Shown: positions 1 through 64,000 of the stretch, piece after piece
Numbering within the stretch: position 1 is the stretch's first letter
How the letters are laid out: every line of letters begins with the position of its first letter
NCBI RefSeq assembly: GCF_028609845.1
Contig: NZ_CP063191.1
Span: forward strand, 806,001 to 870,000
Length of the DNA: 64,000 bases
Reading direction: 5' to 3'
Source: Corynebacterium heidelbergense
GTDB lineage: Bacteria; Actinomycetota; Actinomycetes; Mycobacteriales; Mycobacteriaceae
Notes under the pieces: generated by a model
Database searches by the model: none
Told to the model about the DNA's origin: nothing
What the model saw: only the letters and a program-made list of their open reading frames with translations
Position numbers and translations under genes: made by a program

Positions 1-1
1 G

Positions 2-43
2 GAAGCTCCTCATCTGGAGGAGTGGATCGCCCGCGGCCACTAG
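2..43 (+). CDS. Possible 3' end of an upstream gene
   Basis: The first bases read in one frame as a short peptide ending LEEWIARGH followed by TAG. The frame is open to the window edge, so this could be the last 13 codons of a gene to the left. Nothing more can be said about its product. It ends 45 bases before copA, and the copper operator lies between. Confidence 0.3.
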   Translation, partial: EAPHLEEWIARGH

Positions 44-67
44 TCCGCCCCCTTTCGCCGGTGGACT

Positions 68-86
68 TATACCCCCTGGGGGTATA
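68..86. promoter_or_regulatory. CsoR-type copper operator
   Basis: TATACCCCCTGGGGGTATA is a perfect 19-base inverted repeat around a central T. C-tract/G-tract repeats flanked by TA are typical of operators bound by CsoR copper-sensing repressors. It ends two bases before the GTG start of copA, and a csoR gene closes the same operon, so autorepression relieved by Cu(I) is the natural inference. Confidence 0.8.
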
Positions 87-88
87 TC

Positions 89-2335
89 GTGGCGGGTATG
101 GCTACCGTCGATCTCACACTGACCGGCATGACGTGTGCCTCCTGCGCCAATCGCATCGAACGCAAACTCAACAAGTTGGATGGCGTAAGCGCTAGCGTCA
201 ACTACGCCACGGAGAAAGCCCACGTCTCGAGCGAGGACGATCTGGACCCGGCACTCCTGGTTCAAACCGTCACGGGGATGGGTTACGGGGCCCAGGTAGA
301 GGCCACGGAAGAACCGGCCGGGTCCGCCGCCAACGAGTTGGCTTCACTGCGCCGCCGGTTGTGGATCGCGGTTGCGCTTTCCGTCCCAGTCATCGTTGTC
401 GCGATGGTGCCGCCGCTGCAGTTCCCGGGGTGGCAATGGTTCAGCGCCGTGCTCGCGGTGCCGGTGGTGGCGTGGGCTGGTTGGCCGTTCCACCGAGCAA
501 CATGGGTGAACGCCCGGCATGGGGCCGTCACGATGGACACGCTCATCACCGTGGGATCTATCACTGCGCTGTTCTGGTCCCTCATCTCTCTATTCCTTGG
601 GGACGCCGGTCACCTGGGCATGCGTCACAGCTGGAGCCTCATGCCGCACGTCGGCGCGGGTATGGGCGCGAGGGCGGCGATGGGGGATGTCTACTTTGAG
701 GTGGCCGCAGGTGTGGTCACCTTCGTCCTGGCCGGCCGCTACTTCGAGAAGAAGGCCAAGGCCCGGGCCGGGGAGGATATGCGGGCGCTGACGGAACTGG
801 GCGCGAAGCAAGTGACCATTGTCGACGGGGACCGAGAGCGTCGGGTTGATGCCGCCAAGGTGGCGGTGGGCACCCAGTTTGTTACCCGCCCGGGGGAGCG
901 GATCGCCACCGATGGGGTGGTCGAGCAGGGCACGGCCGCGGTGGATACCGCGATGCTGACGGGGGAGGCCGCGCCCGTCCACGTGGAGCCAGGTTCCGAG
1001 GTCGTGGGTGGCACGATCAGCACCAATGGACGGTTGGTCGTGCGGGCTACGAAAGTGGGGCAGCAGACAGCTCTGGCCCAGATTGCCCAGCTCGTAGAGC
1101 AGGCGCAGACCGGGAAAGCACAGGTCCAGCGCCTGGTGGATGCCGTGGCCCGCGTCTTCGTTCCCGTGGTGTTCGTGCTGGCGGCGATGACGCTGCTGGG
1201 TTGGGGCGTGCTGGCGGGCCAGTGGACCAAGGGGTTGACGGCCGCCGTGGCAGTCCTCATCATCGCGTGCCCATGCGCGCTCGGGCTGGCTACCCCGGTG
1301 GCCCTGCTGGTCGGCACCGGCCGCGGGGCGGCGAAGGGGATGCTCATTCGTGGCCCTGAGGTGCTGGAACGGGTTCGAGGTGTGCACACCGTGGTGTTCG
1401 ATAAAACCGGCACGTTGACGACGGGCCAGATGAGCGTCAGCGAGGTCCGCCTCACCGCGGGGGCCCAGTATGCAGAAGGTGAGGCAATCGCCCTGGCCGC
1501 GGCTGCCGAGATGGGCTCGGAACATCCGATCGCCACCGCGATTGTGCGGGCTGCGGGGGAGCGGGGGATCCCCGTACCCCGGGCCCGCGAGTTTGAGGCC
1601 ACCCCCGGCTGGGGTATCTCCGCCCTGGTGGCGGATGGTAAAGCGGAGCACCGGATAGAGGTTTGTCGGCCGAGCGGTGCACGGTCGAATCGCAACCAGA
1701 CGGGGGACCGTGACAACGAGACCGGGGCCGCCCAGACCGACGTGGAGTTGCGAGTAGACGGGGCCACGGTGGCGATCATCGGTGTGGCGGACCGACTCAA
1801 GCCGGGAGCTGCCACGGCCGTCCGCGACCTACGGTCCATGGGGATGGATGTTGTGTTGCTCTCCGGCGATAACCAGGAGGTGGCCAATTACGTCGGTGGG
1901 CTCGTGGGGTTGGACGCCACTAACATCCGCGCCGGTGTGAGCCCCCGGGGAAAGGTGGACACCATTCGCGAGTTGCAGCTAGCGGCGGGGCCACGGGGGA
2001 AGGTCGCGATGGTCGGAGACGGGATTAACGATTCGGCCGCTCTAGCCCAGGCAGACGTGGGGATGGCTATGGGAAGCGGGACGGACGCGGCGCTCCAGGC
2101 GTCCGATATATCCCTGGTGCGACCCGAAGTGGGCGCGGCCGTGGACGCATTGCGGTTAGCCAGGAAAACGTTCGGCACTATTAGGGTGAATCTATTTTGG
2201 GCAATGGCCTACAACGTGATCGCGTTGCCGATCGCGGCTATGGGATTACTGAATCCCATGCTCGCGGGTGCGGCGATGGCGTTGTCCAGTGTTTTCGTTG
2301 TGGGGAATAGTTTGCGCTTAAGGAGGTTTCAATGA
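89..2335 (+). CDS. copA: Copper-exporting P1B-type ATPase
   Basis: Pumps Cu(I) across the cytoplasmic membrane using ATP. One N-terminal heavy-metal domain carries GMTCASC (Cys16, Cys19). The transmembrane CPC metal site is near residue 394 (IIACPCALGLATP), the phosphorylated Asp is in DKTGTLT (about 438) and the hinge motif is GDGIND (about 643). The loop between the first membrane helices is rich in Met and His, as in copper pumps. The nucleotide domain has an Arg/Asn/Gly/Asp-rich insertion near residues 530-550. GTG at 89 has a G-run just upstream; ATG at 98 is a possible alternative start. It overlaps csoR by four bases, and the operator lies directly in front. Copper is the best-supported substrate, from the CPC motif and the CsoR partner. 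Confidence 0.95.
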   Translation: MAGMATVDLTLTGMTCASCANRIERKLNKLDGVSASVNYATEKAHVSSEDDLDPALLVQTVTGMGYGAQVEATEEPAGSAANELASLRRRLWIAVALSVPVIVVAMVPPLQFPGWQWFSAVLAVPVVAWAGWPFHRATWVNARHGAVTMDTLITVGSITALFWSLISLFLGDAGHLGMRHSWSLMPHVGAGMGARAAMGDVYFEVAAGVVTFVLAGRYFEKKAKARAGEDMRALTELGAKQVTIVDGDRERRVDAAKVAVGTQFVTRPGERIATDGVVEQGTAAVDTAMLTGEAAPVHVEPGSEVVGGTISTNGRLVVRATKVGQQTALAQIAQLVEQAQTGKAQVQRLVDAVARVFVPVVFVLAAMTLLGWGVLAGQWTKGLTAAVAVLIIACPCALGLATPVALLVGTGRGAAKGMLIRGPEVLERVRGVHTVVFDKTGTLTTGQMSVSEVRLTAGAQYAEGEAIALAAAAEMGSEHPIATAIVRAAGERGIPVPRAREFEATPGWGISALVADGKAEHRIEVCRPSGARSNRNQTGDRDNETGAAQTDVELRVDGATVAIIGVADRLKPGAATAVRDLRSMGMDVVLLSGDNQEVANYVGGLVGLDATNIRAGVSPRGKVDTIRELQLAAGPRGKVAMVGDGINDSAALAQADVGMAMGSGTDAALQASDISLVRPEVGAAVDALRLARKTFGTIRVNLFWAMAYNVIALPIAAMGLLNPMLAGAAMALSSVFVVGNSLRLRRFQ

Positions 2336-2613
2336 CCAGCGGATATGTCAGCGATAAGGCCCGCTATAGCGCGCGATTGAGGCGCATTGAGGGGCAGGTG
2401 AGAGGGTTGGAGCGAATGGTTGAGCAAGAGGCCTACTGCATCGATATTCTGACTCAGCTTGCCGCCCTGCAATCCGCGTTGAAAGGGGTTGGCCTCGCCT
2501 TACTGGAAGATCATATGAATCACTGTGTGGTGCACGCAGCGCGGGCCGGAGATGAACAAGCGCGCCAGAAAGTGGAGGAGGTGACCGCCGCGGTCGGCAG
2601 GTTGCTGAGGTGA
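2332..2613 (+). CDS. csoR: Copper-sensing transcriptional repressor CsoR
   Basis: A 93-residue all-helical DUF156 family repressor. The Cu(I) ligands of CsoR, Cys36, His61 and Cys65, fall at exactly the positions known for the Mycobacterium tuberculosis protein, separating it from formaldehyde- or persulfide-sensing relatives that lack this triad. The ATG lies inside the copA stop (ATGA), so the two are translationally coupled. It probably binds the inverted repeat at 68-86 and controls its own operon. Confidence 0.93.
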   Translation: MTSGYVSDKARYSARLRRIEGQVRGLERMVEQEAYCIDILTQLAALQSALKGVGLALLEDHMNHCVVHAARAGDEQARQKVEEVTAAVGRLLR

Positions 2614-2666
2614 GCGAACTGGGTCGCCAGCGGGATCTTGTGACCGGATTCACCTTGCTCCCGTAA

Positions 2667-2683
2667 ACGACAATCATTATCGT
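2667..2683. promoter_or_regulatory. Zur/Fur-like operator
   Basis: ACGACAATCATTATCGT is a 17-base palindrome around a central C with one mismatched pair out of eight. The AAT-N-ATT core resembles actinobacterial Zur and Fur boxes and not the DtxR box. It ends ten bases before the ATG of the ABC permease, so it lies over the promoter or leader of the transporter operon. Zinc versus iron control cannot be settled from the sequence. Confidence 0.6.
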
Positions 2684-2693
2684 CAAGCGGGAC

Positions 2694-3833
2694 ATGATCC
2701 CGATTGACCCCTCTACCCACCCGAGCGCGCCCGACGCGAGCGCGTCTTATCCACGCCCGTCGCACCCTCATCCCCGGCGACCCGCCCCCGGCGCGGTGCC
2801 CCCTCGCGTCCGCTGGGCGGCGCTTGCCCTCCTGCCCATCCTGGCCGCCTCCATTCTCGCGGCCACATCGCTGGGGGCCGCGGCCATCCCCCTGGGCGAA
2901 GCGAGCGGGTACATCTGGGCGGCCATCACAGGCGCCCAGCTGCCCCGCGAACAGTTCACGGACTATACCGTCGTCACCTCCATCCGCTTGCCCCGGGCCC
3001 TCCTAGCCGCGCTGGTCGGCGCGGGTCTCGGGGCCCTGGGTGTGGCAGCTCAGGCGATGGTGCGTAACCCGCTGGCGGATCCGTTCATCCTCGGCATCTC
3101 CTCCGGGGCCTCCGTGGGTGCTGCCGCCGTCATCGCCCTCGGCACCCTGGCCAGTTGGGGCGTGTATGGCCTGTCGATTGCGGCGTTCGCGAGCGCGTTA
3201 GGGGCGTCCACAATCGTTTACCTCCTGGCCCGGACGAAAGAGGGACTGGCACCGACCCGCCTCATCCTTGTCGGCGTGGTGCTCTCCTTCGGTTTCCAGG
3301 GGCTGACCAGCGCCATTGTGTTCTTCGAGCCGCGCGGGGAGGCCGCCCGAACGGTCATGTTCTGGCTGCTTGGCAGCCTCGGCGGGGCCTCCTGGTCCCA
3401 TATTCCCGTCGCCGTCGGCGCCGTAGTCATAACCGTGGTGGTCCTGTTCAGCCGCGCCCGGGTGCTCGATGTTCTCTCTACTGGGGACGCCGCCAGCCTG
3501 AGCATGGGCATCAACCCCAAGACAGTGCGAACCCAACTATTCGTCCTCGTCGCGTTGGGCACGGGAGTTCTGGTGGCCGTCAGCGGCACCATCGGGTTCG
3601 TGGGCCTCGTGATCCCCCACATCGTGCGGATGGTGGTGGGCCCAGCTCATCGCGCCATGGTAGTGCTGGCGCCGCTGATCGGGGCAATCCTGCTGGTGTG
3701 GGTGGACGTATTCTCCCGGAGCATCGTTCCGCCGCGGGAATTGCCGATCGGGGTGGTTACTGCCCTGCTGGGGGTGCCCATCTTCGTTCTCATCATCCGG
3801 TCCTCGCGCTATGTCTACGGGGGCAGCCGATGA
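2694..3833 (+). CDS. FecCD-family ABC transporter permease
   Basis: Membrane channel of a metal-chelate or cobalamin-type importer, about 379 residues. A hydrophilic Pro/His-rich N-terminus of about 35 residues precedes roughly ten hydrophobic helices. The segment around VRNPLADPFILGISSGAS and the later GTIGFVGLVIPHIVRM are hallmark FecCD motifs, the second being near the ATPase contact loop. Only one permease gene is present, so the channel is probably a homodimer. AGCGGGA upstream of ATG 2694 can serve as ribosome binding site. The stop overlaps the start of the ATPase gene (ATGA). This is the first gene of the operon behind the Zur/Fur-like box. Confidence 0.9.
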   Translation: MIPIDPSTHPSAPDASASYPRPSHPHPRRPAPGAVPPRVRWAALALLPILAASILAATSLGAAAIPLGEASGYIWAAITGAQLPREQFTDYTVVTSIRLPRALLAALVGAGLGALGVAAQAMVRNPLADPFILGISSGASVGAAAVIALGTLASWGVYGLSIAAFASALGASTIVYLLARTKEGLAPTRLILVGVVLSFGFQGLTSAIVFFEPRGEAARTVMFWLLGSLGGASWSHIPVAVGAVVITVVVLFSRARVLDVLSTGDAASLSMGINPKTVRTQLFVLVALGTGVLVAVSGTIGFVGLVIPHIVRMVVGPAHRAMVVLAPLIGAILLVWVDVFSRSIVPPRELPIGVVTALLGVPIFVLIIRSSRYVYGGSR

Positions 3834-4588
3834 CGCTTCAACCCCTGGGCGTGACGGTGGACGGGGCCCAGGTCGCCGTGGACGGGGCCACCATCGTCAC
3901 GAACGCCAGCTTCGCAGCTCAGCCTGGTGATTTCGTCGCGCTTGTGGGACCTAACGGATGCGGCAAAACAACCCTGCTGTCCACCCTCTACCGAGCCCGG
4001 AAGCTCAGCGGCGGGCAGATACGCGTCGGCGGGCAGGACCTAGCGGACCTGGGCATTCGGGACAGCGCCCGCCTCGTCGCCGCGCTACCGCAAAGCGAAA
4101 CGCACGAGCTCAACTTCCGGGCCGAGGAGGTCGTCAGCTTTGGCCGCCGAGCCCACCCGACGGATCGGGACGACGAGCTCATCACCGAAGCAATGGAGCT
4201 CGCCGGGGTGCGCCACCTGCGAGAAGCGCCGATTCTCAGCGTCTCCGGCGGCGAGCGGCAGCGGATTCTGCTCGCCCGCGCCATTGCCCAACACACTCCG
4301 GTGCTCGTCCTCGACGAGCCGACCAATCACCTGGACCTCAGCCATCAAGCCAAGTTGCTGCGCACCCTTCACACCCTCAAGCGCAGCCGGACGGTCCTCG
4401 CCGCGGTGCACGACGTGAATCTCGCTATGCATGCGGACCTCGTGGTGGTGATGGTCGACGGCACCGTGCGCTGCTCGGGACCGCCATCGGAGGTGCTCAC
4501 GCCCCAACTTGTCCAGGAGGTCTATGGCGTGCAGGCCGCCGCCGTGCGGCACCCGATCACCGGCAGGCAGGTCTTGCTGTTCGGTTGA
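3830..4588 (+). CDS. FecE/BtuD-type ABC transporter ATPase
   Basis: A 252-residue cytoplasmic ATPase that powers the importer with the neighbouring permease. Walker A is GPNGCGKTT (about 40-48), the signature is SVSGGERQR, Walker B is VLVLDEPTNHLD and the switch His follows in VHDVN. Length and motifs fit ATPases of siderophore, haem and cobalamin importers. The start is fixed by the four-base overlap with the permease stop. About 100 bases separate it from the binding-protein gene, the only sizeable gap in the operon. Confidence 0.92.
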   Translation: MTLQPLGVTVDGAQVAVDGATIVTNASFAAQPGDFVALVGPNGCGKTTLLSTLYRARKLSGGQIRVGGQDLADLGIRDSARLVAALPQSETHELNFRAEEVVSFGRRAHPTDRDDELITEAMELAGVRHLREAPILSVSGGERQRILLARAIAQHTPVLVLDEPTNHLDLSHQAKLLRTLHTLKRSRTVLAAVHDVNLAMHADLVVVMVDGTVRCSGPPSEVLTPQLVQEVYGVQAAAVRHPITGRQVLLFG

Positions 4589-4689
4589 GCCTCGCAAGGG
4601 TGGTCCCCCGCCCGCTCTGGCTCGGGCCTTTCGCGCTTGTGCCCCTCATTTCCACACCCCCCAACTTGTCCACCAGGAAAGGAATTACC

Positions 4690-5769
4690 GTGAAGAAATC
4701 CCCCGCCATCCCGCCACGCCACCTCCCGCCTCGCCACTTCCCGTCCAGCCCGGTCCCGCCATCCCGATCCGCCGCACTCCTGGCCACCGCCCTTCTGGCG
4801 GCCGCTGGGCTCACCGCCTGCGGAGCAGACGTGGAAGACACGCCGCAGGACCGCAACATCACCGTCACCAACTGCGGCGTCACGCAGACCTACCCCCGCC
4901 CGCAGCATCCCGTGGCCTATGACGTCTCGGCTATCGAGAAGATGTTCTCCCTGGGCCTGGCCGATCAGATGCGCGGCATCGTTATGCCCAAGACGGTCAA
5001 CAGCGCCATCGGCAAATCCCCCTACCACCAGGACTATCACTCGGTGGAGACCATCAGCGACCAGGTGCTGGGCCAAGAGGCGATCGTCAACGCCAAGGCC
5101 GACTGGGTCTTTGCCGGGTGGCAGGCCGGCTTTAGCCAGGAGCGGGGTGTCACGCCGCAGTCCTTGGACAAGTTGGGCATCCACAGCTACATGCAGGAGG
5201 AGACCTGCTACAACTACGGCGCCGGGGGCACCAAGGAAGCTAATCCCGCCGCCCCCGATCAGCCCATCGAGGCGATGTACCAGGACCTGCACAACCTGGG
5301 CGAGATCTTCGGCGTCCAGGATCGCGCGGAGAAGCTGGTCCGCGATCTGCGCGACCGGGAGCGCAGCCTCCACGACAAAGTGCAGGCCATCCCCGCCGCC
5401 GAGCGGCAGAAGGTCTTTGTCTACGACTCCGGGACGGATGAGCCGTACACCGCGGGCCGGCGAGCCGCGCTAAATTCGGTCATCGACTTGGCGGGCGGCC
5501 GCAGCGTGACCGGGGACGTGGATGCGCGCTTCACCACAGTGGGGTGGGAATCCATTGTGACGGCCGAGCCGGATGCCGTGGTGGTCATCGACTACAACAA
5601 GCAGCCAGTAGCGGACAAGATCAACTATCTGCGAACCCAATCACCAATCAAGGACACCCCGGCGGTGAAGAACAACCGGATTTACGTCATCGACTACGGG
5701 GAGGCGGTGAGCAACCCCCGCAACATCGAAGCGGCGGAGAAGCTTGCCGGATTCCTCGCCGGAAAGTAG
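4690..5769 (+). CDS. Periplasmic-binding-type lipoprotein of metal-chelate ABC importer
   Basis: A substrate-binding lipoprotein (359 residues) that would capture the ligand outside the membrane. GTG 4690 follows AGGAAAGG at a suitable distance. A Pro/His-rich n-region leads into a hydrophobic stretch ending in the lipobox LTAC, giving lipidated Cys44. Later sequence fits the Fe3+-siderophore/cobalamin binding family (PF01497): an N-terminal lobe with HPVAYDVSAIEKMFSLGL, a long connecting helix and a C-terminal lobe ending VSNPRNIEAAEKLAGFL. An open frame continues upstream through the ATPase gene but has no family features there. The true ligand is unknown; the operon suggests a self-made chelator. 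Confidence 0.9.
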   Translation: MKKSPAIPPRHLPPRHFPSSPVPPSRSAALLATALLAAAGLTACGADVEDTPQDRNITVTNCGVTQTYPRPQHPVAYDVSAIEKMFSLGLADQMRGIVMPKTVNSAIGKSPYHQDYHSVETISDQVLGQEAIVNAKADWVFAGWQAGFSQERGVTPQSLDKLGIHSYMQEETCYNYGAGGTKEANPAAPDQPIEAMYQDLHNLGEIFGVQDRAEKLVRDLRDRERSLHDKVQAIPAAERQKVFVYDSGTDEPYTAGRRAALNSVIDLAGGRSVTGDVDARFTTVGWESIVTAEPDAVVVIDYNKQPVADKINYLRTQSPIKDTPAVKNNRIYVIDYGEAVSNPRNIEAAEKLAGFLAGK

Positions 5770-5776
5770 GGGTTTC

Positions 5777-6652
5777 GTGCACAACAGCGCTGAAAATCCC
5801 CAGGGCGAAGCGAACCCGATGGCACGCACCGTCGCTGACCTGGTCGCCGCCGCGATCGCCACCGAAAGCACCGCCGATACCCCCACCGCTGTCCGGAGCG
5901 TGTTCTACATCGAACACGGCACGCGACTGGGCACACGGGTCGGCACGGGTGGGGAGGATGTGGTCTACCGCAACCGCTATGTCCTGGCCCGCATCGGCAC
6001 CAGCTTCGGGGCCTGCGCCTGCGAGGCCGGTGCGGTGGGCCCGGAGGTCGCGGACTTCTCGGGAATGCCGGCCGCCGACATTCTCACCCAGGCACCTGCG
6101 GAGGTGCGGATGGCGGTTTTGGACGCCTGGCTCGCCGAGCACGCGCCCCACCGCTCGCATCCGCTGGCCACCTCCGTGGAACTACCGACGGGCACCCCGC
6201 TGCAGCGAGCCCTGGCCCGCGACGCTGCCATCGTGGACCTGGTCGCCCCCCAGGTGGGGGACACCATCGCCGTGGTGGGGGTGGTAACTCCCCTCGTCGA
6301 AGGATTGCTCCGCCGCGGGGCACATCCCCGGCTGTGCGATCGCAACGCGGAGACCTGCGTGGGGTTGCCCGTCGAGCAGGATCTCGATGCTGTCCTGACC
6401 GGTGCCGACCGTGTCCTGGCTACCGGTATGACCGTTAGCGATGGCAGCTTCGATGTGATCCGCCAGCACTGCCTGTCCACCAACGCCCCGCTGTACATCT
6501 ACGCCCAATCCGGTACCGCCATCGTCCGTGATTTCCTCGGCGCGGGCGTGCGGGGAATGACCGCAGAGCACTTCCCCTTTTCCCAGTTCAGCGCGGACGC
6601 GACCCCCATGTACGTCTACCGCACCGGGCAGGAGGGTACGCGGGAGCTATGA
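5777..6652 (+). CDS. DUF364 (putative heavy-metal chelation domain) protein
   Basis: A cytoplasmic protein of about 291 residues resembling the DUF4213/DUF364 family, whose C-terminal half is named a putative heavy-metal chelation domain. The C-terminal part shows a Rossmann-like run (VGDTIAVVGVVTPLVEGLL) and the pattern VLATGMTVSDGSFDVI near the expected ligand pocket. GTG 5777 is preferred because AGTAGGGG lies just upstream; ATG 5819 and an overlapping ATG at 5744 are possible. Seven bases separate it from the binding-protein stop, and it overlaps the MFS gene by ATGA. Related proteins often sit beside metal ABC importers; the reaction is unproven. It could modify, bind or release the chelated metal. 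Confidence 0.75.
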   Translation: MHNSAENPQGEANPMARTVADLVAAAIATESTADTPTAVRSVFYIEHGTRLGTRVGTGGEDVVYRNRYVLARIGTSFGACACEAGAVGPEVADFSGMPAADILTQAPAEVRMAVLDAWLAEHAPHRSHPLATSVELPTGTPLQRALARDAAIVDLVAPQVGDTIAVVGVVTPLVEGLLRRGAHPRLCDRNAETCVGLPVEQDLDAVLTGADRVLATGMTVSDGSFDVIRQHCLSTNAPLYIYAQSGTAIVRDFLGAGVRGMTAEHFPFSQFSADATPMYVYRTGQEGTREL

Positions 6653-7821
6653 CGGATCGACACATCGCCACCCGAGTTTGGCCACTGCTCCTCGTCGCCG
6701 CGCTGGGTTTGGCGCCCTTCACCGTGTTCAGCAACTCCCTAGTGGACATCGCCGCCGATGCCGGGTCCACCGACTCTGCGGTGGGAAGCCTGCGGGGCCT
6801 TGGCGGCGTGGCCGCCATCCTCGTAGGCGTATTGTGCGCCCCGCTTATTGACGCGTTATCGCGGCCCCGGCTCATCGCCTGTGCCGCCGCCGTACTGGGC
6901 GTGGGCTGCGCTATCAGCACCGAGGGGTCCACCTGGGCCTGGGTGGCCTTCTGCGTACTCATCGGAGCAGGAACGGCGATCCTCAACCCCGCAGTGTCGG
7001 CCCAGGCCAGCGACACCTTTACTGACAAGGCGGATGCGGGGCGGGCGGCGACCCTGGTCAGTTCCACCATGACGCTTACTGCCATGCTGGCCGCGCCGCT
7101 GCTCGCGGGTCCCGCTCTGTGGTGGGGGTGGCGTGGAAACATGGTTGCCCTCGGGCTCGCCTTCGCCGCGGGGGCAGTGGTGTTCGCCCGTGGGGGTGGT
7201 TCGGGTCGCGCCGGGGTGGGGGTGGCGTCCCCAAGAACAAAACGCTATCCCGGACTGGCCGCCGCGGCCCCGCTGCTTGCGGTCTCCACGCTGCGCACTG
7301 CGGCGTTCATGGGTCAGTTGGCCTTTGTCGCCTCCCTGTACCACGAGCGATTCGGGCTGGGCCCGGAGGTTTTCGCCTGGGTGTGGAGCCTGTCCGGACT
7401 GTCCTTCTTCCTGGGCAACTTTGGGGGTGGGAAGGTGATTAAGGGGGTCCGGGCGCCGCAACGGATCGCGGGGCTGCTCACCGTGGCGGCGATGGCGAGC
7501 GCCCTGGCGATTGTGGGGTTGTGCTACGCCCCGACGCTGCCGCTGGCCCTCATCGCTACTTCCGCAGTGGCCGTGACCCACGCCGTGATCGCCGCGTGTG
7601 TGACCACGCTGCTGGTGCGCCAATCGGAGGCCGCCCAGGGCAGAGGCGCCATCCTGTCGCTCAACGGGGTGGGGCAGAGCGTCGGCGTGTTCCTGGGGGC
7701 CTCCGTGGCGGGGGCCGGGTTGGCGCTCGGGGGCTGGGGTGGAGTGGCCGCGGCGCTGGGCGGGGTGTCCATCCTCGCGGCGCTGGGCGGGGTGTGGGCA
7801 TGGTGGGAGGCGGGCCAATGA
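6649..7821 (+). CDS. MFS transporter, probable small-molecule exporter
   Basis: A 390-residue major facilitator with about twelve hydrophobic helices and no large soluble domain. The central loop between the two six-helix halves carries a Gly/Ser/Arg-rich stretch at about residues 182-200. It is translationally coupled on both sides: ATG 6649 sits in the DUF364 stop and its own stop overlaps the kinase start. In metallophore operons such a protein usually exports the product, the role proposed here; import of a precursor cannot be excluded. Confidence 0.85.
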   Translation: MTDRHIATRVWPLLLVAALGLAPFTVFSNSLVDIAADAGSTDSAVGSLRGLGGVAAILVGVLCAPLIDALSRPRLIACAAAVLGVGCAISTEGSTWAWVAFCVLIGAGTAILNPAVSAQASDTFTDKADAGRAATLVSSTMTLTAMLAAPLLAGPALWWGWRGNMVALGLAFAAGAVVFARGGGSGRAGVGVASPRTKRYPGLAAAAPLLAVSTLRTAAFMGQLAFVASLYHERFGLGPEVFAWVWSLSGLSFFLGNFGGGKVIKGVRAPQRIAGLLTVAAMASALAIVGLCYAPTLPLALIATSAVAVTHAVIAACVTTLLVRQSEAAQGRGAILSLNGVGQSVGVFLGASVAGAGLALGGWGGVAAALGGVSILAALGGVWAWWEAGQ

Positions 7822-8747
7822 TGGGGCAGGGACATTGTTGGGGCCACCACGGAGAGATCCTCCAGGGGAGCTTCACGGGGATCGGACAGGGCCTGGTGAG
7901 CCTGCCCATTGCCTCCCGGGGCAGTTGGGCTCGCTTCACAGTGGATCGGCATTCCCCCGCATCCGTCGAGCCCCCGGCCACCGACTGCTACGAGGGCCAG
8001 AGCCGCGGGCTGAGCCGGATTCGATGCAGCTCCTGGCGCTCGAAAACCGCCGCGGCTGCGCACCTGGCGCTAGAGCACATCGCCGCATATCGGCCGGAGG
8101 TCGCCACATGGACCGGGAGCCTGGAGGTGGGCAGCTCCCTGCCGCCTGGTTGGGGGATGGGCTCGTCTACCTCCGACATCGTTGCCGCCATCCGAGCAAT
8201 CGCGAACGCGGCAGGCATCACCTTGCCCCCGGAGGCCATCGGCCGCATCGCCGTGCGGGCGGAAGGGGCCAGCGACCCCCACGGGGAGGCGCTTCCCGTG
8301 CTCTACGCCCAGCGGCGCGGCCACGTTGTGCGGCGCTGGGACCGGCCCCTGCCGCCGCTGGTGCTGGTGGGGTGCCGGTGCGGGCAGCCGGTGGACACTG
8401 TGGGAACCCCGCCGCTTGAGGCCGATACCGAGTACGACGAGCTTCACACCCGGTTGGATGTGGCGATCCTGCGCAGCGATGCGAGGGCCATCGGGGAGGT
8501 TGCCACCCGCAGTGCGGAGTTGAACCAGGCCCGGGTGCCCAAGCAGCGGTTCGGGGAGCTAGTCGAGATCTGCGCTGATTGCGGTGGGGTGGGGGTGCAG
8601 GTCGCCCACAGCGGCGCGGTCGGCGGCATTCTTGTGGACGCCACCGCGCCGGGCGCTGCTGCGCAGTGGGCGCGATGCCGCGCAGCCCTGAACCATGCTG
8701 GGTTCCCGAAGACGGTGGACGAGCTGGTGGGGAGCATGGCGCAATGA
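7818..8747 (+). CDS. PduX-like GHMP kinase (candidate L-serine/L-threonine kinase)
   Basis: A 309-residue GHMP-superfamily kinase. The N-terminal GHHGEILQG (about 9-17) matches the GELIQG motif of PduX-type L-threonine kinases, and GMGSSTSDI (about 113-121) matches their ATP-binding loop better than the generic GLGSSA form. By family it would phosphorylate the side-chain hydroxyl of threonine or serine. There is no cobalamin synthesis gene nearby to use phosphothreonine, whereas the next gene encodes a cysteine-synthase-fold enzyme that could take an O-phospho amino acid as substrate. ATG 7818 overlaps the MFS stop (ATGA), and the stop overlaps the next start. Confidence 0.8.
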   Translation: MMGQGHCWGHHGEILQGSFTGIGQGLVSLPIASRGSWARFTVDRHSPASVEPPATDCYEGQSRGLSRIRCSSWRSKTAAAAHLALEHIAAYRPEVATWTGSLEVGSSLPPGWGMGSSTSDIVAAIRAIANAAGITLPPEAIGRIAVRAEGASDPHGEALPVLYAQRRGHVVRRWDRPLPPLVLVGCRCGQPVDTVGTPPLEADTEYDELHTRLDVAILRSDARAIGEVATRSAELNQARVPKQRFGELVEICADCGGVGVQVAHSGAVGGILVDATAPGAAAQWARCRAALNHAGFPKTVDELVGSMAQ

Positions 8748-9868
8748 GAATTCACGATCACGCAGCCGGCGCCTTGGGGCAACCGGACCTCATCGACTTG
8801 GGGGAGGGGTTGTATGTCCTGCGATTCGAATCGATGAAGGTGGCCTCTGCGGAAGGGGCGGTGCGCAGTGTGCTGCGGGATGGGAAGGTACGCCCTGGGG
8901 GCACGGTCGTCGATTCATCTAGCGGAATCTACGCCCATGCCCTGGCCCTGGCGTGCCACCGGCATGGCTTGAGGTGCCACATTGTGGGGTCTACGACGGT
9001 GGATCCCACGCTGGTTGCGCAGTTGCGGTTGCTCGGCGCGACGGTGGAGCGCATGCCGTCGTCCGATTCCCTGCGCCTGGACCAGCACCGCCGCGTGGGT
9101 CGGATACAGCGATTGTTGGCGGAGAACCCCGGGTGGTACTGGATGCAGCAATACCACTGCAGCCGCCATTACGAGGGTTATCGACCTCTTGGGGACGCCA
9201 CCTACACAGCGCTTGCCGATGCGGGGCACGGGGAGCGGATACGCCTCGTGGCCGCAGTGGGTTCCGGGGCCTCCTCGGCGGGACTGGGGGAGGGAATGCG
9301 GGCGGCGGGCGCGGATGTGGAGATCGTGGGCGTGCAGCCCTTCGGCAGCGTGACTTTCGGTTCGGCGGATGTGCCGGACCCGGACATGCTCATCGCGGGG
9401 ATCGGTAGCTCCATCGAGTTTCGGAATGTGCGCCCGGAGATCTTTGCCGCTATCCACTGGGTTTCCTTCGAGGTGGCCCGGGCCGGGGCGCGTGATGCCC
9501 TGCGGCAGCACGGGCTGTTTGCGGGCTTGTCCACCGGGGCTTGCTGGGCGGTTGCTCGGTACGAGCATGGTGGTCATCGCGGACGCGATGGCGACGATGG
9601 GCGGGGCAGCGACAGTGGGCTAGGCAGCGACAGTCGGCTAGGCAGCAGGCGCGGCATCCAGGACGGGGACAGACGCGAGGGGAAAGACAGCAGACGGGCC
9701 ACGGTGTTCGTGGCCCCGGATACGGGGCACCGCTACCTGCACAGCGTCTTCGAGGGACCGGATAGCCAGTTAGGGGACTTACAACCCTCTTGCGTGGATG
9801 AGGGTGGCGGCGGCCTCCCGGAGTTGCCGTGGTCTATGACGAGGCACCCGGAGCGGTGGGCAGGGTAG
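8744..9868 (+). CDS. Cysteine-synthase-fold PLP enzyme (candidate beta-replacement synthase)
   Basis: A 374-residue fold-type II PLP protein. Lys32 in FESMK is the likely Schiff-base lysine. DSSSGIYAHALA (about 57-68) occupies the place of the SSGNTG substrate loop of cysteine synthase but lacks its Asn, and GSGASSAGLG replaces the phosphate-binding GTGGT-type loop. These changes argue against ordinary cysteine synthesis. A hydrophilic Gly/Asp/Arg/Ser insertion near residues 285-320 contains an 18-base tandem repeat. The start overlaps the kinase stop. SbnA-like enzymes use O-phosphoserine to build 2,3-diaminopropionate precursors; a comparable step using the kinase product is inferred here. 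Confidence 0.78.
   Translation: MRIHDHAAGALGQPDLIDLGEGLYVLRFESMKVASAEGAVRSVLRDGKVRPGGTVVDSSSGIYAHALALACHRHGLRCHIVGSTTVDPTLVAQLRLLGATVERMPSSDSLRLDQHRRVGRIQRLLAENPGWYWMQQYHCSRHYEGYRPLGDATYTALADAGHGERIRLVAAVGSGASSAGLGEGMRAAGADVEIVGVQPFGSVTFGSADVPDPDMLIAGIGSSIEFRNVRPEIFAAIHWVSFEVARAGARDALRQHGLFAGLSTGACWAVARYEHGGHRGRDGDDGRGSDSGLGSDSRLGSRRGIQDGDRREGKDSRRATVFVAPDTGHRYLHSVFEGPDSQLGDLQPSCVDEGGGGLPELPWSMTRHPERWAG
9605..9646 (+). repeat. 18-bp tandem repeat inside PLP-enzyme gene
   Basis: The unit GGCAGCGACAGTSGGCTA occurs twice back to back (9605-9622 and 9623-9640) with one base different, followed by a partial third copy. The unit is a multiple of three, so it adds GSDSGL-like residues without breaking the frame. 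It sits in a low-complexity insertion not expected in the enzyme fold. Confidence 0.9.
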
Positions 9869-9927
9869 CCCCGGTGGGTTACATTCGGTAGCAGATGAAC
9901 TCCCCGCAGCACTAAGGAGGGTGGCTG

Positions 9928-10584
9928 ATGGATCAGCCAACGTTTGACCCCAATGACCCCCATGGCGGCCCCGGCTCCGCCGAAGGGGGCGGGGCGGATC
10001 GACCGACCCCGCAGGCCTCCCGGGGCTTGCCGCCGGCGGCAATTGCAGCGATCGCGGTGGGGGTGTTACTGGTCATCGCGCTGATCGTGGGGTTTGCCGT
10101 GACGCGTTCTGGGGAGGACACATCGGCGAGCGGGGCGCAGTCCGCCGTCTCGGCGAGCCCGCAGACCTCCGGGTCTAGCGGAACTGCTTCGGCATCCGTT
10201 TCTACGTCGGCACCGATTCTTACCGGGGTGCCCTTCGACGGGCAGGGCCAGGGAGCCGTTCAGGCCGAGGGGCAGGCCGAGGGTGCTGGGGCCGGCTTGA
10301 TGCCCGCCCCCACGGTGGGGCAGCAGGAGCAAGCGGCGCCGGTGAACCCGGAGGCGTCGGCTCCGCAACCCAATGGGGCGCAGCAGGGCCAGGGACAACC
10401 GATCATTCCTGGGCCTCCGCCGCCGGAAACCAACCCGAACTACGAGTGGTTCATTCGCGGCCCTTACGCAAGTTCGTGGACGTGCCAGCAAGCAAAAGAC
10501 GTATGGCCCGCTGGTAAGCGGGATTGCCAGCAGGGGCCGGATGGCAATTGGTACCACTGGGCTATTCGTCAGGCCACGCACTAG
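9928..10584 (+). CDS. Membrane-anchored protein with Gln/Gly/Ala-rich linker
   Basis: A 218-residue protein of unknown function. A hydrophilic Pro/Gly/Asp-rich N-terminus of about 35 residues precedes one membrane helix (AAIAAIAVGVLLVIALIVGF). A long Ala/Ser/Gly/Gln linker follows, then a compact C-terminal end from about 170 (NYEWFIRGPYASSWTCQQAKDVW) with two Cys residues that could form a disulfide outside the cell. A strong ribosome site, AAGGAGGG, precedes ATG 9928. It follows the metal operon by 59 bases in the same direction, but no functional link is visible. Confidence 0.75.
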   Translation: MDQPTFDPNDPHGGPGSAEGGGADRPTPQASRGLPPAAIAAIAVGVLLVIALIVGFAVTRSGEDTSASGAQSAVSASPQTSGSSGTASASVSTSAPILTGVPFDGQGQGAVQAEGQAEGAGAGLMPAPTVGQQEQAAPVNPEASAPQPNGAQQGQGQPIIPGPPPPETNPNYEWFIRGPYASSWTCQQAKDVWPAGKRDCQQGPDGNWYHWAIRQATH

Positions 10585-10737
10585 GGGCTTCGCCGAACGG
10601 CACGGGGCTGTGGCGGGGCCTGAGGGGTGGCAGGGGGACCCATAGGGGGCCAGGGGTCTCGGCTAGAGGTGTTGAGGGGGGGGGAGCCGGAGGAGACCGG
10701 GCCCTTATGGCGTAGAAAGCCTCCGGGCATAAAAAAG

Positions 10738-10809
10738 CTCCCCCAGCTGGACTCGAACCAGCAACCCTTCGATTAACAGTCGAATGCTCTGCCATTGAGC
10801 TATGGGGGA
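10738..10809 (-). tRNA. tRNA-Asn (GTT)
   Basis: Read on the minus strand, the sequence begins TCCCCCATAGCTCA and folds as a cloverleaf. The acceptor TCCCCCA pairs with TGGGGGA, the anticodon loop CTGTTAA carries GTT, and the T-arm contains GGTTCGAGTCC. The discriminator base is G and CCA is not encoded. Confidence 0.96.
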
Positions 10810-10964
10810 AGAACTGCCCTGCTGGGCAACGAGACCATACTCTAGTGGGGGGCTGGTTTTCCTCCAAATCCGCAGATGGGAAGCAGTGTCCTGGCTGGCA
10901 GCCGGAGGGGCTTCGCCCCGGTGTACCAGGGGCGGAGACGGGTGTGGTTGAATCTTGTGGTGCT

Positions 10965-11038
10965 GGGGCTATAGCTCAGTCGGTTAGAGCCGCGGACTCA
11001 TAATCCGCTGGTCGCGGGTTCGAGCCCCGCTGGCCCCA
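10965..11038 (+). tRNA. tRNA with CAT anticodon (Ile2 or elongator Met)
   Basis: GGGGCTATAGCTCAG starts a 74-base cloverleaf. The anticodon loop CTCATAA gives CAT and the T-arm has GGGTTCGAGCCCC. CCA is not encoded. The G-rich acceptor resembles the tRNA-Ile that is modified at C34 by TilS, but elongator Met cannot be ruled out by eye. A strong terminator follows at once. Confidence 0.93.
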
Positions 11039-11051
11039 CTCCTATACGCAA

Positions 11052-11097
11052 GGCCCGAACCTTGGCAATCGTCAGTGATGCCGGTTCGGGCCATTTT
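11052..11097 (+). terminator. Intrinsic terminator after the CAT tRNA
   Basis: GGCCCGAACC (from 11052) pairs with GGTTCGGGCC (11083-11092) around a loop with its own GGCA/TGCC stem, followed by ATTTT. It lies 14 bases downstream of the tRNA. Confidence 0.85.
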
Positions 11098-11539
11098 GCT
11101 GCGCCTGGCTTCACACAAAGGGAGGGGCGGTGTGCCGCGCCGACGGGTAGCCCTGGGCGTCGTGCCACTACGAACCGCACAAGCGTCTCTCTGAGGCGCA
11201 CCTGAACCGAGCGTGCACATAAATGCTGGGTGGAAATAGGGCGATGGATGTGAGGCGGGCGGACGGAAGGCTACCGGACCCCCGTGGGAAGCCTGCTTCG
11301 TGCACCGAAATCGAGTCGACGGAATGTGATCTTCGTCACGTTTATTCGAACTCGCGCCTGACTAGTGTTTTGAAATTGGCGCGACTTGAGGGTACCAGAC
11401 GTGTCAAGCCCCCGAACCCTTGCGTTGGCAGATTGGTTAGTCCAAAGTCGCACCTAGGCGGCCACAGACGCCGTCGGGAGAATCAATCCGAGATGGGGTG
11501 AGCAGTGAGGATCGACACGCAGAACGTGCTGCAGAAGCG
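11098..11539. other. Gene-free stretch
   Basis: About 440 bases without a convincing gene. A 92-codon frame on the plus strand (from 11223) has no ribosome site or recognisable sequence. The only structured element I see is a GlxR/CRP-like half-site pair at 11325-11340. The base composition is visibly less GC-rich than the flanking genes around 11300-11400. Confidence 0.5.
11325..11340. promoter_or_regulatory. GlxR/CRP-like site
   Basis: TGTGATCTTCGTCACG matches the TGTGA-N6-TCACA pattern bound by GlxR, the cAMP-receptor-type regulator of corynebacteria, at nine of the ten fixed positions. No gene start lies close by, so its function is doubtful. Confidence 0.35.
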
Positions 11540-11833
11540 TTAGTCCCGGGGGCGAGCGGATAGTGCTTCTACCCGCCGCAGTAATTCACTCGGTCGCATG
11601 GAGAAGGCGTCCGCGAAACGGCAGAAGACATCGAGGGTAGGGCTAGTAGCTCCAGACTCCAGACGGATGACCCCTCGGGTACTGATCCCTACGGCCTGGG
11701 CGAGCTGAGACTGAGTCATCCCGCGCTCGCGCCGCAGGGATTCCACTACTCGCCCCAGCATCATGCGCCGCTGCTCCTGTAGCCGCAGTTGTGCGGCGGA
11801 TAGGTGATCAGCGGACTGGGGCATGACAACCAT
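11540..11833 (-). CDS. XRE-family transcriptional regulator
   Basis: A small DNA-binding protein, about 97 residues from the ATG at 11833 (a second ATG is three codons later). A classic helix-turn-helix (MTQSQLAQAVGISTRGVIRLESG) occupies the middle, followed by the usual helix FCRFADAFSMRPSELL. The frame stays open further upstream, and GGAGGAGG at about 11880 is out of reach of these ATGs, so the start is uncertain. It is divergent from the lipoprotein gene at 11987 and may control it. Confidence 0.75.
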   Translation of the reverse strand: MVVMPQSADHLSAAQLRLQEQRRMMLGRVVESLRRERGMTQSQLAQAVGISTRGVIRLESGATSPTLDVFCRFADAFSMRPSELLRRVEALSARPRD

Positions 11834-11986
11834 TGTGCCCGAGGACTTCGGATCAGCAAACAACGATAAGTAATCATTGCTCCTCCTCCGCTCTTGATGT
11901 TCCCGGCTGGTGACAGTACTGTCACTTTTGAGGGATATCAAGTGCCGCAGAGGGCAGTGATGGGAACACCACACAAGGGGAAAGTG

Positions 11987-13060
11987 ATGAAACGAGCCAA
12001 CACCACAACCGCCGCCGCGGCCGTCATTGCAGGAGCACTGCTTCTCGGGGGCTGTGGCTCCCAGGAGGTAAGTAACGGCGGTGCCAAACCCGCGACAGCG
12101 GCCGCACCGGCAGCAGTCACGGCGCTTCCGCAGGGCGGCCAGCCGTCCGCAGACCAGGATCGGATGGAGGCGTACCGCAAGCAGATTGCTGCGGCGGCAT
12201 CCGTAACCTTTGACGGGCCGAACTACCGCATCTATCCGGAGTTGATGACGGGGGAATACCAGTACGCCCTGATAGATCTCGGCGGAGACGGACAGAAGGA
12301 CCTACTCCTCAAGCGGGTTTCTAGGGAGGTCAGCCCAATCCGCGCCTTCACCTACGACCCGGCCAGCCGAACCGCGAAAATGATCGGAGACCCCGCTGGC
12401 GACGGGGCGGCCTCTGCAGGGGGAGAGCGGGCAGCCGTTGCCGCCGCAGTTCCAGATGGAGGGATGCTGGTTTCCGATGGCCGATCCGGCACTGGCCTGT
12501 ACACCACCACGCTCTGGAAACGCCAGGGGTTCGACTTGCAGAAGACTAGCCGCGTGTGGAACTACCGCTCCGACCAGAAACCTGGCGATCTGCAGACGAT
12601 GGAGCAACCCATCAAGTGGTTTGCAGCCGGTGATGAGCAAGGCTTGACCTCCTCGCCGACCCAAGAACCGGCCCCTGCGGGAGCCCCTCAACCAACGTTC
12701 GGCCAGAGCGGTGAGCAGCTGCAAAGCCAGGGTCTCAGTACGAGCAGTGGTCGATCTAAGGCTGATTACCCCTCATTTACGGCTGGTCGAACCGGTACGG
12801 CGTGGGATCCCAGGCCGAATCACACCTCCAAGGAGTTCGCCCGGGCGGTTTATAACCAGTTCATCGAAGCCTGGATTCGCGACGGTAACGACTCCCCGCA
12901 ACTGAGCGTGCAATCACCGGTCACTGGTCAGACCTATCAGATGAGTTGCGAGAAATCTAAGTTTCACGTCCTGTGTGCGGGTGGGAATGACGCGAAGGTC
13001 TACATTTACCGCCCAATCCCCGCTGACGTGACGATGCCCTACGACATGCAATGGGGATAG
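11987..13060 (+). CDS. Putative lipoprotein of unknown function
   Basis: A 357-residue exported lipoprotein. ATG 11987 follows AAGGGGAAAG and starts a signal peptide ending in the lipobox LLGGC. After an Ala/Pro-rich stretch, a soluble domain begins near residue 55 (RMEAYRKQIAAAASVTFDG), with a calcium-binding-like or beta-propeller-like segment YALIDLGGDGQKDLLLKRV. A Gln/Ser-rich linker at about 220-255 leads to a second region with Cys residues near the end. I do not recognise the family. It is followed after 39 bases by the J-like membrane protein, probably in one transcript. Confidence 0.72.
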   Translation: MKRANTTTAAAAVIAGALLLGGCGSQEVSNGGAKPATAAAPAAVTALPQGGQPSADQDRMEAYRKQIAAAASVTFDGPNYRIYPELMTGEYQYALIDLGGDGQKDLLLKRVSREVSPIRAFTYDPASRTAKMIGDPAGDGAASAGGERAAVAAAVPDGGMLVSDGRSGTGLYTTTLWKRQGFDLQKTSRVWNYRSDQKPGDLQTMEQPIKWFAAGDEQGLTSSPTQEPAPAGAPQPTFGQSGEQLQSQGLSTSSGRSKADYPSFTAGRTGTAWDPRPNHTSKEFARAVYNQFIEAWIRDGNDSPQLSVQSPVTGQTYQMSCEKSKFHVLCAGGNDAKVYIYRPIPADVTMPYDMQWG

Positions 13061-13099
13061 TGCGGAAGATGGACACGAGAAAGCGGAAGCGGGACAATA

Positions 13100-14209
13100 A
13101 TGGCTGGATATGATCTGTATCGCTCTTTGGGGCTCAATTCAGCGCACACGCCGGAACGGCTCGCTGGAACCATCAGTTTACTCAAGGCGCAAACGGACGC
13201 CAGCGACGCGGCGCGCATGGAGGAACTCACCGTTGCCGAGAAGATCCTCGGCAAACCCGGACTGAAGGCTCAGTACGATTCGCGTCTAGCAAATCCGGAG
13301 GGTCCAACCGTTACCGTCGATGATTTACGCCAGCTAGCGGGCTCCGGAGCCGGTTCCCGCGACATTCTGGCCGTAATCCGAACTTATGTCGTGCGTGCGG
13401 GGCACCTAGCTCGGGCTTACCCCAAGGCGGCGGCGGGTAGTGCGTTGGGCGTGGTGGTGATACTGGCCGTGCTCATCGCCGGGTTCCTCGCAATCGGTGG
13501 TGGGGGTGGGGGCTCGGATCAATCGGGTTCCTCGGGATTGTTCGGGGGATCCTCCCATCAACGGGCCGACGGCCTTCCCTCCTTCGAGGACGAGAAGAAG
13601 GACGATTCTGTTGCACAGCCGGGGGAGGAGATTACGTTTGTGGATGGCGATCTCTATACGTACCCAGACGGACACAGCGAGTTATCAAAATCTGCAACAA
13701 AGTGGAGCATCAGTGTAAATAATTTGCGATTGCGAGACGTTTACAAGCCGGGTGATTCTAACGCGCCGAGGGATCATCCTCTGTCTAAACCATCGAAGGA
13801 TGGAGTGAGTGTGTGTTACGACGAAACGGTCAAGTTTATTGAAGCGGGTAGCGAAGTCTCGCAGTCGTCAAGAGTCGTAGACAAGTACACGGTTTCCAAT
13901 GCTGCTGACGAACTGATTGTTTGGACTTGGACGGACAGGTCATCTTGGTCGGAACCACTAGGCAGTAGGGAGATTTGGGCACCGGGTGCGGATAAGTCCT
14001 ATGTCCGTAACCAGGACGACCCTTTGCTTGATAAGCCGCAGATTTCAGGGAATTCAGCGCTTTTCAGCGTATGCCAGGAGTTGGAGGTCCAATCCGATGG
14101 GTCTGTTCCCAGTGAATGGATCGGGTTTAAAGTGTTTCCCAGTGGTTCGGCACTCGGTGAAAGGCAAGGGTCAAAGACCCAGTGGATCTTCGACATGCCC
14201 GCCCACTAG
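13100..14209 (+). CDS. Membrane protein with N-terminal J-like domain
   Basis: A 369-residue protein. Residues 1-70 (YDLYRSLGLN...AEKILGKPGLKAQYDSRL) follow the pattern of a DnaJ domain but lack the HPD tripeptide needed to stimulate Hsp70. One membrane helix lies near 115-135 (GVVVILAVLIAGFLAIG), followed by a Gly/Ser linker and a C-terminal domain of about 170 residues with two Cys, likely outside the cell. The nucleotide composition of the last third is lower in GC than its neighbours. The function is unknown; the upstream lipoprotein is a plausible partner. Confidence 0.7.
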   Translation: MAGYDLYRSLGLNSAHTPERLAGTISLLKAQTDASDAARMEELTVAEKILGKPGLKAQYDSRLANPEGPTVTVDDLRQLAGSGAGSRDILAVIRTYVVRAGHLARAYPKAAAGSALGVVVILAVLIAGFLAIGGGGGGSDQSGSSGLFGGSSHQRADGLPSFEDEKKDDSVAQPGEEITFVDGDLYTYPDGHSELSKSATKWSISVNNLRLRDVYKPGDSNAPRDHPLSKPSKDGVSVCYDETVKFIEAGSEVSQSSRVVDKYTVSNAADELIVWTWTDRSSWSEPLGSREIWAPGADKSYVRNQDDPLLDKPQISGNSALFSVCQELEVQSDGSVPSEWIGFKVFPSGSALGERQGSKTQWIFDMPAH

Positions 14210-14232
14210 TGCCAGGTCCGCCCACTAGTGCC
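14199..14232. repeat. Short direct repeat across a stop codon
   Basis: CCGCCCACTAGTGCC occurs at 14199-14213 and again at 14218-14232, four bases apart. The first copy contains the last codons and stop (CAC TAG) of the J-like protein gene, so the second restates the gene end just downstream. Confidence 0.9.
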
Positions 14233-14252
14233 GCTGGGGCCGGGATTGACGT

Positions 14253-15023
14253 TTACACCGCGACGTCCACCACCGGTTGGCCCGTGGGGGTGGTGGAGCC
14301 CCCTGTCGGCTCTACCGTCACCATGAAGCGTGTCACCCCGGACATTCCCGCCAGCACCGCCCGGGTTTCGGGGTGGACGTCCCCAGCCTCCATCACCCCG
14401 GCTGAGCGAGCCTGCCCTTCGCGCATCATCCACATCTGGTAGGCCTGCCCCTCCGGTGGGGCCGGGACGTCAATTAACCGGACGGTTGCCTCGTCCGAAC
14501 CGGGGGCATGAGCCAGCGAAAACTGGCCACCTGCGGGCACGTCCAGGGTGGTTTCCGAGGCGGCGGGTTCTTCAGGCTGAGACGATTGGGTGGTGGTAGC
14601 GCGGATGTCGGTGGCGTCCGGACCGAAAAATCCGGCGGCCCACAACCCCCCGCCGCCCAATACCGCCGCCGCAACACCGGCAGCCGCCAACAACACCCCA
14701 GAATTGGCCACACGGCGCCTGCGACCGGGACCCGTGACGGGCTTTGCAGAGCGCGAGCCTGATCGTCGGCGCAGCAACGGCGCGACATCATTCGAGCCCC
14801 GAGCGCGGCTGAGAACCGCCGCAAGCACGCTGTCGCGAAGCTCCGTTGGGGCGTCCGCTTCCACGCTGGCCGCCAACGCGGCTGCGACCTCGCTGTAGTC
14901 CGCTACGCGCCGGTCAAAGCCGGGGTGCTGCGAACGCAACCGATCAATGGTGGGTTGATCCTGGGCATCCACGGCGCCCAGCGCCACCAATGCAGCCCAC
15001 TGATCCAGGTCATCAGCCGTCAC
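14253..15023 (-). CDS. rskA: Anti-sigma-K factor RskA
   Basis: A membrane-bound anti-sigma factor that holds SigK inactive. GTG 15023 overlaps the sigK stop (GTGA), fixing the start and giving 256 residues. The N-terminal cytoplasmic part (DDLDQWAALVALGAVDAQ) is the sigma-binding region, one membrane helix lies at about 125-145 (GVLLAAAGVAAAVLGGGGLWAAG), and the extracellular C-terminal RskA domain contains APPEGQAYQMWMM and ends FMVTVEPTGGS. Release of SigK in such pairs occurs by regulated proteolysis; the signal is not evident here. Confidence 0.9.
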   Translation of the reverse strand: MTADDLDQWAALVALGAVDAQDQPTIDRLRSQHPGFDRRVADYSEVAAALAASVEADAPTELRDSVLAAVLSRARGSNDVAPLLRRRSGSRSAKPVTGPGRRRRVANSGVLLAAAGVAAAVLGGGGLWAAGFFGPDATDIRATTTQSSQPEEPAASETTLDVPAGGQFSLAHAPGSDEATVRLIDVPAPPEGQAYQMWMMREGQARSAGVMEAGDVHPETRAVLAGMSGVTRFMVTVEPTGGSTTPTGQPVVDVAV

Positions 15024-15592
15024 TGGTCCAGGCACCTCCTCAGGGCCGTCAAGCCATCTCGAATTCTGGACTTCACCGCCGGCAACCCGGCACCCACGCG
15101 CTGAGCGACCTGGCGCTGCGTCAACCCCTCGTAGTACGAAAGCAAAATCGCTTCCCTCTGCTTGTCGCTGAGAGCACCCAAGCACAGGGCCACCGCATGC
15201 CGCTCGGAACGCTCCTGCTGAAGCTCCGGGGGTGTCTGCGGGGATAGCACAAGATCCCGCCGACCTGCGGCTGATTGCCGCGCGCGCAAGGCCTCATTGT
15301 GCCGGACCACATCGACCGCCCTGGCGTGGGCCACGCTGACTATCCAGGCCACAGCCGAACCCCGACGGGGATCGTAGGACCCCGCCCGGTCCCACACCAG
15401 CAGCCATGCCTCCTGGGCGGACTCCTGAGCAAGGTCGGGATCGCGGATGACGCGCAAGGACAGGCCATGAACCCGGGCCTGTAAAAGGTCGTAGAGCTGC
15501 TCGAAGTAAGCCACCGCATCGTTTCCGGTAGTGCCAGCCATACCGCGCAGCAACTCCCGCGCACGGGATTCGATGGGACTAGTGGCTGGCAT
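15020..15592 (-). CDS. sigK: ECF sigma factor SigK
   Basis: A 190-residue extracytoplasmic-function sigma factor. Region 2 (about 25-95) contains DPDLAQESAQEAWLLVW and region 4 (about 130-185) contains LSDKQREAILLSYYEGLTQRQVA. Length, sequence and the rskA gene directly behind support SigK. GGAGGAA lies ahead of ATG 15592. A SigK-type promoter is present on the other side of the intergenic region, before a divergent secreted-protein gene. Confidence 0.9.
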   Translation of the reverse strand: MPATSPIESRARELLRGMAGTTGNDAVAYFEQLYDLLQARVHGLSLRVIRDPDLAQESAQEAWLLVWDRAGSYDPRRGSAVAWIVSVAHARAVDVVRHNEALRARQSAAGRRDLVLSPQTPPELQQERSERHAVALCLGALSDKQREAILLSYYEGLTQRQVAQRVGAGLPAVKSRIRDGLTALRRCLDQ

Positions 15593-15919
15593 GGTGGTGG
15601 GTTTCTTCCTCCGGAGGGCGCAGGGGCTAGGAGCAGGTTAGCGAATCGCCCGGATCTTTCCGACGTGCACTCCCTGTCCACGGGGGATGCGCGCCGCTGT
15701 GGCGCACCCTTCCAAAAGGCGCGCCCTCCTAGTCGCGGGGGAGGCCGATAATCCGGATCTGGATGCGAACTCAGTAACCGGTTGGCAAAATAACCTTGAG
15801 GTTTGAAGTCAACTGGACCCATCCCGGGTCCCGCTGGCTCCGAACTACAGATAACGGCACACCGCGCTCCGCAGTGTGTTCCGGCTGGACCCCAGCACAG
15901 ACGTTTCGCAGGAGGAACT
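15593..15919. other. Intergenic region between sigK and the secreted-protein gene
   Basis: A 327-base divergent promoter region. It holds the SigK-type promoter described at 15819-15846. I see no matching motif pointing towards sigK itself, and no coding sequence. Confidence 0.6.
15819..15846 (+). promoter_or_regulatory. SigK-type promoter
   Basis: CCATCC at 15819-15824 and CGAACT at 15841-15846 are separated by 16 bases. This agrees with the CCATCC...CGAAT pattern of mycobacterial SigK promoters. It faces the secreted-protein gene, 73 bases ahead of its ATG. Confidence 0.6.
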
Positions 15920-16420
15920 ATGAAAACCCGTACTCGTATCGCAACCGCCGGTGCTGCTGCCGCAGCAACCATCGCCCTCACCGGTGGCATGGCCTCCGCC
16001 GCCACCCCTACCCCGCAGCAAGTCGCCTCCGGCAACTTCTCCGTCCAAGGCGTGGACGTTGCCGCCGCCCTTCCCGGCTGGGACATCAACAACGCCCAGT
16101 CCCAGGCAGCCGCTCGGGATGCCATCGCCCTCGCCGTCTCCGCTCAGGGCGGCAAGGTGGATGTAAACGCCGGCAGCTTCTCCGGCCCGGCCGGCATCGC
16201 GATTGGCGACGGTGCCGTTGTCAATGCACAGGGTGTGAAGCCCGGTTTGGCCATCGGCATTGCAGGTCCCGGAACCACGGTAAACATCTCCGGAACCGCG
16301 CCTGTGAAGTGCGAGGGTAACGCAGCCTTCGCCGGGGATTTCCAGACCCTCACCGGCTGCGTGATCTACCAGACCCCGCAGGGGCCGGTTAGCATCCCGC
16401 TGTCCGTTCTGCCCCGCTAG
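15920..16420 (+). CDS. Small secreted protein of unknown function
   Basis: A 166-residue exported protein. GGAGGAA precedes ATG 15920, and an n-region with Arg/Lys leads into an Ala-rich signal peptide with likely cleavage after ASA (about 27). The mature part is rich in Gly, Ala and Val with short repeats of the GIAIGDGAVVNAQGVKPG kind, and ends with two Cys that could pair. No family is recognised. The divergent sigK-rskA pair and a SigK-type promoter suggest it is a SigK target, analogous in arrangement to secreted antigens of the SigK regulon in mycobacteria. Confidence 0.8.
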   Translation: MKTRTRIATAGAAAAATIALTGGMASAATPTPQQVASGNFSVQGVDVAAALPGWDINNAQSQAAARDAIALAVSAQGGKVDVNAGSFSGPAGIAIGDGAVVNAQGVKPGLAIGIAGPGTTVNISGTAPVKCEGNAAFAGDFQTLTGCVIYQTPQGPVSIPLSVLPR

Positions 16421-16435
16421 GCAGCTTTCGCCAGT

Positions 16436-16467
16436 ACCCGCCAGGCGGCCTTAGTGACCTGGCGGGG
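16436..16467 (+). terminator. Hairpin after the secreted-protein gene
   Basis: ACCCGCCAGG pairs with CCTGGCGGGG/T across a 12-base loop, 16 bases after the stop. There is no T-tract, so termination strength is uncertain. The opposing serine hydrolase gene ends shortly beyond. Confidence 0.5.
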
Positions 16468-16509
16468 TGGCCGCCCGGGCGCATGCCGCGGCATCATCCC
16501 GATCTAGCG

Positions 16510-17385
16510 CTACAGCTCTGGATTCGCGGCCCGCCACAATTGGGCGTTGAACTCCGCCCATCGCGATTTGGCCCAGGGCCCGAACGGGCGATCGGTAAGA
16601 ACGACCGCGGCTGTTCCGCTGCGCTGGTGGAACCACGTGAACGTCCCGGATTGACCGAAGTGCCCGGCTACATCCGGCGGCATCTCAGCGGCCAGCCAGT
16701 GGGGTTGTTTGGCCCCATGAATCTCAAACCCCAGCCCCCACGGGCAGGGGTTTTGCCGTCCGTATCCCGGCACAATTCCGCCGAGCTCGGGGTTTTGCAC
16801 CGTGAGGGCCTCTTGCATGGTCTGCGCGGCGAGCAGCGTGGGCGAGAGGAACTCCCGCACGAGAGCAACCATGCTGGTGAGGTCGCTGGAAAAACCGTGG
16901 CCCGCGCTACCTGTCAGGGCGATATTCAGCCCCAACGGATTGCAAACGCCGAGGCGGACGTATTCGCCAAACGGGATTTCCGTTGTACGGGCGATCACGT
17001 CCGCCAGGATCTCAAACCCCGACGACGAATACACCCGTTTAGCGCCGACCGGAGAGTGTTGAATCCGAGACGAGAATTCAACGCCAGAAGTGTGTGACAG
17101 CAGTTGCCGGACCGTGGGTGGGCAATCGAACCCTTCCACCAAGTCCGAATCCACCGGCTGGTCCAGACTGAAGGCGCCCTCCTCAGAAGCTAGCAACACT
17201 GCGTAGGCGCTAATCAGCTTCGACACGCTCGCCAGGGGGTAGACGCGGTTGGCGTCGCCGTAGGTCGCGCAATCTCCCCCGCTAACGACGGAGGCCGACA
17301 CGTTGTCGGCTGGCCACTCTTCGACCTGCTCTAAGACGCTGTCTAGCGCCGAGCCTTTTCGGGGATCGCTTCTTGACACGGTCAT
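16510..17385 (-). CDS. Serine hydrolase of the beta-lactamase/penicillin-binding family
   Basis: A 291-residue protein of the class C beta-lactamase-like family. The catalytic SxxK is in ASVSKL (about 55), the Tyr motif is YSSSGF (about 120) with Ser instead of the usual Asn, and the third motif reads HFGQSGTF near 245 in place of KTG. No signal peptide is visible, so it is probably cytoplasmic and more likely an esterase or peptidase than a resistance enzyme. It lies 16 bases after the acyl carrier protein gene on the same strand, suggesting one transcript and possibly an acyl-ester substrate. Confidence 0.82.
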   Translation of the reverse strand: MTVSRSDPRKGSALDSVLEQVEEWPADNVSASVVSGGDCATYGDANRVYPLASVSKLISAYAVLLASEEGAFSLDQPVDSDLVEGFDCPPTVRQLLSHTSGVEFSSRIQHSPVGAKRVYSSSGFEILADVIARTTEIPFGEYVRLGVCNPLGLNIALTGSAGHGFSSDLTSMVALVREFLSPTLLAAQTMQEALTVQNPELGGIVPGYGRQNPCPWGLGFEIHGAKQPHWLAAEMPPDVAGHFGQSGTFTWFHQRSGTAAVVLTDRPFGPWAKSRWAEFNAQLWRAANPEL

Positions 17386-17401
17386 GGCGACTCGTTGTTC
17401 G

Positions 17402-17869
17402 CTAGTGCCCTAGCTTCCGCTGCACCAATTGAACGAGGCCGTCCACGGTCCCGGCGGATTTAACATCCGGCTCCTCCACCCGAATGCCGTATTTATCCTC
17501 GAGCTGCACCGCAATCTCGATTTTTGTCAAGGAGTCGACGTTCAGATCGTCGTCCAGCGAGGACCGGGCCCTAATCTCGTCGGATTCAATCCCGGTAGCG
17601 TCCTCCACAATCTGAATGACGGAGGACAACACGCCTCCGTCAGACAAATCGCCCTTGGTGGCCGTGGGCACATCGCCTAGCGCGCTCACCTCCCCAGGGC
17701 GGGCTGCCCCATCCTGGTTCGCCGGGGCAGTGTTCCGTGGGGCACGATTTTCCGGGCTAGCCTCGTCCGCGGTATCCGGTGCGATGCCGGATTTCTTCAA
17801 CGCGTCCGCCATACCCGTGGACAGCGGGGAGGAGCCGGAGGGCTGGGAGCTGGGCTGACCAGGGGCCAT
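17402..17869 (-). CDS. AcpM-like acyl carrier protein with N-terminal extension
   Basis: A 155-residue protein whose last 80 residues are an acyl carrier domain. The phosphopantetheine site is the Ser in NVDSLTKIEI, and the sequence resembles meromycolate-type AcpM. Fatty-acid chains would be carried on this Ser in the cytoplasm. An unusual extension of about 70 residues rich in Ser, Pro, Ala and Asp precedes the domain; starting at the internal Met20 would shorten but not remove it. GAGAGG lies upstream of ATG 17869. The downstream neighbour is a serine hydrolase. Confidence 0.85.
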   Translation of the reverse strand: MAPGQPSSQPSGSSPLSTGMADALKKSGIAPDTADEASPENRAPRNTAPANQDGAARPGEVSALGDVPTATKGDLSDGGVLSSVIQIVEDATGIESDEIRARSSLDDDLNVDSLTKIEIAVQLEDKYGIRVEEPDVKSAGTVDGLVQLVQRKLGH

Positions 17870-18052
17870 GCGGGAAGATCACCTCTCTGAGGGGCCTACA
17901 GGTGGAAACGGGAAAGACCGCCGATCCCGCTACAATGCAATACCGATCAAGTGTAACAACGCCACCGCAAGACCAGACAACAACTGTTCGCTATTCGAAA
18001 TTGTGGACCCCGGTGTGCTTTACCGACACCGACCGAAGGGAAGGCCGCCACC

Positions 18053-19069
18053 ATGAGCCTGTCGAGCACCGTCGCCAACCTGTGGCGCGCGCAGCGCTCC
18101 ATCCGCCATCGGGTGGTGGAGCGCATCGGCCACAATTCGAAGGAGCTGCCCTCCCTGGGGGAAGTCGACCGCCAGTTCACCGTCCACACGGACGCGGCCA
18201 TCAACGTCTACGAGGTCGGTCCGCGAGATGCCGAGGTGACGGTCCTCTTCGCCCACGGCTTCACCCTCACCGCCCAGTCCTGGGCCTTTCAAGTGCGCCA
18301 CCTGCGCAAGCGCCACGATGTCCGCATGCTCATCCCGGATCTACGCGGTCACGGCCACAGCACGGACGGCAACGAGCTCAGCGTGGAAGCCACAGCCACG
18401 GATCTCCTCGCGATCCTGGCGCAGGAAGTGCCGCGCGGGGATGTTGTGCTGGTGGGGCACTCCCTGGGTGTGATGACGATGCTTGCGGTGCTTCGGCGGA
18501 TGGACGCCAGTACCCGGGCGCGGGTGAAGGGCGTCGCTTTGGTCAACGGGGCAATCCGGGCATTTGCGTCCGCAGGAGTGGCCACCGTATTGACCACCCC
18601 ACCGGTCCGTCTACTGCGGCGGCTGGGAAAGGCAACGCCGAAGCGGGCAGAGCGGGCAAAAGACGGCGTGGAATGGTTGCTTAAACCGGTGATCGCCGCC
18701 TTCGTGTACCACGGTGCGCTGGAGGAGGGCCTGTCCGATCACTTCGATATCGTCGATTTCCACGCCCAGCAGATCGATCAGACGTCGATAAAGACCATCC
18801 TGGGTTTCTACGACGATCTGGCGCGCCACGATGAGACCGACGCGGCCCCGGCTCTGGCGGGTATCCCGGGGGTGGTGATGGTGGGGCGCAAGGATGATGT
18901 GACCCCCGCCAGCCAGACCCGGCAAATCGCGGAAGTGTGGCCGGACTGCACGCTACGGGAGGTGCCCGAGGCCGGGCACATGCTGGTGGTGGAGACCCCG
19001 GAGGCCGTCAACGCGGAGTTAACCCGGTTGCTCAGCTCCATTGGGGAGCAGGCGGGCCAGCAGCCCTAA
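18053..19069 (+). CDS. Alpha/beta-fold hydrolase
   Basis: A 338-residue hydrolase. The oxyanion segment HGFTLTAQSW lies near 65-75, the nucleophile elbow GHSLG has its catalytic Ser near 140, the acid is likely Asp in GRKDDVTP and the base is His in EAGHMLVVE near the C-terminus. No signal peptide is evident; the substrate is unknown. GAAGGGAAGG precedes ATG 18053. It is convergent with aceE, 65 bases away, and divergent from the acyl carrier protein gene. Confidence 0.88.
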   Translation: MSLSSTVANLWRAQRSIRHRVVERIGHNSKELPSLGEVDRQFTVHTDAAINVYEVGPRDAEVTVLFAHGFTLTAQSWAFQVRHLRKRHDVRMLIPDLRGHGHSTDGNELSVEATATDLLAILAQEVPRGDVVLVGHSLGVMTMLAVLRRMDASTRARVKGVALVNGAIRAFASAGVATVLTTPPVRLLRRLGKATPKRAERAKDGVEWLLKPVIAAFVYHGALEEGLSDHFDIVDFHAQQIDQTSIKTILGFYDDLARHDETDAAPALAGIPGVVMVGRKDDVTPASQTRQIAEVWPDCTLREVPEAGHMLVVETPEAVNAELTRLLSSIGEQAGQQP

Positions 19070-19134
19070 CCCCGCCCCCGGGTGCAAGCCGGGGTGCCAG
19101 CCGCACCCGGCCGTTGCGCAGCTCGGCAGCCCCG

Positions 19135-22008
19135 TTAGACCACCGTCGGGTCGGTGATTTCGAACTTCTTCGCCGCCTCAGCAGCGATGGAACGATCGAT
19201 CTTGCCCTGGCGGGCCAGGCCCAACAGGACCGCCACCGCAACGGACTCCCCATCGATATTGAAGAACCGGCGTGCGGCCGCCCGGGTATCCGCGAATCCA
19301 AACCCATCCGCCCCCAGGCTGATGTACTCGCCCGGCACCCAGTGCCGGATCTGTTCGTGTACTGCACTGGAGAAGTCGCTGACGGCGACGAAGGGGCCGT
19401 CCACCTTAGCCAGCACCTGGGTGACATACGGGGTGCGCGGCTCGGCGGAGGGGTCCCGCAGCTGATCGCGTTCAGCGGCCTGCCCATCCCGGGCGAGCTC
19501 CGTCCACGATGTTACGGAGAAGATGTTGACATTCACGCCGTAGTCCGTGAGCAACTTCTTTGCCTTCACCGCAGCGGCCATGCCCACGCCGGAGGCCAGG
19601 ACGTTCGCCGTGTACTCGAGCTTCTCGGCCGGGCCGGAGTCCCCGTTGACGGTATCGCCCGAGCCCAACTCCCGATCGGCGGGGGAGTAGAGGTAGATGC
19701 CCTTCAGCAGCCCCTCCACATCCACGTGATCCGGCACGGCGGGCTGGTGGATGGGCTCGTTGTAGGTGGTGATGTAGTACATCACGTTCTTCCCGCGCCC
19801 CTCGCCGTACATCCGGTCGATGCCTTCGCGGATGATGTAGGCCATCTCGTAGGCAAACGCGGGGTCGTAGGAAACGACAGCGGGGTTCGTGGAGGACAGC
19901 ACGTGGGAATGGCCATCCATGTGCTGCAAGCCCTCGCCGCTCAAGGTCGTGCGACCGGCCGTGGCGCCGATGAGGAAACCGCGGGTCATCTGGTCCGCTG
20001 CCGCCCACAGGGAATCCCCGGTGCGCTGGAACCCGAACATCGAGTAGAAGATATACAGCGGGATCATGGGTTCCCCATGCGTGGCGTAGCTGGTGCCCGC
20101 CGCGATGAAGGATGCCACGGAGCCGGCCTCATTGATGCCCTCGTGCAGGATGTGGCCGTCCTTGGCCTCCCGGTAGGAGAGCATGAGGTCGTGGTCCACC
20201 GGGGTGTATTTCTGGCCGTGGGTGTTGTAGATCTTCAGGGTGGGGAACCAGGAGTCCATCCCGAAGGTGCGGGCCTCGTCGGGGATGATGGGGACGAGCC
20301 GCTTTTTGAGCTCCTCGTCGCGGGTCAAATCCTTGAAGATGCGTACCAGGGCCATGGTGGTGGCTACCTCTTGCTTGCCGCTGCCCTTAAGCGCACTCTT
20401 GAGCTGGCTGACCTCCGGCACGGCGATGGGCTGGTAGCTGTGCCGACGCTCCGGCAAAAAGCCGCCCAGCTCCTTGCGCCGGGCGAGCATGTACTTGATC
20501 TCCTCCGACTCCGGGCCGGGGTTGTAGTAGGGCGGCAGGTACGGGTCTTTCTCCAGAACCTCATCGGGGATGGGAATATCCTGCTTATCCCGGAACTGCT
20601 TGAGGTCCTCCAGCGCCAATTTCTTCATCTGGTGCGTGGCGTTGCGGCCCTCGAAGTTGTGGCCCAGGCCGTAGCCCTTGATTGTGTGGGCCAGGATGAC
20701 CGTCGGCTGGTCCTTGGTTTCCAGGGCGCGCTTGTAGGCGGCGTACACCTTCCGGTAGTCGTGGCCGCCTCGCCGCAGCTTCCAAATTTCCTCGTCCGTC
20801 ATGCCCTCCACCAGCTTGGCGGTGCGGGGGTCCCGGTTGAAGAAGTACTCGCGCACGTAGGCGCCATCGTTGGCTTTGAAGGTTTGGAAGTCCCCGTCCG
20901 GCGTCTGGTTCATGACGTTGACCAGGGCGCCCTCCGTGTCCTTCTCGAACAGGGCATCCCACTCCCGGCCCCAGACGACCTTGATGACGTTCCACCCCGC
21001 GCCGCGGAAGAAGCTCTCCAGCTCCTGGATGATCTTGGTGTTGCCGCGCACTGGGCCGTCGAGGCGCTGGAGGTTGCAGTTCACCACGAAGGTGAGGTTG
21101 TCCAGGTTGTTCACCGTGGCCATCTGGATCAGTCCGCGGGATTCGGGCTCGTCCATCTCGCCATCTCCGAGGAAGGCCCAGACGTGCTGTTGGGAGGTGT
21201 CCTTGATGCCCCGATCATGCAGGTAACGGTTGAACCGCGCTTGGTAAATGGCGTCCATAGGCCCCAACCCCATAGATACGGTGGGGAACTCCCAGAACTC
21301 CGGGCGACCGAAGGGGTGCGGATAGCTGGGTAGGCCGTGCTCCGGCTTGCTGGCCTCCTGACGGAAGGCATCCAGGTCCTCCTCGGAGAGGCGACCCTCT
21401 AGGAAGGCGCGGGCGTACACGCCGGGGGAGGCATGGCCCTGGAAGAAGATCTGGTCGCCGCCGCCGGGGTGATCCTTGCCGCGGAAGAAGTGGTTCAGGC
21501 CGACCTCGTACAGCGGGGCGGCGGAGGCATAGGTCGATATATGCCCGCCGACGCCAATACCCGGGCGCTGGGCGCGGTGAACCATGATGGCCGCGTTCCA
21601 CCGGATCCACCGCCGGTACCTCTTTTCGATGGCCTCGTCGCCTGGGAAGTCCGGCTCCATCGTGGTGGGGATGGTGTTGACGTAATCGGTGGACAGCAAC
21701 GGGGGCAGGGCCACGCGCTGGGCCGTGGCCCGCTCTAGCAGCCGCAGCATGAGGTAGCGGCCGCGCTCCGGGCCCGCCTCGGCCAACATGCCGTCGAGGG
21801 AGTCCATCCACTCCTGGGTTTCTTCCGGGTCCGAATCCTGGAGGTAGGAGGCCACCCCGTCGCGGATGAGGGCGAAGTTGCTATCGGATCGGGTGGCGTC
21901 GATCGACGGGTTTGCGCCGGTCACAGTGCCCTTGCTAGTGGTTGGGCCCTTGGTGGGATCGCCGGGGTGATCGCGATCAGCGCCGTCGGTGCGGTGGCCT
22001 TCGGACAT
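19135..22008 (-). CDS. aceE: Pyruvate dehydrogenase E1 component
   Basis: Thiamine-diphosphate-dependent decarboxylation of pyruvate and acetyl transfer to lipoyl groups of E2. This homodimeric-type E1 has 957 residues, slightly longer than usual because of a polar N-terminal extension of about 40. The TPP motif runs from [12 protein letters not shown] (about 280) to [12 protein letters not shown]. Later motifs such as [18 protein letters not shown] are typical of AceE. AGGAG precedes ATG 22008. The E2 partner is encoded at 49659-52025 with the lipoylation genes. Confidence 0.97.
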
Positions 22009-22199
22009 GGGTTTTGCTCCTCGCTGTTGGGGGTGTACAGCCGTTGTGATTACAAAACATGCTACGCCAGCTCCGGGGCGCTTTGGTGGGGGTATAAATG
22101 TGTAAAAATTTCGTAAGCTAGCTGCGTTTCCGCTGGCAACCCCTTACCCTGGGACAGGTGAACACCTCTCAACCCACCAAGGAAAGGTACGAAGCGACA

Positions 22200-22670
22200 G
22201 TGGGAATGGCCCCGACGATGGCCCCGCGCGCTACAGCAGACAACGGTGCCGGTCACGGCGCAGACGCAAAGGGCGGTCACGATTGGGCTGCCATCCTCAA
22301 CGTGGCACAGGACGAAGTGGTCCAGGAATTGGGCTGGGACGAAGACTGCGATAGCAGCATCAGCGAGGCGCTCGAGGATCGGATCGGCGAGGTTCTCCTC
22401 GACGCGGATACCGACGAGATGGTTGATGTTGTGTTGCTGTGGTGGCGAGCGGAGGACGGGGACCTAGTCGACGGGCTCGTCGATGCCACCCGGAACTTAG
22501 GGGAGGACGGCCGGATTTGGCTGCTCACCCCTGCGGCGGGAGCGGCAGGGACGGTGCAGCCCGGGGATGTCGCAGAGTCCGCGCAACTGGCCGGCATGGT
22601 GCAGACCAGTTCCGAGCGGCTAGGGGAGTGGCAGGGGGCTTGCCTCGTGCAGGCGGGTAAGAAGCGCTAG
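22200..22670 (+). CDS. DUF3052 family protein
   Basis: A small acidic protein of about 156 residues of the actinobacterial DUF3052 family, whose genes are commonly found beside aceE. Conserved parts are NVAQDEVVQELGWDEDCDSSI and DVVLLWWRAEDGDLVDGL; no catalytic motif is known. GTG 22200 is chosen for the AAGGAAAGG about 12 bases upstream; GTG 22158 and ATG 22206 are alternatives. It is divergent from aceE and may share its regulation. The role is unknown. Confidence 0.82.
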   Translation: MGMAPTMAPRATADNGAGHGADAKGGHDWAAILNVAQDEVVQELGWDEDCDSSISEALEDRIGEVLLDADTDEMVDVVLLWWRAEDGDLVDGLVDATRNLGEDGRIWLLTPAAGAAGTVQPGDVAESAQLAGMVQTSSERLGEWQGACLVQAGKKR

Positions 22671-22803
22671 CAGAGGAGGCGCCAACGTACACCGAAGGCA
22701 GGAACCCGCTATCAGATCTGCGCCATTGCGGCCCCGGTAGTGTCCGCCGGGGCCGCTTCTTCTTGCCCCTCCCGGGGGCGTGCTACACTGCAACACGCTT
22801 CAC

Positions 22804-22879
22804 GCGCCTTTAGCTCAGCTGGAAGAGCAGCTGGTTTACACCCAGCAGGTCGGCGGTTCGAACCCGTCAGGGCGCACCA
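22804..22879 (+). tRNA. tRNA-Val (TAC)
   Basis: GCGCCTTTAGCTCAGC begins a standard cloverleaf. The acceptor GCGCCTT pairs with AGGGCGC, the anticodon loop TTTACAC carries TAC, and the T-arm is GCGGTTCGAACCCGT. CCA is encoded at 22877-22879. Its last 13 bases overlap the end of the opposing WYL regulator gene. Confidence 0.96.
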
Positions 22880-23835
22880 AAGGACGTTATTCGTCGGCCG
22901 ATGCGAACAAGGGCGTCGGAAAACTCGGGTGGGGAAATGGGTTGCATCGTCACGCCCAATTTGATTGCTATGAGCGCTAGGTGACCCGCCAGCGCGTCCC
23001 AATCTTCAGCACCGGCGGTGACTTCGGTCGTACCGTCTTCGGCAGACCGGCACGAGCCGTATATCCCCGGGACCTCACCGACAATCATTTCGAGCGGTGC
23101 GATGTAACGCACCCGGGCCCAGACTGGCCACCGAGGGGTCTCTGTCAGATTCTGCTGAAGGTAGCGAACGGGATCCGGAAGCTCTCTGCGCTCAGCACGG
23201 AACGTGGTGACGGTGAGCTCCGTGATTCTGTCAAGGCGGAAGGATCGTAGTGCCTGGCGATTGGAATCAAAACTTACGCAATACCACGCGTTTCCAGTTG
23301 TGAGGATGCGGAGAGGTTCAACATCCCGGCTGCTAACCCTGCCGCGAGAATCGCAATAGCGAAAACGGACGCGCACCTTCCGGTTGCAAGCTGCAGCGAG
23401 TTCAGCGATGAGACGGGTGTCGGGGGGTACATTCCAGCCTACGTCGACAGTCCCGGAAGCTGCGTATACCGACTTGACGGAAGACAGCACCGAGCTCGGT
23501 AGCAGGTGCTGCAAGGTCTCGATGGCCCGAAGGGAGTCTGCGGTACTAGTCACAGGGGCACCGGCGGCAGCCTGGAGCAGAGCGACGGCTACGGAGACGC
23601 TTTGAGCGTCGTCCAAAACGGCTAGGTAGTGGTCTCCGCCTGTCCTCATCCGATAACCGCCCTCGGGGCCCTGCTCAGCTTCTATTGGGAACCCCATATC
23701 GCGGAGACGGTTCACATCGCGCCGAATGGTTCTTGAGCTCACCCTGAGCCGATCCGCCAGTGTTGCTCCGCTCCAGCATTGGGCAACCGAGAACAGGCTG
23801 AGTAGAGCGATTGCTCTGTGGGTCGGGCTAGTCAT
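22867..23835 (-). CDS. WYL-domain transcriptional regulator
   Basis: A 322-residue regulator. An N-terminal winged helix-turn-helix (about 5-58, LADRLRVSSRTIRRDVNRL) is followed by a WYL domain (about 150-230, with WYCVSFDSNRQALRSFRLDRI) that in this family senses ligands. The Met at 23835 starts the helix-turn-helix; the open frame extends upstream without family sequence. It is divergent from the DinB-like gene, which it probably controls. Its stop codon lies within the tRNA-Val sequence, on the opposite strand. Base composition is less GC-rich than the core genes. Confidence 0.88.
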   Translation of the reverse strand: MTSPTHRAIALLSLFSVAQCWSGATLADRLRVSSRTIRRDVNRLRDMGFPIEAEQGPEGGYRMRTGGDHYLAVLDDAQSVSVAVALLQAAAGAPVTSTADSLRAIETLQHLLPSSVLSSVKSVYAASGTVDVGWNVPPDTRLIAELAAACNRKVRVRFRYCDSRGRVSSRDVEPLRILTTGNAWYCVSFDSNRQALRSFRLDRITELTVTTFRAERRELPDPVRYLQQNLTETPRWPVWARVRYIAPLEMIVGEVPGIYGSCRSAEDGTTEVTAGAEDWDALAGHLALIAIKLGVTMQPISPPEFSDALVRIGRRITSFGAP

Positions 23836-23975
23836 GAGCCCATCGTCACACACGTAGCGGACAAGATCTGTCCTCCTCACCTGCCAGCCTCTGGAGGCGG
23901 AGCTTCCCCACAGATGGTCTTGGAAGCCACACATCGATCGGGTCAGACGGCCCGCCGCAAGAAGGAGGAATGCCG

Positions 23976-24563
23976 GTGTTACCCACCACAGTTAACGAAA
24001 CCCAGAACTACGTGCTCGCCCTCGGCGAGGCACTCGAAGGGATACGCAACGCTGCTTTCGGTCTTTCTGATGAGCAAGCACGGTGCACACCTTGCCGGTC
24101 GGACCTCAGCGTGTCCGGGATTCTGAAGCACTCAACCTGGGTGATGGTCGACCAGATGGGAGAACGAAAAGCGGAACCCGGCTCCCAAGAGGGAGCTATG
24201 GAATTCGCGAACAGCTTCGTGCCCAACGAGGAGGAGGACATTCAGTACCTGCTCCAGAAGTTCGACCAGACGAGGGAACGCTACATGCAACTGATGGGGT
24301 CCATGGACCCAGATGAGCGTGCGATGGCTGGACCGTTCCCATGGGTGGACATTTTCGAACCGGTTGAGACCTCTCGTCGCCTCTTCTTTTCTCGCGCCCT
24401 TCTAGAGTTCTCCAGGCACGCGGGTCACGCTGACATCATTCGCGAACAGATCGACGGCGCCACCGCCATGCCTCTACAGTTTGCCGTGGCGGGTCGGTCC
24501 GGGAATAAGTACATCCAGCCGTGGAACCCCGGTAATCGTCGCGGGAATTCCGCAGGAGATTGA
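23976..24563 (+). CDS. DinB/DUF664-family protein
   Basis: A four-helix-bundle protein of about 195 residues in the DinB/DUF664 family, whose members hold a divalent metal by three His; candidates here are in LKHSTWV and in SRHAGHADIIREQIDG. Some relatives are thiol-dependent S-transferases, but the reaction here is unknown. AAGGAGG is only two bases from the ATG at 23970 and seven bases from GTG 23976, which favours the GTG. It is paired divergently with the WYL regulator, a common regulator-enzyme arrangement. It may be part of a cassette inserted beside tRNA-Val. Confidence 0.85.
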   Translation: MLPTTVNETQNYVLALGEALEGIRNAAFGLSDEQARCTPCRSDLSVSGILKHSTWVMVDQMGERKAEPGSQEGAMEFANSFVPNEEEDIQYLLQKFDQTRERYMQLMGSMDPDERAMAGPFPWVDIFEPVETSRRLFFSRALLEFSRHAGHADIIREQIDGATAMPLQFAVAGRSGNKYIQPWNPGNRRGNSAGD

Positions 24564-24644
24564 CCAGCCCACCTTTGTTCTTCCCGCCGACGGAGGCCTA
24601 CAGTGGCTTGCGAACAGACCGCCGTGCGGCGGGAGATGAGGTAG

Positions 24645-25727
24645 GTGGCGTCCGAAAAAATGGCAACAACCCGCAAGCCCCGAACGAGCCGAGGAGGATG
24701 GCGGAGCTTCTTCACCCCCGGATGGGCCCTCACGGTCGTACTCGTCATCGCCTTCAGTTACCTCGCTTTCAGCGTGCTCGCCCCCTGGCAACTAGGCAAA
24801 AATGAGCGGAGGTCCGCCAGCAACGACCGGCTGTCCTCGGCGGTGACCAAGGATCCGGTGCCCGTGACGGACGTGCTACCGCGCGATGGCAGCAGCGCGG
24901 GGGAGGGGGCAGAGTGGACCCATGTGAAACTCCAGGGGCACTTCATCCCGGACGCCGAAGTGCTGCTGCGCAACCGGCCGGTGAACTCCACCCCGGCGTT
25001 CCACATTCTCACCCCGTTTGCGGTTGATGGTGGCCCAAACATCCTCGTCGACCGCGGTTGGGTGGAAAGCAAAAACGGTTCAGAAGTACCGGAATTCGCT
25101 CCCACGAGCGCCAAGCCGACGACCGTCACCGGGTTCGTCCAGATGCCCGAGACCGCACAGCCCGGTTCCGAAGCGACCAGTGGGCACCACCGCTTGGTGA
25201 ATAGCATCGACCCTAAGAATATCGGCCAGACCAGCGGGTTAGCACTCGCGGCGGATTACATTCAACTAGACGACGGTAGCGCCCACGCCCTGGCCACCCA
25301 GTCCGCCCAGCGGGGGGAGACCGGGCAAGAAGTGCGGCCCATTCCACTCCCGCAGCTCGACGCGGGGCCGTATCTGTCCTACGGCATTCAGTGGATCGCC
25401 TTCGGCATCATCGCGCCGCTGGGGCTGGGGTGGTTCGTCTACTCCGAGCTGCGGGAGCGTCGGCGCGAGCGGGAGGAGCGCGAGGCTCTGGGCGGGGCTG
25501 CCGAATACCTCGGTGGTGCAGGACAGCCCGGCGTCGCGGACCAACCCGGGGTCGCATCGCCCGCGGAATACGGAGCGACGGACGGGGAACTCCGGGAGCC
25601 GGGTGTCCGGGAAAAGTCAGCCCACGACGCCGCAACCGAGCTGAAGCTGCAGGATCGTTACGGTACGCAGCGCAAGCCTAGTCGCTTCGGGCGCTCCAAA
25701 ACCCCCGGTAACGAGGAAAGGTTTTAA
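24645..25727 (+). CDS. SURF1-family cytochrome oxidase assembly protein
   Basis: A 360-residue membrane protein for assembly of haem-copper oxidase. One helix at about 28-48 and another near 245-265 flank the extracytoplasmic SURF1 domain, with family segments LAPWQLGKNE, LLRNRPVNSTPAFHILTPF and ILVDRGWVE. The C-terminal 90 residues are a polar, Ala/Gly/Glu-rich tail not needed by the family. GTG 24645 after GAGGTAG is used; ATG 24660 is possible. The stop shares bases with the convergent phosphatase gene. It probably serves the oxidase encoded by ctaC and ctaF at the other end of the window. Confidence 0.9.
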   Translation: MASEKMATTRKPRTSRGGWRSFFTPGWALTVVLVIAFSYLAFSVLAPWQLGKNERRSASNDRLSSAVTKDPVPVTDVLPRDGSSAGEGAEWTHVKLQGHFIPDAEVLLRNRPVNSTPAFHILTPFAVDGGPNILVDRGWVESKNGSEVPEFAPTSAKPTTVTGFVQMPETAQPGSEATSGHHRLVNSIDPKNIGQTSGLALAADYIQLDDGSAHALATQSAQRGETGQEVRPIPLPQLDAGPYLSYGIQWIAFGIIAPLGLGWFVYSELRERRREREEREALGGAAEYLGGAGQPGVADQPGVASPAEYGATDGELREPGVREKSAHDAATELKLQDRYGTQRKPSRFGRSKTPGNEERF

Positions 25728-26470
25728 CCAGCCGTCACCCGGGTCACCGCGGCCGGTGTTCCGGCCGCGTGGGTGTTGGTCTCCTGGGAAAATTCATCAA
25801 CGACGCCACCGAGCTCCTCAGCATCCCGGGCGGTAAATGCGGCTGCGGCGTGCTCTTCCTCGGAGCCATATCCCCAGGTCACGAGGGCAGCCTGGATGCC
25901 GAACTTCTTTGCCCCCTCCAGGTCGTGCTTACGATCCCCGATCATGAGCACCTGGCTGGGATCCACCTCTCCGCCCACTAACGGGGCCCCCTCGACGTCT
26001 CGGAGCAGCCCGAGGGTGTGCTCGATAACATCGTCCTTCTTCTGGCGGGAACGGCCGGGCTTGTCGGCCTCCTCCGCGGCCCCGAGAACGTGGAAGTAGC
26101 CGAGCAGGTCGAAGTGCTCGAGCACCCGCTGCGCGGAGGATTCGGCCTTGCTCGTGGCCGTCGCCAGGATGAACCCCTCGTCCCGCCACGTGCGCAGCAG
26201 CTCGGGGATGCCGGGGAAGACCTCGCAGTTCTTCCACGCGCCCGAGCGTTGGCTGGAGATGTAAGTGTCCATGGCGGTGCTCAAATCCTCCCCCTCCAAG
26301 CCAAGATCCCGGTAGTTTTCAATCATCGGTGGGCCCGGTATGTGGCGCAGTACATCCTCGCCCGGAACCCGCGCCCCAACGGCCTCGAGCCCCTCGATAA
26401 AACTCTCCCGGATACCGGGGTAGGAATCAATGAGGGTGCCATCTACGTCTATTAGCAGAATCTTTTGCAC
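25724..26470 (-). CDS. HAD-family phosphatase (phosphoglycolate phosphatase-like)
   Basis: A 248-residue HAD hydrolase. Motif I is DVDGTLIDS with the nucleophile Asp at about 8, motif II is the Thr/Ser in ATATSK, motif III includes the Lys near KPGRSRQKK and motif IV is MIGDRKHDLEGAKK. A helical cap lies between motifs I and II. The layout is that of Gph/PGP-type phosphatases, but the substrate cannot be set from sequence. A polar tail of about 20 residues ends the protein. It is divergent from the NIF3 gene. Confidence 0.88.
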   Translation of the reverse strand: MQKILLIDVDGTLIDSYPGIRESFIEGLEAVGARVPGEDVLRHIPGPPMIENYRDLGLEGEDLSTAMDTYISSQRSGAWKNCEVFPGIPELLRTWRDEGFILATATSKAESSAQRVLEHFDLLGYFHVLGAAEEADKPGRSRQKKDDVIEHTLGLLRDVEGAPLVGGEVDPSQVLMIGDRKHDLEGAKKFGIQAALVTWGYGSEEEHAAAAFTARDAEELGGVVDEFSQETNTHAAGTPAAVTRVTAG

Positions 26471-26572
26471 CGCTCCAGTGTGTCAGAAATCGCTACCCTG
26501 GACGCAACCGAAGACGCGCGGATCCCCGAGCCCCACCCACCCAGTGCGGGACCGCAGAAAGGGAAAACCACA

Positions 26573-27706
26573 GTGCCAGCAGAAACATCGCAGGTCACCG
26601 TCGCGGATGTGGTTGCCGCCATGGACCGTGCCTATCCTCCCCACCTCGCGGAGGACTGGGACGCCGTCGGACTCATCTGCGGGGACCCAGGCGAGGCCGT
26701 CTCCTCCGTGGCCTTCGCGCTGGACTGCACCGATGCTGTGGCCGAGCGCGCCATCGAGCTCGGCGCAGACATGCTGGTGGTTCATCACCCACTTTTGTTG
26801 CGCGGGGTCACCGGAGTTCCCGCCGATCACCCGAAGGGCCAGATCATCCACCGCCTCATCCGCGAGGGCGTGGCACTGTTCGCCGCGCACACCAATGCGG
26901 ATGCCGCCCGCCCCGGGGTCAACGACCGCCTGGCGGAATTGCTGGGCATCACCCCCGGCGCACCACTGCGGCCCATCGAGGAACCCATGGACAAGTGGGG
27001 CTTCACCGTTCCACCGGAAAACGCCGAGGAGGTCAAGCAAGCCCTGTTCGCCGGCGGTGCCGGCACCATCGGCCACTACGAGCACGCCAGCGCACAACAT
27101 CCCGTCACCGGCCAGTTCCGGCCAATGGTGGCGGCACAACCGCACACGGGCCGCGCGGGGGAGTTGGAAACCGTCGAGGAACTCCGTGTTGAATTCGTGG
27201 CCCCCAAACGCCTGCGGGAAAAGCTGCGCCAGACCCTCAAGCGCACCCACCCCTACGAGGAGGTGGCCTACGACGTGCTCACCACCCACACCGGCACCGC
27301 GGACCTCGGCATCGGGCGGGTCGGGGAACTGGACCGCGACATGAGCCTGCGGGAATTCTCCCAGCGCGTTGCCGAGCGGTTGCCCCGAACCGCGTGGGGT
27401 ATCCGTGCCGCTGGGGACCCCGACGCGCGGGTGCGCACTGTGGCCGTGGCCAGTGGGGCCGGGGATAGCTTCCTCGATACGGTCCGCCGTCTCGGCGTGG
27501 ACTGTTTCGTCACCTCCGACCTGCGCCACCACCCCGTCGACGAGCACCTTCGCGCCGGGGGGTGCCCCGTCATCGACACGGCCCACTGGGCCAGTGAGTT
27601 CCCCTGGTGCGAGCAGGCTGCTGGCGTCGTACAAAAAGAAACCGGAGCACGCACAACGGTGATTGATCTGGTGACCGACCCGTGGACCATACACGAGGAG
27701 AAATGA
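26573..27706 (+). CDS. NIF3-like dinuclear-metal-centre protein
   Basis: A 377-residue NIF3/YqfO-type protein with a likely two-metal site. Ligand motifs are VVHHPLLLRG (about 65), AHTNADAA near 105 and a late His/Glu pair near HWASEFPW. Residues of about 135-240 form the insertion domain seen in YqfO-type members. GTG 26573 after AGAAAGGG is preferred, because the upstream frame overlaps the divergent phosphatase start. It is translationally coupled to the next gene (ATGA). NIF3 and zinc-ribbon genes are adjacent in many actinobacteria; the biochemical role remains open. Confidence 0.9.
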   Translation: MPAETSQVTVADVVAAMDRAYPPHLAEDWDAVGLICGDPGEAVSSVAFALDCTDAVAERAIELGADMLVVHHPLLLRGVTGVPADHPKGQIIHRLIREGVALFAAHTNADAARPGVNDRLAELLGITPGAPLRPIEEPMDKWGFTVPPENAEEVKQALFAGGAGTIGHYEHASAQHPVTGQFRPMVAAQPHTGRAGELETVEELRVEFVAPKRLREKLRQTLKRTHPYEEVAYDVLTTHTGTADLGIGRVGELDRDMSLREFSQRVAERLPRTAWGIRAAGDPDARVRTVAVASGAGDSFLDTVRRLGVDCFVTSDLRHHPVDEHLRAGGCPVIDTAHWASEFPWCEQAAGVVQKETGARTTVIDLVTDPWTIHEEK

Positions 27707-28413
27707 TGCACTGCACCCCCGAACAACGCCGCGCGCTGGCTACCCTCGCCAGCAGCAGTGAGCAGCTAACCATCCTCAGCGCCCGGATTGTGGAGCTCCC
27801 CGAGCGCAAGGAGTACGAAAGCGCCAAGCAGGACATCATCGAGTCCCGCAACGAAGCGGCCCGCAACCGTGCCGAACAGCGCCAGGAAAAGCAGGACCTC
27901 GAACGTATGCGGCAAGACGTCGCCAAGCTCGCGGAGCGGAAGAAAGCCGACGTCAAAGCCCTATCCGCCGAGATTGACCGCGAGAAGCGCCGGGAGCTCA
28001 AGTATGACCTCGCCGCAGCGGAAACGCGCCTGGAGGAACTGCAGAGCCGACTGCAGCACATGGAGCACACCCACAACCTCTTCCACGAACCGGTTGAGGT
28101 TGAGGAGCACGAGGACCTCTCGGAAGCCAGCGAGAAACTGGCCCGCGCCGAATCCGCGCTGCGGGCCGATATCACCGCCGCCGAAGCCCGCGTGGCCAGC
28201 GCCCGCGAACAACTGCCGCAGGAGATCCTGGAGGCCTATGACGCGCAGGAGCGAGAGCACGGGGTTGGCGCGGCCCCGCTGCATGGCCGGACCTGCCAGG
28301 GTTGCTTCATGGAGCTGGATACCGCCAGCATGAAGATGGTGCGGCACACCACCATCAACGAAATCCCGCGGTGCCCGGAGTGCGGGGTGTTTCTTCTTGT
28401 GGACGCCACCTAA
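27703..28413 (+). CDS. Coiled-coil protein with C4-type zinc ribbon
   Basis: A 236-residue protein. Residues of about 10-180 are almost wholly charged, with heptad-like Leu/Ala spacing, predicting a long coiled coil. The C-terminus carries two Cys pairs, CQGC and CPEC, as a zinc ribbon. GAGGAG precedes ATG 27703, which overlaps the NIF3 stop. Such proteins are thought to bind nucleic acids or act as adaptors; no enzyme activity is apparent. The RNase H gene follows 78 bases later on the same strand. Confidence 0.88.
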   Translation: MMHCTPEQRRALATLASSSEQLTILSARIVELPERKEYESAKQDIIESRNEAARNRAEQRQEKQDLERMRQDVAKLAERKKADVKALSAEIDREKRRELKYDLAAAETRLEELQSRLQHMEHTHNLFHEPVEVEEHEDLSEASEKLARAESALRADITAAEARVASAREQLPQEILEAYDAQEREHGVGAAPLHGRTCQGCFMELDTASMKMVRHTTINEIPRCPECGVFLLVDAT

Positions 28414-28491
28414 ACCGAGCGCCAGCAGTGCTCCCGCCGATGGGGCGGTAGAACACGGAGATTGGTTCAGCAGAAAGGTCGTGGAACGGAC

Positions 28492-29619
28492 GTGAAGCTC
28501 ATCGTCAACACCGACGGGGGCAGCCGGGGGAACCCGGGCATCGCGGGGGCCGGTGCCGTGGTGTACGCGGAGGACGGTACGGAGCTCGCGGCCCGGTGGG
28601 ACTATCTTCAGCGGGGCACCAACAACGTGGCGGAGTACCGGGGGCTCATCGGCGGCTTGGAGCTGGCCGGGCGGGTTGCCCAGCGGCTGGGCGAGCGGGC
28701 CGAGACGGCGGACGTGAGCGTCCGGATGGATTCGAAACTGCTGGTGGAGCAGATGAACGGCCGGTTCAAGATCAAGAACGCCGCGCTCAAGGAGCTCGCC
28801 CAACAGGCCCAGGGGATCCGGCGGGGGCTGGGCAATGTCACCTTCGAGTGGGTGCCGCGCGCGGAGAACAAGCGGGCCGATGAGCTGGCCAATAGGGCTA
28901 TGGATCGACGTGAGAGTGGGTCGGAAGGCCCGGATGGCCCTCGGCGCGAGAAGCCGGAGCAGCGGGAGACCGCGCGGCCTACGCCGGCTAAGCAGCGGCC
29001 CACGCAGTTGCTGCTGCTGCGGCACGGTGAGAATCCGTTGAGTGTGGAGGGTCGATTCGCCGGCGTTTCCAACCCCGAGCTCACCGAACGCGGGCATCGG
29101 CAGGCCGAGCTCGCCGGAGCGTACTTGGCCAAACGCTTTGCCGTGGATGCGATTGTGGCCTCCCCGATGATCCGCGCCCGGCAGACGGCTGAGCACGTCG
29201 CGCGGGCATGTGCGATCCCCCCGGCGAGCATCGATAGCGACCCCGACCTGCGCGAAATCGACTTTGGGCGGTGGGAGGCGAAGACCTTTCGCGAGGTTCG
29301 TGAGCAGCATGCCGAGGAGTTCACCGCCATGATGGCCGATCCTTCCCAAGCTCCACACGGAGGGGAATCTGTGGACGCCCTTTACCGGCGCGTGACCCAG
29401 GCGATGGCGCGCATTGCCGCGGATCACGCGGGTCGCACGGTGGCGGTGGTGACCCACATGATGCCCATCAAGAGCATGGTTCGGTGCTGCCTGGGAAGCG
29501 ACGCTTCCGTGTACCGACGCACCCACCTGGACCTAGCGAGTCTGACGGTGGTCCGGTTGGCCGGTCGGCCCACACTGATGCTGATGAACGACGCCCACTA
29601 CCTGGAGGATCTCGACTAG
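28492..29619 (+). CDS. Bifunctional RNase H / acid phosphatase (CobC-like)
   Basis: A fusion of 375 residues. The N-terminal RNase HI domain (about 1-135) has the catalytic acids in NTDGGSRGNPG, EYRGL and RMDSKLL, and would cut RNA in RNA-DNA hybrids. A polar linker of about 35 residues joins a histidine phosphatase domain starting LLLLRHGE (about 180), with its second catalytic His in VVTHMM. The fusion is characteristic of Mycobacteriales, as in Rv2228c, where the phosphatase part acts like alpha-ribazole phosphatase. GTG 28492 is the likely start; the frame extends 10 codons upstream. Confidence 0.92.
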   Translation: MKLIVNTDGGSRGNPGIAGAGAVVYAEDGTELAARWDYLQRGTNNVAEYRGLIGGLELAGRVAQRLGERAETADVSVRMDSKLLVEQMNGRFKIKNAALKELAQQAQGIRRGLGNVTFEWVPRAENKRADELANRAMDRRESGSEGPDGPRREKPEQRETARPTPAKQRPTQLLLLRHGENPLSVEGRFAGVSNPELTERGHRQAELAGAYLAKRFAVDAIVASPMIRARQTAEHVARACAIPPASIDSDPDLREIDFGRWEAKTFREVREQHAEEFTAMMADPSQAPHGGESVDALYRRVTQAMARIAADHAGRTVAVVTHMMPIKSMVRCCLGSDASVYRRTHLDLASLTVVRLAGRPTLMLMNDAHYLEDLD

Positions 29620-29669
29620 CGGCGGCGGAGTGACGGGGCGCGGCAGACAGGCTTGGGGAACGCCGCTGA

Positions 29670-29699
29670 TTGCCCCCCGCGCGCGGGGCGGATTAGGCT
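29670..29699 (+). promoter_or_regulatory. Promoter of the RNase P RNA gene
   Basis: TTGCCC (29670-29675) and TAGGCT (29694-29699) are separated by 18 bases and end eight bases before the first base of the RNase P RNA, the usual distance to a transcription start. Confidence 0.6.
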
Positions 29700-29707
29700 A
29701 ACGGTGC

Positions 29708-30230
<523 letters not shown>

Positions 30231-30266
30231 CGCCAAGCTCGTTCGCCATGTGCCACCCTGGTGGGC

Positions 30267-31748
30267 ATGAAGCTTTTCGCCGCCGCCCTGAGCTATCGCG
30301 ATATCCACACCGAATTCGGCCTCCCGGAGAAGTTCCCCCCGGATGTGACGGAGGAGGCCGCTCGCGCCCAGGACCTTTACCCGGACGGGCGAAAGGAATG
30401 CACCGAGGTGCCCTTCGTAACCATCGATCCTCCCGGATCCATGGACTTGGACCAGGCGGTGCACATCGAGTCACTCGCCGGTGTCGGCGGTGGGGACGCT
30501 GCTGGCGGTGGATGGCGGGTCCGATATGCCATTGCCGACGTCGCCGCGTTCGTAACCCCAGGCGGCGCCCTCGAGCGGGAGTCCTTACGCCGCGGGCAAA
30601 CCGTGTACTTGCCGGATGGATCCGTGCGCCTGCATCCGCCGGAGTTGTCCGAGGGCTCCGCCTCCCTGCTGCCCGATCAGGTGCGGCCAGCGGTGGTGTG
30701 GGACATGAATGTGCGCCCGGATGGGGAAGTGGACTCCTTTGACGTGTACCGGGCGACGGTGCGTTCTGTGGCGCGCTTCGATTACGCCGGGGTGGAGCGG
30801 GACCGGCTGGCCGGGCAATTGCATCCGGCAATCGAGGACCTGCCCGCAGTGGGAAGAGCCCGCATGTCTTCCGATAAGCGCCGCAACGCCATCAACCTCC
30901 GGCTCCCCAGCATCTCTGTGGAGCCGGAGGAAAGCATCCCGCACACCGCCGCCCGCACCTACCGGCTGAGCATCGACCCACGCGAGCCGATGAACGATTA
31001 CAACGCGGAAGTCTCCCTCATGGCCGGGATGTGCGCCGCCGCCATGATGGTGCGGGCCGGCCGCGGCCTGGTGCGAACCCTGCCCCCGGCCAGCCCGAAG
31101 CAGCTCGCGGGCTTCGATACGGCCGCCGCCGCACTGGGTTTCCACCGCGCCCAGGAGTCCGTAGGGGAGCTACTCAACCGCGTGGATGCTTCCTCCCCGC
31201 AGGGCATGGCTCTCATGCGTGATGCCCAGGGCCTACTACGCGGGGCCTCCTACTACGCCTTCGGAGTAGGGGATAGCTCCCAACGGGGCTCCAAATCGGC
31301 GGCTTCTGGTGACGCGGCGGACGTGCCCATCCATGCCGGCGTTGGGGGCCACTACGCCCACGTCACCGCCCCGCTGCGCCGACTCGTCGACCGCTATGCC
31401 ATGGAAATCTGCCTGGCCATCGCCTCGGGAAAACCGGAGCCAGACTGGGTCGTCCGGGGCTACCAGCAGGTCGTAGAGACCATGGGATTCTCCACCTCCC
31501 TGGCGAACAAGGTGGACCGCGCCTGCCTGGACCTCACGGAGGCCGTGGCGCTCCAACCGTGGGTGGGGCACAACTTCGCCGCGGCTGTCCTACATGCGGC
31601 CAAGGAGACAGCGGACGTGTTCATTTCGGAACCACCGGTCACCGCGCCGTGCTCCGGGCGTCCTGCAGAAGGCAGCCAGACCGATGTGACCTTGGTCAGT
31701 GCGGACGCTAAGCAACGTAGCGTGCGTTTCGCTTGGCCCGCCGACTAG
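30267..31748 (+). CDS. RNB-domain ribonuclease (RNase II/R family)
   Basis: A 493-residue exoribonuclease-like protein consisting mainly of the RNB catalytic domain. The metal-binding acid cluster is in TIDPPGSMDLDQAVHIE (about 50-67), followed by RYAIADVAAFV and, later, the conserved YNAEVSLMAG and YAHVTAPLRRLVDRY. Cold-shock and S1 RNA-binding domains typical of full RNase R are not evident, and Gly/Ala/Ser-rich insertions occur near 75-85 and 335-350. ATG 30267 is used; GTG 30261 is an alternative and neither has a strong ribosome site. It follows rnpB by 36 bases. Confidence 0.88.
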   Translation: MKLFAAALSYRDIHTEFGLPEKFPPDVTEEAARAQDLYPDGRKECTEVPFVTIDPPGSMDLDQAVHIESLAGVGGGDAAGGGWRVRYAIADVAAFVTPGGALERESLRRGQTVYLPDGSVRLHPPELSEGSASLLPDQVRPAVVWDMNVRPDGEVDSFDVYRATVRSVARFDYAGVERDRLAGQLHPAIEDLPAVGRARMSSDKRRNAINLRLPSISVEPEESIPHTAARTYRLSIDPREPMNDYNAEVSLMAGMCAAAMMVRAGRGLVRTLPPASPKQLAGFDTAAAALGFHRAQESVGELLNRVDASSPQGMALMRDAQGLLRGASYYAFGVGDSSQRGSKSAASGDAADVPIHAGVGGHYAHVTAPLRRLVDRYAMEICLAIASGKPEPDWVVRGYQQVVETMGFSTSLANKVDRACLDLTEAVALQPWVGHNFAAAVLHAAKETADVFISEPPVTAPCSGRPAEGSQTDVTLVSADAKQRSVRFAWPAD

Positions 31749-31847
31749 AACGGCGCACCCCGCGTAATGCTGTGGTGCGGGGGACTCGGTTACTCTCGAA
31801 GCCAGACAACTACTTCAACGCCAACGCAGGAAGCGAGCAGAGCACCC

Positions 31848-32021
31848 ATGAGCGATAAGTGGTACTACGACACCGAAACTCGCCAGGTTTCCCTGGGAGT
31901 TAGCGGCGGATTTGAGACCCGCATGGGGCCCTACGACTCGAAGGAGGAGGCCGAAAACGCGCTGGAGATCGCCAAGCAGCGCAACGAGGCGGCCGATAAG
32001 TACGACGAGGAAGACGACTAG
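31848..32021 (+). CDS. Small SPOR-domain-like protein
   Basis: A 57-residue acidic protein of a small actinobacterial family usually named SPOR domain-containing. The start WYYDTETRQV and the central RMGPYDSKEEAENALEIA are the conserved parts. It ends in a run of Asp/Glu. The ATG at 31848 is chosen because homologous sequence begins there; GGAAGCGAG upstream may serve as ribosome site. No signal peptide or membrane segment is present, so it is probably cytoplasmic. The function is unknown. Confidence 0.8.
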   Translation: MSDKWYYDTETRQVSLGVSGGFETRMGPYDSKEEAENALEIAKQRNEAADKYDEEDD

Positions 32022-32124
32022 CTAGCGGCCGATGAACCGCTAAGCCGGGTTCCGGAAATCCGGGCACTACGGGCAACTACGGCCCAACCGGGAACACCGG
32101 CCGGGCTGACAACGGCCGGGGGAG

Positions 32125-33045
32125 TTAGAAGCTGTGCTCCTCAGCGGGGAAGGACCCCTCGGCAACCTCGCGCTTGAACGCACTCGCAGCGCCAACGAGA
32201 TCCGCGCCGACCTCAGCCCACTGCTTAGCAAACCGGGGGCGATGCCCGTCCTGGGGGAAGGCCACCATGTCGTGCCAGACCAGCACCTGCGCATCGCAGT
32301 GCGGCCCTGCCCCGATGCCGACAGTGGGGATGGGGAAGCGCTCGGTGACCTGTCGGGCCACATCGGCGGGCACCATCTCCAGCACGACAAGGTCCGCCCC
32401 GGCCTCGACGACGGCCGAGACATCCGAGAGCAGAGCCTGAGCCCCGGAATCGCCGCGCCCCTGGACCCGGTAGCCGCTGAGGGTATTGACGGATTGCGGG
32501 GTGAAACCAACGTGGGCGCACACGACCAACCCAGCCTGTTTCAGCGCCGCGATCCTCGGAGCCATCCGCTGGCCCCCTTCGATCTTGACGGCGTGAGCCC
32601 CGCTGCGGCGCAGCATCTCCGTGGCAGAGGACACTGCCGCTTCGTCGGAAGCCTCGTACGTTCCGAACGGCAAGTCCACGATGACGAAGCTGTTCCCGGC
32701 ACCGCGAACCACACCGGCGGCCAGGTAGCACATTTCCTCCAAGGAAACTTGCTGGGTAGAGGGATACCCGAAGACGACGTTGGCGGCGGAATCCCCCACG
32801 AGGAGCACTTCGATGCCTGCCTGGGAAAAGGCCCGGGCGGTGGAGTAATCGTAGGCCGTGAGCATGGCCCAGGGGGTCCGATCCCGCTTCTTGGCCTGTA
32901 GATCCGCGAGCCGGACCTGTTTGGTGGGCACGAGATAGCCGGACGGCTCCGGGCGGGGGGCGGGTGTGTTCGCCGTGGGCTGGGGCTGGCCGGTTCCCGC
33001 CGAACCGGATTGCGCGGGTTGGGCTTGCTGCGGGGCAGAAGGCAT
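32125..33045 (-). CDS. panB: 3-methyl-2-oxobutanoate hydroxymethyltransferase
   Basis: First committed step of pantothenate synthesis: transfers a hydroxymethyl group from methylenetetrahydrofolate to 2-oxoisovalerate, giving ketopantoate. The barrel enzyme begins near residue 35 (MLTAYDYSTARAFSQAG) with the metal-binding Asp in LVGDSAANVV, KIEGG around 145, HVGFTPQSV and the Glu in VLEMVP. A Pro/Gln/Ala-rich N-terminal tail of about 30 residues precedes it. The start at 33045 is the best ATG, but no clear ribosome site was seen. It is divergent from glnA2; panC is not in this window. Confidence 0.95.
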   Translation of the reverse strand: MPSAPQQAQPAQSGSAGTGQPQPTANTPAPRPEPSGYLVPTKQVRLADLQAKKRDRTPWAMLTAYDYSTARAFSQAGIEVLLVGDSAANVVFGYPSTQQVSLEEMCYLAAGVVRGAGNSFVIVDLPFGTYEASDEAAVSSATEMLRRSGAHAVKIEGGQRMAPRIAALKQAGLVVCAHVGFTPQSVNTLSGYRVQGRGDSGAQALLSDVSAVVEAGADLVVLEMVPADVARQVTERFPIPTVGIGAGPHCDAQVLVWHDMVAFPQDGHRPRFAKQWAEVGADLVGAASAFKREVAEGSFPAEEHSF

Positions 33046-33165
33046 GGCGTCGATTGTGCCATGCCCCCCCAAAACGGTTTCAGCGCCTTGGCGGGGAAAG
33101 CAACTGCGGCACACGTGGCTCACACCGCCATCGCGGGTCCCGGCCGACGCCTATGATGGTTGCTT

Positions 33166-34506
33166 ATGAGTCGCCAACAGGAATACGTCTTGCGCACCCT
33201 CGAAGAGCGAGACATTCGCTTCGTCCGGCTGTGGTTCACCGATATTCAGGGCTATCTGAAATCCGTGGCCGTCGCCCCGGCCGAGCTCGAGGGAGCCTTT
33301 GCCGAGGGGATCGGGTTCGACGGCTCCGCTATCGAGGGGTTCTCCCGCATTTCGGAGTCCGACACAATCGCCTCCCCGGATCCGAGCACCTTTCAGATCC
33401 TCCCCTTCAACACGGAGCAGGACGGCTTCCTGTCGGCCCGCATGTTCTGCGACATCACCACCCCTGACGGCCAACCGTCCTGGGCCGATCCGCGGCAGGT
33501 GCTGCGCCGCCAGATGAAAGCGGCCGGGCAGGCGGGGTTCACCTGCTACGTGCACCCGGAGATCGAGTTCTTCCTGGTCCGCAGCGTGGAGACGGATGGC
33601 TACCCCCCGGTTCCGGCGGATTCCGGCGGGTACTTCGACCAGGCGGTCACCGACGAGGCCCCGAATTTCCGCGCAGACGCGATCAACTCGCTGGAGCGGA
33701 TGGGCATTTCCGTCGAATTTTCCCACCACGAGACCGCGCCGGGCCAGCAGGAGATCGATCTGCGGTTCGCCGATGCGCTGTCGATGGCGGACAACGTCAT
33801 GTCCTTCCGCTACCTCATCAAGCAGGTGGCCCGGCGCAACGGGGTGCGGGCGACATTCATGCCCAAGCCCTTAAGCGACCATGCCGGTTCGGCGATGCAC
33901 ACCCACCTGTCCCTGTTCGAGGGCGATGAGAACGCCTTCCACGACCCGGACGATGAGTACCGTCTGTCCACGACCGCCAAGTCCTTCATCGCGGGCATCC
34001 TCGAGCACTCCTGCGAGATCTCTGCGGTGACCAACCAGTGGGTCAACTCCTACAAGCGCTTGACCAGCGGGGATGAGGCCCCACGCGCGGCCTCTTGGGG
34101 GGCCTCCAACCGCTCGGCGATGATCCGCCTACCCATGTACACCCAGAACAAGGCCGCCTCCCGCCGGGTGGAGGTCCGCACCCCGGACTCCGCCTGCAAT
34201 CCCTACCTGACCTACGCGGTGCTGCTGGCTGCGGGCCTCAAGGGCATCCAGGAGGGGTACGAGCTCTCCGCCCCGGCTGAGGTGGATGTGTCTATGATGA
34301 CCCGCCGCGAGCGTATGGCCGCCGGGTACAAGGATTTGCCGGCGGACCTCGATCACGCCCTGCGGGCTATGGAGAAGTCCGAGCTGGTGGCCGATGCCCT
34401 GGGCGAGCACGTCTTCGAGTTCTTTCTGCGTAACAAGTGGCGCGAGTGGCACGAGTACCAGTCCCAGATCACCCCGTGGGAACTGCGCAGCAACCTGGAG
34501 TTCTAA
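33166..34506 (+). CDS. glnA2: Second glutamine synthetase (GlnA2 type)
   Basis: A 446-residue glutamine synthetase family member. The N-terminal beta-grasp domain contains FTDIQGYLKSVAV and GFDGSAIEGFSRI; the ATP/glutamate domain contains HPEIEFFLV, HHETAPGQQEIDLRF and AGSAMHTHLSLF. It lacks the NLY-type adenylylation loop present in GlnA (the matching region is EVDVSMMTRRERMAAG), so it is probably not controlled by GlnE although it lies eight bases upstream of glnE. Mycobacterial GlnA2 has a similar position and is dispensable for growth. Confidence 0.93.
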   Translation: MSRQQEYVLRTLEERDIRFVRLWFTDIQGYLKSVAVAPAELEGAFAEGIGFDGSAIEGFSRISESDTIASPDPSTFQILPFNTEQDGFLSARMFCDITTPDGQPSWADPRQVLRRQMKAAGQAGFTCYVHPEIEFFLVRSVETDGYPPVPADSGGYFDQAVTDEAPNFRADAINSLERMGISVEFSHHETAPGQQEIDLRFADALSMADNVMSFRYLIKQVARRNGVRATFMPKPLSDHAGSAMHTHLSLFEGDENAFHDPDDEYRLSTTAKSFIAGILEHSCEISAVTNQWVNSYKRLTSGDEAPRAASWGASNRSAMIRLPMYTQNKAASRRVEVRTPDSACNPYLTYAVLLAAGLKGIQEGYELSAPAEVDVSMMTRRERMAAGYKDLPADLDHALRAMEKSELVADALGEHVFEFFLRNKWREWHEYQSQITPWELRSNLEF

Positions 34507-34514
34507 GAGACGTT

Positions 34515-37500
34515 ATGAACCGCCCCCGCACTTCGCGCCAGATTGTTCCCTCCGTCCAACAACTCGGGCTGACCCGACCCCGAGCGCAGGAGGATCTCAC
34601 TCGGTTGGGGTGGACCGAGGAGCGGCACGTTCCCGTCCTGTGGGCCCTGTCCAGCGTGGGTGATCCCAATTTGGCGCTGAACAATGTGGTGCGGTTGGTG
34701 GAGGCCCTGCAGTCCGAGGAGAAGGCGGGGAAGATCACCGGGGACGCCAAGGCCAGCGCGCTGCTGGGCGTCCTCGAGGACAATGCCACGCTGCGCCGCC
34801 GCATCCTCGGACTATTCGGTGCTAGCTCCTTGCTAGGGGATCACATCGTCGCCAACCCGGAGCAGTGGACGCTCCTGGAACAGCCCCTGCCGACGCGGGA
34901 GGAGATGATGGCGGCGATGCTCGGTTGCGTTGGCGCCGAGCGCGTAGAGGGCGCCGGGGAATTGGTGTACCGGGCGGCCGTCAGCGGGATGGAGGGGGAT
35001 TCCGCCATGCGGGTGACCTACCGCATGCTGTTGGCGCGGATCGCGGCCCACGACGTGGCCAGTACTTGCCACATTCGGGGGGAGGAGGACCCAGAGCCGC
35101 TGGATTTTGAGGTCGTGGCCCGTGCGTTGGCGGACGCCGCCGATGCGGCCCTGACCGCCGCGCTAGCCGTGGCTTGTGCCACGGTATATGGGAAGGTAGG
35201 GGAGGAGAAAGAGACCGAGCCGGCGCGCATGGCCGTCATGGCGATGGGCAAGTGCGGCGCCCGGGAGCTCAACTACATCTCCGACGTGGACGTCATCTTC
35301 GTCGCGGAACCCGCAGATTCGAAGGCCTCCCGCTGGGCCGGGGAGTTCATCAACGTCGGTTCGCGCGTGTTCTTCGAGGTGGACGCGGCGCTACGCCCCG
35401 AGGGTAAGCGTGGGGCTCTCGTACGCACGCTGGATTCCCACGTCAGCTACTACAAGCGATGGGCCTCCACCTGGGAGTTCCAGGCGCTGCTGAAGGCCCG
35501 CCCCATGAGCGGGGACCTAGAGCTGGGCCAGCAGTACGTGGAGGCCCTGGCCCCCATGGTGTGGTCCGCCGCCGAGCGGGAGGACTTCGTTTCCGACGTG
35601 CAGGCCATGCGCCGCCGGGTCATCGACAACGTCCCCGAGGAGCTGCGCCGCCGGGAGCTGAAGCTGGGCAATGGCGGCCTGCGCGACGTGGAATTCGCGG
35701 TCCAGTTGCTGCAGATGGTCCACGGCCGGACCGATGAGAGCCTGCGGGTTCGCTCCACGGTGGAGGCGCTGCACGCGCTCGTCGACGGCGGATACGTTGG
35801 CCGGGAGGACGGTAACACCCTCATTGCAAACTACGGGTTCATGCGATTGCTGGAACACCGCCTGCAACTCATGCGGCTCAAGCGCACCCACACCCTGCCG
35901 CCGAAGGAGGACAAGGCGGCACTGACGTGGTTGGCCCGCACCTCCGGGTGCCGCGCCACCGGGGGCAAGTCGGCGCGGGAGCAGTTAGAAGCAGATGTGC
36001 GCACCACCGCCGTGCAGATCCACCAACTGCACTCGAAGCTGTTCTACCGGCCACTTCTGTCCTCCGTCGTCGCAATGAGCGCGGACGCCGTGCGGCTGAC
36101 CCCGGAAGCAGCCAAACGCCAGCTCGCCGCCCTCGGATACGAAAACCCCCAGCGGGCCTACCAGCACCTCAACGCGCTGGCCTCCGGCACCACTCGGCGG
36201 GCGAAGCTGCAGGCCATTATCCTGCCCAGCTTGTTGGAGTGGCTCGGGGCCACCGTGGACCCGGATGCGGGACTGCTGGCCTATCGCAAGCTCTCCGAAC
36301 GCGCGGAGGGCAGGGCGTGGTTCCTGCGCCTGCTGCGCGACGAGAACATCGTGGGCAAGCGCCTCATGTTCCTCCTGGGAACCTCCCCCTACCTGGCGGA
36401 GCTCTACCTGTACTCCCTGGACTCCATCAAGCTGCTCTCCGACGGCGCCAACGGGCCCAAGCTGCTGGATCAGGACGCCGCCGTAGTGACGCACTCCCTA
36501 GTCGCTGCGGCCCGTCGCCACCGCAGTATCGACAAGGCCATTGCCGCAGCCCGGTCCCTCCGCCGCGCGGAGTTGGCCCGCATCGCAGCCGCAGACCTGC
36601 TGGGATTCATGGACGTCGAGCGGGTCTGCGAGTCCCTGTCCATGGTGTGGGATGCCGTGCTGGAGGCCGCCCTGGAGGCGGAGATCAAGGCGTGGGAGGA
36701 CGAGAACTCCCGCAACGCCCCGGCCTGCATCTCCGTCATCGGGATGGGGCGCCTTGGCGGGGCGGAACTGGGCTACGGTTCCGACGCGGATGTGCTGTTC
36801 GTCGCGGAGCCGGTAGCTGAGCGGGGGCGCGGTGGGGTGGCGTCCGCAAGCACAACGGAACAGGAAGCCACGAAGGATAGTAACGAGGCCCTGAAGTGGG
36901 CCGAGAAGATCTGCGAATCCGTCCGCTCCCGGCTGGCGAAACCCTCCCAGGATCCGCCGCTGGCGGTGGACATGGACCTGCGACCGGAGGGGCGCAACGG
37001 GCCGGTCGTGCGATCCCTGGCCAGCTACGAGCGCTACTACCGCGAGTGGGGCGAAACGTGGGAAATGCAGGCGCTGCTGCGGGCCACGTGGATCGCGGGC
37101 AACAAGGACCTCGGGATCAAGTTCCTGCACATGATCGACCAATTCCGCTACCCGGAGGACGGCGCGACCGACAAGCAAGTGCAGGAAGTACGGCGGATGA
37201 AGGCGCGGGTGGACGCCGAGCGCCTGCCGCAGGGCGCCGACCGCAACACCCACACCAAACTGGGGCGCGGCGGACTAACGGATGTGGAATGGACCGTGCA
37301 ACTGCTGACCATGCTGCACGGCCAGGTGGCTGCCAAGCTGCACAACACCTCCACGCTGGAGGTGCTCGGGGAGCTGGCGGAGGCCGGGATCGTCAGCGAA
37401 AAGGACGCGCAAACCCTGCGGATCGCGTGGGTGACGGCAACCCGGGCCCGCAACGCCATTGTGCTGGTGCGGGGAAAGCGCAAGGACCAACTCCCGGGCG

Positions 37501-37655
37501 CGGGCAAACCGCTGGCACAGGTCGCGGCGGCGGCGGGATGGGCACCGGAGGATTCCAACGCCTTCCTGGATGACTACCTCAAGAAAACCCGGCGGGCCCA
37601 TCGCGTGGTCGACCGGATCTTCTGGGGGGAAGAGGACGTGGGGCCCGACTTCTAG
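34515..37655 (+). CDS. glnE: Glutamine synthetase adenylyltransferase/adenylyl-removing enzyme
   Basis: A two-headed nucleotidyltransferase of 1046 residues that adds AMP to and removes it from a Tyr of GlnA according to nitrogen status. Each half has a catalytic signature: GKCGARELNYISDVDVIF (about 250) and GRLGGAELGYGSDADVLF (about 745), with a helical linker between. A polar Gly/Ser/Thr-rich insertion follows the second site (about 770-795). ATG 34515 is eight bases after the glnA2 stop. Its substrate GlnA is encoded at 41490-42926. The protein is slightly longer than Escherichia coli GlnE. Confidence 0.96.
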   Translation: MNRPRTSRQIVPSVQQLGLTRPRAQEDLTRLGWTEERHVPVLWALSSVGDPNLALNNVVRLVEALQSEEKAGKITGDAKASALLGVLEDNATLRRRILGLFGASSLLGDHIVANPEQWTLLEQPLPTREEMMAAMLGCVGAERVEGAGELVYRAAVSGMEGDSAMRVTYRMLLARIAAHDVASTCHIRGEEDPEPLDFEVVARALADAADAALTAALAVACATVYGKVGEEKETEPARMAVMAMGKCGARELNYISDVDVIFVAEPADSKASRWAGEFINVGSRVFFEVDAALRPEGKRGALVRTLDSHVSYYKRWASTWEFQALLKARPMSGDLELGQQYVEALAPMVWSAAEREDFVSDVQAMRRRVIDNVPEELRRRELKLGNGGLRDVEFAVQLLQMVHGRTDESLRVRSTVEALHALVDGGYVGREDGNTLIANYGFMRLLEHRLQLMRLKRTHTLPPKEDKAALTWLARTSGCRATGGKSAREQLEADVRTTAVQIHQLHSKLFYRPLLSSVVAMSADAVRLTPEAAKRQLAALGYENPQRAYQHLNALASGTTRRAKLQAIILPSLLEWLGATVDPDAGLLAYRKLSERAEGRAWFLRLLRDENIVGKRLMFLLGTSPYLAELYLYSLDSIKLLSDGANGPKLLDQDAAVVTHSLVAAARRHRSIDKAIAAARSLRRAELARIAAADLLGFMDVERVCESLSMVWDAVLEAALEAEIKAWEDENSRNAPACISVIGMGRLGGAELGYGSDADVLFVAEPVAERGRGGVASASTTEQEATKDSNEALKWAEKICESVRSRLAKPSQDPPLAVDMDLRPEGRNGPVVRSLASYERYYREWGETWEMQALLRATWIAGNKDLGIKFLHMIDQFRYPEDGATDKQVQEVRRMKARVDAERLPQGADRNTHTKLGRGGLTDVEWTVQLLTMLHGQVAAKLHNTSTLEVLGELAEAGIVSEKDAQTLRIAWVTATRARNAIVLVRGKRKDQLPGAGKPLAQVAAAAGWAPEDSNAFLDDYLKKTRRAHRVVDRIFWGEEDVGPDF

Positions 37656-37753
37656 CTCCCCGCCGTTGGGGGGGTCGGTTCCGCGAGCTTGGGGGTCTGG
37701 AGGTGCGGGAAAGGGGGTAGATGCGCGCTGACCCTTGCGCGGCACACCCTGGG

Positions 37754-37772
37754 TTAGGGTATGCTAACCCCC
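37754..37772. promoter_or_regulatory. DtxR-like iron box
   Basis: TTAGGGTATGCTAACCCCC agrees with the 19-base DtxR consensus (TTAGGTTAGSCTAACCTAA) at 14 positions, including nearly the whole right half-site core. It lies 44 bases before the haem-oxygenase-like gene, in the promoter region, and would give iron-dependent repression. Confidence 0.5.
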
Positions 37773-37815
37773 TCGAGGTCGGATTGGAACCGAGGGTGGT
37801 GTAGGAGAGGGAGAG

Positions 37816-38475
37816 ATGATGAGTGCTGCACATCAGGCCGCCAAGGCCCGCGATGTTTCCCCAATTGTGGACGCCACCAACAGCGCGATCCGCGAAGCTC
37901 TCGCCCGATCCGTGATATGGCGCCGCATGACGGACGGCACCCTTTCCTTCGCGGGCCGGGCCGCCTTCCTGGAGCAGCACTGGGAGGGACTGCGCGTGCT
38001 GCGCACAGGTCTGGAGGGCCTCGGCGGCAGCGGGGATACCGTGACGGCGGCGCTGGCCCGCAACGCCGAACTGCTAGGTTCCGCACTGGACAGCGCCCAC
38101 GCCACCGCTCGCTGGCGGGACCACCACGTCACCATGCCCGCCATGCTGCAATTCCGGCGCCGGGTGAACGAGATGGCCGCCGGGAAGGACGCGATTGGGC
38201 TGCACGCCCACGCCGTGGTGCGGCTCGCTGCAGTGGCCGCCTGCCCCGTCGCCCACGAGATGGCGCAGATCGACCCGCGCCGCGACATTACCTGCGTGCT
38301 CAGTACGGAGGACGAGGAACACTTCGCCGAGGAGATCTCCAACGCCACGCTGCTCGTCCTTGCCCAAGGTGCCGACGTGTGCCGGGCCTACCAGGGGGTG
38401 AACCGGGCGAGTTCCTGCGCCATCACCGCGGCGGCCATTCGGCGGGCCCTGAGCCAGTCGGGGGAGGCGCAGTAG
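37816..38475 (+). CDS. Haem-oxygenase-like protein lacking the proximal His
   Basis: A 219-residue all-helical protein with a distant HmuO-like pattern: AAFLEQHWEGLRVLRTGLEGL aligns with the second helix region, and AELLGSALDSAHATARW...FRRRVNEM with the following ones. In HmuO the haem ligand lies in AHEKAEH; here the matching stretch is SAIREAL, with Ile25 in place of His. The Gly-rich distal helix (GDLSGG in HmuO) is also missing. Haem cleavage is therefore doubtful; haem binding or another HO-fold role is possible. AGGAGAGGGAG precedes ATG 37816 (ATG 37819 also possible). The 3' end overlaps the opposing DUF418 gene by 53 bases. Confidence 0.6.
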   Translation: MMSAAHQAAKARDVSPIVDATNSAIREALARSVIWRRMTDGTLSFAGRAAFLEQHWEGLRVLRTGLEGLGGSGDTVTAALARNAELLGSALDSAHATARWRDHHVTMPAMLQFRRRVNEMAAGKDAIGLHAHAVVRLAAVAACPVAHEMAQIDPRRDITCVLSTEDEEHFAEEISNATLLVLAQGADVCRAYQGVNRASSCAITAAAIRRALSQSGEAQ

Positions 38476-39796
38476 GCGGGTAGGGCGCGGTTAACGGCGG
38501 CCCGGCAGCGTGCGGCCCGGGCGTGTGATGATGACGGGTCCCAGCCGGGGGTCCGTAGGCCAAGAGGCGATGAACTGCTTCCACGGGACCGCGCCGACCT
38601 GCCTTAGCCCAGCACACCGCGAACACGAGGGTGAGCGACCAGGTACCCAGTGCCATGAGGAAAGCCACCGTGGCCCCGTGGCCGTGGCCCACGTTGAGTA
38701 GATAGCGGGCGGTGAGGATGTGCAGCACAACGGACTGCATCACGTAGCCGGTCAGGGACATCCGGCCGAGCGCAGCTAGCCAACTGATGGGAGCGGATGG
38801 CTGCCCACCGACGGTCAGCAACCTCCGCTGGACGGGAATTAGCATCAGCGCGATCGCGGCGATGATTCCGGGGCCCGCGACCAAGCCCGTGGCGTAGTTC
38901 ACCGCGGCGAGAACCGGCTCCCAGTCGGCGGGCCACCACCCGATCTGAACACACCCTTCGGCCACACCGACGACTACGGCCGCCGAGAGACCGCAGCCGG
39001 CCCACGGCAACATGGAGGGCCGATGGGACTCGGCATCTTCTAGCCAGCGGTACCGCGATGCAATGAGGCCGCCGAGGATCACAGGCCCGAGTTGCACGAG
39101 GTAGAGCGGGCTGAGGAGGACGTACTGCAAGGCAGCCAGTACCCCGAGGCCAACGTGGGTGAGGTAAGAGGATGTGATGAATAACTGGGGGAAGTCCTGG
39201 CCGCGCGGCGCGGTGGCGGGCGAGCTGCTGGGGGCTCCGGCGGTGGATCCTAGCGTGATACCGGGTACCAAGACGAGCTGCACGATGACAAGGGCCACGA
39301 GTACCCCGATGAGACCTCGGTAGGTTTTCGTCGACCAGTTGACCCCAATGACCAGCAGCATCGCGACGATGGAGTACAGAACGAGGATGTCCCCATGGAA
39401 GAGGAACACACAGTGGATCACCCCGATGACCAGCAACCAGGCATAGCGCTTGGCTAGTACCCCGCGGGCGCGGCGGGAATCGTAACCCCGGCGCGCGAGG
39501 GACTGCACGATCATGCCGAAGCCGTAGCCGAAGAGGAAGGCGAACATGGGCAGACCGCGGAAGTGTGCCGCGATGTCGTTGAGGACGATGAGGACCCGGT
39601 CGCTCGCGTTCAGCCATCCGGGAGAGGTGGCAATGCCCCCAATACCCGCGCCGCGTTGGAAGTGAGCCCCAAACTCGGTGCCGCTGAGCCACGCTGTGGA
39701 GACGTTCGCCACGCAGATGCTCAACAGCATGAGGCCCCGGGCTACGTCCGGGGCGAGGATCCTGTGGGAGGCGCCGCGGAAGGGGGTGGGCTGCAC
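38423..39796 (-). CDS. DUF418-family membrane protein
   Basis: A 457-residue membrane protein of the YeiB/DUF418 type with about ten helices. It opens with LAPDVARGLMLLSICVANV, the conserved start of this family, and FLFGYGFGMIVQSLARRG follows; the C-terminal DUF418 part includes LGRMSLTGYVMQSVV. These proteins are thought to modify or transport cell-envelope molecules, but no reaction is established here. GTG 39796 directly follows the stop of the upstream glycosyltransferase gene, with AGGAGAAG as ribosome site, so the two are coupled. Confidence 0.85.
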   Translation of the reverse strand: MQPTPFRGASHRILAPDVARGLMLLSICVANVSTAWLSGTEFGAHFQRGAGIGGIATSPGWLNASDRVLIVLNDIAAHFRGLPMFAFLFGYGFGMIVQSLARRGYDSRRARGVLAKRYAWLLVIGVIHCVFLFHGDILVLYSIVAMLLVIGVNWSTKTYRGLIGVLVALVIVQLVLVPGITLGSTAGAPSSSPATAPRGQDFPQLFITSSYLTHVGLGVLAALQYVLLSPLYLVQLGPVILGGLIASRYRWLEDAESHRPSMLPWAGCGLSAAVVVGVAEGCVQIGWWPADWEPVLAAVNYATGLVAGPGIIAAIALMLIPVQRRLLTVGGQPSAPISWLAALGRMSLTGYVMQSVVLHILTARYLLNVGHGHGATVAFLMALGTWSLTLVFAVCWAKAGRRGPVEAVHRLLAYGPPAGTRHHHTPGPHAAGPPLTAPYPPTAPPPTGSGPAEWPPR

Positions 39797-41299
39797 CTAG
39801 GACTTCTCCTGGACGAGGGTTGTGCCCGGGGGAGTGCTGGCCTCGCCGGCGGCCCCGTCGGAACCGGCGGGCTCAGCCGTAGTTGCCTGTTTCGTGGCAT
39901 CTTTTGCTCCGCCCTCGGCGAGCGGGCCGTCTGCAGCACGCTCATCGCGGACGGAGGCATCGCTGTCTCTGCCCGTCCCTTGGCCTGGGGTGGAAACGCC
40001 TGGGGTGGAATCGCCGACCTCGTGGACAGCCTTGTCCTGTGCGTGGGCCCGCCGCACGCTGAGGACCCACAAGATGATGGCCCAGATGGTGAGGATGAGC
40101 ATCCCGCTGTTGCGGATTGCCAGCATCACCACGGGCAGGCCCTTCAGGGAGGGGCCGATGAGCCCTTCATAGGTCACGGGGTACACCACCAGGGTGGCCG
40201 CGGTGACGAGGATGAGCAGGACGGCATAGAGCGCGGGGACGGTGGCTTTCCGGCGCACGCACATGACGCACACCAGCGGCGCAATCCACACCATGTATTG
40301 CGGGGAAAACACCTTGTTGCTCACAATGAGCAAGCACACCACGGCCAGCGCAAGGCTCATGGAGGTCCGGTCGTTCCAGGCCCCCCGGAAGAAGTGATAA
40401 GCCGCAGCGGCCAAGGCGAGCACGAGGGTTGCGATCATCACGATGTTCGTCGCGGTGATCGCCCAGTCCAGGTTGGGGCCCAGGATCTCGAAGCTCTTCG
40501 ACGGCATGTACTTGATCCGCCACTGCCCGGGGTGCATCCATGCGGCGATGAGGTAGGGGGTTGCTGCCACGGACTCGATCTGCAGTCCCCGCCCATCCTG
40601 GTAGTTCAGGGGGGAGAATAACCGGTCAACCCCGCTCGTGGAGATGGTGATCCAGCACAACCCTGCCACGCTGAGGGCAAACCAGATTAGGCGCGCATAC
40701 GTTCGGCGCGCGTTCCACTTGCCCACCAAGGCGGCTGCGAGCACCCCTGGCCAGAGTTTGGACGCGGTCGCGAAGGCCAGTAGCGCACTGGCGATGCGCG
40801 GATGGCTACCCACGAGGGCGAAGGTGAAGGCGACGAGCAGCCCGGGCACCAGGTCCAGCCGGGCCACGAGGATCGGGCCGGCGCAGGAGCAGAACAGGGC
40901 CCAAACCCAAGCCCCTCGCAAGCTGCCGCCCCTGCGGAGGCCGGAAACCCACAGGTACAGCATGAACAGCCCAGAGAGCACCCAGCAGCTCGTCGCGAAG
41001 GCCTGGACGAACTTGAAGGGGTCCGTGGGCTCCATGTCGAACACCAGGTTCAGCGGCCATGTGCCTGCGTGGGGGTATTCCGTCAGCGGCGCGCCGCGGG
41101 AGTGGGGGTTGCGGGTGCCCCAGTAGTAGTAATGCACGTCACCAGTGGCGGTGCGGTAGTGCGTTACGAAGTAGAAGAGCACCCACAGCGCGGCCAGCCA
41201 GATGGCCCATGCGCCGATGCTGCCCACGGCGAGAAGCCAGGGGGAGCGGCGGGCTGGTTTCGGCGCTGGTTGTAGCGCCCGATCTGCGGGGGATGTCAC
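39797..41299 (-). CDS. GT-C type polyprenol-linked glycosyltransferase (DUF2029/GT87-like)
   Basis: A membrane protein of about 500 residues with ten or more helices, resembling the GT87 (DUF2029) group, which uses polyprenyl-phosphate mannose outside the membrane to build lipomannan and related glycolipids in Mycobacteriales. The first extracytoplasmic loop contains TATGDVHYYYWG, with an Asp suited to catalysis, followed by GAPLTEYPHAGTWPLN. The last 90 residues are a polar Ala/Gly/Thr-rich tail. GTG 41299 is chosen; a TTG ten codons earlier is possible. Exact donor and acceptor are not visible. It is coupled to the DUF418 gene. Confidence 0.78.
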   Translation of the reverse strand: MTSPADRALQPAPKPARRSPWLLAVGSIGAWAIWLAALWVLFYFVTHYRTATGDVHYYYWGTRNPHSRGAPLTEYPHAGTWPLNLVFDMEPTDPFKFVQAFATSCWVLSGLFMLYLWVSGLRRGGSLRGAWVWALFCSCAGPILVARLDLVPGLLVAFTFALVGSHPRIASALLAFATASKLWPGVLAAALVGKWNARRTYARLIWFALSVAGLCWITISTSGVDRLFSPLNYQDGRGLQIESVAATPYLIAAWMHPGQWRIKYMPSKSFEILGPNLDWAITATNIVMIATLVLALAAAAYHFFRGAWNDRTSMSLALAVVCLLIVSNKVFSPQYMVWIAPLVCVMCVRRKATVPALYAVLLILVTAATLVVYPVTYEGLIGPSLKGLPVVMLAIRNSGMLILTIWAIILWVLSVRRAHAQDKAVHEVGDSTPGVSTPGQGTGRDSDASVRDERAADGPLAEGGAKDATKQATTAEPAGSDGAAGEASTPPGTTLVQEKS

Positions 41300-41409
41300 T
41301 CGAAGGATTCTAACGCGTCGGTGGGGCAAAACGGTGGTGGGAGTGGGGGAGGAGGGGTGGAAAGCCGGGTATCCAGTGTGCGGGCCCTGGATCCCGTCGA
41401 CACACGCGA

Positions 41410-41441
41410 AAGGCCCCCTACCGGCGATGGTAGGGGGCCTT
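41410..41441 (-). terminator. Terminator of glnA
   Basis: AAGGCCCCCTACC pairs perfectly with GGTAGGGGGCCTT over a six-base loop, 49 bases after the glnA stop. On the minus strand it is followed by TTTC. Confidence 0.88.
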
Positions 41442-41489
41442 CGGGGTCAACTGCAGCCTCTCACCCCACGGCGGGGTGTGTCAGCGGAC

Positions 41490-42926
41490 CTAGCAGTCGA
41501 AGTACAGCTCGAACTCCTGCGGGGTGGGACGCAGGCGGTTCGGGGCGATCTCGTTGTTGAACTTGTAGGAGATGTAGGTCTCCACCAAGTCGTCGGTGAA
41601 CACGCCGCCTTCGGTGAGGAACTCATGGTCCTCTTCCAGAGCCTTGAGGGATGCCTCGAGGGAGGTGGGGGCCTGCGGGATGTTCTTGGCCTCCTCCGGG
41701 GGCAGCTCGTAGAGGTCCTTGTCCACGGGCTCGTGCGGCTCGATGCGGTTCTTGATGCCGTCCAGGCCGGCGAGCATCATCGCGGCGAAGCCGAAGTAGG
41801 GGTTGCCCGTCGGGTCCGGCGCGCGGAACTCGAGGCGCTTGGCCTTGGCGTTGGCACCGGTGATGGGGATACGCACGGCGGCGGAACGGTTGCGCTGGGA
41901 GTACACCAGGTTGATGGGGGCCTCGAAGCCCGGCACCAGCCGGTGGTAGGAGTTCAGCGTGGGGTTGGTGAAGGCCAGCACGGCACCGGCGTGCTCGAGG
42001 ATGCCGCCGATGTAGTAGCGGGCCATGTCGGACAGACCGCCGTAGCCGGACTCGTCGTAGAACAGCGGGGAGCCGTCCTTCCACAGGGACTGGTGGCAGT
42101 GCATGCCGGAGCCGTTGTCCCCGGACAGCGGCTTGGCCATGAAGGTCGCGGCCTTCCCAGCGTTCCATGCGGTGTTCTTGATGATGTACTTGAACGTCTG
42201 CAGGTCATCGGCCGCGTGCAGCAGGGTGTTGAACTTGTAGTTGATCTCCTGCTGGCCGCCGGTGCCCACCTCGTGGTGCGCCCGCTCCAGGTCGAAACCC
42301 GCGTTGGCCAGGTTCTTGCACATCTCATCGCGCAGGTCCTGGTAGTGGTCGTAGGGGGCCACGGGGAAGTAACCGCCCTTGACACGGGTCTTGTAGCCGA
42401 GGTTGGTGGAGCCGTCCGGGTTCTCGGCCTTGCCGCGGTTCCACCAGCCTTCCACGGAATCCACGTGGTAGTAGGCCTGGTTCATGTCCGTGGAGTAGTT
42501 CACCGAGTCGAACAGGTAGAACTCTGCCTCGGGGCCGAAGAAGCAGGTGTCCGCCACGCCGGTGGAAGCGAGGTACTCCTCCGCCTTGCGGGCCACGTTG
42601 CGGGGGTCGCGGGAGAAGGGCTCACGGGTGAACGGATCGTGGACGAAGAACTTGACGTTCAGCGTCTTGGCCTTGCGGAAGGGGTCGATCTTCGCCGTCG
42701 CAAGGTCCGGCAGCAAGTTCATGTCGGATTCTTCGATGGTCGTGAAGCCGCGCACGGAGGAACCGTCGAAGGCCAGGCCCTCTTCCACGGCGTCCTCGTC
42801 GAAGGCCGAGGCAGGCACGGTGAAGTGCTGCTCGATGCCCGGCACGTCGGTGAAGCGTACGTCCACGAACTCGACGTCCTCGTCCTTGATGAACTTGACG
42901 ACGTCCTCTGGGGAATTGAATGCCAC
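41490..42926 (-). CDS. glnA: Glutamine synthetase, type I
   Basis: Forms glutamine from glutamate, ammonia and ATP; a dodecamer in this family. It has 478 residues with [11 protein letters not shown] in the beta-grasp domain and [23 protein letters not shown] and [11 protein letters not shown] in the catalytic domain. The adenylylation Tyr is in [10 protein letters not shown] near residue 400, so activity should be switched by GlnE. AAGGAG lies nine bases before GTG 42926. A strong hairpin terminator follows. A family-typical regulator box (such as AmtR) was not identified in the upstream region. Confidence 0.97.
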
Positions 42927-43241
42927 TGTTCTTATGCTCCTTGCAATTGAGTAGCGTGGTTCAGACCCGCTCGCCTGAACAATATTCACCACGGTAGTAG
43001 CCCGATGTTGCGGGGCTATCACTCGAATGTTTCCGTCGTGTTAACCCTGTGCTCGCTTTTCCTGCGTCGGGGCCGCCACCGGTGGTGCTGGTGCCAGCTC
43101 AGTCGGCCGGTGGCCCCCACGATACGCAACCGCCGTTGGGGTTGGGGGCACTTTCCCCTGCGGCGGGGGGCGCGAGGCGGCGCTGTGGTCGGTGGCGTCA
43201 TTAACCAAATATTCCGGGGCTTCGATAATCTCAGATCTACT
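42927..43241. other. Divergent intergenic region between glnA and the RDD gene
   Basis: A 315-base region holding two divergent promoters. The glnA side has a short inverted repeat, GTTCAG and CTGAAC ten bases apart (about 42960-42981), of unknown meaning. No gene and no convincing AmtR box is visible. Confidence 0.5.
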
Positions 43242-43721
43242 ATGGCTAATAAACGATCCTGGTTGGAGGGCCCAGAGCTCCCGGCAGAGAACGAAGACCC
43301 GACCAACCCCAGTGCCTACCCGGGCGAGGGGTTGGGGTTGCCACGGACGGGTCCCGGTTCCCTGGCCACGCTGACCCCGCGGATGGGGGCTCTGCTCATC
43401 GACTGGTTGGTCTGTTTCGGTATGGCGATGATGGTCACCGCCGCCACCGATGCCTTCGGAGACAACGCCACCGTCACGCTGGTGTTGTTCATCCTCTGGC
43501 GGTTGTTCTCGGTGTGGCTGTTCGCGCAGTCCCCGGGGCATTCCGTGATGGGCATTGGGGTGGCACGCATCGACGATCCCACCCAGCGAGTCGGTTTCAT
43601 CCGCTCGTTGGCCCGCGTGTTGCTGGTGGTGTTCCTCCTCCCGCCGATCATCCAGGATCGCGACGGCCGTGGCATGCACGATCGAGCGACGAATACGGCG
43701 GTCATTCGTACCCGAGGTTGA
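43242..43721 (+). CDS. RDD-family membrane protein
   Basis: A 159-residue protein. A polar Pro/Glu-rich N-terminus of about 45 residues precedes two or three membrane helices. The RDD pattern is seen as MGALLIDWLVCFG (the Arg shifted to the preceding TPRM), with SVMGIGVARID and a terminal RDGRGMHDRATNTAVI typical of the family. ATG 43242 is the first in-frame ATG before the family sequence. It lies opposite glnA, as in other corynebacteria. The role is unknown; membrane transport is often suggested. Confidence 0.87.
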   Translation: MANKRSWLEGPELPAENEDPTNPSAYPGEGLGLPRTGPGSLATLTPRMGALLIDWLVCFGMAMMVTAATDAFGDNATVTLVLFILWRLFSVWLFAQSPGHSVMGIGVARIDDPTQRVGFIRSLARVLLVVFLLPPIIQDRDGRGMHDRATNTAVIRTRG

Positions 43722-43774
43722 CCGCCCGACTCGCCCGTCCTATCCATTCCGATCTTTCATATAGGACGCCAACT

Positions 43775-44770
43775 TTGTCTGAGCAGCACACCCCCGCAGG
43801 TCTTCGACTTCCCCCGCTGGGCCCTGGTTGGGCCGGGGCCCTCATGGGCAGCTCCATCCTCGCTACCCTGCTGGAAGCCCATGCCACGAGCGGGCCGGTG
43901 CTGGAGATCCTGGCCAGGGTGATGCTGGCCGTGGCCACGGCGGTGTTCCTCCTGCTGGCAGTGGGCTTCGCGCGCCACCGCAACCCCCACTTCACGGCTC
44001 CCAACATGCCCGCGTGGGGCATGACGGCGATGGGTGTGCTGGCCATCGGCTCGGCCTACTCGGGCGTGTCAAAGTTCTGGGCTGTCCACACGATCTCGTG
44101 GGCGGTGGGCCTGGTGATGGGCGTGGCCTCCGCGTTGATCTTCCTGCGCTACCTGCTTTCCCGCAAAGCCGGAGCACCTGCCTTCACGTGGGGACTGCCC
44201 CTGGTGGCCCCCATGGTGGCGGCGACCTCGTCCGCCCAACTGGCGAACCACCTAGAGCAGGGTGCCAACGGGCAGTGGATGGTGGATACGCTGCGCATTA
44301 TCGGGTTTGGCTGTTTCCTGCTATCCCTGTCGCTGTCCTTCCCGGTGTTCGCCCGCGTGTATTACGTGGTGTTCAAGGCTGGGCACCTGCCAGTCTCTTT
44401 CGCTACGACCGCGTGGATCCCGCTAGGGGTGTTGGGGCAATCTCCGGTGGCCGCGCACACCCTCGCCCACACCGAGCAGTTGCGGCCCTGGGCCATGGGG
44501 TATTCCGCAGTTGTCCTCCTTATCGCGGTGCCACTGACCGTGTGGGCGATCGTGCAGCACTGGCCCGCAGCATTGGGCCGGCGCGGGGAACGCATGGGCT
44601 ACAACCCCACCTGGTGGGCCTCCACCTTCCCGGTCGGTACCCTTAGCCTGGGCAGTCACACGTTGGCTCAGTCCACCGGTTACCATTTGCTTGACGTTAT
44701 TAGTATCGCAATGCTTCTTATGCTGGTGCTCCACTACGCCTGGGCCGTCGGCGGGTTCCTCAAACGCTAA
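43775..44770 (+). CDS. TDT-family transporter (TehA/SLAC1-like)
   Basis: A 331-residue membrane protein with about ten helices, resembling the tellurite-resistance/dicarboxylate transporter family of anion channels. Family-like segments are GMTAMGVLAIGSAY and TWWASTFPVGTLSLGSH. The start is uncertain: no ATG precedes the first helix apart from an internal one, and TTG 43775 with AGGACG upstream gives the best N-terminus (LSEQHTPAG). It is 53 bases after the RDD gene. The substrate cannot be named. Confidence 0.8.
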   Translation: MSEQHTPAGLRLPPLGPGWAGALMGSSILATLLEAHATSGPVLEILARVMLAVATAVFLLLAVGFARHRNPHFTAPNMPAWGMTAMGVLAIGSAYSGVSKFWAVHTISWAVGLVMGVASALIFLRYLLSRKAGAPAFTWGLPLVAPMVAATSSAQLANHLEQGANGQWMVDTLRIIGFGCFLLSLSLSFPVFARVYYVVFKAGHLPVSFATTAWIPLGVLGQSPVAAHTLAHTEQLRPWAMGYSAVVLLIAVPLTVWAIVQHWPAALGRRGERMGYNPTWWASTFPVGTLSLGSHTLAQSTGYHLLDVISIAMLLMLVLHYAWAVGGFLKR

Positions 44771-44799
44771 CGGCAGCGAGGGTGCCCCGCGCGCCGTTA
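44768..44799 (+). terminator. Hairpin at the end of the TDT transporter gene
   Basis: TAACGGC, which includes the stop codon, pairs with GCCGTTA 18 bases later. No T-tract follows, so it is a weak candidate. Confidence 0.35.
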
Positions 44800-44895
44800 T
44801 CAGTTCCTCCAACTAGGTAAGGGTCTGGCGCCGCAGCGCTCGGGAGTGGGGGAGCCCGCGGGCAAAAGTCATTCCGAAAGGGAGGTTTCTTCAGC

Positions 44896-46266
44896 GTGCC
44901 CAAAGACGACCACGTGAAGGCCGGTACCCCAGAGGTTCATACCCCGGGAGTTTCTTCATCGCAGGGCGCGTCCTCTGCGCCGGCCACGGCGGGCCGGGCC
45001 GCCAGCCAAGGGCCGGGATGGAACGGCAAATCGGGGCCGGGAGTGCTGTCCGTTGGACTGATCTTCGTGGCCGTCATCGTCGCCGCCATCAACCTCCGGG
45101 CCGCCATCGCCTCCCTGGGGCCCGTGTTGCCGGACGTACTCGCCCATTTCGGCGCGGGCGGTTCCCTGGCCGGGGTCATCACCGCCCTCCCCGGGGCCAT
45201 GTTCGCCGTCATGGGCCTGTCCACTGTTCCCCTGGCCCGCCGCATCGGCCTGAGCCGGACCCTCCTGTTGGGTGCCGTAATCACTCTCATCGGCACGGCC
45301 GCCCGCCCGTGGCTGCCGGGGGTGTGGGTGTTCATCGTCCTCACGGGACTCGTCGCCGCCGGCATCGCCATCGGCAACGTCCTGGTCCCCGCCTTCGTGA
45401 AGAAATACGGCGGACGGCACACGGTGACCCTCATGACCGTCTATTCCGCGCTGCTTGGCTTCTCTGGAGCGGTCGGGCCGCTGAGCGCCCTGCTCTTCCA
45501 CGGAGAGAACCGCTGGCAATGGACCCTGTTCATCTGGGCCCTGTTCTGCGGGGTGCAGGTGGCCATCTGGACGGTTGTCGCCCTGCGCACCGGGATGGAT
45601 GCGCCGAAGGCCGCCGATCGGCAGGCGCAAATCGCATCCACCGGACCCGCCGCCACCACTAGCATGTGGCGCTCCCGCACCGCCATCTTCCTCATGCTGT
45701 TTTTCGGCATCCAGTCCATGAACGCCTACACCCAGATGGGCTGGCTCCCCCAGATCTTTCAGGAAAACGGTGTTTCTCCCATGGTGGCCAGCATCGCCTT
45801 GGCCGTGGTGGGCAGCTTCCACGTCCTCGGCGGCACCGTCATGCCCACGGTTATCGACAGGGCCGAGAACTTCGCCATCTACCCCGTAATCTTCGGCGTG
45901 CTCACCGCCGCCGGCTGGGCCGGTATCCTCCTGGCCCCCACCCAGGTACCCCTGCTGTGGGCGGTACTGTTGGGCATGGGTGGATGGTGCTTCCCCACCG
46001 CTATTGCCCTCATCCCCGCCAGAACGCGGGTCTCACTCATCACCGCGCGGTTGTCCGGATTCGTCCAGCCCTACGGGTACATCATCGCCGCGGCGGGGCC
46101 ACTCGTCATCGGCATGATCCACGGCATCACACATAGCTGGACGGCCATTCTGCTGGGACTCATGGCGTTGGCCCTCGTGATGGGAGCCATCGGCGTACGT
46201 GCCTCCCGCAAAACCGTCATCGACGACGAACTCGCGGGCGCCGCCGGGGCCAAGGCACAGCGTTAG
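44896..46266 (+). CDS. MFS transporter of the CynX/NimT type
   Basis: A 456-residue major facilitator with about twelve helices. A polar Ser/Gly/Ala-rich N-terminus of about 45 residues is followed by NLRAAIASLGPVLPDV, the typical first-helix motif of the cyanate/2-nitroimidazole (CynX/NimT) group. GTG 44896 has the strong ribosome site GGGAGG upstream. The next gene is convergent and 14 bases away. The substrate is unknown. Confidence 0.88.
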   Translation: MPKDDHVKAGTPEVHTPGVSSSQGASSAPATAGRAASQGPGWNGKSGPGVLSVGLIFVAVIVAAINLRAAIASLGPVLPDVLAHFGAGGSLAGVITALPGAMFAVMGLSTVPLARRIGLSRTLLLGAVITLIGTAARPWLPGVWVFIVLTGLVAAGIAIGNVLVPAFVKKYGGRHTVTLMTVYSALLGFSGAVGPLSALLFHGENRWQWTLFIWALFCGVQVAIWTVVALRTGMDAPKAADRQAQIASTGPAATTSMWRSRTAIFLMLFFGIQSMNAYTQMGWLPQIFQENGVSPMVASIALAVVGSFHVLGGTVMPTVIDRAENFAIYPVIFGVLTAAGWAGILLAPTQVPLLWAVLLGMGGWCFPTAIALIPARTRVSLITARLSGFVQPYGYIIAAAGPLVIGMIHGITHSWTAILLGLMALALVMGAIGVRASRKTVIDDELAGAAGAKAQR

Positions 46267-46280
46267 ATAACGGAGCGTGG

Positions 46281-46949
46281 TTAGAAAACGGAGCGTGCGG
46301 CCTCCACGAGCAAGGCCACCGCGACAGCGGTGAAGAGCGCGGCGGCACAGGCGTCGATAAGAGGACCGGCCGACAGCAACCGCCGCCGCACCACTTGCGT
46401 GCTCACGCCGAGAGCCAGGGAGCTAAAGAACACAGCCGACAGCGCCACGATGGACCCGGCGTAGAGCACACCCACCCACCACGGGGACCCCAGCGGCATG
46501 ATCGGGGCGATAATTGCCGCGAAAAACAGCACGGCTTTCGGGTTGGACAGGTTGGTGAGGACGCCCTGCCCGTAGGCACCCGGAAGTGTCGGCAGAGTGG
46601 CCAAATCCGTCCACCCCTGCGCTTCTTGCCCGTCCCCATCCTGCCGGCGGGCTTGCTCGGCCCAACCGGTCCGGGCGGCCTGCACCAGGGAATAGGCCAT
46701 GTAGGCCAGCCACGCCGAGCCGAGGAGCTGAATGGCCAGGAGAATGGACGGGTACGTGCGCAGCACAATCGCGGCGCCCGAGACCGAGAGCCCGGTCCAC
46801 ACGATCAACGCAGAGGCGATCCCCAAGGCCGCAGCCACTGCATGCGCGCGGGAGCGGGAGGCCAACCGCAGGACCAAAAATGTATCCGGGCCCGGGGTAG
46901 CCATCCCCGCTAAGCACAGGCCCAGAACCGAGAAGAGCGAACCCAGCAC
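46281..46949 (-). CDS. LysE/RhtB-family amino acid exporter
   Basis: A 222-residue membrane protein with about six helices. The N-terminal MATPGPDTFLVLRLASRSR and LTNLSNPKAVLFFAAI are diagnostic for the LysE/RhtB superfamily, which exports amino acids. A polar loop of about 35 residues lies between the third and fourth helices. The GTG start directly follows the stop codon of the DUF4191 gene (TAA then GTG), implying translational coupling. The exported amino acid is unknown. Confidence 0.88.
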   Translation of the reverse strand: MLGSLFSVLGLCLAGMATPGPDTFLVLRLASRSRAHAVAAALGIASALIVWTGLSVSGAAIVLRTYPSILLAIQLLGSAWLAYMAYSLVQAARTGWAEQARRQDGDGQEAQGWTDLATLPTLPGAYGQGVLTNLSNPKAVLFFAAIIAPIMPLGSPWWVGVLYAGSIVALSAVFFSSLALGVSTQVVRRRLLSAGPLIDACAAALFTAVAVALLVEAARSVF

Positions 46950-47729
46950 TTACTTCTTGCCGCGATTAGCTGCCCGTCGGGCCCGCCGGTTCATCCCCGC
47001 CATCTGGCCCCCCTTGGCGCCGCGGGGGAGCGGCCCCTTCGGCAGGGCGTTCTGCGGGCTCGTGCGCCGGGTGATGGATTCCACGCGGCTGTTCAGCGCA
47101 TCCACCTCGCTCTTCTTGATGTTTCGGGGCAAGCGCATGAGGTGGCGCTGGAGCTTCTTGACCGGCACCTGGCCCTCCGCGTCGCCGACGACCACCTCGT
47201 ACACCGGGGTGTCCCCCAGAATGCGCGACAGGCGCTTCCGCTCCTGGCCCATCAGTTGCTTGACCCGGTGGGGGCTGCCTTCTCCGACGAGGACCACACC
47301 GGGGCAGCCCACGACTCGGTGCACGGCGTCCATGTGGGTGTTGCTCGCCACGCCCGGCTGGCTAATCCACTTCATCCCCGCCCCATCGCGCAGGTTGGAC
47401 AGAGCCCACGCGGCTGCCCCGGATTCCCCCTCGATCTGGTCGTATACCCCCGATTGCAGGCGGCGGCTGAACACCCAGAAGGCGGCCATCGCGCCCAGCA
47501 GGATGCCGATGATGAGGTTGAAGATCCAGCTTCCGAACACGAGGGAGAGCAACAGCAGCAACACCACGGGCACCAGGAAGGCCAGAACCATGTAGGGGAT
47601 GAGTTTCTTATCCCGCTTGCGCTGCAACTGGAAGGCCTGGCGCAGTTGGCTGAACGTCTGCTTGCGCTTAGCGCGCTTCGCCGCGCGCTCGGCCTTCTTG
47701 TTCTCCTTGACCCGGATGTCTTTCGCCAT
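46950..47729 (-). CDS. DUF4191 membrane protein
   Basis: A 259-residue protein of an actinobacterial family found next to lipA (Rv2219-like). A very basic N-terminus (about 1-43) precedes two adjacent membrane helices (about 44-90), and a cytoplasmic domain follows with GVVLVGEGSPHRVKQLM and a basic C-terminal tail. The role is not established. It is 39 bases downstream of lipA on the same strand and coupled to the exporter gene. Confidence 0.86.
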   Translation of the reverse strand: MAKDIRVKENKKAERAAKRAKRKQTFSQLRQAFQLQRKRDKKLIPYMVLAFLVPVVLLLLLSLVFGSWIFNLIIGILLGAMAAFWVFSRRLQSGVYDQIEGESGAAAWALSNLRDGAGMKWISQPGVASNTHMDAVHRVVGCPGVVLVGEGSPHRVKQLMGQERKRLSRILGDTPVYEVVVGDAEGQVPVKKLQRHLMRLPRNIKKSEVDALNSRVESITRRTSPQNALPKGPLPRGAKGGQMAGMNRRARRAANRGKK

Positions 47730-47768
47730 GCCCCCCAGGATAGAACATGGGCCGACCGGCCCCGTGAG

Positions 47769-48818
47769 CTAGCCGACGCGGCTGGCGACGGGGGTGTCCT
47801 GCGACTCGCCGTACTTGTGCAGCAGGCTCTTCGCCTCCTGGGCGGTGGAGCCGTCCAGCGCGTCCTCCAGGTGGGAGAGGTTTGGCGGCACGGCCTCGCC
47901 GCGGGCCTTCTTGGCCTGGACGAACAGGCGCCCAGCGCGGTAGGAGGATCGCACCAGCGGCCCGCTCATCACGGCGTTGAAGCCCATCTCGTAGGCGGCC
48001 TCGGAGTAGGCCAGGAATTCTTCCGGCTTGACCCACCGCTCGATGGGGTGGTGCATCGGGGTCGGGCGCAGGTATTGGGTGATGGTGAGGATGTCCGTGC
48101 CCGCCGCGTAGAGGTCTCGCATTGCGGCCAGCACCTCCTCCTTTTCCTCCCCCATGCCCAGGATGAGGTTGGACTTCGTGACCAGCCCGTAGTCGTGGGC
48201 CGCCTGGAGGACTTCCAAGGAGCGGCCATATTTGAAGGCTGGACGGATGCGCTTGAAGATGCGCGGGACGGTCTCCACGTTGTGGGCGAAGACCTCCGGT
48301 TGGGCGTCGAAGACGATCTTCAGCAGCTCCGGACGGTTGGAGAAGTCCGGGGTGAGATTCTCCACTCCCGTGTTCGGATTGAGCTCGTGGATCTTGCGAA
48401 CGACCTCCGCGTACAGCCACGCCCCCTCGTCGTCTAGGTCATCGCGCGTTACGCCGGTGATCGTGGCGTAACGCAGACCCATTTCGGCGACGGATTCCGC
48501 CACGCGGCGCGGTTCGTCCACATCCAGGGGGGAGGGCTTGCCCGACTTGATCTGGCAGAAGTCGCAGCGGCGGGAGCAGGTATCCCCGCCGATGAGGAAG
48601 GTCGCCTCGCGGTCCTCCCAGCATTCGTGAATGTTGGGGCAACCGGCTTCCTGGCACACGGTGTGCAGGCCGGCCCCGGCGACGCGATTGCGCATTTCCC
48701 GATATTCCGGGCCCATTTTCGCACTGGTGCGGATCCACCGGGGTTTGGCCTCAATGGGGGTCTGAGAGTTCTTCGCTTCGATCCGAAGCAGTCGTCGTCC
48801 CTCGGGATTGACAGTCAT
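47769..48818 (-). CDS. lipA: Lipoyl synthase
   Basis: Inserts two sulfur atoms into the octanoyl group on lipoyl domains, using radical SAM chemistry. It has 349 residues. The auxiliary Fe-S cluster Cys are in [13 protein letters not shown] and the radical SAM Cys in CSRRCDFC; the [11 protein letters not shown] near the end contains the conserved Ser ligand. The Met at 48818 starts the family sequence. It is downstream of lipB, and its targets include the lipoyl domains of the nearby aceF product. Confidence 0.97.
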
Positions 48819-48885
48819 GGCTCCCACCCTACGCCGCCTGTCCAATCGCCCATCTGTGGCCAGTCACCCTGGGATGCCGGGGCCT

Positions 48886-49650
48886 TTACTGCTGCTGTGG
48901 GGCGGTCTGTTCCACCGGGAGCGTTCCGTCCAGGGCCGCTTCGATGTTCTGGGCCAGATTCTTTCGGACGCCCGCAACCCCTACGCGGTGACCCAGTTCC
49001 GCCGTGAGGCTAGTCACCCCGGCATCAGCCAGGCCGCAGGGCACGATGGTCTCGTAGGCCGCTAAGGAGTTGTCGCAGTTTAGTGCGATGCCGTGCATCG
49101 CGACCCCCCGGGTGACCCGGATGCCGATGGCGGCGATTTTCCGGTCGATGGCACGCCCACCGGGGTTCGAGCCGGTGGCAGTGCCCGTGTTGCTGGCAGC
49201 CCCCTGGCTGCCGTCGCTGCCCGTGCCACGAAGCCACACCCCTGAGCGCCCGTCGATGCGGCAGGTCCCCGTCAGGCCTGCATCGGCGCACGTTTGCATT
49301 AGCGCCTGTTCGAGGCGGCGAACGTAGTCCACCACATCGATGGGATTCGCCAAGGCAATGATGGGGTAGGCGACGAGTTGGCCGGGGCCGTGCCAGGTGA
49401 TGCGGCCGCCGCGATCGACATCGACGACGGGGGTATCCCCGGCGGGGCGGTCCTCCGGCTGGGTTCGTTTTCCGGCCGTGTAGGTCGACGGGTGCTCCAG
49501 CAGCAGCAACTGGTCGGCAATCTCCCCGCGCGCCCGGGCTGCGGCAAGGTCGGCTTGGCGCTGCCACATTGCCGCGTAGTCCTCGCAGCCGAGGTGGTGG
49601 ATCTCAATGGGATCCGAGGATGCCCGGATCCCAGCCTGCTGGAAACCCAT
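48886..49650 (-). CDS. lipB: Octanoyl-[ACP]:protein octanoyltransferase
   Basis: Transfers octanoyl groups from acyl carrier protein to lipoyl-domain lysines, the step before LipA. It has 254 residues; the family signature [17 protein letters not shown] lies at about 80-96, and the catalytic Cys/Lys pair is in KIAAIGIRV and IVPCGL. A Gly/Ser/Thr/Asn-rich insertion of about 25 residues (near 140-165) sits before the catalytic Lys. ATG 49650 is eight bases after the aceF stop, so aceF-lipB-lipA is probably one operon. Confidence 0.95.
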
Positions 49651-49658
49651 CTGCCCGC

Positions 49659-52025
49659 TTAGAGCTCCAGATCCGCTTCGAAATCGGCGGTTTCCAGGCG
49701 ATCCCGCACGGTGGTCATAAACCGCCCGGCGTCGGCACCGTCGAAGACCTGGTGATCGTAGGTCAGGGGCAGTTGCACGATCTGGCGAATGGCGATGGCG
49801 TCCGCGCCGTCCTCGTTGAGCACCACGGGACGCTTGACGATGGCCCCGGTGCCCACCATGCCCGCCTGCGGCGGGACCAGGATGGGGGTATCGGTCAGGG
49901 CGCCTTCGGATCCGATGTTGGTGATGGTGAAGGTGCCGCCGCGCAGATCATCCGGGCGCAGCTTCTTGCTGCGTGCGCGGTCCGCAATGTCCACGATGGC
50001 CTTCGCCAGCTCCGGCAGGGTCATCTTGTCCGCATTGTGGATCACGGGGGAGAGAAGGCCCTGCTCGGTGTCCACGGCGATGCCCAGGTGAACTTCGCCG
50101 TGGTAGGTCATCTCCTTTGTCTCCGCGTTGTAGGACGCGTTGACGTTGGGGTGGGAGACCAGGGCCTCCACGATGGCCTTGGCGAAGAAGGGCAGGTAGG
50201 TCAGGTGCACACCGTGCTTGTCGGCGAAGGCCTTCTTCGAGCGCGAACGCAGCTCCGCGACACGGGTCATGTCCACCTCGTGGACCTGGGTGAGCTGGGC
50301 AGTCGCCCGCAGCGAATCCAAGGTGGTCTTGGCGGTGATCTGCCGGATCCGGTTGACCTTGATGGTCTTGCCGCGCAGTTCCTGCTTGGCTGGATCCACC
50401 TTCTTCGTGGAGGCACGGGGTCCCGCCGCGGAGGTGGACTGGGGAGCGGACTCCTCCACCTGGCCGTCGATCGAGGTGGCCCCATCCGGGGTGTCCCCGG
50501 CGGCGGCGAGCACATCCTGCTTGCGGATGCGTCCGCCCACGCCCGTGCCGGTCACTGTGGAGAGGTCCACGCCGTGCTTGTCGGCGAGCTTGCGCACGAG
50601 CGGCGTGACGTACGGCAGGTTGTGGTGGTCCTGCGGGGCCTCGCCCTGGCTGTCGCCCTTGTCGCCGGATGGAGTCTCGCTGGCCACGGCCTCGTCGTCC
50701 GAAGTCTCGGCCGGTTGCGCGGCGGAGGAATCGGCCGCTCCGCTAGCAGCCTTACCGGAATCCTCGACTTCCCCACCGGACTGTTCGTCGGCACTGCCCT
50801 GGGTGCTCTTCGGGGAGCTGTCGGCCTCGTCTGCAGAGGTATCGTCGGCCGCAGAATCTGCCTGGGGTTCCTGCTTGGCGGCGTTGGGGTCGCCGATGCG
50901 GGCGATGACGGCTCCGACGTCGACGGTGTCGTCCTCTTCGGCGAGGATCTCGACGAGGGTGCCTTCGATGGCCGAGGGGACTTCGGTGTCGACCTTGTCC
51001 GTGGAGACTTCTAGGAGGGGTTCGTCGACCTTGACGGTGTCTCCGACCTGCTTGAGCCAGGAGGTGATGGTGCCTTCGGTGACGGATTCGCCGAGCTCCG
51101 GCATCTTTACGTCCTCCGCCTCACCGGACCCACCGGAGGCGCTCCCACCCGTGCTGCTACCAGCAGAGCCGGACTCGGACTGGCTGTGGCGCTCGGCGTC
51201 CTCCTCCGCAGAGGTATCAGCCGCAGCGGCACCGGGGGAATTAGGCTGAGCGCCGACGCCAGCGTCCCCCTTGGGGTTATCGGCGGCATCACTGCGCTGT
51301 GCAGCACCGTCAGCCTCATCTTGCGGGGAGCTCGTCGTCGCTGCGGAGCCGGAGCCCTCCGAGGATCCGCCCGTGGCGGCGCTGGGGTCGCCGATGCGGG
51401 CGATGACAGCTCCGACGTCGACGGTGTCGTCCTCCTCGGCGAGGATCTCGACGAGGGTGCCTTCGATGGGCGAGGGGACTTCGGTGTCGACCTTGTCCGT
51501 GGAGACTTCTAGGAGGGGTTCGTCGACCTTGACGGTGTCTCCGACCTGCTTGAGCCAGGAGGTGATGGTGCCTTCGGTGACGGATTCGCCGAGCTCCGGC
51601 ATCTTTACGTCCTCCGCCTCACCGGACCCACCAGAGGCGCTCCCACCCGTGCTGCTACCCGCGGAGTCCCCGCCGGCGGGAGCTTGGGCAGCCTCGTCGG
51701 ATGCATCATCGGCGCTGTCTTGGGTGGCGTCCGACTGAGAATCACCGGCCCCCTCGGCAGAGTCGCCGCCCTCACTGGGCTGCTCACCCTCCTCGCCGAT
51801 TTCGGCAATGACCGCTCCAACATCCACGGTTTCGTCCTCCTCAGCCAAGATCTTCAGCAAAACCCCGGCGACGGGGGAGGGAACCTCGGTATCTACCTTA
51901 TCCGTGGACACCTCCAGCAGCGGCTCGTCCACCGCGACCGTGTCACCGACCTTCTTCAGCCATTGGGTTACGGTTCCCTCGGTTACGGACTCGCCCAGCG
52001 TGGGCATCTCGACGGAGTGCGCCAT
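49659..52025 (-). CDS. aceF: Pyruvate dehydrogenase E2 (dihydrolipoamide acyltransferase), three lipoyl domains
   Basis: Core acyltransferase of the pyruvate dehydrogenase complex, 788 residues. Three N-terminal lipoyl domains each carry the lipoylated Lys in [13 protein letters not shown], joined by acidic Ser/Ala/Gly linkers. A peripheral-subunit-binding domain follows ([17 protein letters not shown]), then the catalytic domain with the active-site segment [20 protein letters not shown] precedes ATG 52025. Lipoyl domains two and three are nearly identical at DNA level. In this genus the 2-oxoglutarate E2 domain is usually fused to OdhA, so this E2 is assigned to pyruvate; the protein has also been named SucB. 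Confidence 0.93.
50877..51161 (-). repeat. Near-identical direct repeat, copy 1 (lipoyl domain 3 of aceF)
   Basis: A 285-base unit repeated 498 bases away at 51375-51659 with about five differences. It encodes a lipoyl domain plus the start of its linker. The in-frame spacing (166 codons) would let recombination remove or add one domain without a frameshift. Confidence 0.92.
51375..51659 (-). repeat. Near-identical direct repeat, copy 2 (lipoyl domain 2 of aceF)
   Basis: The partner of the repeat at 50877-51161, about 98 percent identical over 285 bases. The first lipoyl domain (51790-52020) is clearly more diverged, so the pair arose by recent duplication or gene conversion. Confidence 0.92.
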
Positions 52026-52188
52026 GGTGTTGAAACTCCTTGTAAAAGTAACGCTTGTGAAGTTACTCACCCGACCAATCGGGCTTGTCTGTGCTGATAC
52101 TACCCGCATCCCCCAGCCGACCCCGGGGGATGCGGGTGAAAAGGCCCCACGGTGGGGAGGGGCGACCCCTGCCGCGGCCAGCGCGCGG

Positions 52189-53778
52189 CTATTCGCCGCG
52201 GGCCAGGGCCTCGCAGGTGGCGATGATGGTGCGCACGGGAACGCCGGTTGCCCGCTTCGGGGTGTAACCGTGGGCCGCACCCGTGTTGTACGCCGGGCCC
52301 GCCACATCCATGTGCACCCACTGGATGCCGTCCGCGACGAAGTGCGAAAGGTAATGACCCGCGACGGACATTCCGCCCCACCGGTTCTTCGAAATGTTCT
52401 GCAGATCCGCCACGTCCGACTTCAGGGCCTCCCCAAGCTCGATCGGTAGCGGCATCGCCCAGCCGTTTTCGCCGATATCCTGCGAGATGGCGGCGACCTT
52501 GTCCCGGAAGGCGATGGAACCCATGATTCCGGGCGTGCGGTTGCCCAGCGCGACGATCTGCGCGCCGGTGAGAGTGGCTGTCTCAATAAGGAAATCGGGT
52601 TCATCCTCACACGCGCGGGCAATGGCGTCCCCCAGAATCAATCGGCCCTCGGCGTCCGTGTTGAGCACCTCCACCGTGGTTCCGCCGTAGTGCCGCAGCA
52701 CGTCACCCGGGCGGATGGCGTTGTCCCCGGGCATGTTCTCTGCCATGGGGACGGTAGTGGTAACTCGCAGCGGCAGACCGAGTTCCGCGATGGCCAGCGT
52801 GGCCGCAATGACGGCCGCCGAACCACCCATGTCGGAAATCATGTCCCACATGTTTTGGGCCGGCTTGATGGAGATCCCACCGGTATCGAAAGTTACGCCC
52901 TTGCCCACCAGGGCGACATGCGGCACGTCGTCGCCGCTGTCCGGGGTGTAGCTCAGCCGCAGAAGACGGGGCGGGCGCGCGGAGCCCTGACCCACCCCAA
53001 GGATGCCGCCGAAGCCCTGCTTTGCGAGCTGCGTTTCATCCAGAATCTCGACTGCCAGGCCGCCGCGCTCGGCGAGTGCGCGGGCGATGTTGGCATAGGA
53101 CTCCGGGTACAGCGTGTTGGCGGGAGTATTCACCAGATCGCGGGCCAGGCAGACGGCCCTGACGATCGCGTCCACGTGCCGCTGGGCCTCGGGGGGCGCG
53201 TCGGGGCACAGGACCGTGATTTCGGTGCGGGTCGCATCTGCCCCGTCCGTGCTAATCGGGGCAGTGTCCGTTTCCGCGGATCCCTCGGTGGCGGGGCTGC
53301 GCTGCCCCCGGTAGTCGTAGCCGCCCAGGGCGTGGCCCAGTGCCGCCGCCTCCGCCCCCAGCATGCCCAGGGTGGACAGGACCCGCCGGTCGGACTTCAC
53401 CTTGCGCGCAACCACCCCGGCTGCTTCCCGGACATCCTCCTCGTCCACATCCTCCGCATCGCCCAACCCCACCGCGATGATCCGGCGGGCGGCGAAGCCC
53501 CCCTGCGAGGCGGAGTCGAACACTCCGGGCACCGTGGTGATCTCCTCCCGTTCCCCCTTCGCCCCCACGGAAACCAGCCACTTCCACAGGGCTATCTCCT
53601 GGTCCTGGCTCAACAACCCCGCTGGGGACCCCGCGAGCTCGATGCCGGTCTCACCGGTGAACACGGGGACAATGAGGGTGTCCACCTCGCCGCCAGCCGC
53701 GATGGCCTCCGGATCCTCGGCCAGGGTGACGGTCGGGGTGGTGCCACGAGCGGGGAGTTCTGCGGTGGGTTCTGTCAT
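52189..53778 (-). CDS. pepA: Leucyl aminopeptidase (M17)
   Basis: A cytoplasmic two-metal aminopeptidase of 529 residues. Metal ligands and catalytic residues lie in [14 protein letters not shown] and [12 protein letters not shown], with the Asp in DMGGSAAV, all standard for family M17. The N-terminal domain (about 1-190) includes a polar insertion near 165-185. AAAGGACC precedes ATG 53778, although the frame continues upstream. It is convergent-free: the divergent neighbour is ilvE. Confidence 0.96.
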
Positions 53779-54040
53779 GGGATTCGAGGTCCTTTCGGTC
53801 AAGTGGCGTTGCGGACGGCTAGGACGGCACAACCTGGCCATGTGCGCGCCTGCCCGAGCGCTGTGCTGTTCTCGCTTCCTTCTTACTCTGCCCTACTACT
53901 GCCGTGCCGTGTCCGGCCGCCCAATGGGAGCTTCTCCGACCGCCCCGGCCGCCACGCTACGGCCCGCGCCCGAGGGCCATGCCGGGCACCACCTCAAAGG
54001 CCCCCACCGTGTGACGGCAGCCGGGGCCACAGGCGTTAAC

Positions 54041-55177
54041 ATGACCACCATGTCTGTGCAGCTAAATTCCGTCGCCGGTCCCTTTGAGATCCACCGCAAT
54101 CCCTCCCCGGTATCTGAGGACCGGTTGCAGGAAATCCTGCGCAACCCCGGTTTCGGCTCCTACTTCACGGACCACATGGTCCTTATCAACTGGGATCGCG
54201 AGGCCGGGTGGCATTCCCCCCGCGTGCAACCCTACGGCCCGATCACCCTGGACCCGGCGGCGAGCGTGCTGCACTACGGGCAGGCAATTTTCGAGGGGAT
54301 CAAGGCCTACCGCCAACCGGATGGCTCGATTGCCACCTTCCGCCCCGACCAGAATGCCCAGCGCATGCGCAACTCCGCTCACCGGCTAGCCATGCCCGAA
54401 ATGCCGGAGGAACTGTTCCTGGCCTCCATCGAGCAGTTGGTCGCGATCGACCAGCGTTGGGTTCCTGCGGCCGGCGGTGAGGAGGCCCTCTACATCCGGC
54501 CCTACATGGTGGCGACCGAACCCGGGATGGGGGTAGAGCCAGCCGGTAGTTACACCTACGCGGTGATCGCGTGCCCGGCTGGGGCCTACTTCAAGGGCGG
54601 TGTGAGCCCGGTGAGCGTGTGGCTGACGAAGGACTACGTTCGCGCCGTTCCGGGCGGCACGGGTGCGGCCAAGTGTGCCGGCAATTACGCCGCGTCGCTG
54701 CTGGCGCAGACCCAGGCCAAGAAAAAGGGCTGCGATCAGGTGGTGTGGCTCGACGGCAACGAGCACCGCTGGGTCGAAGAAATGGGTGGCATGAACCTCA
54801 TGTTCGTCTACGGGGAGGGCCAGCAGGCCACCGTGGTCACCCCAGAGCTGTCCGGCTCGCTGTTGCCGGGCGTCACCCGCGCCTCTCTGTTGCAGGTGGC
54901 CCGCGATCTCGGCTACGGGGTGCAGGAGCGTCGGATCTCCGTGGAGGAGTGGGAGGAGGACGCCGCCAGCGGCGCGCTTTCCGAAGTCTTCGCCTGCGGC
55001 ACCGCGGCGGTAGTGACCCCGGTGGGAACAGTCAAGAGCGATTCCGGGGAGTACCTCATCAACGGCGGTGCTACCGGCCCCATCACGATGCAACTGCGCA
55101 ACCACCTGACCGGGATCCAGCGCGGGACGGTGCCGGATCCGCACGGGTGGATGCACACGCTGGTGGCCGCAGAGTAG
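54041..55177 (+). CDS. ilvE: Branched-chain amino acid aminotransferase
   Basis: Transfers the amino group between glutamate and the branched-chain 2-oxo acids (final step of Ile, Leu and Val synthesis). It has 378 residues. FEGIKAYR, the PLP Lys in [13 protein letters not shown] (about 205) and the phosphate-binding [11 protein letters not shown] near 320 are all in place for fold-type IV, long-form IlvE. Starts at 54041 or 54050 are both possible; neither has a strong ribosome site, so translation may begin on a short or leaderless mRNA. Confidence 0.96.
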
Positions 55178-55211
55178 GGTCCCAGGTGACCTCACCCCGG
55201 GTGGGGACACC

Positions 55212-56153
55212 TTATCCCTGGGTGTTGAGCAACCCCGCCGCGCTGCGCAGCAGCGGAACCGCCGCGGCGCCGGCCAGGCCCCCGCCGGCCAGGCCCCACT
55301 CCCGGCCGAGCACCGTCTTGCCCGCGATAGCTTTCAGCGCGGGCCGGTGCCCCGGTTCCGCACCAACGCTCGCCGCCCGCCACCAGGCCCCGGCCGCGGG
55401 ATCCATGGAGTGCGCGCATAGAGCCGCAGCGGTCGGCCCCACCCCGTCGAAGAGCACGGGCAGGCCGCGACTCGCCGCGTGCAACAAAATCCCGCAGGCC
55501 ATAACGAGCACCGGGGAACCCGCATGACGCAGAATCCGGTGTGGGTCCGCGCGGTCGTCCCGAACCCGATACATCGCATCTCGGATCACCGCGACCTTGG
55601 CTTTCCAGCCCTCGTCGCTGATCCCGGATCCGCGCCCAATGACTCTCACGGGTTCTACCGAGCACATGGTGCCGATGACGATTGAGGCGGTGGTGGTGAT
55701 GCCCCGTCCCGCGTCCCCAAGCGCGAGCAGCTCGATGCCATCGTTGACTTGCGCCTCCACAAGTTGTTGGGCGGTGGAGAAAAGCTCCTCATACACTTCG
55801 ACCGACATCGGCTCGCCGGTGCTTGGGGTAGTCGGAGCGGCGCTGGGGGAGGTGGCGTCCACAAGAGAAATATCCAGATGACCTGCCCCAGCAAGGGCGG
55901 ACACCATGGCCTCCCCGCTCCGAACTTCCGCAGTGAACCGGGCCGCATAATCTTCCGGCAGCGCGGAGATCTGCGGACTCGCCGCGACTCGAGGATCATC
56001 CCCAACCAGCAGGAGGAGCCGAGCCGAGGACAGGGAACTCTGGGGGCCGAGGCCGCACGCACCGAGCCAACCGGCCAGGTCTCCGAGGAGCCCAAGGGAG
56101 GATGGGAAGTGCCGGGCGGTGGCGTCTAACTCGGGAATGTGAGGAGTGTCCAT
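55212..56153 (-). CDS. CobT-like protein, probably altered active site
   Basis: Related to nicotinate-nucleotide:dimethylbenzimidazole phosphoribosyltransferase. Family features are LGDAGRGITTTAS, IGRGSGISDEGWKAKVAVIRDAM and VLVMACGILLHAASRGLPVLFDG. With 313 residues it is shorter than usual CobT (about 350). The C-terminal LGEGSGA segment, which holds the catalytic Glu, appears as LAGGGLAGAAAVPLL with no Glu, and the N-terminal KPPGSLG is FPSSLG. It may be inactive or act on another base. cobU and cobS are not present here. An Ala/Pro/Thr-rich insertion lies near 105-118. Confidence 0.75.
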   Translation of the reverse strand: MDTPHIPELDATARHFPSSLGLLGDLAGWLGACGLGPQSSLSSARLLLLVGDDPRVAASPQISALPEDYAARFTAEVRSGEAMVSALAGAGHLDISLVDATSPSAAPTTPSTGEPMSVEVYEELFSTAQQLVEAQVNDGIELLALGDAGRGITTTASIVIGTMCSVEPVRVIGRGSGISDEGWKAKVAVIRDAMYRVRDDRADPHRILRHAGSPVLVMACGILLHAASRGLPVLFDGVGPTAAALCAHSMDPAAGAWWRAASVGAEPGHRPALKAIAGKTVLGREWGLAGGGLAGAAAVPLLRSAAGLLNTQG

Positions 56154-56240
56154 GGTTGCCTGGGAGATTTGGGGGGGAGGAATGGGGAAGGACGAAACAA
56201 CGGCGCGGAACCGCCGAAGGGGGTGAGGGGCCAGCCGGGG

Positions 56241-57104
56241 CTACCGCACCGAGTCTCCCACATTCACCTTCGCGGCTGGCGTGCGGAAGCGGCGCAGCAT
56301 CGTCGCCCGGGTGAAGGCGTACATCCCCAGCGAGAAACCGCCCTGCTGGGAATGCGGAAACTTCTCCCGCACCATGCGATTGACCTTCCGCCCCAGGAAA
56401 ATCCCCTCCACCACCATGATGATGAAGATCGCCATCATCACCAGCGAGGACAGGTTGGCGAAGAAGGGATTACGCAGGCCAACCACCATGATGATGATCA
56501 CCACGAGCGTCAGCGGTAGGAAAAGGTTCATCACATACCGGTGGCTATCCACCCAGTCCCGCACAAAGCGGCGCTCCGGGCCCTTATCCCGGTCCATTAG
56601 GTATTGCTCGTCGCCAGCCATCATCCGCTCGTTGGCCTTCCGTCGCTCGCGCGTGCGCTCCTCCCGCTCCCGGCGCTGGAGGGCTTTGTAGTCCTCCTTG
56701 GACATCGAGCGCTTGAGTTCCTTCCTGCGCTTCCGGGCTTCGGCGGGGGTTTCCGGGGGCGCGTTGTTTCCGCTGCGGCGCACTCCGGCTCGGCGCTCCT
56801 GTTCGTCGCGCTTCGGCGTGGGGCGGCCCTTCTTGGGGGTGAAAGCCTTCGACTGTTTCTGCGGGGCCTGCTTTTGTGGGGTCTGCTTCGGGTGATCCGC
56901 GCTGCCCGATGTAGCGGTGCTCCTCGAATGCCCCGATTCGGTGTGCGACGCCGACCCTGACTCTGTGCGATCCGGGCGCTTCACCTTCACCGCCCGCCCG
57001 GCGGCAGGGCGGGACTGGCCGGTGGCGGATTTCGCGGAGGCCGGGGAGGATTCGGGGTGCTCCGATGCGGGCTTGTTGGGCTTGACGTTCCTGGGCAGTT
57101 TCAC
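56241..57104 (-). CDS. DUF3043 membrane protein
   Basis: A 287-residue protein of an actinobacterial family. A long basic, Pro/Ser/Lys-rich N-terminal region (about 1-150) precedes the charged segment RRKELKRSMSKEDYKALQRRERE, and two membrane helices follow (about 195-250) with FVRDWVDSHRYVMNLFLP between the charged part and the first helix. The function is unknown. GTG 57104 is chosen because AAGAAG precedes it. It lies downstream of the divergent erpA-like gene and upstream of the cobT-like gene on the same strand. Confidence 0.84.
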   Translation of the reverse strand: MKLPRNVKPNKPASEHPESSPASAKSATGQSRPAAGRAVKVKRPDRTESGSASHTESGHSRSTATSGSADHPKQTPQKQAPQKQSKAFTPKKGRPTPKRDEQERRAGVRRSGNNAPPETPAEARKRRKELKRSMSKEDYKALQRREREERTRERRKANERMMAGDEQYLMDRDKGPERRFVRDWVDSHRYVMNLFLPLTLVVIIIMVVGLRNPFFANLSSLVMMAIFIIMVVEGIFLGRKVNRMVREKFPHSQQGGFSLGMYAFTRATMLRRFRTPAAKVNVGDSVR

Positions 57105-57306
57105 GCTTCTTAGGCTAGAGGACGCAACCCAGCGGGGGCCACAACGGGCTGCAGGGGGAACCATCGGGGTTTTGCCGGATGGCGGGCGGGAATGCGCGGG
57201 CCGTCACGGGGGTTGACGCAGGTGTTCTGGGTGCTGTCAGCGCGTTGCTAAGCACAGTGGCCGCGAGTACCTTGGGAAACCTCAAACCATCTTTCGAGGA
57301 GGAAAT

Positions 57307-57651
57307 ATGACCGCTCCGGGGAAGACCACTGGCGTGGAACTGACCGATGCTGCGGCCGAGAAGGCCCGCGCACTGCTGGCCCAGGAGGGCCGGGACGACA
57401 TGGCGCTGCGTATCGCCGTGCAGCCGGGCGGCTGCGCTGGCCTGCGTTACCAGCTATTTTTCGATGACCGCAGCCTCGACGGGGACCTGGTGGACAACTA
57501 CGACGGGATCAACCTCGTCGTGGACCGGATGTCCTCCCCCTACCTGATGGGCGCCAAGATCGACTTCGCGGACACCATCGAGGCCCAGGGCTTCACCATT
57601 GACAACCCGAACGCCACGGGCTCCTGCGCCTGCGGAGACTCCTTCTCTTAG
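57307..57651 (+). CDS. A-type iron-sulfur carrier (HesB/ErpA-like)
   Basis: A 114-residue carrier that delivers Fe-S clusters to target proteins. The three cluster Cys are in GGCAGLRY (about 43) and the C-terminal GSCACGDSF. GAGGAGG-like sequence lies just before ATG 57307. Lipoyl synthase in the same window needs two Fe4S4 clusters and is a reasonable client. It is divergent from the DUF3043 gene and convergent with asnB. Confidence 0.92.
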   Translation: MTAPGKTTGVELTDAAAEKARALLAQEGRDDMALRIAVQPGGCAGLRYQLFFDDRSLDGDLVDNYDGINLVVDRMSSPYLMGAKIDFADTIEAQGFTIDNPNATGSCACGDSFS

Positions 57652-57686
57652 AGTCCCCTCAAATCCCCCCGGCATTACCCGGTCCG

Positions 57687-59624
57687 CTAGAGCTGGACCG
57701 GGTATTCCTTTTGGTCGATCTCCGGCGTGATGCGCTTCTCCACGAAGATCCCGTACCACACCATGAACGCCAGAATCGTCCATAGGCGCCGGGAATGATC
57801 GGGCCCGGAGCCGGTCGTCATGGCCGCGCGGTGCTCTTCGAGCATGTGGAGAATCTCCGCCTTGTTGAGCAGATCGTCGGTCTGGGAATCACGAATGATC
57901 TGCTGGGCCCAGTCATAGAGCTCCGGCCCTGCAAGCCAATGGCGGATCGGGACCGGGAATCCGAGCTTCTTGCGGTGGAGTACGTGGGATGGCACGATCC
58001 GCTCCATGGCCTGGCGGAGCGCATACTTCGTTGTCCCGTTGGAGACTTTAAGGTCCACGGGCAGGGTCTCGGCCACGTCGAAGACGACCTTGTCCAAGAA
58101 GGGCACACGCAGCTCCAGGGAGTTGGCCATGGTGATCTTGTCGGCCTTGACCAGGATGTCCCCGCGCAGCCAGGTGAACAGGTCCAAGTGCTGCATCCGG
58201 GCTACCGGATCCATCTGTGCGCTACGGGCGTAGATGGGGGCCGTGACCTCCCGGTGATCCCACTCGGGGCGGGCGAGGCGGAGCACGCGTTCTAGCTGGG
58301 CGTAGTTGAAGGAGCGGGCGTTGCCGTAGTAGCGGGCCTCAATGGGGGTAGTTCCCCGTTCCAACAGGGACTTGCCGCGAACCCCGTCGGGTAGCGCTGA
58401 GCCGACCCGGGCCAGAATCTTCTTGAGCGGAGAGGGCACTTTTTCGAACGCCGCGAGGCTGAGCGGCTCCTTATATATGGTGTAGCCGCCGAAAAGCTCA
58501 TCGGCGCCCTCCCCGGAGAGAACGACCTTGACGTGCTTACGGGCTTCCGCAGCCACGAAGTACAGGGGCACGAGAGCCGGATCCGCCACCGGATCGTCGA
58601 GGTACCACATGATCTTGGGTACGGCGGCTGCGAATTCCTCCGGGCTGACCACCTTCACAATGTGCTCGGCGCCAATCGCGGCGGCGGATTCGGCAGCCAC
58701 ATCTACCTCGGAGTACCCCTGGCGTTCGAAACCAGTTGTGAAGGTCAGCAGATTGGGGTTGTGGCGCTTGGCGAGGGTAGCAATGGCAGTCGAATCGATG
58801 CCGCCGGAGAGGAAAGAACCTACGGTCACGTCCGCGCGCATATGCTTCGCAACGGAATCCTCTAGGGCCTCAGCGATCTTGGCGAAGACCGCCTCGCGAT
58901 CGTGGGGTGCTACCTGGCGGACGGGGAACTTGGGATCAAACCAACGGTGCAATTGGGGTTGCTGACCCGGCTGGATGGTGGCGTAGGACCCGGATTCCAG
59001 GCGCCGGATGCCTGCGTGCAAACTCTCCGGTTCGGGGACGTACTGCAGATCCGTGTAGTGCTCGAGGGCGCGGAGGTCCACGTCGAGGCCCAGACCGATG
59101 TTCTCGGCCATGGCCAGGATGCACTTCTTCTCCGAGGCAAAAACGGTGCCCTGTGCGGTTGTCGCGTAGTACATGGGCTTGATGCCGAATTGGTCCCTGG
59201 CGACGAAGAGGGACTGTTTCACCTTGTCCCAGACGGCGAAGCCGAACATGCCACGCAGGTGGTGCACCACATCGGCACCCCAGTGGTGAAAGCCGGCCAC
59301 GATGGTCTCGCCATCGCCCTCGGTGGCGAAGTGGTAACCGAGGCCCTGCAACTCCTCGCGCAATTCGACGTAGTTGTAGATCTCACCGTTGAACGTCAGG
59401 GCATAGCGATCCGGCTCGCCCGCCGGGCCCCACTGCAGCGGCTGGTGGGAGTGGGCAATGTCGATGATGCTCAAGCGGTTGAAGCCGAAGCAGACGGCAT
59501 CGTCGTGCCAGGTCCCGCTTTCATCCGGTCCGCGATGGTGCATGCAGGGTAGGGCAGCACTGATCGCATCTGCGTATTTCTCGGCGGAGCCATGAGCCGC
59601 GATAAATCCAAGCAAGCCGCACAT
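57687..59624 (-). CDS. asnB: Asparagine synthetase (glutamine-hydrolysing), LtsA type
   Basis: A 645-residue amidotransferase. Cys2 is the N-terminal nucleophile of the glutaminase domain (MCGLLGF), with HHRGPDESG and FNGEIYNYVELR following. The synthetase domain has the ATP pyrophosphate loop SGGIDST (about 285) and GEGADELFGGY. In corynebacteria this gene (ltsA) affects cell-wall structure and lysozyme sensitivity, so amidation of peptidoglycan is likely as well as or instead of free asparagine synthesis. It is divergent from ctaC. Confidence 0.95.
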   Translation of the reverse strand: MCGLLGFIAAHGSAEKYADAISAALPCMHHRGPDESGTWHDDAVCFGFNRLSIIDIAHSHQPLQWGPAGEPDRYALTFNGEIYNYVELREELQGLGYHFATEGDGETIVAGFHHWGADVVHHLRGMFGFAVWDKVKQSLFVARDQFGIKPMYYATTAQGTVFASEKKCILAMAENIGLGLDVDLRALEHYTDLQYVPEPESLHAGIRRLESGSYATIQPGQQPQLHRWFDPKFPVRQVAPHDREAVFAKIAEALEDSVAKHMRADVTVGSFLSGGIDSTAIATLAKRHNPNLLTFTTGFERQGYSEVDVAAESAAAIGAEHIVKVVSPEEFAAAVPKIMWYLDDPVADPALVPLYFVAAEARKHVKVVLSGEGADELFGGYTIYKEPLSLAAFEKVPSPLKKILARVGSALPDGVRGKSLLERGTTPIEARYYGNARSFNYAQLERVLRLARPEWDHREVTAPIYARSAQMDPVARMQHLDLFTWLRGDILVKADKITMANSLELRVPFLDKVVFDVAETLPVDLKVSNGTTKYALRQAMERIVPSHVLHRKKLGFPVPIRHWLAGPELYDWAQQIIRDSQTDDLLNKAEILHMLEEHRAAMTTGSGPDHSRRLWTILAFMVWYGIFVEKRITPEIDQKEYPVQL

Positions 59625-59988
59625 AGGGTAGTTCGAGTCTCCGATTCGATCCGTTGGGTTGCGCCGGTCGGGGGAAAGGGGAGGGTGAAACGGGGCCGAC
59701 CGGTGCCGATCAGACCACTACGCTACGCGCACGGGGGAACGACGGCCAGCAAGCATCGCCCTCATAGCGAACGGAATCTTATGCGGTATGACCCGAACGG
59801 GGGGAGCGGGGAACCCCGTGGGCAGAAGAAATGAGGAATGTGGGCAACATGATAGTGGCAACGCTCTGGCGATAGTCTAAAGTTCTTCTGTGAAGCGGTC
59901 TTTTCCGATGTGTCGTCTACGTACTGCAGGTAGGCGAGTGTCGCGCTCGGGGAGATCATCGACGTGAGATTGAGGAAGGCATAATCGC
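59625..59988. other. Divergent intergenic region between asnB and ctaC
   Basis: A 364-base region with promoters for asnB and ctaC. I see no gene, RNA or clear operator in it. AGGAAGG at about 59972-59978 is the ctaC ribosome site. Confidence 0.5.
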
Positions 59989-61098
59989 GTGGAACAGCGA
60001 AAAGTGCACAGTTTGGCCCGCCGTTTGGGTTTGGCCGGCTCCCTGGGCCTAGCGGGCCTGTTGCTGACCGGGTGTGACGTAGCTCCGCCAGAGAATGGTT
60101 TCTTCCATGCTCTGCGCATGGGCTGGCCCACCGGGGTGACCCCCGAGGCCAAGCAGATGGGCAACTTCTGGGTATGGGTCTGGGTTGCCGCCTGGATCAT
60201 CGGCATCATCATGTGGGTGCTGCTGTTCTACGTGGTGGCTCGCTACAGCTCGAAGGCGCGTTCCAAGCGCGGGGATAACAATGAGTTCCCCCGCCAGACC
60301 GGTTACAACGTTCCGCTGGAACTCGTGCTGACCACCCTCCCCGTGCTGATCGTCATGGGTCTGTTCTTCTTCAACGTCCAGTCCCAGGAGCAGGCAACCG
60401 CCCTAGACAAGGATCCGAAGGTTCGGGTGGACGTGACCGCCTACCAGTGGAACTGGAAGTTCGGCTACTCCGAGGTGGACGGTTCCGTCATGGGCGGCAG
60501 CAAGTACATTGGCGAGGACAAGGTCGCGCAGGCCAAGGCCGATGAGTCCCGGGATCAGGCCAAGCAGGTCAATCCGGAAGGCGAGGCCATCCCCGGTCCG
60601 ATTCACGGCAAGTCCAAGGAGAACTACAGCTACCTCCGCTTTGACCAGATCGAGACCCTCGGGTCCACCGAAGAGGTCCCGGTGCTGGTGCTGCCCACGA
60701 ACACGGCGATCCAGTTCGACCTGGCATCGGCCGACGTCTCCCACGCCTTCTGGGTCCCGGAGTTCCTGTTTAAGCGAGACGTGTACGCGCACCCGGAGGC
60801 TAACCACTCCGAGCGGCGGTTCCAGATCAGTGAGATCAACCGTGAAGGTGCCTTCGTTGGGCGTTGCGCTGAGATGTGCGGTACCTACCACTCCATGATG
60901 AACTTTGAGATCCGCGCGGTCTCCCCGGAGAAGTTCCGCGACTACATGAAGTTCCGCATCGACAACCCCCAGGCCAAGAACTCTGAGGCCCTGAAGTCCA
61001 TCGGCGAGGAGCCGTACGCTACCTCCACGGCGCCGTTCGTCTCCGACCGCACTGGGACTCGCGAAGCGGATAGTAACGCAGTCCAGCGCAACGCCTAA
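59989..61098 (+). CDS. ctaC: Cytochrome c oxidase subunit II
   Basis: Receives electrons at the CuA centre of the aa3 oxidase. It has 369 residues and starts at GTG 59989. A signal peptide ends in the lipobox LLTGC (Cys29), so it is a lipoprotein as in other actinobacteria. Two membrane helices follow (about 60-85 and 110-130). The cupredoxin domain has QWNWKFGY and the CuA ligands in the late CAEMCGTYHSMM with the preceding His in DVSHAFW. A charged insertion of about 45 residues lies between the first strands. ctaF follows 51 bases later. Confidence 0.97.
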   Translation: MEQRKVHSLARRLGLAGSLGLAGLLLTGCDVAPPENGFFHALRMGWPTGVTPEAKQMGNFWVWVWVAAWIIGIIMWVLLFYVVARYSSKARSKRGDNNEFPRQTGYNVPLELVLTTLPVLIVMGLFFFNVQSQEQATALDKDPKVRVDVTAYQWNWKFGYSEVDGSVMGGSKYIGEDKVAQAKADESRDQAKQVNPEGEAIPGPIHGKSKENYSYLRFDQIETLGSTEEVPVLVLPTNTAIQFDLASADVSHAFWVPEFLFKRDVYAHPEANHSERRFQISEINREGAFVGRCAEMCGTYHSMMNFEIRAVSPEKFRDYMKFRIDNPQAKNSEALKSIGEEPYATSTAPFVSDRTGTREADSNAVQRNA

Positions 61099-61149
61099 CT
61101 GCCAGCTGCGGCAGAATAAGAACAACTAGAAGGGAATGAGGGCAGAGAA

Positions 61150-61581
61150 ATGACCTCCGGCGCAAAACTGTTCTACGGTATCGCCACGTTCTTCGGGATC
61201 GTGACGGTGATATACATCCTCGCCACGATCTACTTCAAGGACTCCGGGAGCCTCGTGGGCCTTGAGTGGGCTGGTGCCACCGGCCTCGTGATGGCCTTCC
61301 TGCTGGCCCTGATGCTGGCTGGCTACCTCAACCTCACCGACTCGAAGACAGATATCGGCCCGGCCGATTGGGAAGAAGCTGAGATCGAAGATGGGGCCGG
61401 TGTCCTGGGCTTCTTCTCCGCAAGCTCCATCTGGCCCTTCGTGATGACCGTCGCGATCGTGCTCATGGCCTACGGCCTGGCCTTCTTCCACATCTGGCTC
61501 GTGCTGTTCGGTGCAGTCATCCTGATTTTCGGCGGTACGATGCTGAACTTGCAGTACGGCCTCCCGCCTGAGAAGCACTAG
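61150..61581 (+). CDS. ctaF: Cytochrome c oxidase subunit IV
   Basis: A 143-residue subunit of the actinobacterial aa3 oxidase with four membrane helices. The loop after the second helix carries DSKTDIGPADWEEAEIEDGAG, a family hallmark, and FFSASSIWPF leads into the third helix. It lies in the ctaC operon. Subunits I and III are not in this window. Confidence 0.94.
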   Translation: MTSGAKLFYGIATFFGIVTVIYILATIYFKDSGSLVGLEWAGATGLVMAFLLALMLAGYLNLTDSKTDIGPADWEEAEIEDGAGVLGFFSASSIWPFVMTVAIVLMAYGLAFFHIWLVLFGAVILIFGGTMLNLQYGLPPEKH

Positions 61582-61640
61582 GCCTTCCGCACTAGCTAGA
61601 CCTTTCCTCTCCCTCCCTTCTCTAATCCCGAGAAGGACTT

Positions 61641-61700
61641 CCCGCACGGACACCAGGTTGGATTGCACTCCAGTCCTCCAAGAGAGTCCTGCGGGATTTT
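61641..61700 (+). terminator. Terminator of the ctaC-ctaF operon
   Basis: CCCGCA and GGAC pair with GTCC and TGCGGG across a structured loop, followed by ATTTTCC. It begins 60 bases after the ctaF stop. Confidence 0.65.
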
Positions 61701-61740
61701 CCTATGCGCCGAGTTACACGCCCCCGTACCGGGCGCACGA

Positions 61741-61785
61741 AGAACCCCCACCTTCGCGAGCTGTCTGCTCGAAGGCGGGGGTTCT
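61741..61785. terminator. Strong hairpin, probable bidirectional terminator
   Basis: AGAACCCCCACCTTCG pairs with CGAAGGCGGGGGTTCT with one mismatch over a 13-base loop. It lies between the convergent ctaF and PRC/DUF2382 genes and could serve both. Confidence 0.8.
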
Positions 61786-61837
61786 ACTCGGTGTGCTAGC
61801 GGGGATTAACCCCAACTAGCTGGTGCCTCTCACCCCA

Positions 61838-61859
61838 GTAGGGGAGTGGCTCTCCCCTA
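61838..61859 (-). terminator. Hairpin after the PRC/DUF2382 gene
   Basis: GTAGGGGAG and CTCCCCTAC pair with a short loop, six bases beyond the stop of the minus-strand gene. There is no T-tract. Confidence 0.5.
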
Positions 61860-61864
61860 CGGCT

Positions 61865-62704
61865 TTAGCGGCGATCGTCGTGCTTCAGATCGGTGACACC
61901 GTCGGTGTCGATCTGCTCCTTGCGCAGCTCCTCGCTGTGGCGCTCGGTGTCGGTGATCTGCTCCTTAGAGAGGTTCACCTTCTCCACCGGCACGGACTCC
62001 TTGGAGACGTTCACGCGCTCCTCGTGAAGCGTGACCTCGGCGGACTCTTCGCCGATGTGGCCCTTGTAGTTGGCAGCCTCGTCGGCGCTGATGGGGGTGC
62101 GCTCCACGCGAACCTCTTCGCGGGTAACGGGAACCTCAACGGTCTCCTTGTCGGTCACAACGTACTTGCGCAGACGTGCGCGGCCGGTTGCGACGTTCTC
62201 CTTGGAGACGTTCATGCGCTCCTCGGAGCGGATGATCTCGCCGTCGTTGTTGGTGGCAGCGTGGTCGCGGTCGGCAACGTGGCGCTGCTCGGTGTGGGTG
62301 CCAACACCGGTGGTGGCAGTGGTGGCTGCCTCCTCGCGGTGGGTGTTGGTCTCGCCGCGGTTGTCGGTAGCGTAACGCTCGGTGTCCTCAGAGCCGTGAA
62401 CGCCGTAGTGCTCGTAGACGCGGTTCTGCTCTTCCGGGGTCAGGCCGTTGTCGACGTCCAGGGAGGGAGCGTCGGCGATACGGTCCTTGGCGAAAGCGAG
62501 CTGCAGGTTGTCGCCGTTGAGGCGGTGGCCACGCAGGGGCACCAGGCTGGAGCTCATGCCGAACAGGCCGTGGCCAACCTCGACGAAGGTCGGCTGGCCG
62601 GTGCGCTCGTCCAGGAATACTTCCTTGACGCTGCCCAGCTTGTCGCCCTCGCGGTCGTAGGCGGTTGCGTCAAAGAGATCGTGGATCTGCTTTTCGTTGG
62701 TCAT
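61865..62704 (-). CDS. PRC-barrel and DUF2382 protein
   Basis: A 279-residue soluble acidic protein. The N-terminal PRC barrel (about 5-75) contains DREGDKLGSVKEVFLDERTG; a polar His/Thr/Glu-rich middle leads to DUF2382 (about 150-260), with the repeated sequence ERMNVSKE / ERVNVSKE, typical of this domain. No membrane segment is present. Proteins of this type are abundant under stress in several bacteria, but no reaction is known. AAAGGACA precedes ATG 62704. Terminator hairpins follow. Confidence 0.86.
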   Translation of the reverse strand: MTNEKQIHDLFDATAYDREGDKLGSVKEVFLDERTGQPTFVEVGHGLFGMSSSLVPLRGHRLNGDNLQLAFAKDRIADAPSLDVDNGLTPEEQNRVYEHYGVHGSEDTERYATDNRGETNTHREEAATTATTGVGTHTEQRHVADRDHAATNNDGEIIRSEERMNVSKENVATGRARLRKYVVTDKETVEVPVTREEVRVERTPISADEAANYKGHIGEESAEVTLHEERVNVSKESVPVEKVNLSKEQITDTERHSEELRKEQIDTDGVTDLKHDDRR

Positions 62705-63020
62705 CGTGAGATGTCCTTTCTCGCCCGCAGGCGTTCTCGCCTTGAGGTGCGGGCCATCGTGATAAAGAGAAAAATCGAGTAGGCCGTATCCGGCTACTAT
62801 CGACAAGCCCCAATTGTATTGAGCACGCGGGAACAGCGCCGTGGAGCGGGCTGCCCATGCCCAGTGGGCGAACGAATTCGCTACTCATACATCGGCCGGG
62901 GGGCTGCAGATGTTAGCGCAGTTCCAGCCCGCTCCATCCGGCTGCAAACTCCGGGCAACACGGGTGCCTCGAGGTCCCCTATGTAATCGAAATTTCACCG
63001 AGGGTTAACCCGCTGTTTCC
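62705..63020. other. Intergenic region upstream of the PRC/DUF2382 gene
   Basis: A 316-base stretch between trpD and the PRC/DUF2382 gene, both on the minus strand. It must hold the promoter of the latter. I see no gene or clear structural element in it. Confidence 0.45.
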
Positions 63021-64000
63021 CTACTGTCCGGAGATCTCTGTCACTTTTCGAGCCACAGACCCATCCTCGATCAACGCCTGGGCGCGGCGAACATTCCCGG
63101 CGAGGGTTCGCGTCAGCCCCGCCTCCTCCCAACCGGCTACCGCGGACAGTGCTGCGGCTGCGTTGAGCACAACGGCATCCTTCACCGCTCCCTGTAACTC
63201 TCCACCGAAAAGCTGCCGTGCGACCTGCGCGTTGTAGTTTGCGTCCCCACCCAATAGGCTCCCGGCATCGTGGTAATCGAGGCCCACCTCGCGCGGATTG
63301 ATGATCGCCTCTCCCGTCCGTCCAGACGCATCGACCGTGACCACCTCCGTGGGAGCGCACACGCTGATTTCGTCCATTCCGTCCATGCCTCGAACCACGA
63401 GGACCCGGCTGCCCTGGTGTGCGAAGGCCCCGCCGATGATCGGCATCATGTCTCGGAATGCGCAGCCAATCAGGCCGAAACCGGGTTTCGCAGGATTGGT
63501 AAGGGGACCAAGCAGGTTGAAGACGGTGGGCACGCCTAGTTGGCTACGAACCCCCGCAGCGTGGCGCATGGCCGGGTGAAAATTCTTCGCAAAAAGGAAG
63601 GCGAAATTAGTGCACCTTGCGTCCTCGGCCACCTGCTCCGGCGAGCGCTGTATATCCGCGCCCAGCGCTTCCAGCATGTCAGCACCCCCACAGGCGGAGG
63701 AGGCCTTCCGGTTACCGTGTTTGATCACGCACACGTCCGCCGCCGCAACGACGAAGGAGGCCATCGTGGAGATGTTCACCGTGTTGTGCCCGTCGCCGCC
63801 GGTGCCCACGATGTCCACCGTGTCCCCCAGATCGTCGAGGCTCACGGCGGTGGCATAGTTATGCATTGTCTGTGCTGCGGACGCCAATTCCGCAGCGCTT
63901 ATCCCCTTAACGCGCAGGCCGAAAGCGAAGGCCGCGATGAGGGCATCGGCGGCGCGACCCTCCATGATTTCGCGCATGGCCCAGTTGACCTGGGACTCAC
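63021..64000 (-). CDS. trpD: Anthranilate phosphoribosyltransferase, 5' end missing
   Basis: Second dedicated step of tryptophan synthesis: joins anthranilate and phosphoribosyl diphosphate. At least 326 codons are present. The frame runs past the right edge without a stop (ESQVNWAMREIMEGRA), matching the region near residue 20 of TrpD, so the start lies just outside. VGTGGDGHNTVNIST is the diphosphate-binding motif, and KHGNRKASSACGGADMLEALG and NLLGPLTNPA are further signatures. No other trp gene is in the window; nothing abnormal is seen. Confidence 0.94.
   Translation of the reverse strand, partial: ESQVNWAMREIMEGRAADALIAAFAFGLRVKGISAAELASAAQTMHNYATAVSLDDLGDTVDIVGTGGDGHNTVNISTMASFVVAAADVCVIKHGNRKASSACGGADMLEALGADIQRSPEQVAEDARCTNFAFLFAKNFHPAMRHAAGVRSQLGVPTVFNLLGPLTNPAKPGFGLIGCAFRDMMPIIGGAFAHQGSRVLVVRGMDGMDEISVCAPTEVVTVDASGRTGEAIINPREVGLDYHDAGSLLGGDANYNAQVARQLFGGELQGAVKDAVVLNAAAALSAVAGWEEAGLTRTLAGNVRRAQALIEDGSVARKVTEISGQ

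Follow-up and report, generated by a model that had tools for sequence, protein, structure and literature searches.

Described metallophore systems and the operon of Corynebacterium heidelbergense

Less is known about zinc-scavenging molecules than about iron siderophores. The opine-like zincophores staphylopine and pseudopaline follow a zinc-controlled plan of synthesis, export and re-import, in which staphylopine uses an Opp-type importer, and staphyloferrin B, with its genes sbnA, sbnB and sbnI, offers a further point of comparison. EDDS from Amycolatopsis japonica is described as Zur-regulated and as produced without typical NRPS or NIS enzymes (PMC4993170, PMC9252823), and an EDDS-like cluster has been reported in C. 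striatum (PMC10486106). According to PMC2954201, genes for DUF364 proteins widely adjoin metal ABC transporters, and the role of these proteins in metal chelation has been a guess from structure since the publication of a DUF364 structure in 2010.

The stretch analyzed here, "the window", comprises 64,000 nt of Corynebacterium heidelbergense (NZ_CP063191.1, positions 806,001-870,000; GCF_028609845.1) and contains a seven-gene operon preceded by a Zur-type box (Table 1). We read it, with a probability of about three in four, as a Zur-repressed operon for making, exporting and re-importing a small zinc-binding ligand of the amino-acid type, i.e. a zincophore. The first-pass annotation had seen in it a metallophore operon of the make-export-import kind, which is supported by the gene set, the conservation of the cassette and the Zur-like boxes, the ligand, the metal and the DUF364 reaction being predictions.

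Table 1. The box and the seven genes of the operon, in window coordinates
Feature	Position	Strand	Supporting detail
Zur-type box, 15-bp palindrome CGACAATCATTATCG	2668..2682		11 bases 5' of ATG 2694
FecCD-type ABC permease (importer)	2694..3833	+	Pfam FecCD 7.9e-86
ABC ATPase of importer	3830..4588	+	ABC_tran 1.1e-28; ATGA overlap
Substrate-binding lipoprotein of importer	4690..5769	+	Peripla_BP_2 8.5e-18; LTAC lipobox, by eye
DUF364 protein (PF04016)	5819..6652; frame extends back to GTG 5777	+	Pfam 6.7e-6
MFS transporter (presumed exporter)	6649..7821	+	MFS_1 1.4e-19
GHMP-superfamily kinase (presumed serine or threonine kinase)	7818..8747	+	GHMP_kinases_N 1e-10, _C 9.1e-5
SbnA-related PLP-dependent enzyme	8744..9868	+	PALP 1.8e-33; TIGR03945 1.6e-36

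All seven genes run in the same direction and in the order previously proposed, and both the coordinates and the Pfam matches agree with that proposal; domains of the seven proteins were assigned with Pfam and NCBIfam. The importer is complete, comprising FecCD permease, ATPase and Peripla_BP_2 protein. Four junctions (permease/ATPase, DUF364/MFS, MFS/kinase and kinase/PLP) are ATGA overlaps, and the wider gap of about 100 bases claimed between the ATPase and the binding protein measures 101. The 7-base gap claimed as the fifth tight junction exists only if the DUF364 gene starts at GTG 5777; it grows to 49 bases with ATG 5819, the start preferred by codon-usage calls and by the called N-termini of homologs. 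For the permease, codon usage prefers a start at 2796 over ATG 2694.

The PLP enzyme matches the SbnA model TIGR03945 with 125.9 bits, below the equivalog cut-off of 349.95. Among solved structures, its clade is best matched by those of SbnA (5d84, 5d86 and 5d87). Its residues K32, R117 and Y137, which do not vary among 14 relatives, align with K47, R132 and Y152 of SbnA, with G173 at the position of S185; retention of the R132 and Y152 positions fits O-phosphoserine as a substrate. The window enzyme carries a low-complexity insert near the C-terminus. A kinase beside the PLP enzyme is a further likeness to the staphyloferrin B genes. SbnI, however, is a ParB-type kinase with a different fold and therefore an analog rather than a relative of the GHMP kinase, which corrects the SbnI parallel drawn in the first-pass annotation. 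SbnB and an NIS synthetase are also absent from the seven window proteins; at other loci, SbnB is not among the 25 listed of the 160 families in 86 flanking proteins (part of 136 listed). Nor does any of the seven match a nicotianamine-synthase-like or an opine-dehydrogenase domain in Pfam or NCBIfam, in contrast to the opine-like zincophores, with which the operon shares the general plan and, in part of its family, the Opp-type importer.

The DUF364 protein matches PF04016 with 26.2 bits against a cut-off of 23, over profile positions 4-85 of 147, which cover only the C-terminal Rossmann part; its first ~150 residues, checked for an enolase-like N-terminal domain, have no Pfam match. A profile of the family matches the solved DUF364 protein 3npg (7e-6). 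The protein thus resembles Dhaf4260 (3l5o) and 3npg in the Rossmann part (PF04016, 3npg) and in the metal-transporter neighborhood, while the part of PMC2954201 available to us mentions neither a PLP partner nor control by Zur. The kinase contains the motif PPGWGMGSS; its earlier designation as PduX-like is unconfirmed, as NCBIfam yields only weak GHMP matches, the best to mevalonate kinase (7.4e-7), and no PduX model is among them.

Conservation of the PLP enzyme and DUF364 in actinobacteria

In named genomes, scanning for the PLP enzyme yielded 484 relatives, from Streptomyces, Kribbella, Nocardiopsis, Pseudonocardia, Kocuria, Tsukamurella and a few Corynebacterium. The analysis of loci covers the best 80 of these, 60 of them full-length, and all percentages derived from it are therefore biased upwards; owing to the GC-rich DNA, gene maps combined codon-usage calls with six-frame profile searches. 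In 71 of these best 80 loci a DUF364 gene lies no more than 9 kb from the PLP gene; in nine it is missing, and two of the nine have ATP-grasp instead. The kinase was found in 30 of the 80 (21 of the 60 full-length) and not in the other 50, and we therefore regard the PLP enzyme and DUF364 as the core. Of the 60 full-length loci, 54 have an MFS gene, of the same or another type, in the neighborhood of the PLP gene (six have none), and 43 have DUF364 together with a FecBCD or Opp-type importer. The same core is accompanied by two unrelated importer types.

Among the 20 kinase-bearing loci that were fetched, 16 contain kinase, PLP enzyme, DUF364 and FecBCD together, which bears out the expectation that the trio would recur beside FecBCD genes elsewhere. 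The seven-gene order of the window is found identically in C. falsenii and on a Tsukamurella plasmid, in which the sixth gene, annotated as hypothetical, matches the kinase profile at 1e-132. The closest relative of the PLP enzyme in the tree, from Austwickia chelonae (L115), has no DUF364 within 9 kb. PLP matches of 1e-25 or better occur in 11 Corynebacterium genomes, seven of them at about 1e-26; the three of these seven that were viewed, and the second match in G158, look, by eye, like ordinary cysteine synthase beside a serine acetyltransferase. A scan of genome contigs with the kinase alone revealed no relative, and in three genomes with kinase-less clusters a kinase at 1e-6 is absent from two (G649, G650) and located elsewhere in the third (G651).

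Proposed pathway and its relation to EDDS

We found no description of a product of such an enzyme pair in the literature. From the gene set we infer the following scheme, including what the enzymes use, in which order they act, which way the MFS protein transports and what is made. When zinc is scarce, Zur would leave its site at 2668-2682. Serine (or threonine) would be phosphorylated by the GHMP kinase to sustain the supply of an O-phospho-amino acid, for which O-phosphoserine from ordinary serine synthesis may be enough in kinase-less clusters. The SbnA-like enzyme would remove the phosphate and couple the resulting aminoacrylate to a second amino acid through the amino group of the latter, yielding an N-linked amino-polycarboxylate, and DUF364 would perform a second step on this intermediate in its nucleotide-binding cleft, unless it acts on the imported complex, as it might. 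The product would be exported by the MFS protein, and its zinc complex returned by the FecBCD importer.

In a possible, if doubtful, variant of this scheme the kinase acts on threonine or homoserine, and kinase-bearing clusters lead to a ligand of the 2,3-diaminobutyrate type or another one. GHMP-type amino-acid kinases include PduX (threonine) and ThrB (homoserine), and the kinase profile also picks up homoserine kinases weakly (2.8e-4 and 1.1e-3); on the other hand, the PLP clade has no nearby kinase in 50 of the 80 loci, and the conserved counterparts of SbnA R132 and Y152 are those expected for O-phosphoserine.

That EDDS or a near relative is made by the same route was weighed seriously in view of the shared Zur regulation, with the cluster reported in C. 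striatum as a further point in its favor, and was rejected once the presumed EDDS (aes) operon of A. japonica (L247:6657-11411) had been found; we now regard it as improbable. That operon likewise has an SbnA-like enzyme, an exporter gene and a Zur-like box, 45 bases from the gene. Its other products, however, are an SbnB-like OCD protein (PF02423, 9.6e-27), an Orn/DAP-type decarboxylase (PF02784, 2.1e-15) and a MATE protein, none of which Pfam detects among the seven window proteins, whereas L247 has no profile match to DUF364, the kinase or FecBCD. Of its enzymes only the PLP enzyme has a window counterpart, and a distant one (4.5e-24 with profile A1, versus 2.6e-153 for the enzyme of the window, whose own sequence is included in A1). 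With these EDDS components absent, the PLP enzyme and DUF364 apparently represent a distinct pathway. The first-pass annotation, which had deduced from the lack of NRPS and NIS enzymes that the chemistry would differ from characterized families, overlooked EDDS as a known NRPS/NIS-independent zincophore, although its conclusion agrees with the different enzymes of the presumed EDDS operon.

Returning to the zincophore pathway proposed above, we think it reasonably probable that the SbnA-like enzyme and DUF364 define an undescribed class of zincophores, widespread in Actinomycetota and independent of NRPS and NIS enzymes, in which variation comes from the kinase, from a methyltransferase or a PhyH dioxygenase and from the replacement of importers and exporters, with DUF364 as a metallophore-forming enzyme. 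If true, this core would add a class spanning all the genera named above, and DUF364 would gain a testable function, which could first be approached in vitro with no more than a single PLP enzyme, a single DUF364 protein and O-phosphoserine.

Zur-type boxes upstream of the cluster

The Zur-like box upstream of the cluster is conserved. A site with no or one mismatch to the ChIP-derived Zur consensus of S. coelicolor, tGaNNatSatNNtCa (PMC5472717), is present in a promoter gap of the cluster in 60 of the 80 loci, versus 4.7 expected from a control of unmatched base composition. The strict core occurs in 25 of the 80 (permuted half-site controls: mean 0.10, maximum 3), and in 11 loci it separates divergent kinase and PLP genes. 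In a Corynebacterium that possesses DUF364, MFS, PLP and FecBCD genes (G188), kinase and box are both absent, the best site having three mismatches. Judged by the box, the metal is most likely zinc, with the qualification that Fur-family boxes resemble one another.

This resemblance, the iron chelates often carried by FecBCD importers, and the ATP-grasp relative L234, in which no Zur-like site with up to one mismatch occurs in 19.5 kb, would suit a system for iron, or for several metals, that is controlled by DtxR/IdeR or by another regulator of the Fur family; we give this little credence, considering the 60 loci that match the ChIP-derived consensus and what we take to be a dissimilarity of the operon box to the DtxR consensus. 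Very improbable is an operon for uptake only, in which a foreign chelate enters through FecBCD, its metal is released by DUF364, and the kinase and PLP enzyme serve unrelated amino-acid chemistry: it would accord with the frequent adjacency of DUF364 and metal ABC transporter genes (PMC2954201), but not with the MFS gene that accompanies most full-length loci, the pairing of PLP enzyme and DUF364 across importer types, or the strict core between kinase and PLP genes.

In the window, the Zur/Fur-like palindrome claimed before the first gene proved to contain the strict Zur core: its central 13 bp fit GANAATSATTNTC exactly, as the only such site in the window (0.01 expected from shuffles) and in the 2.33-Mb genome. 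The two mismatches to the S. coelicolor consensus are the two outermost bases, and the same C/G-flanked form lies upstream of Tsukamurella operons (L128 CGATAATGATTATCG, L177 CGAAAATGATTGTCG). By looser patterns the operon box is not outstanding. The window has 19 sites with up to two mismatches to the consensus, four of them with one; genome-wide, the 15-base pattern with up to two mismatches gives 16 sites versus 4 for the reversed control, two of them better than the box, with one mismatch to TGANAATSATTNTCA versus two for the operon box. A figure legend in PMC4726154 names SCO0475 as regulated by Zur; we take SCO0475 to be a homolog of the window's FecBCD importer. The 15 other loose sites, viewed by eye, are mostly at genes with no evident zinc link. 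Loose site L186 is located 33 bases upstream of a ZnuA-like gene, and L196 where an operon for a metal ABC transporter begins, beside a DtxR/MntR-like regulator.

The operon and its putative enzymes

The seven-gene set claimed by the first-pass annotation was confirmed in the window, except that the DUF364 gene has an uncertain start. The operon can be placed with good support in a family of Zur-boxed clusters combining a PLP enzyme with a DUF364 protein; this family, apparently undescribed, most likely makes a zincophore. The C. heidelbergense genome (2,329,978 bases, two contigs) contains a single DUF364 match, and the DUF364 protein of the window exceeds the Pfam cut-off through its Rossmann part only. 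The PLP enzyme matches the SbnA model at 1.6e-36, yet lies far under the model cut-off. The kinase, earlier termed PduX-like, is a GHMP protein for which no closer name was obtained.

For the PLP-clade profile the best solved relative is SbnA (7.4e-25), with aligned positions (clade versus SbnA) K32-K47, invariant R117-R132, invariant Y137-Y152 and G173-S185. The SbnA counterparts presumably bind PLP and O-phosphoserine. In 50 of the best 80 of 484 loci, the kinase was not found at a distance of up to 9 kb from the PLP gene, nor was it found at 1e-6 anywhere in G649 and G650, two of the three host genomes of kinase-less clusters, of which the G650 record, listed at 12.4 Mb, more than expected for its name, may be mixed; the third host, G651, has the kinase elsewhere in the genome. 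The lack of the kinase near many PLP genes and in G649 and G650 implies that the supply of phospho-substrate should not depend on this enzyme, in agreement with O-phosphoserine drawn from serine synthesis; where the kinase is missing, this pool would supply the PLP enzyme. The DUF364 protein, as the most constant partner of the PLP enzyme, is likely the second enzyme of the putative pathway. In 3npg, a glutamate aligns with the invariant D174 of the DUF364 protein; this would be the position of Glu148, assigned to nucleotide binding in the DUF364 structure paper (PMC2954201). No pathway description was found in the accessible parts of the DUF364 literature, including PMC2954201 and PMC4046660, and a literature search with most subscription papers outside its scope found no account of a PLP plus DUF364 pathway.

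In the PLP enzyme of the window, some 35-40 residues of low complexity, with repeats such as DSGLGSDSRLGS, are inserted ahead of the conserved DTGHRY motif; the aligned relatives lack this insert. Upstream of the operon are genes for a copper-type P-type ATPase and a CsoR-like repressor, separated from the Zur-type box by 54 bases.

Coordinates of the operon, its relatives and neighboring features
Feature	Location	Content or context
Copper-type ATPase and CsoR-like genes	window 89-2613	
Low-complexity insert	window 9566-9697	PLP enzyme
Seven-gene operon	L177, NZ_LR134468.1 39069-45751	121-kb Tsukamurella plasmid; adjoins sodium/proton antiporter operon
Decayed operon copy	L035 (G083) 6444-11355	Corynebacterium relative
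Presumed EDDS operon, four genes	L247 (G502) 6657-11411	SbnB-like OCD, Orn/DAP-type decarboxylase, SbnA-like enzyme, MATE
Mutase-synthetase fusion gene	L140 4964-7267	
FecBCD and PLP cluster	L234 (G502) 5923-11742	

Distribution of the gene set

A search of the named genome collection with an alignment of 14 such PLP enzymes gave 525 pattern matches and 484 relatives, and the best 80 were kept. Genera among these best 80 of 484 are Corynebacterium, Tsukamurella, Rhodococcus, Kocuria, Rothia, Austwickia, Kribbella, Nocardiopsis, Pseudonocardia, Kibdelosporangium, Amycolatopsis and Streptomyces. Neighbors up to 9 kb away from the PLP gene were counted by profile searches in all six frames, with thresholds of our own choosing. 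In the 60 of these 80 loci that extend over at least 20 kb, we found DUF364 in 56, MFS (either type) in 54, FecCD permease in 32, the kinase and an MTS-family methyltransferase in 21 each, an Opp-type binding protein in 19, and a PhyH dioxygenase in 9; DUF364 occurs with a FecBCD or Opp-type importer in 43, while ATP-grasp and argininosuccinate-lyase-like genes were found in none (0/60) within that distance. Over the best 80 of 484 loci, the corresponding counts are DUF364 71, kinase 30, methyltransferase 27 and ATP-grasp 2.

The PLP enzyme occurs at 1e-100 or better in 136 of 390 genomes of family f14, which includes Pseudonocardia, and is rare in Corynebacterium (11/242 genomes pass 1e-25), where the apparent members are our genome, G158, G188 and the decayed G083. 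The operon is also present in Corynebacterium G158 and on C. falsenii contig JVKJ01000003.1, with agreeing kinase coordinates. The identical seven-gene order on a plasmid of Tsukamurella tyrosinosolvens makes spread by plasmids possible, and the decayed copy in L035 indicates that the system can be lost.

Traced by the kinase, the distribution comprises 3 of 201 Corynebacterium genomes, including our own (one copy has internal stops), and 49 of 397 genomes of the host's order, spanning 21 of 85 genera. The first-pass annotation had proposed a search for the kinase, PLP enzyme and DUF364 beside FecBCD; tblastn found all of them together in 16 of 20 fetched kinase loci (two from Corynebacterium and 18 from the 48 other genomes of the order, mostly best matches). 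One of these 16, L053, is a diverged case bearing an ATP-grasp gene. The other four are the decayed L035, in which the binding protein gave no tblastn match, L049 with the kinase alone, and L051 and L052 with the kinase and a distant PLP enzyme.

Zur boxes

The strict core GANAATSATTNTC occurs in 25 of the 80 loci (27 matches), against a mean of 0.10 loci and a maximum of 3 for 119 half-site permutations. For 22 of the matches, a called cluster gene follows at a distance of at most 350 bases, and 11 of these 22 separate a kinase gene from a divergent PLP gene. Four others, a pair in L119 and a pair in L121, have no called gene start nearby, although the promoter-gap analysis assigned one per pair to the gap ahead of a methyltransferase gene, and the remaining one is at unlabelled genes. 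The 20 kinase loci of the host's order contain the strict core in 10 cases (controls: overall mean 0.15, with three that shift just the free base reaching 5). When scored against the published 15-base Zur consensus (PMC5472717), a cluster promoter gap contains a site with at most one mismatch in 60 of 80 loci, versus 4.7 in equal-length windows at random places in the same loci, unmatched in base composition. In the C. heidelbergense genome the strict core is unique, and with looser patterns the box is one among many sites. No good Zur box was found in Corynebacterium G188. Elsewhere in our genome (L186, C1:411681), a two-mismatch Zur-like site is followed after 33 bases by a gene whose product, as judged by eye, is ZnuA-like and has a His-rich loop.

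EDDS and clusters of other make-up

EDDS is described as a zincophore under Zur control whose synthesis differs from the typical NRPS or NIS pathways (PMC4993170, PMC9252823). Zincophores that involve an SbnA-like enzyme and need neither NRPS nor NIS are already known as a kind, and what appears to be new is the enzyme set. In G502, with at least seven PLP matches listed and five viewed with their surroundings, L247 is presumably the EDDS operon, and the organism presumably Amycolatopsis japonica; a Zur-like site with one mismatch (6597) lies 45 bases ahead of its SbnB-like OCD gene. This operon and the window have only a distant PLP enzyme in common.

In a FastTree phylogeny of 108 PLP sequences, with the root set on the L247 enzyme and a second enzyme of G502 (placed outside by choice), 5 to 8 other sequences diverge before a clade of 100 containing the window enzyme (support 0.79, or 0.94 when G188 is left out). 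PLP enzymes with ATP-grasp instead of DUF364 form a nested group inside this clade, and for the nearest relative of the window enzyme, L115, DUF364 was not found nearby. L053 and L137 fall outside the clade and are also accompanied by DUF364; in both, a Zur-like site with one mismatch precedes the first cluster gene by about 40-60 bases.

Another G502 cluster, L234, comprises FecBCD, a core-type PLP enzyme, an ATP-grasp ligase and a methyltransferase, without DUF364; no Zur-like site with one mismatch or fewer was found in this locus, and the cluster perhaps serves another metal or ligand. In L140, one protein combines a MutE-like methylaspartate mutase chain with a class II tRNA synthetase domain; its gene is clustered with genes for a lyase, an ATP-grasp protein, a GHMP kinase and a PLP enzyme.
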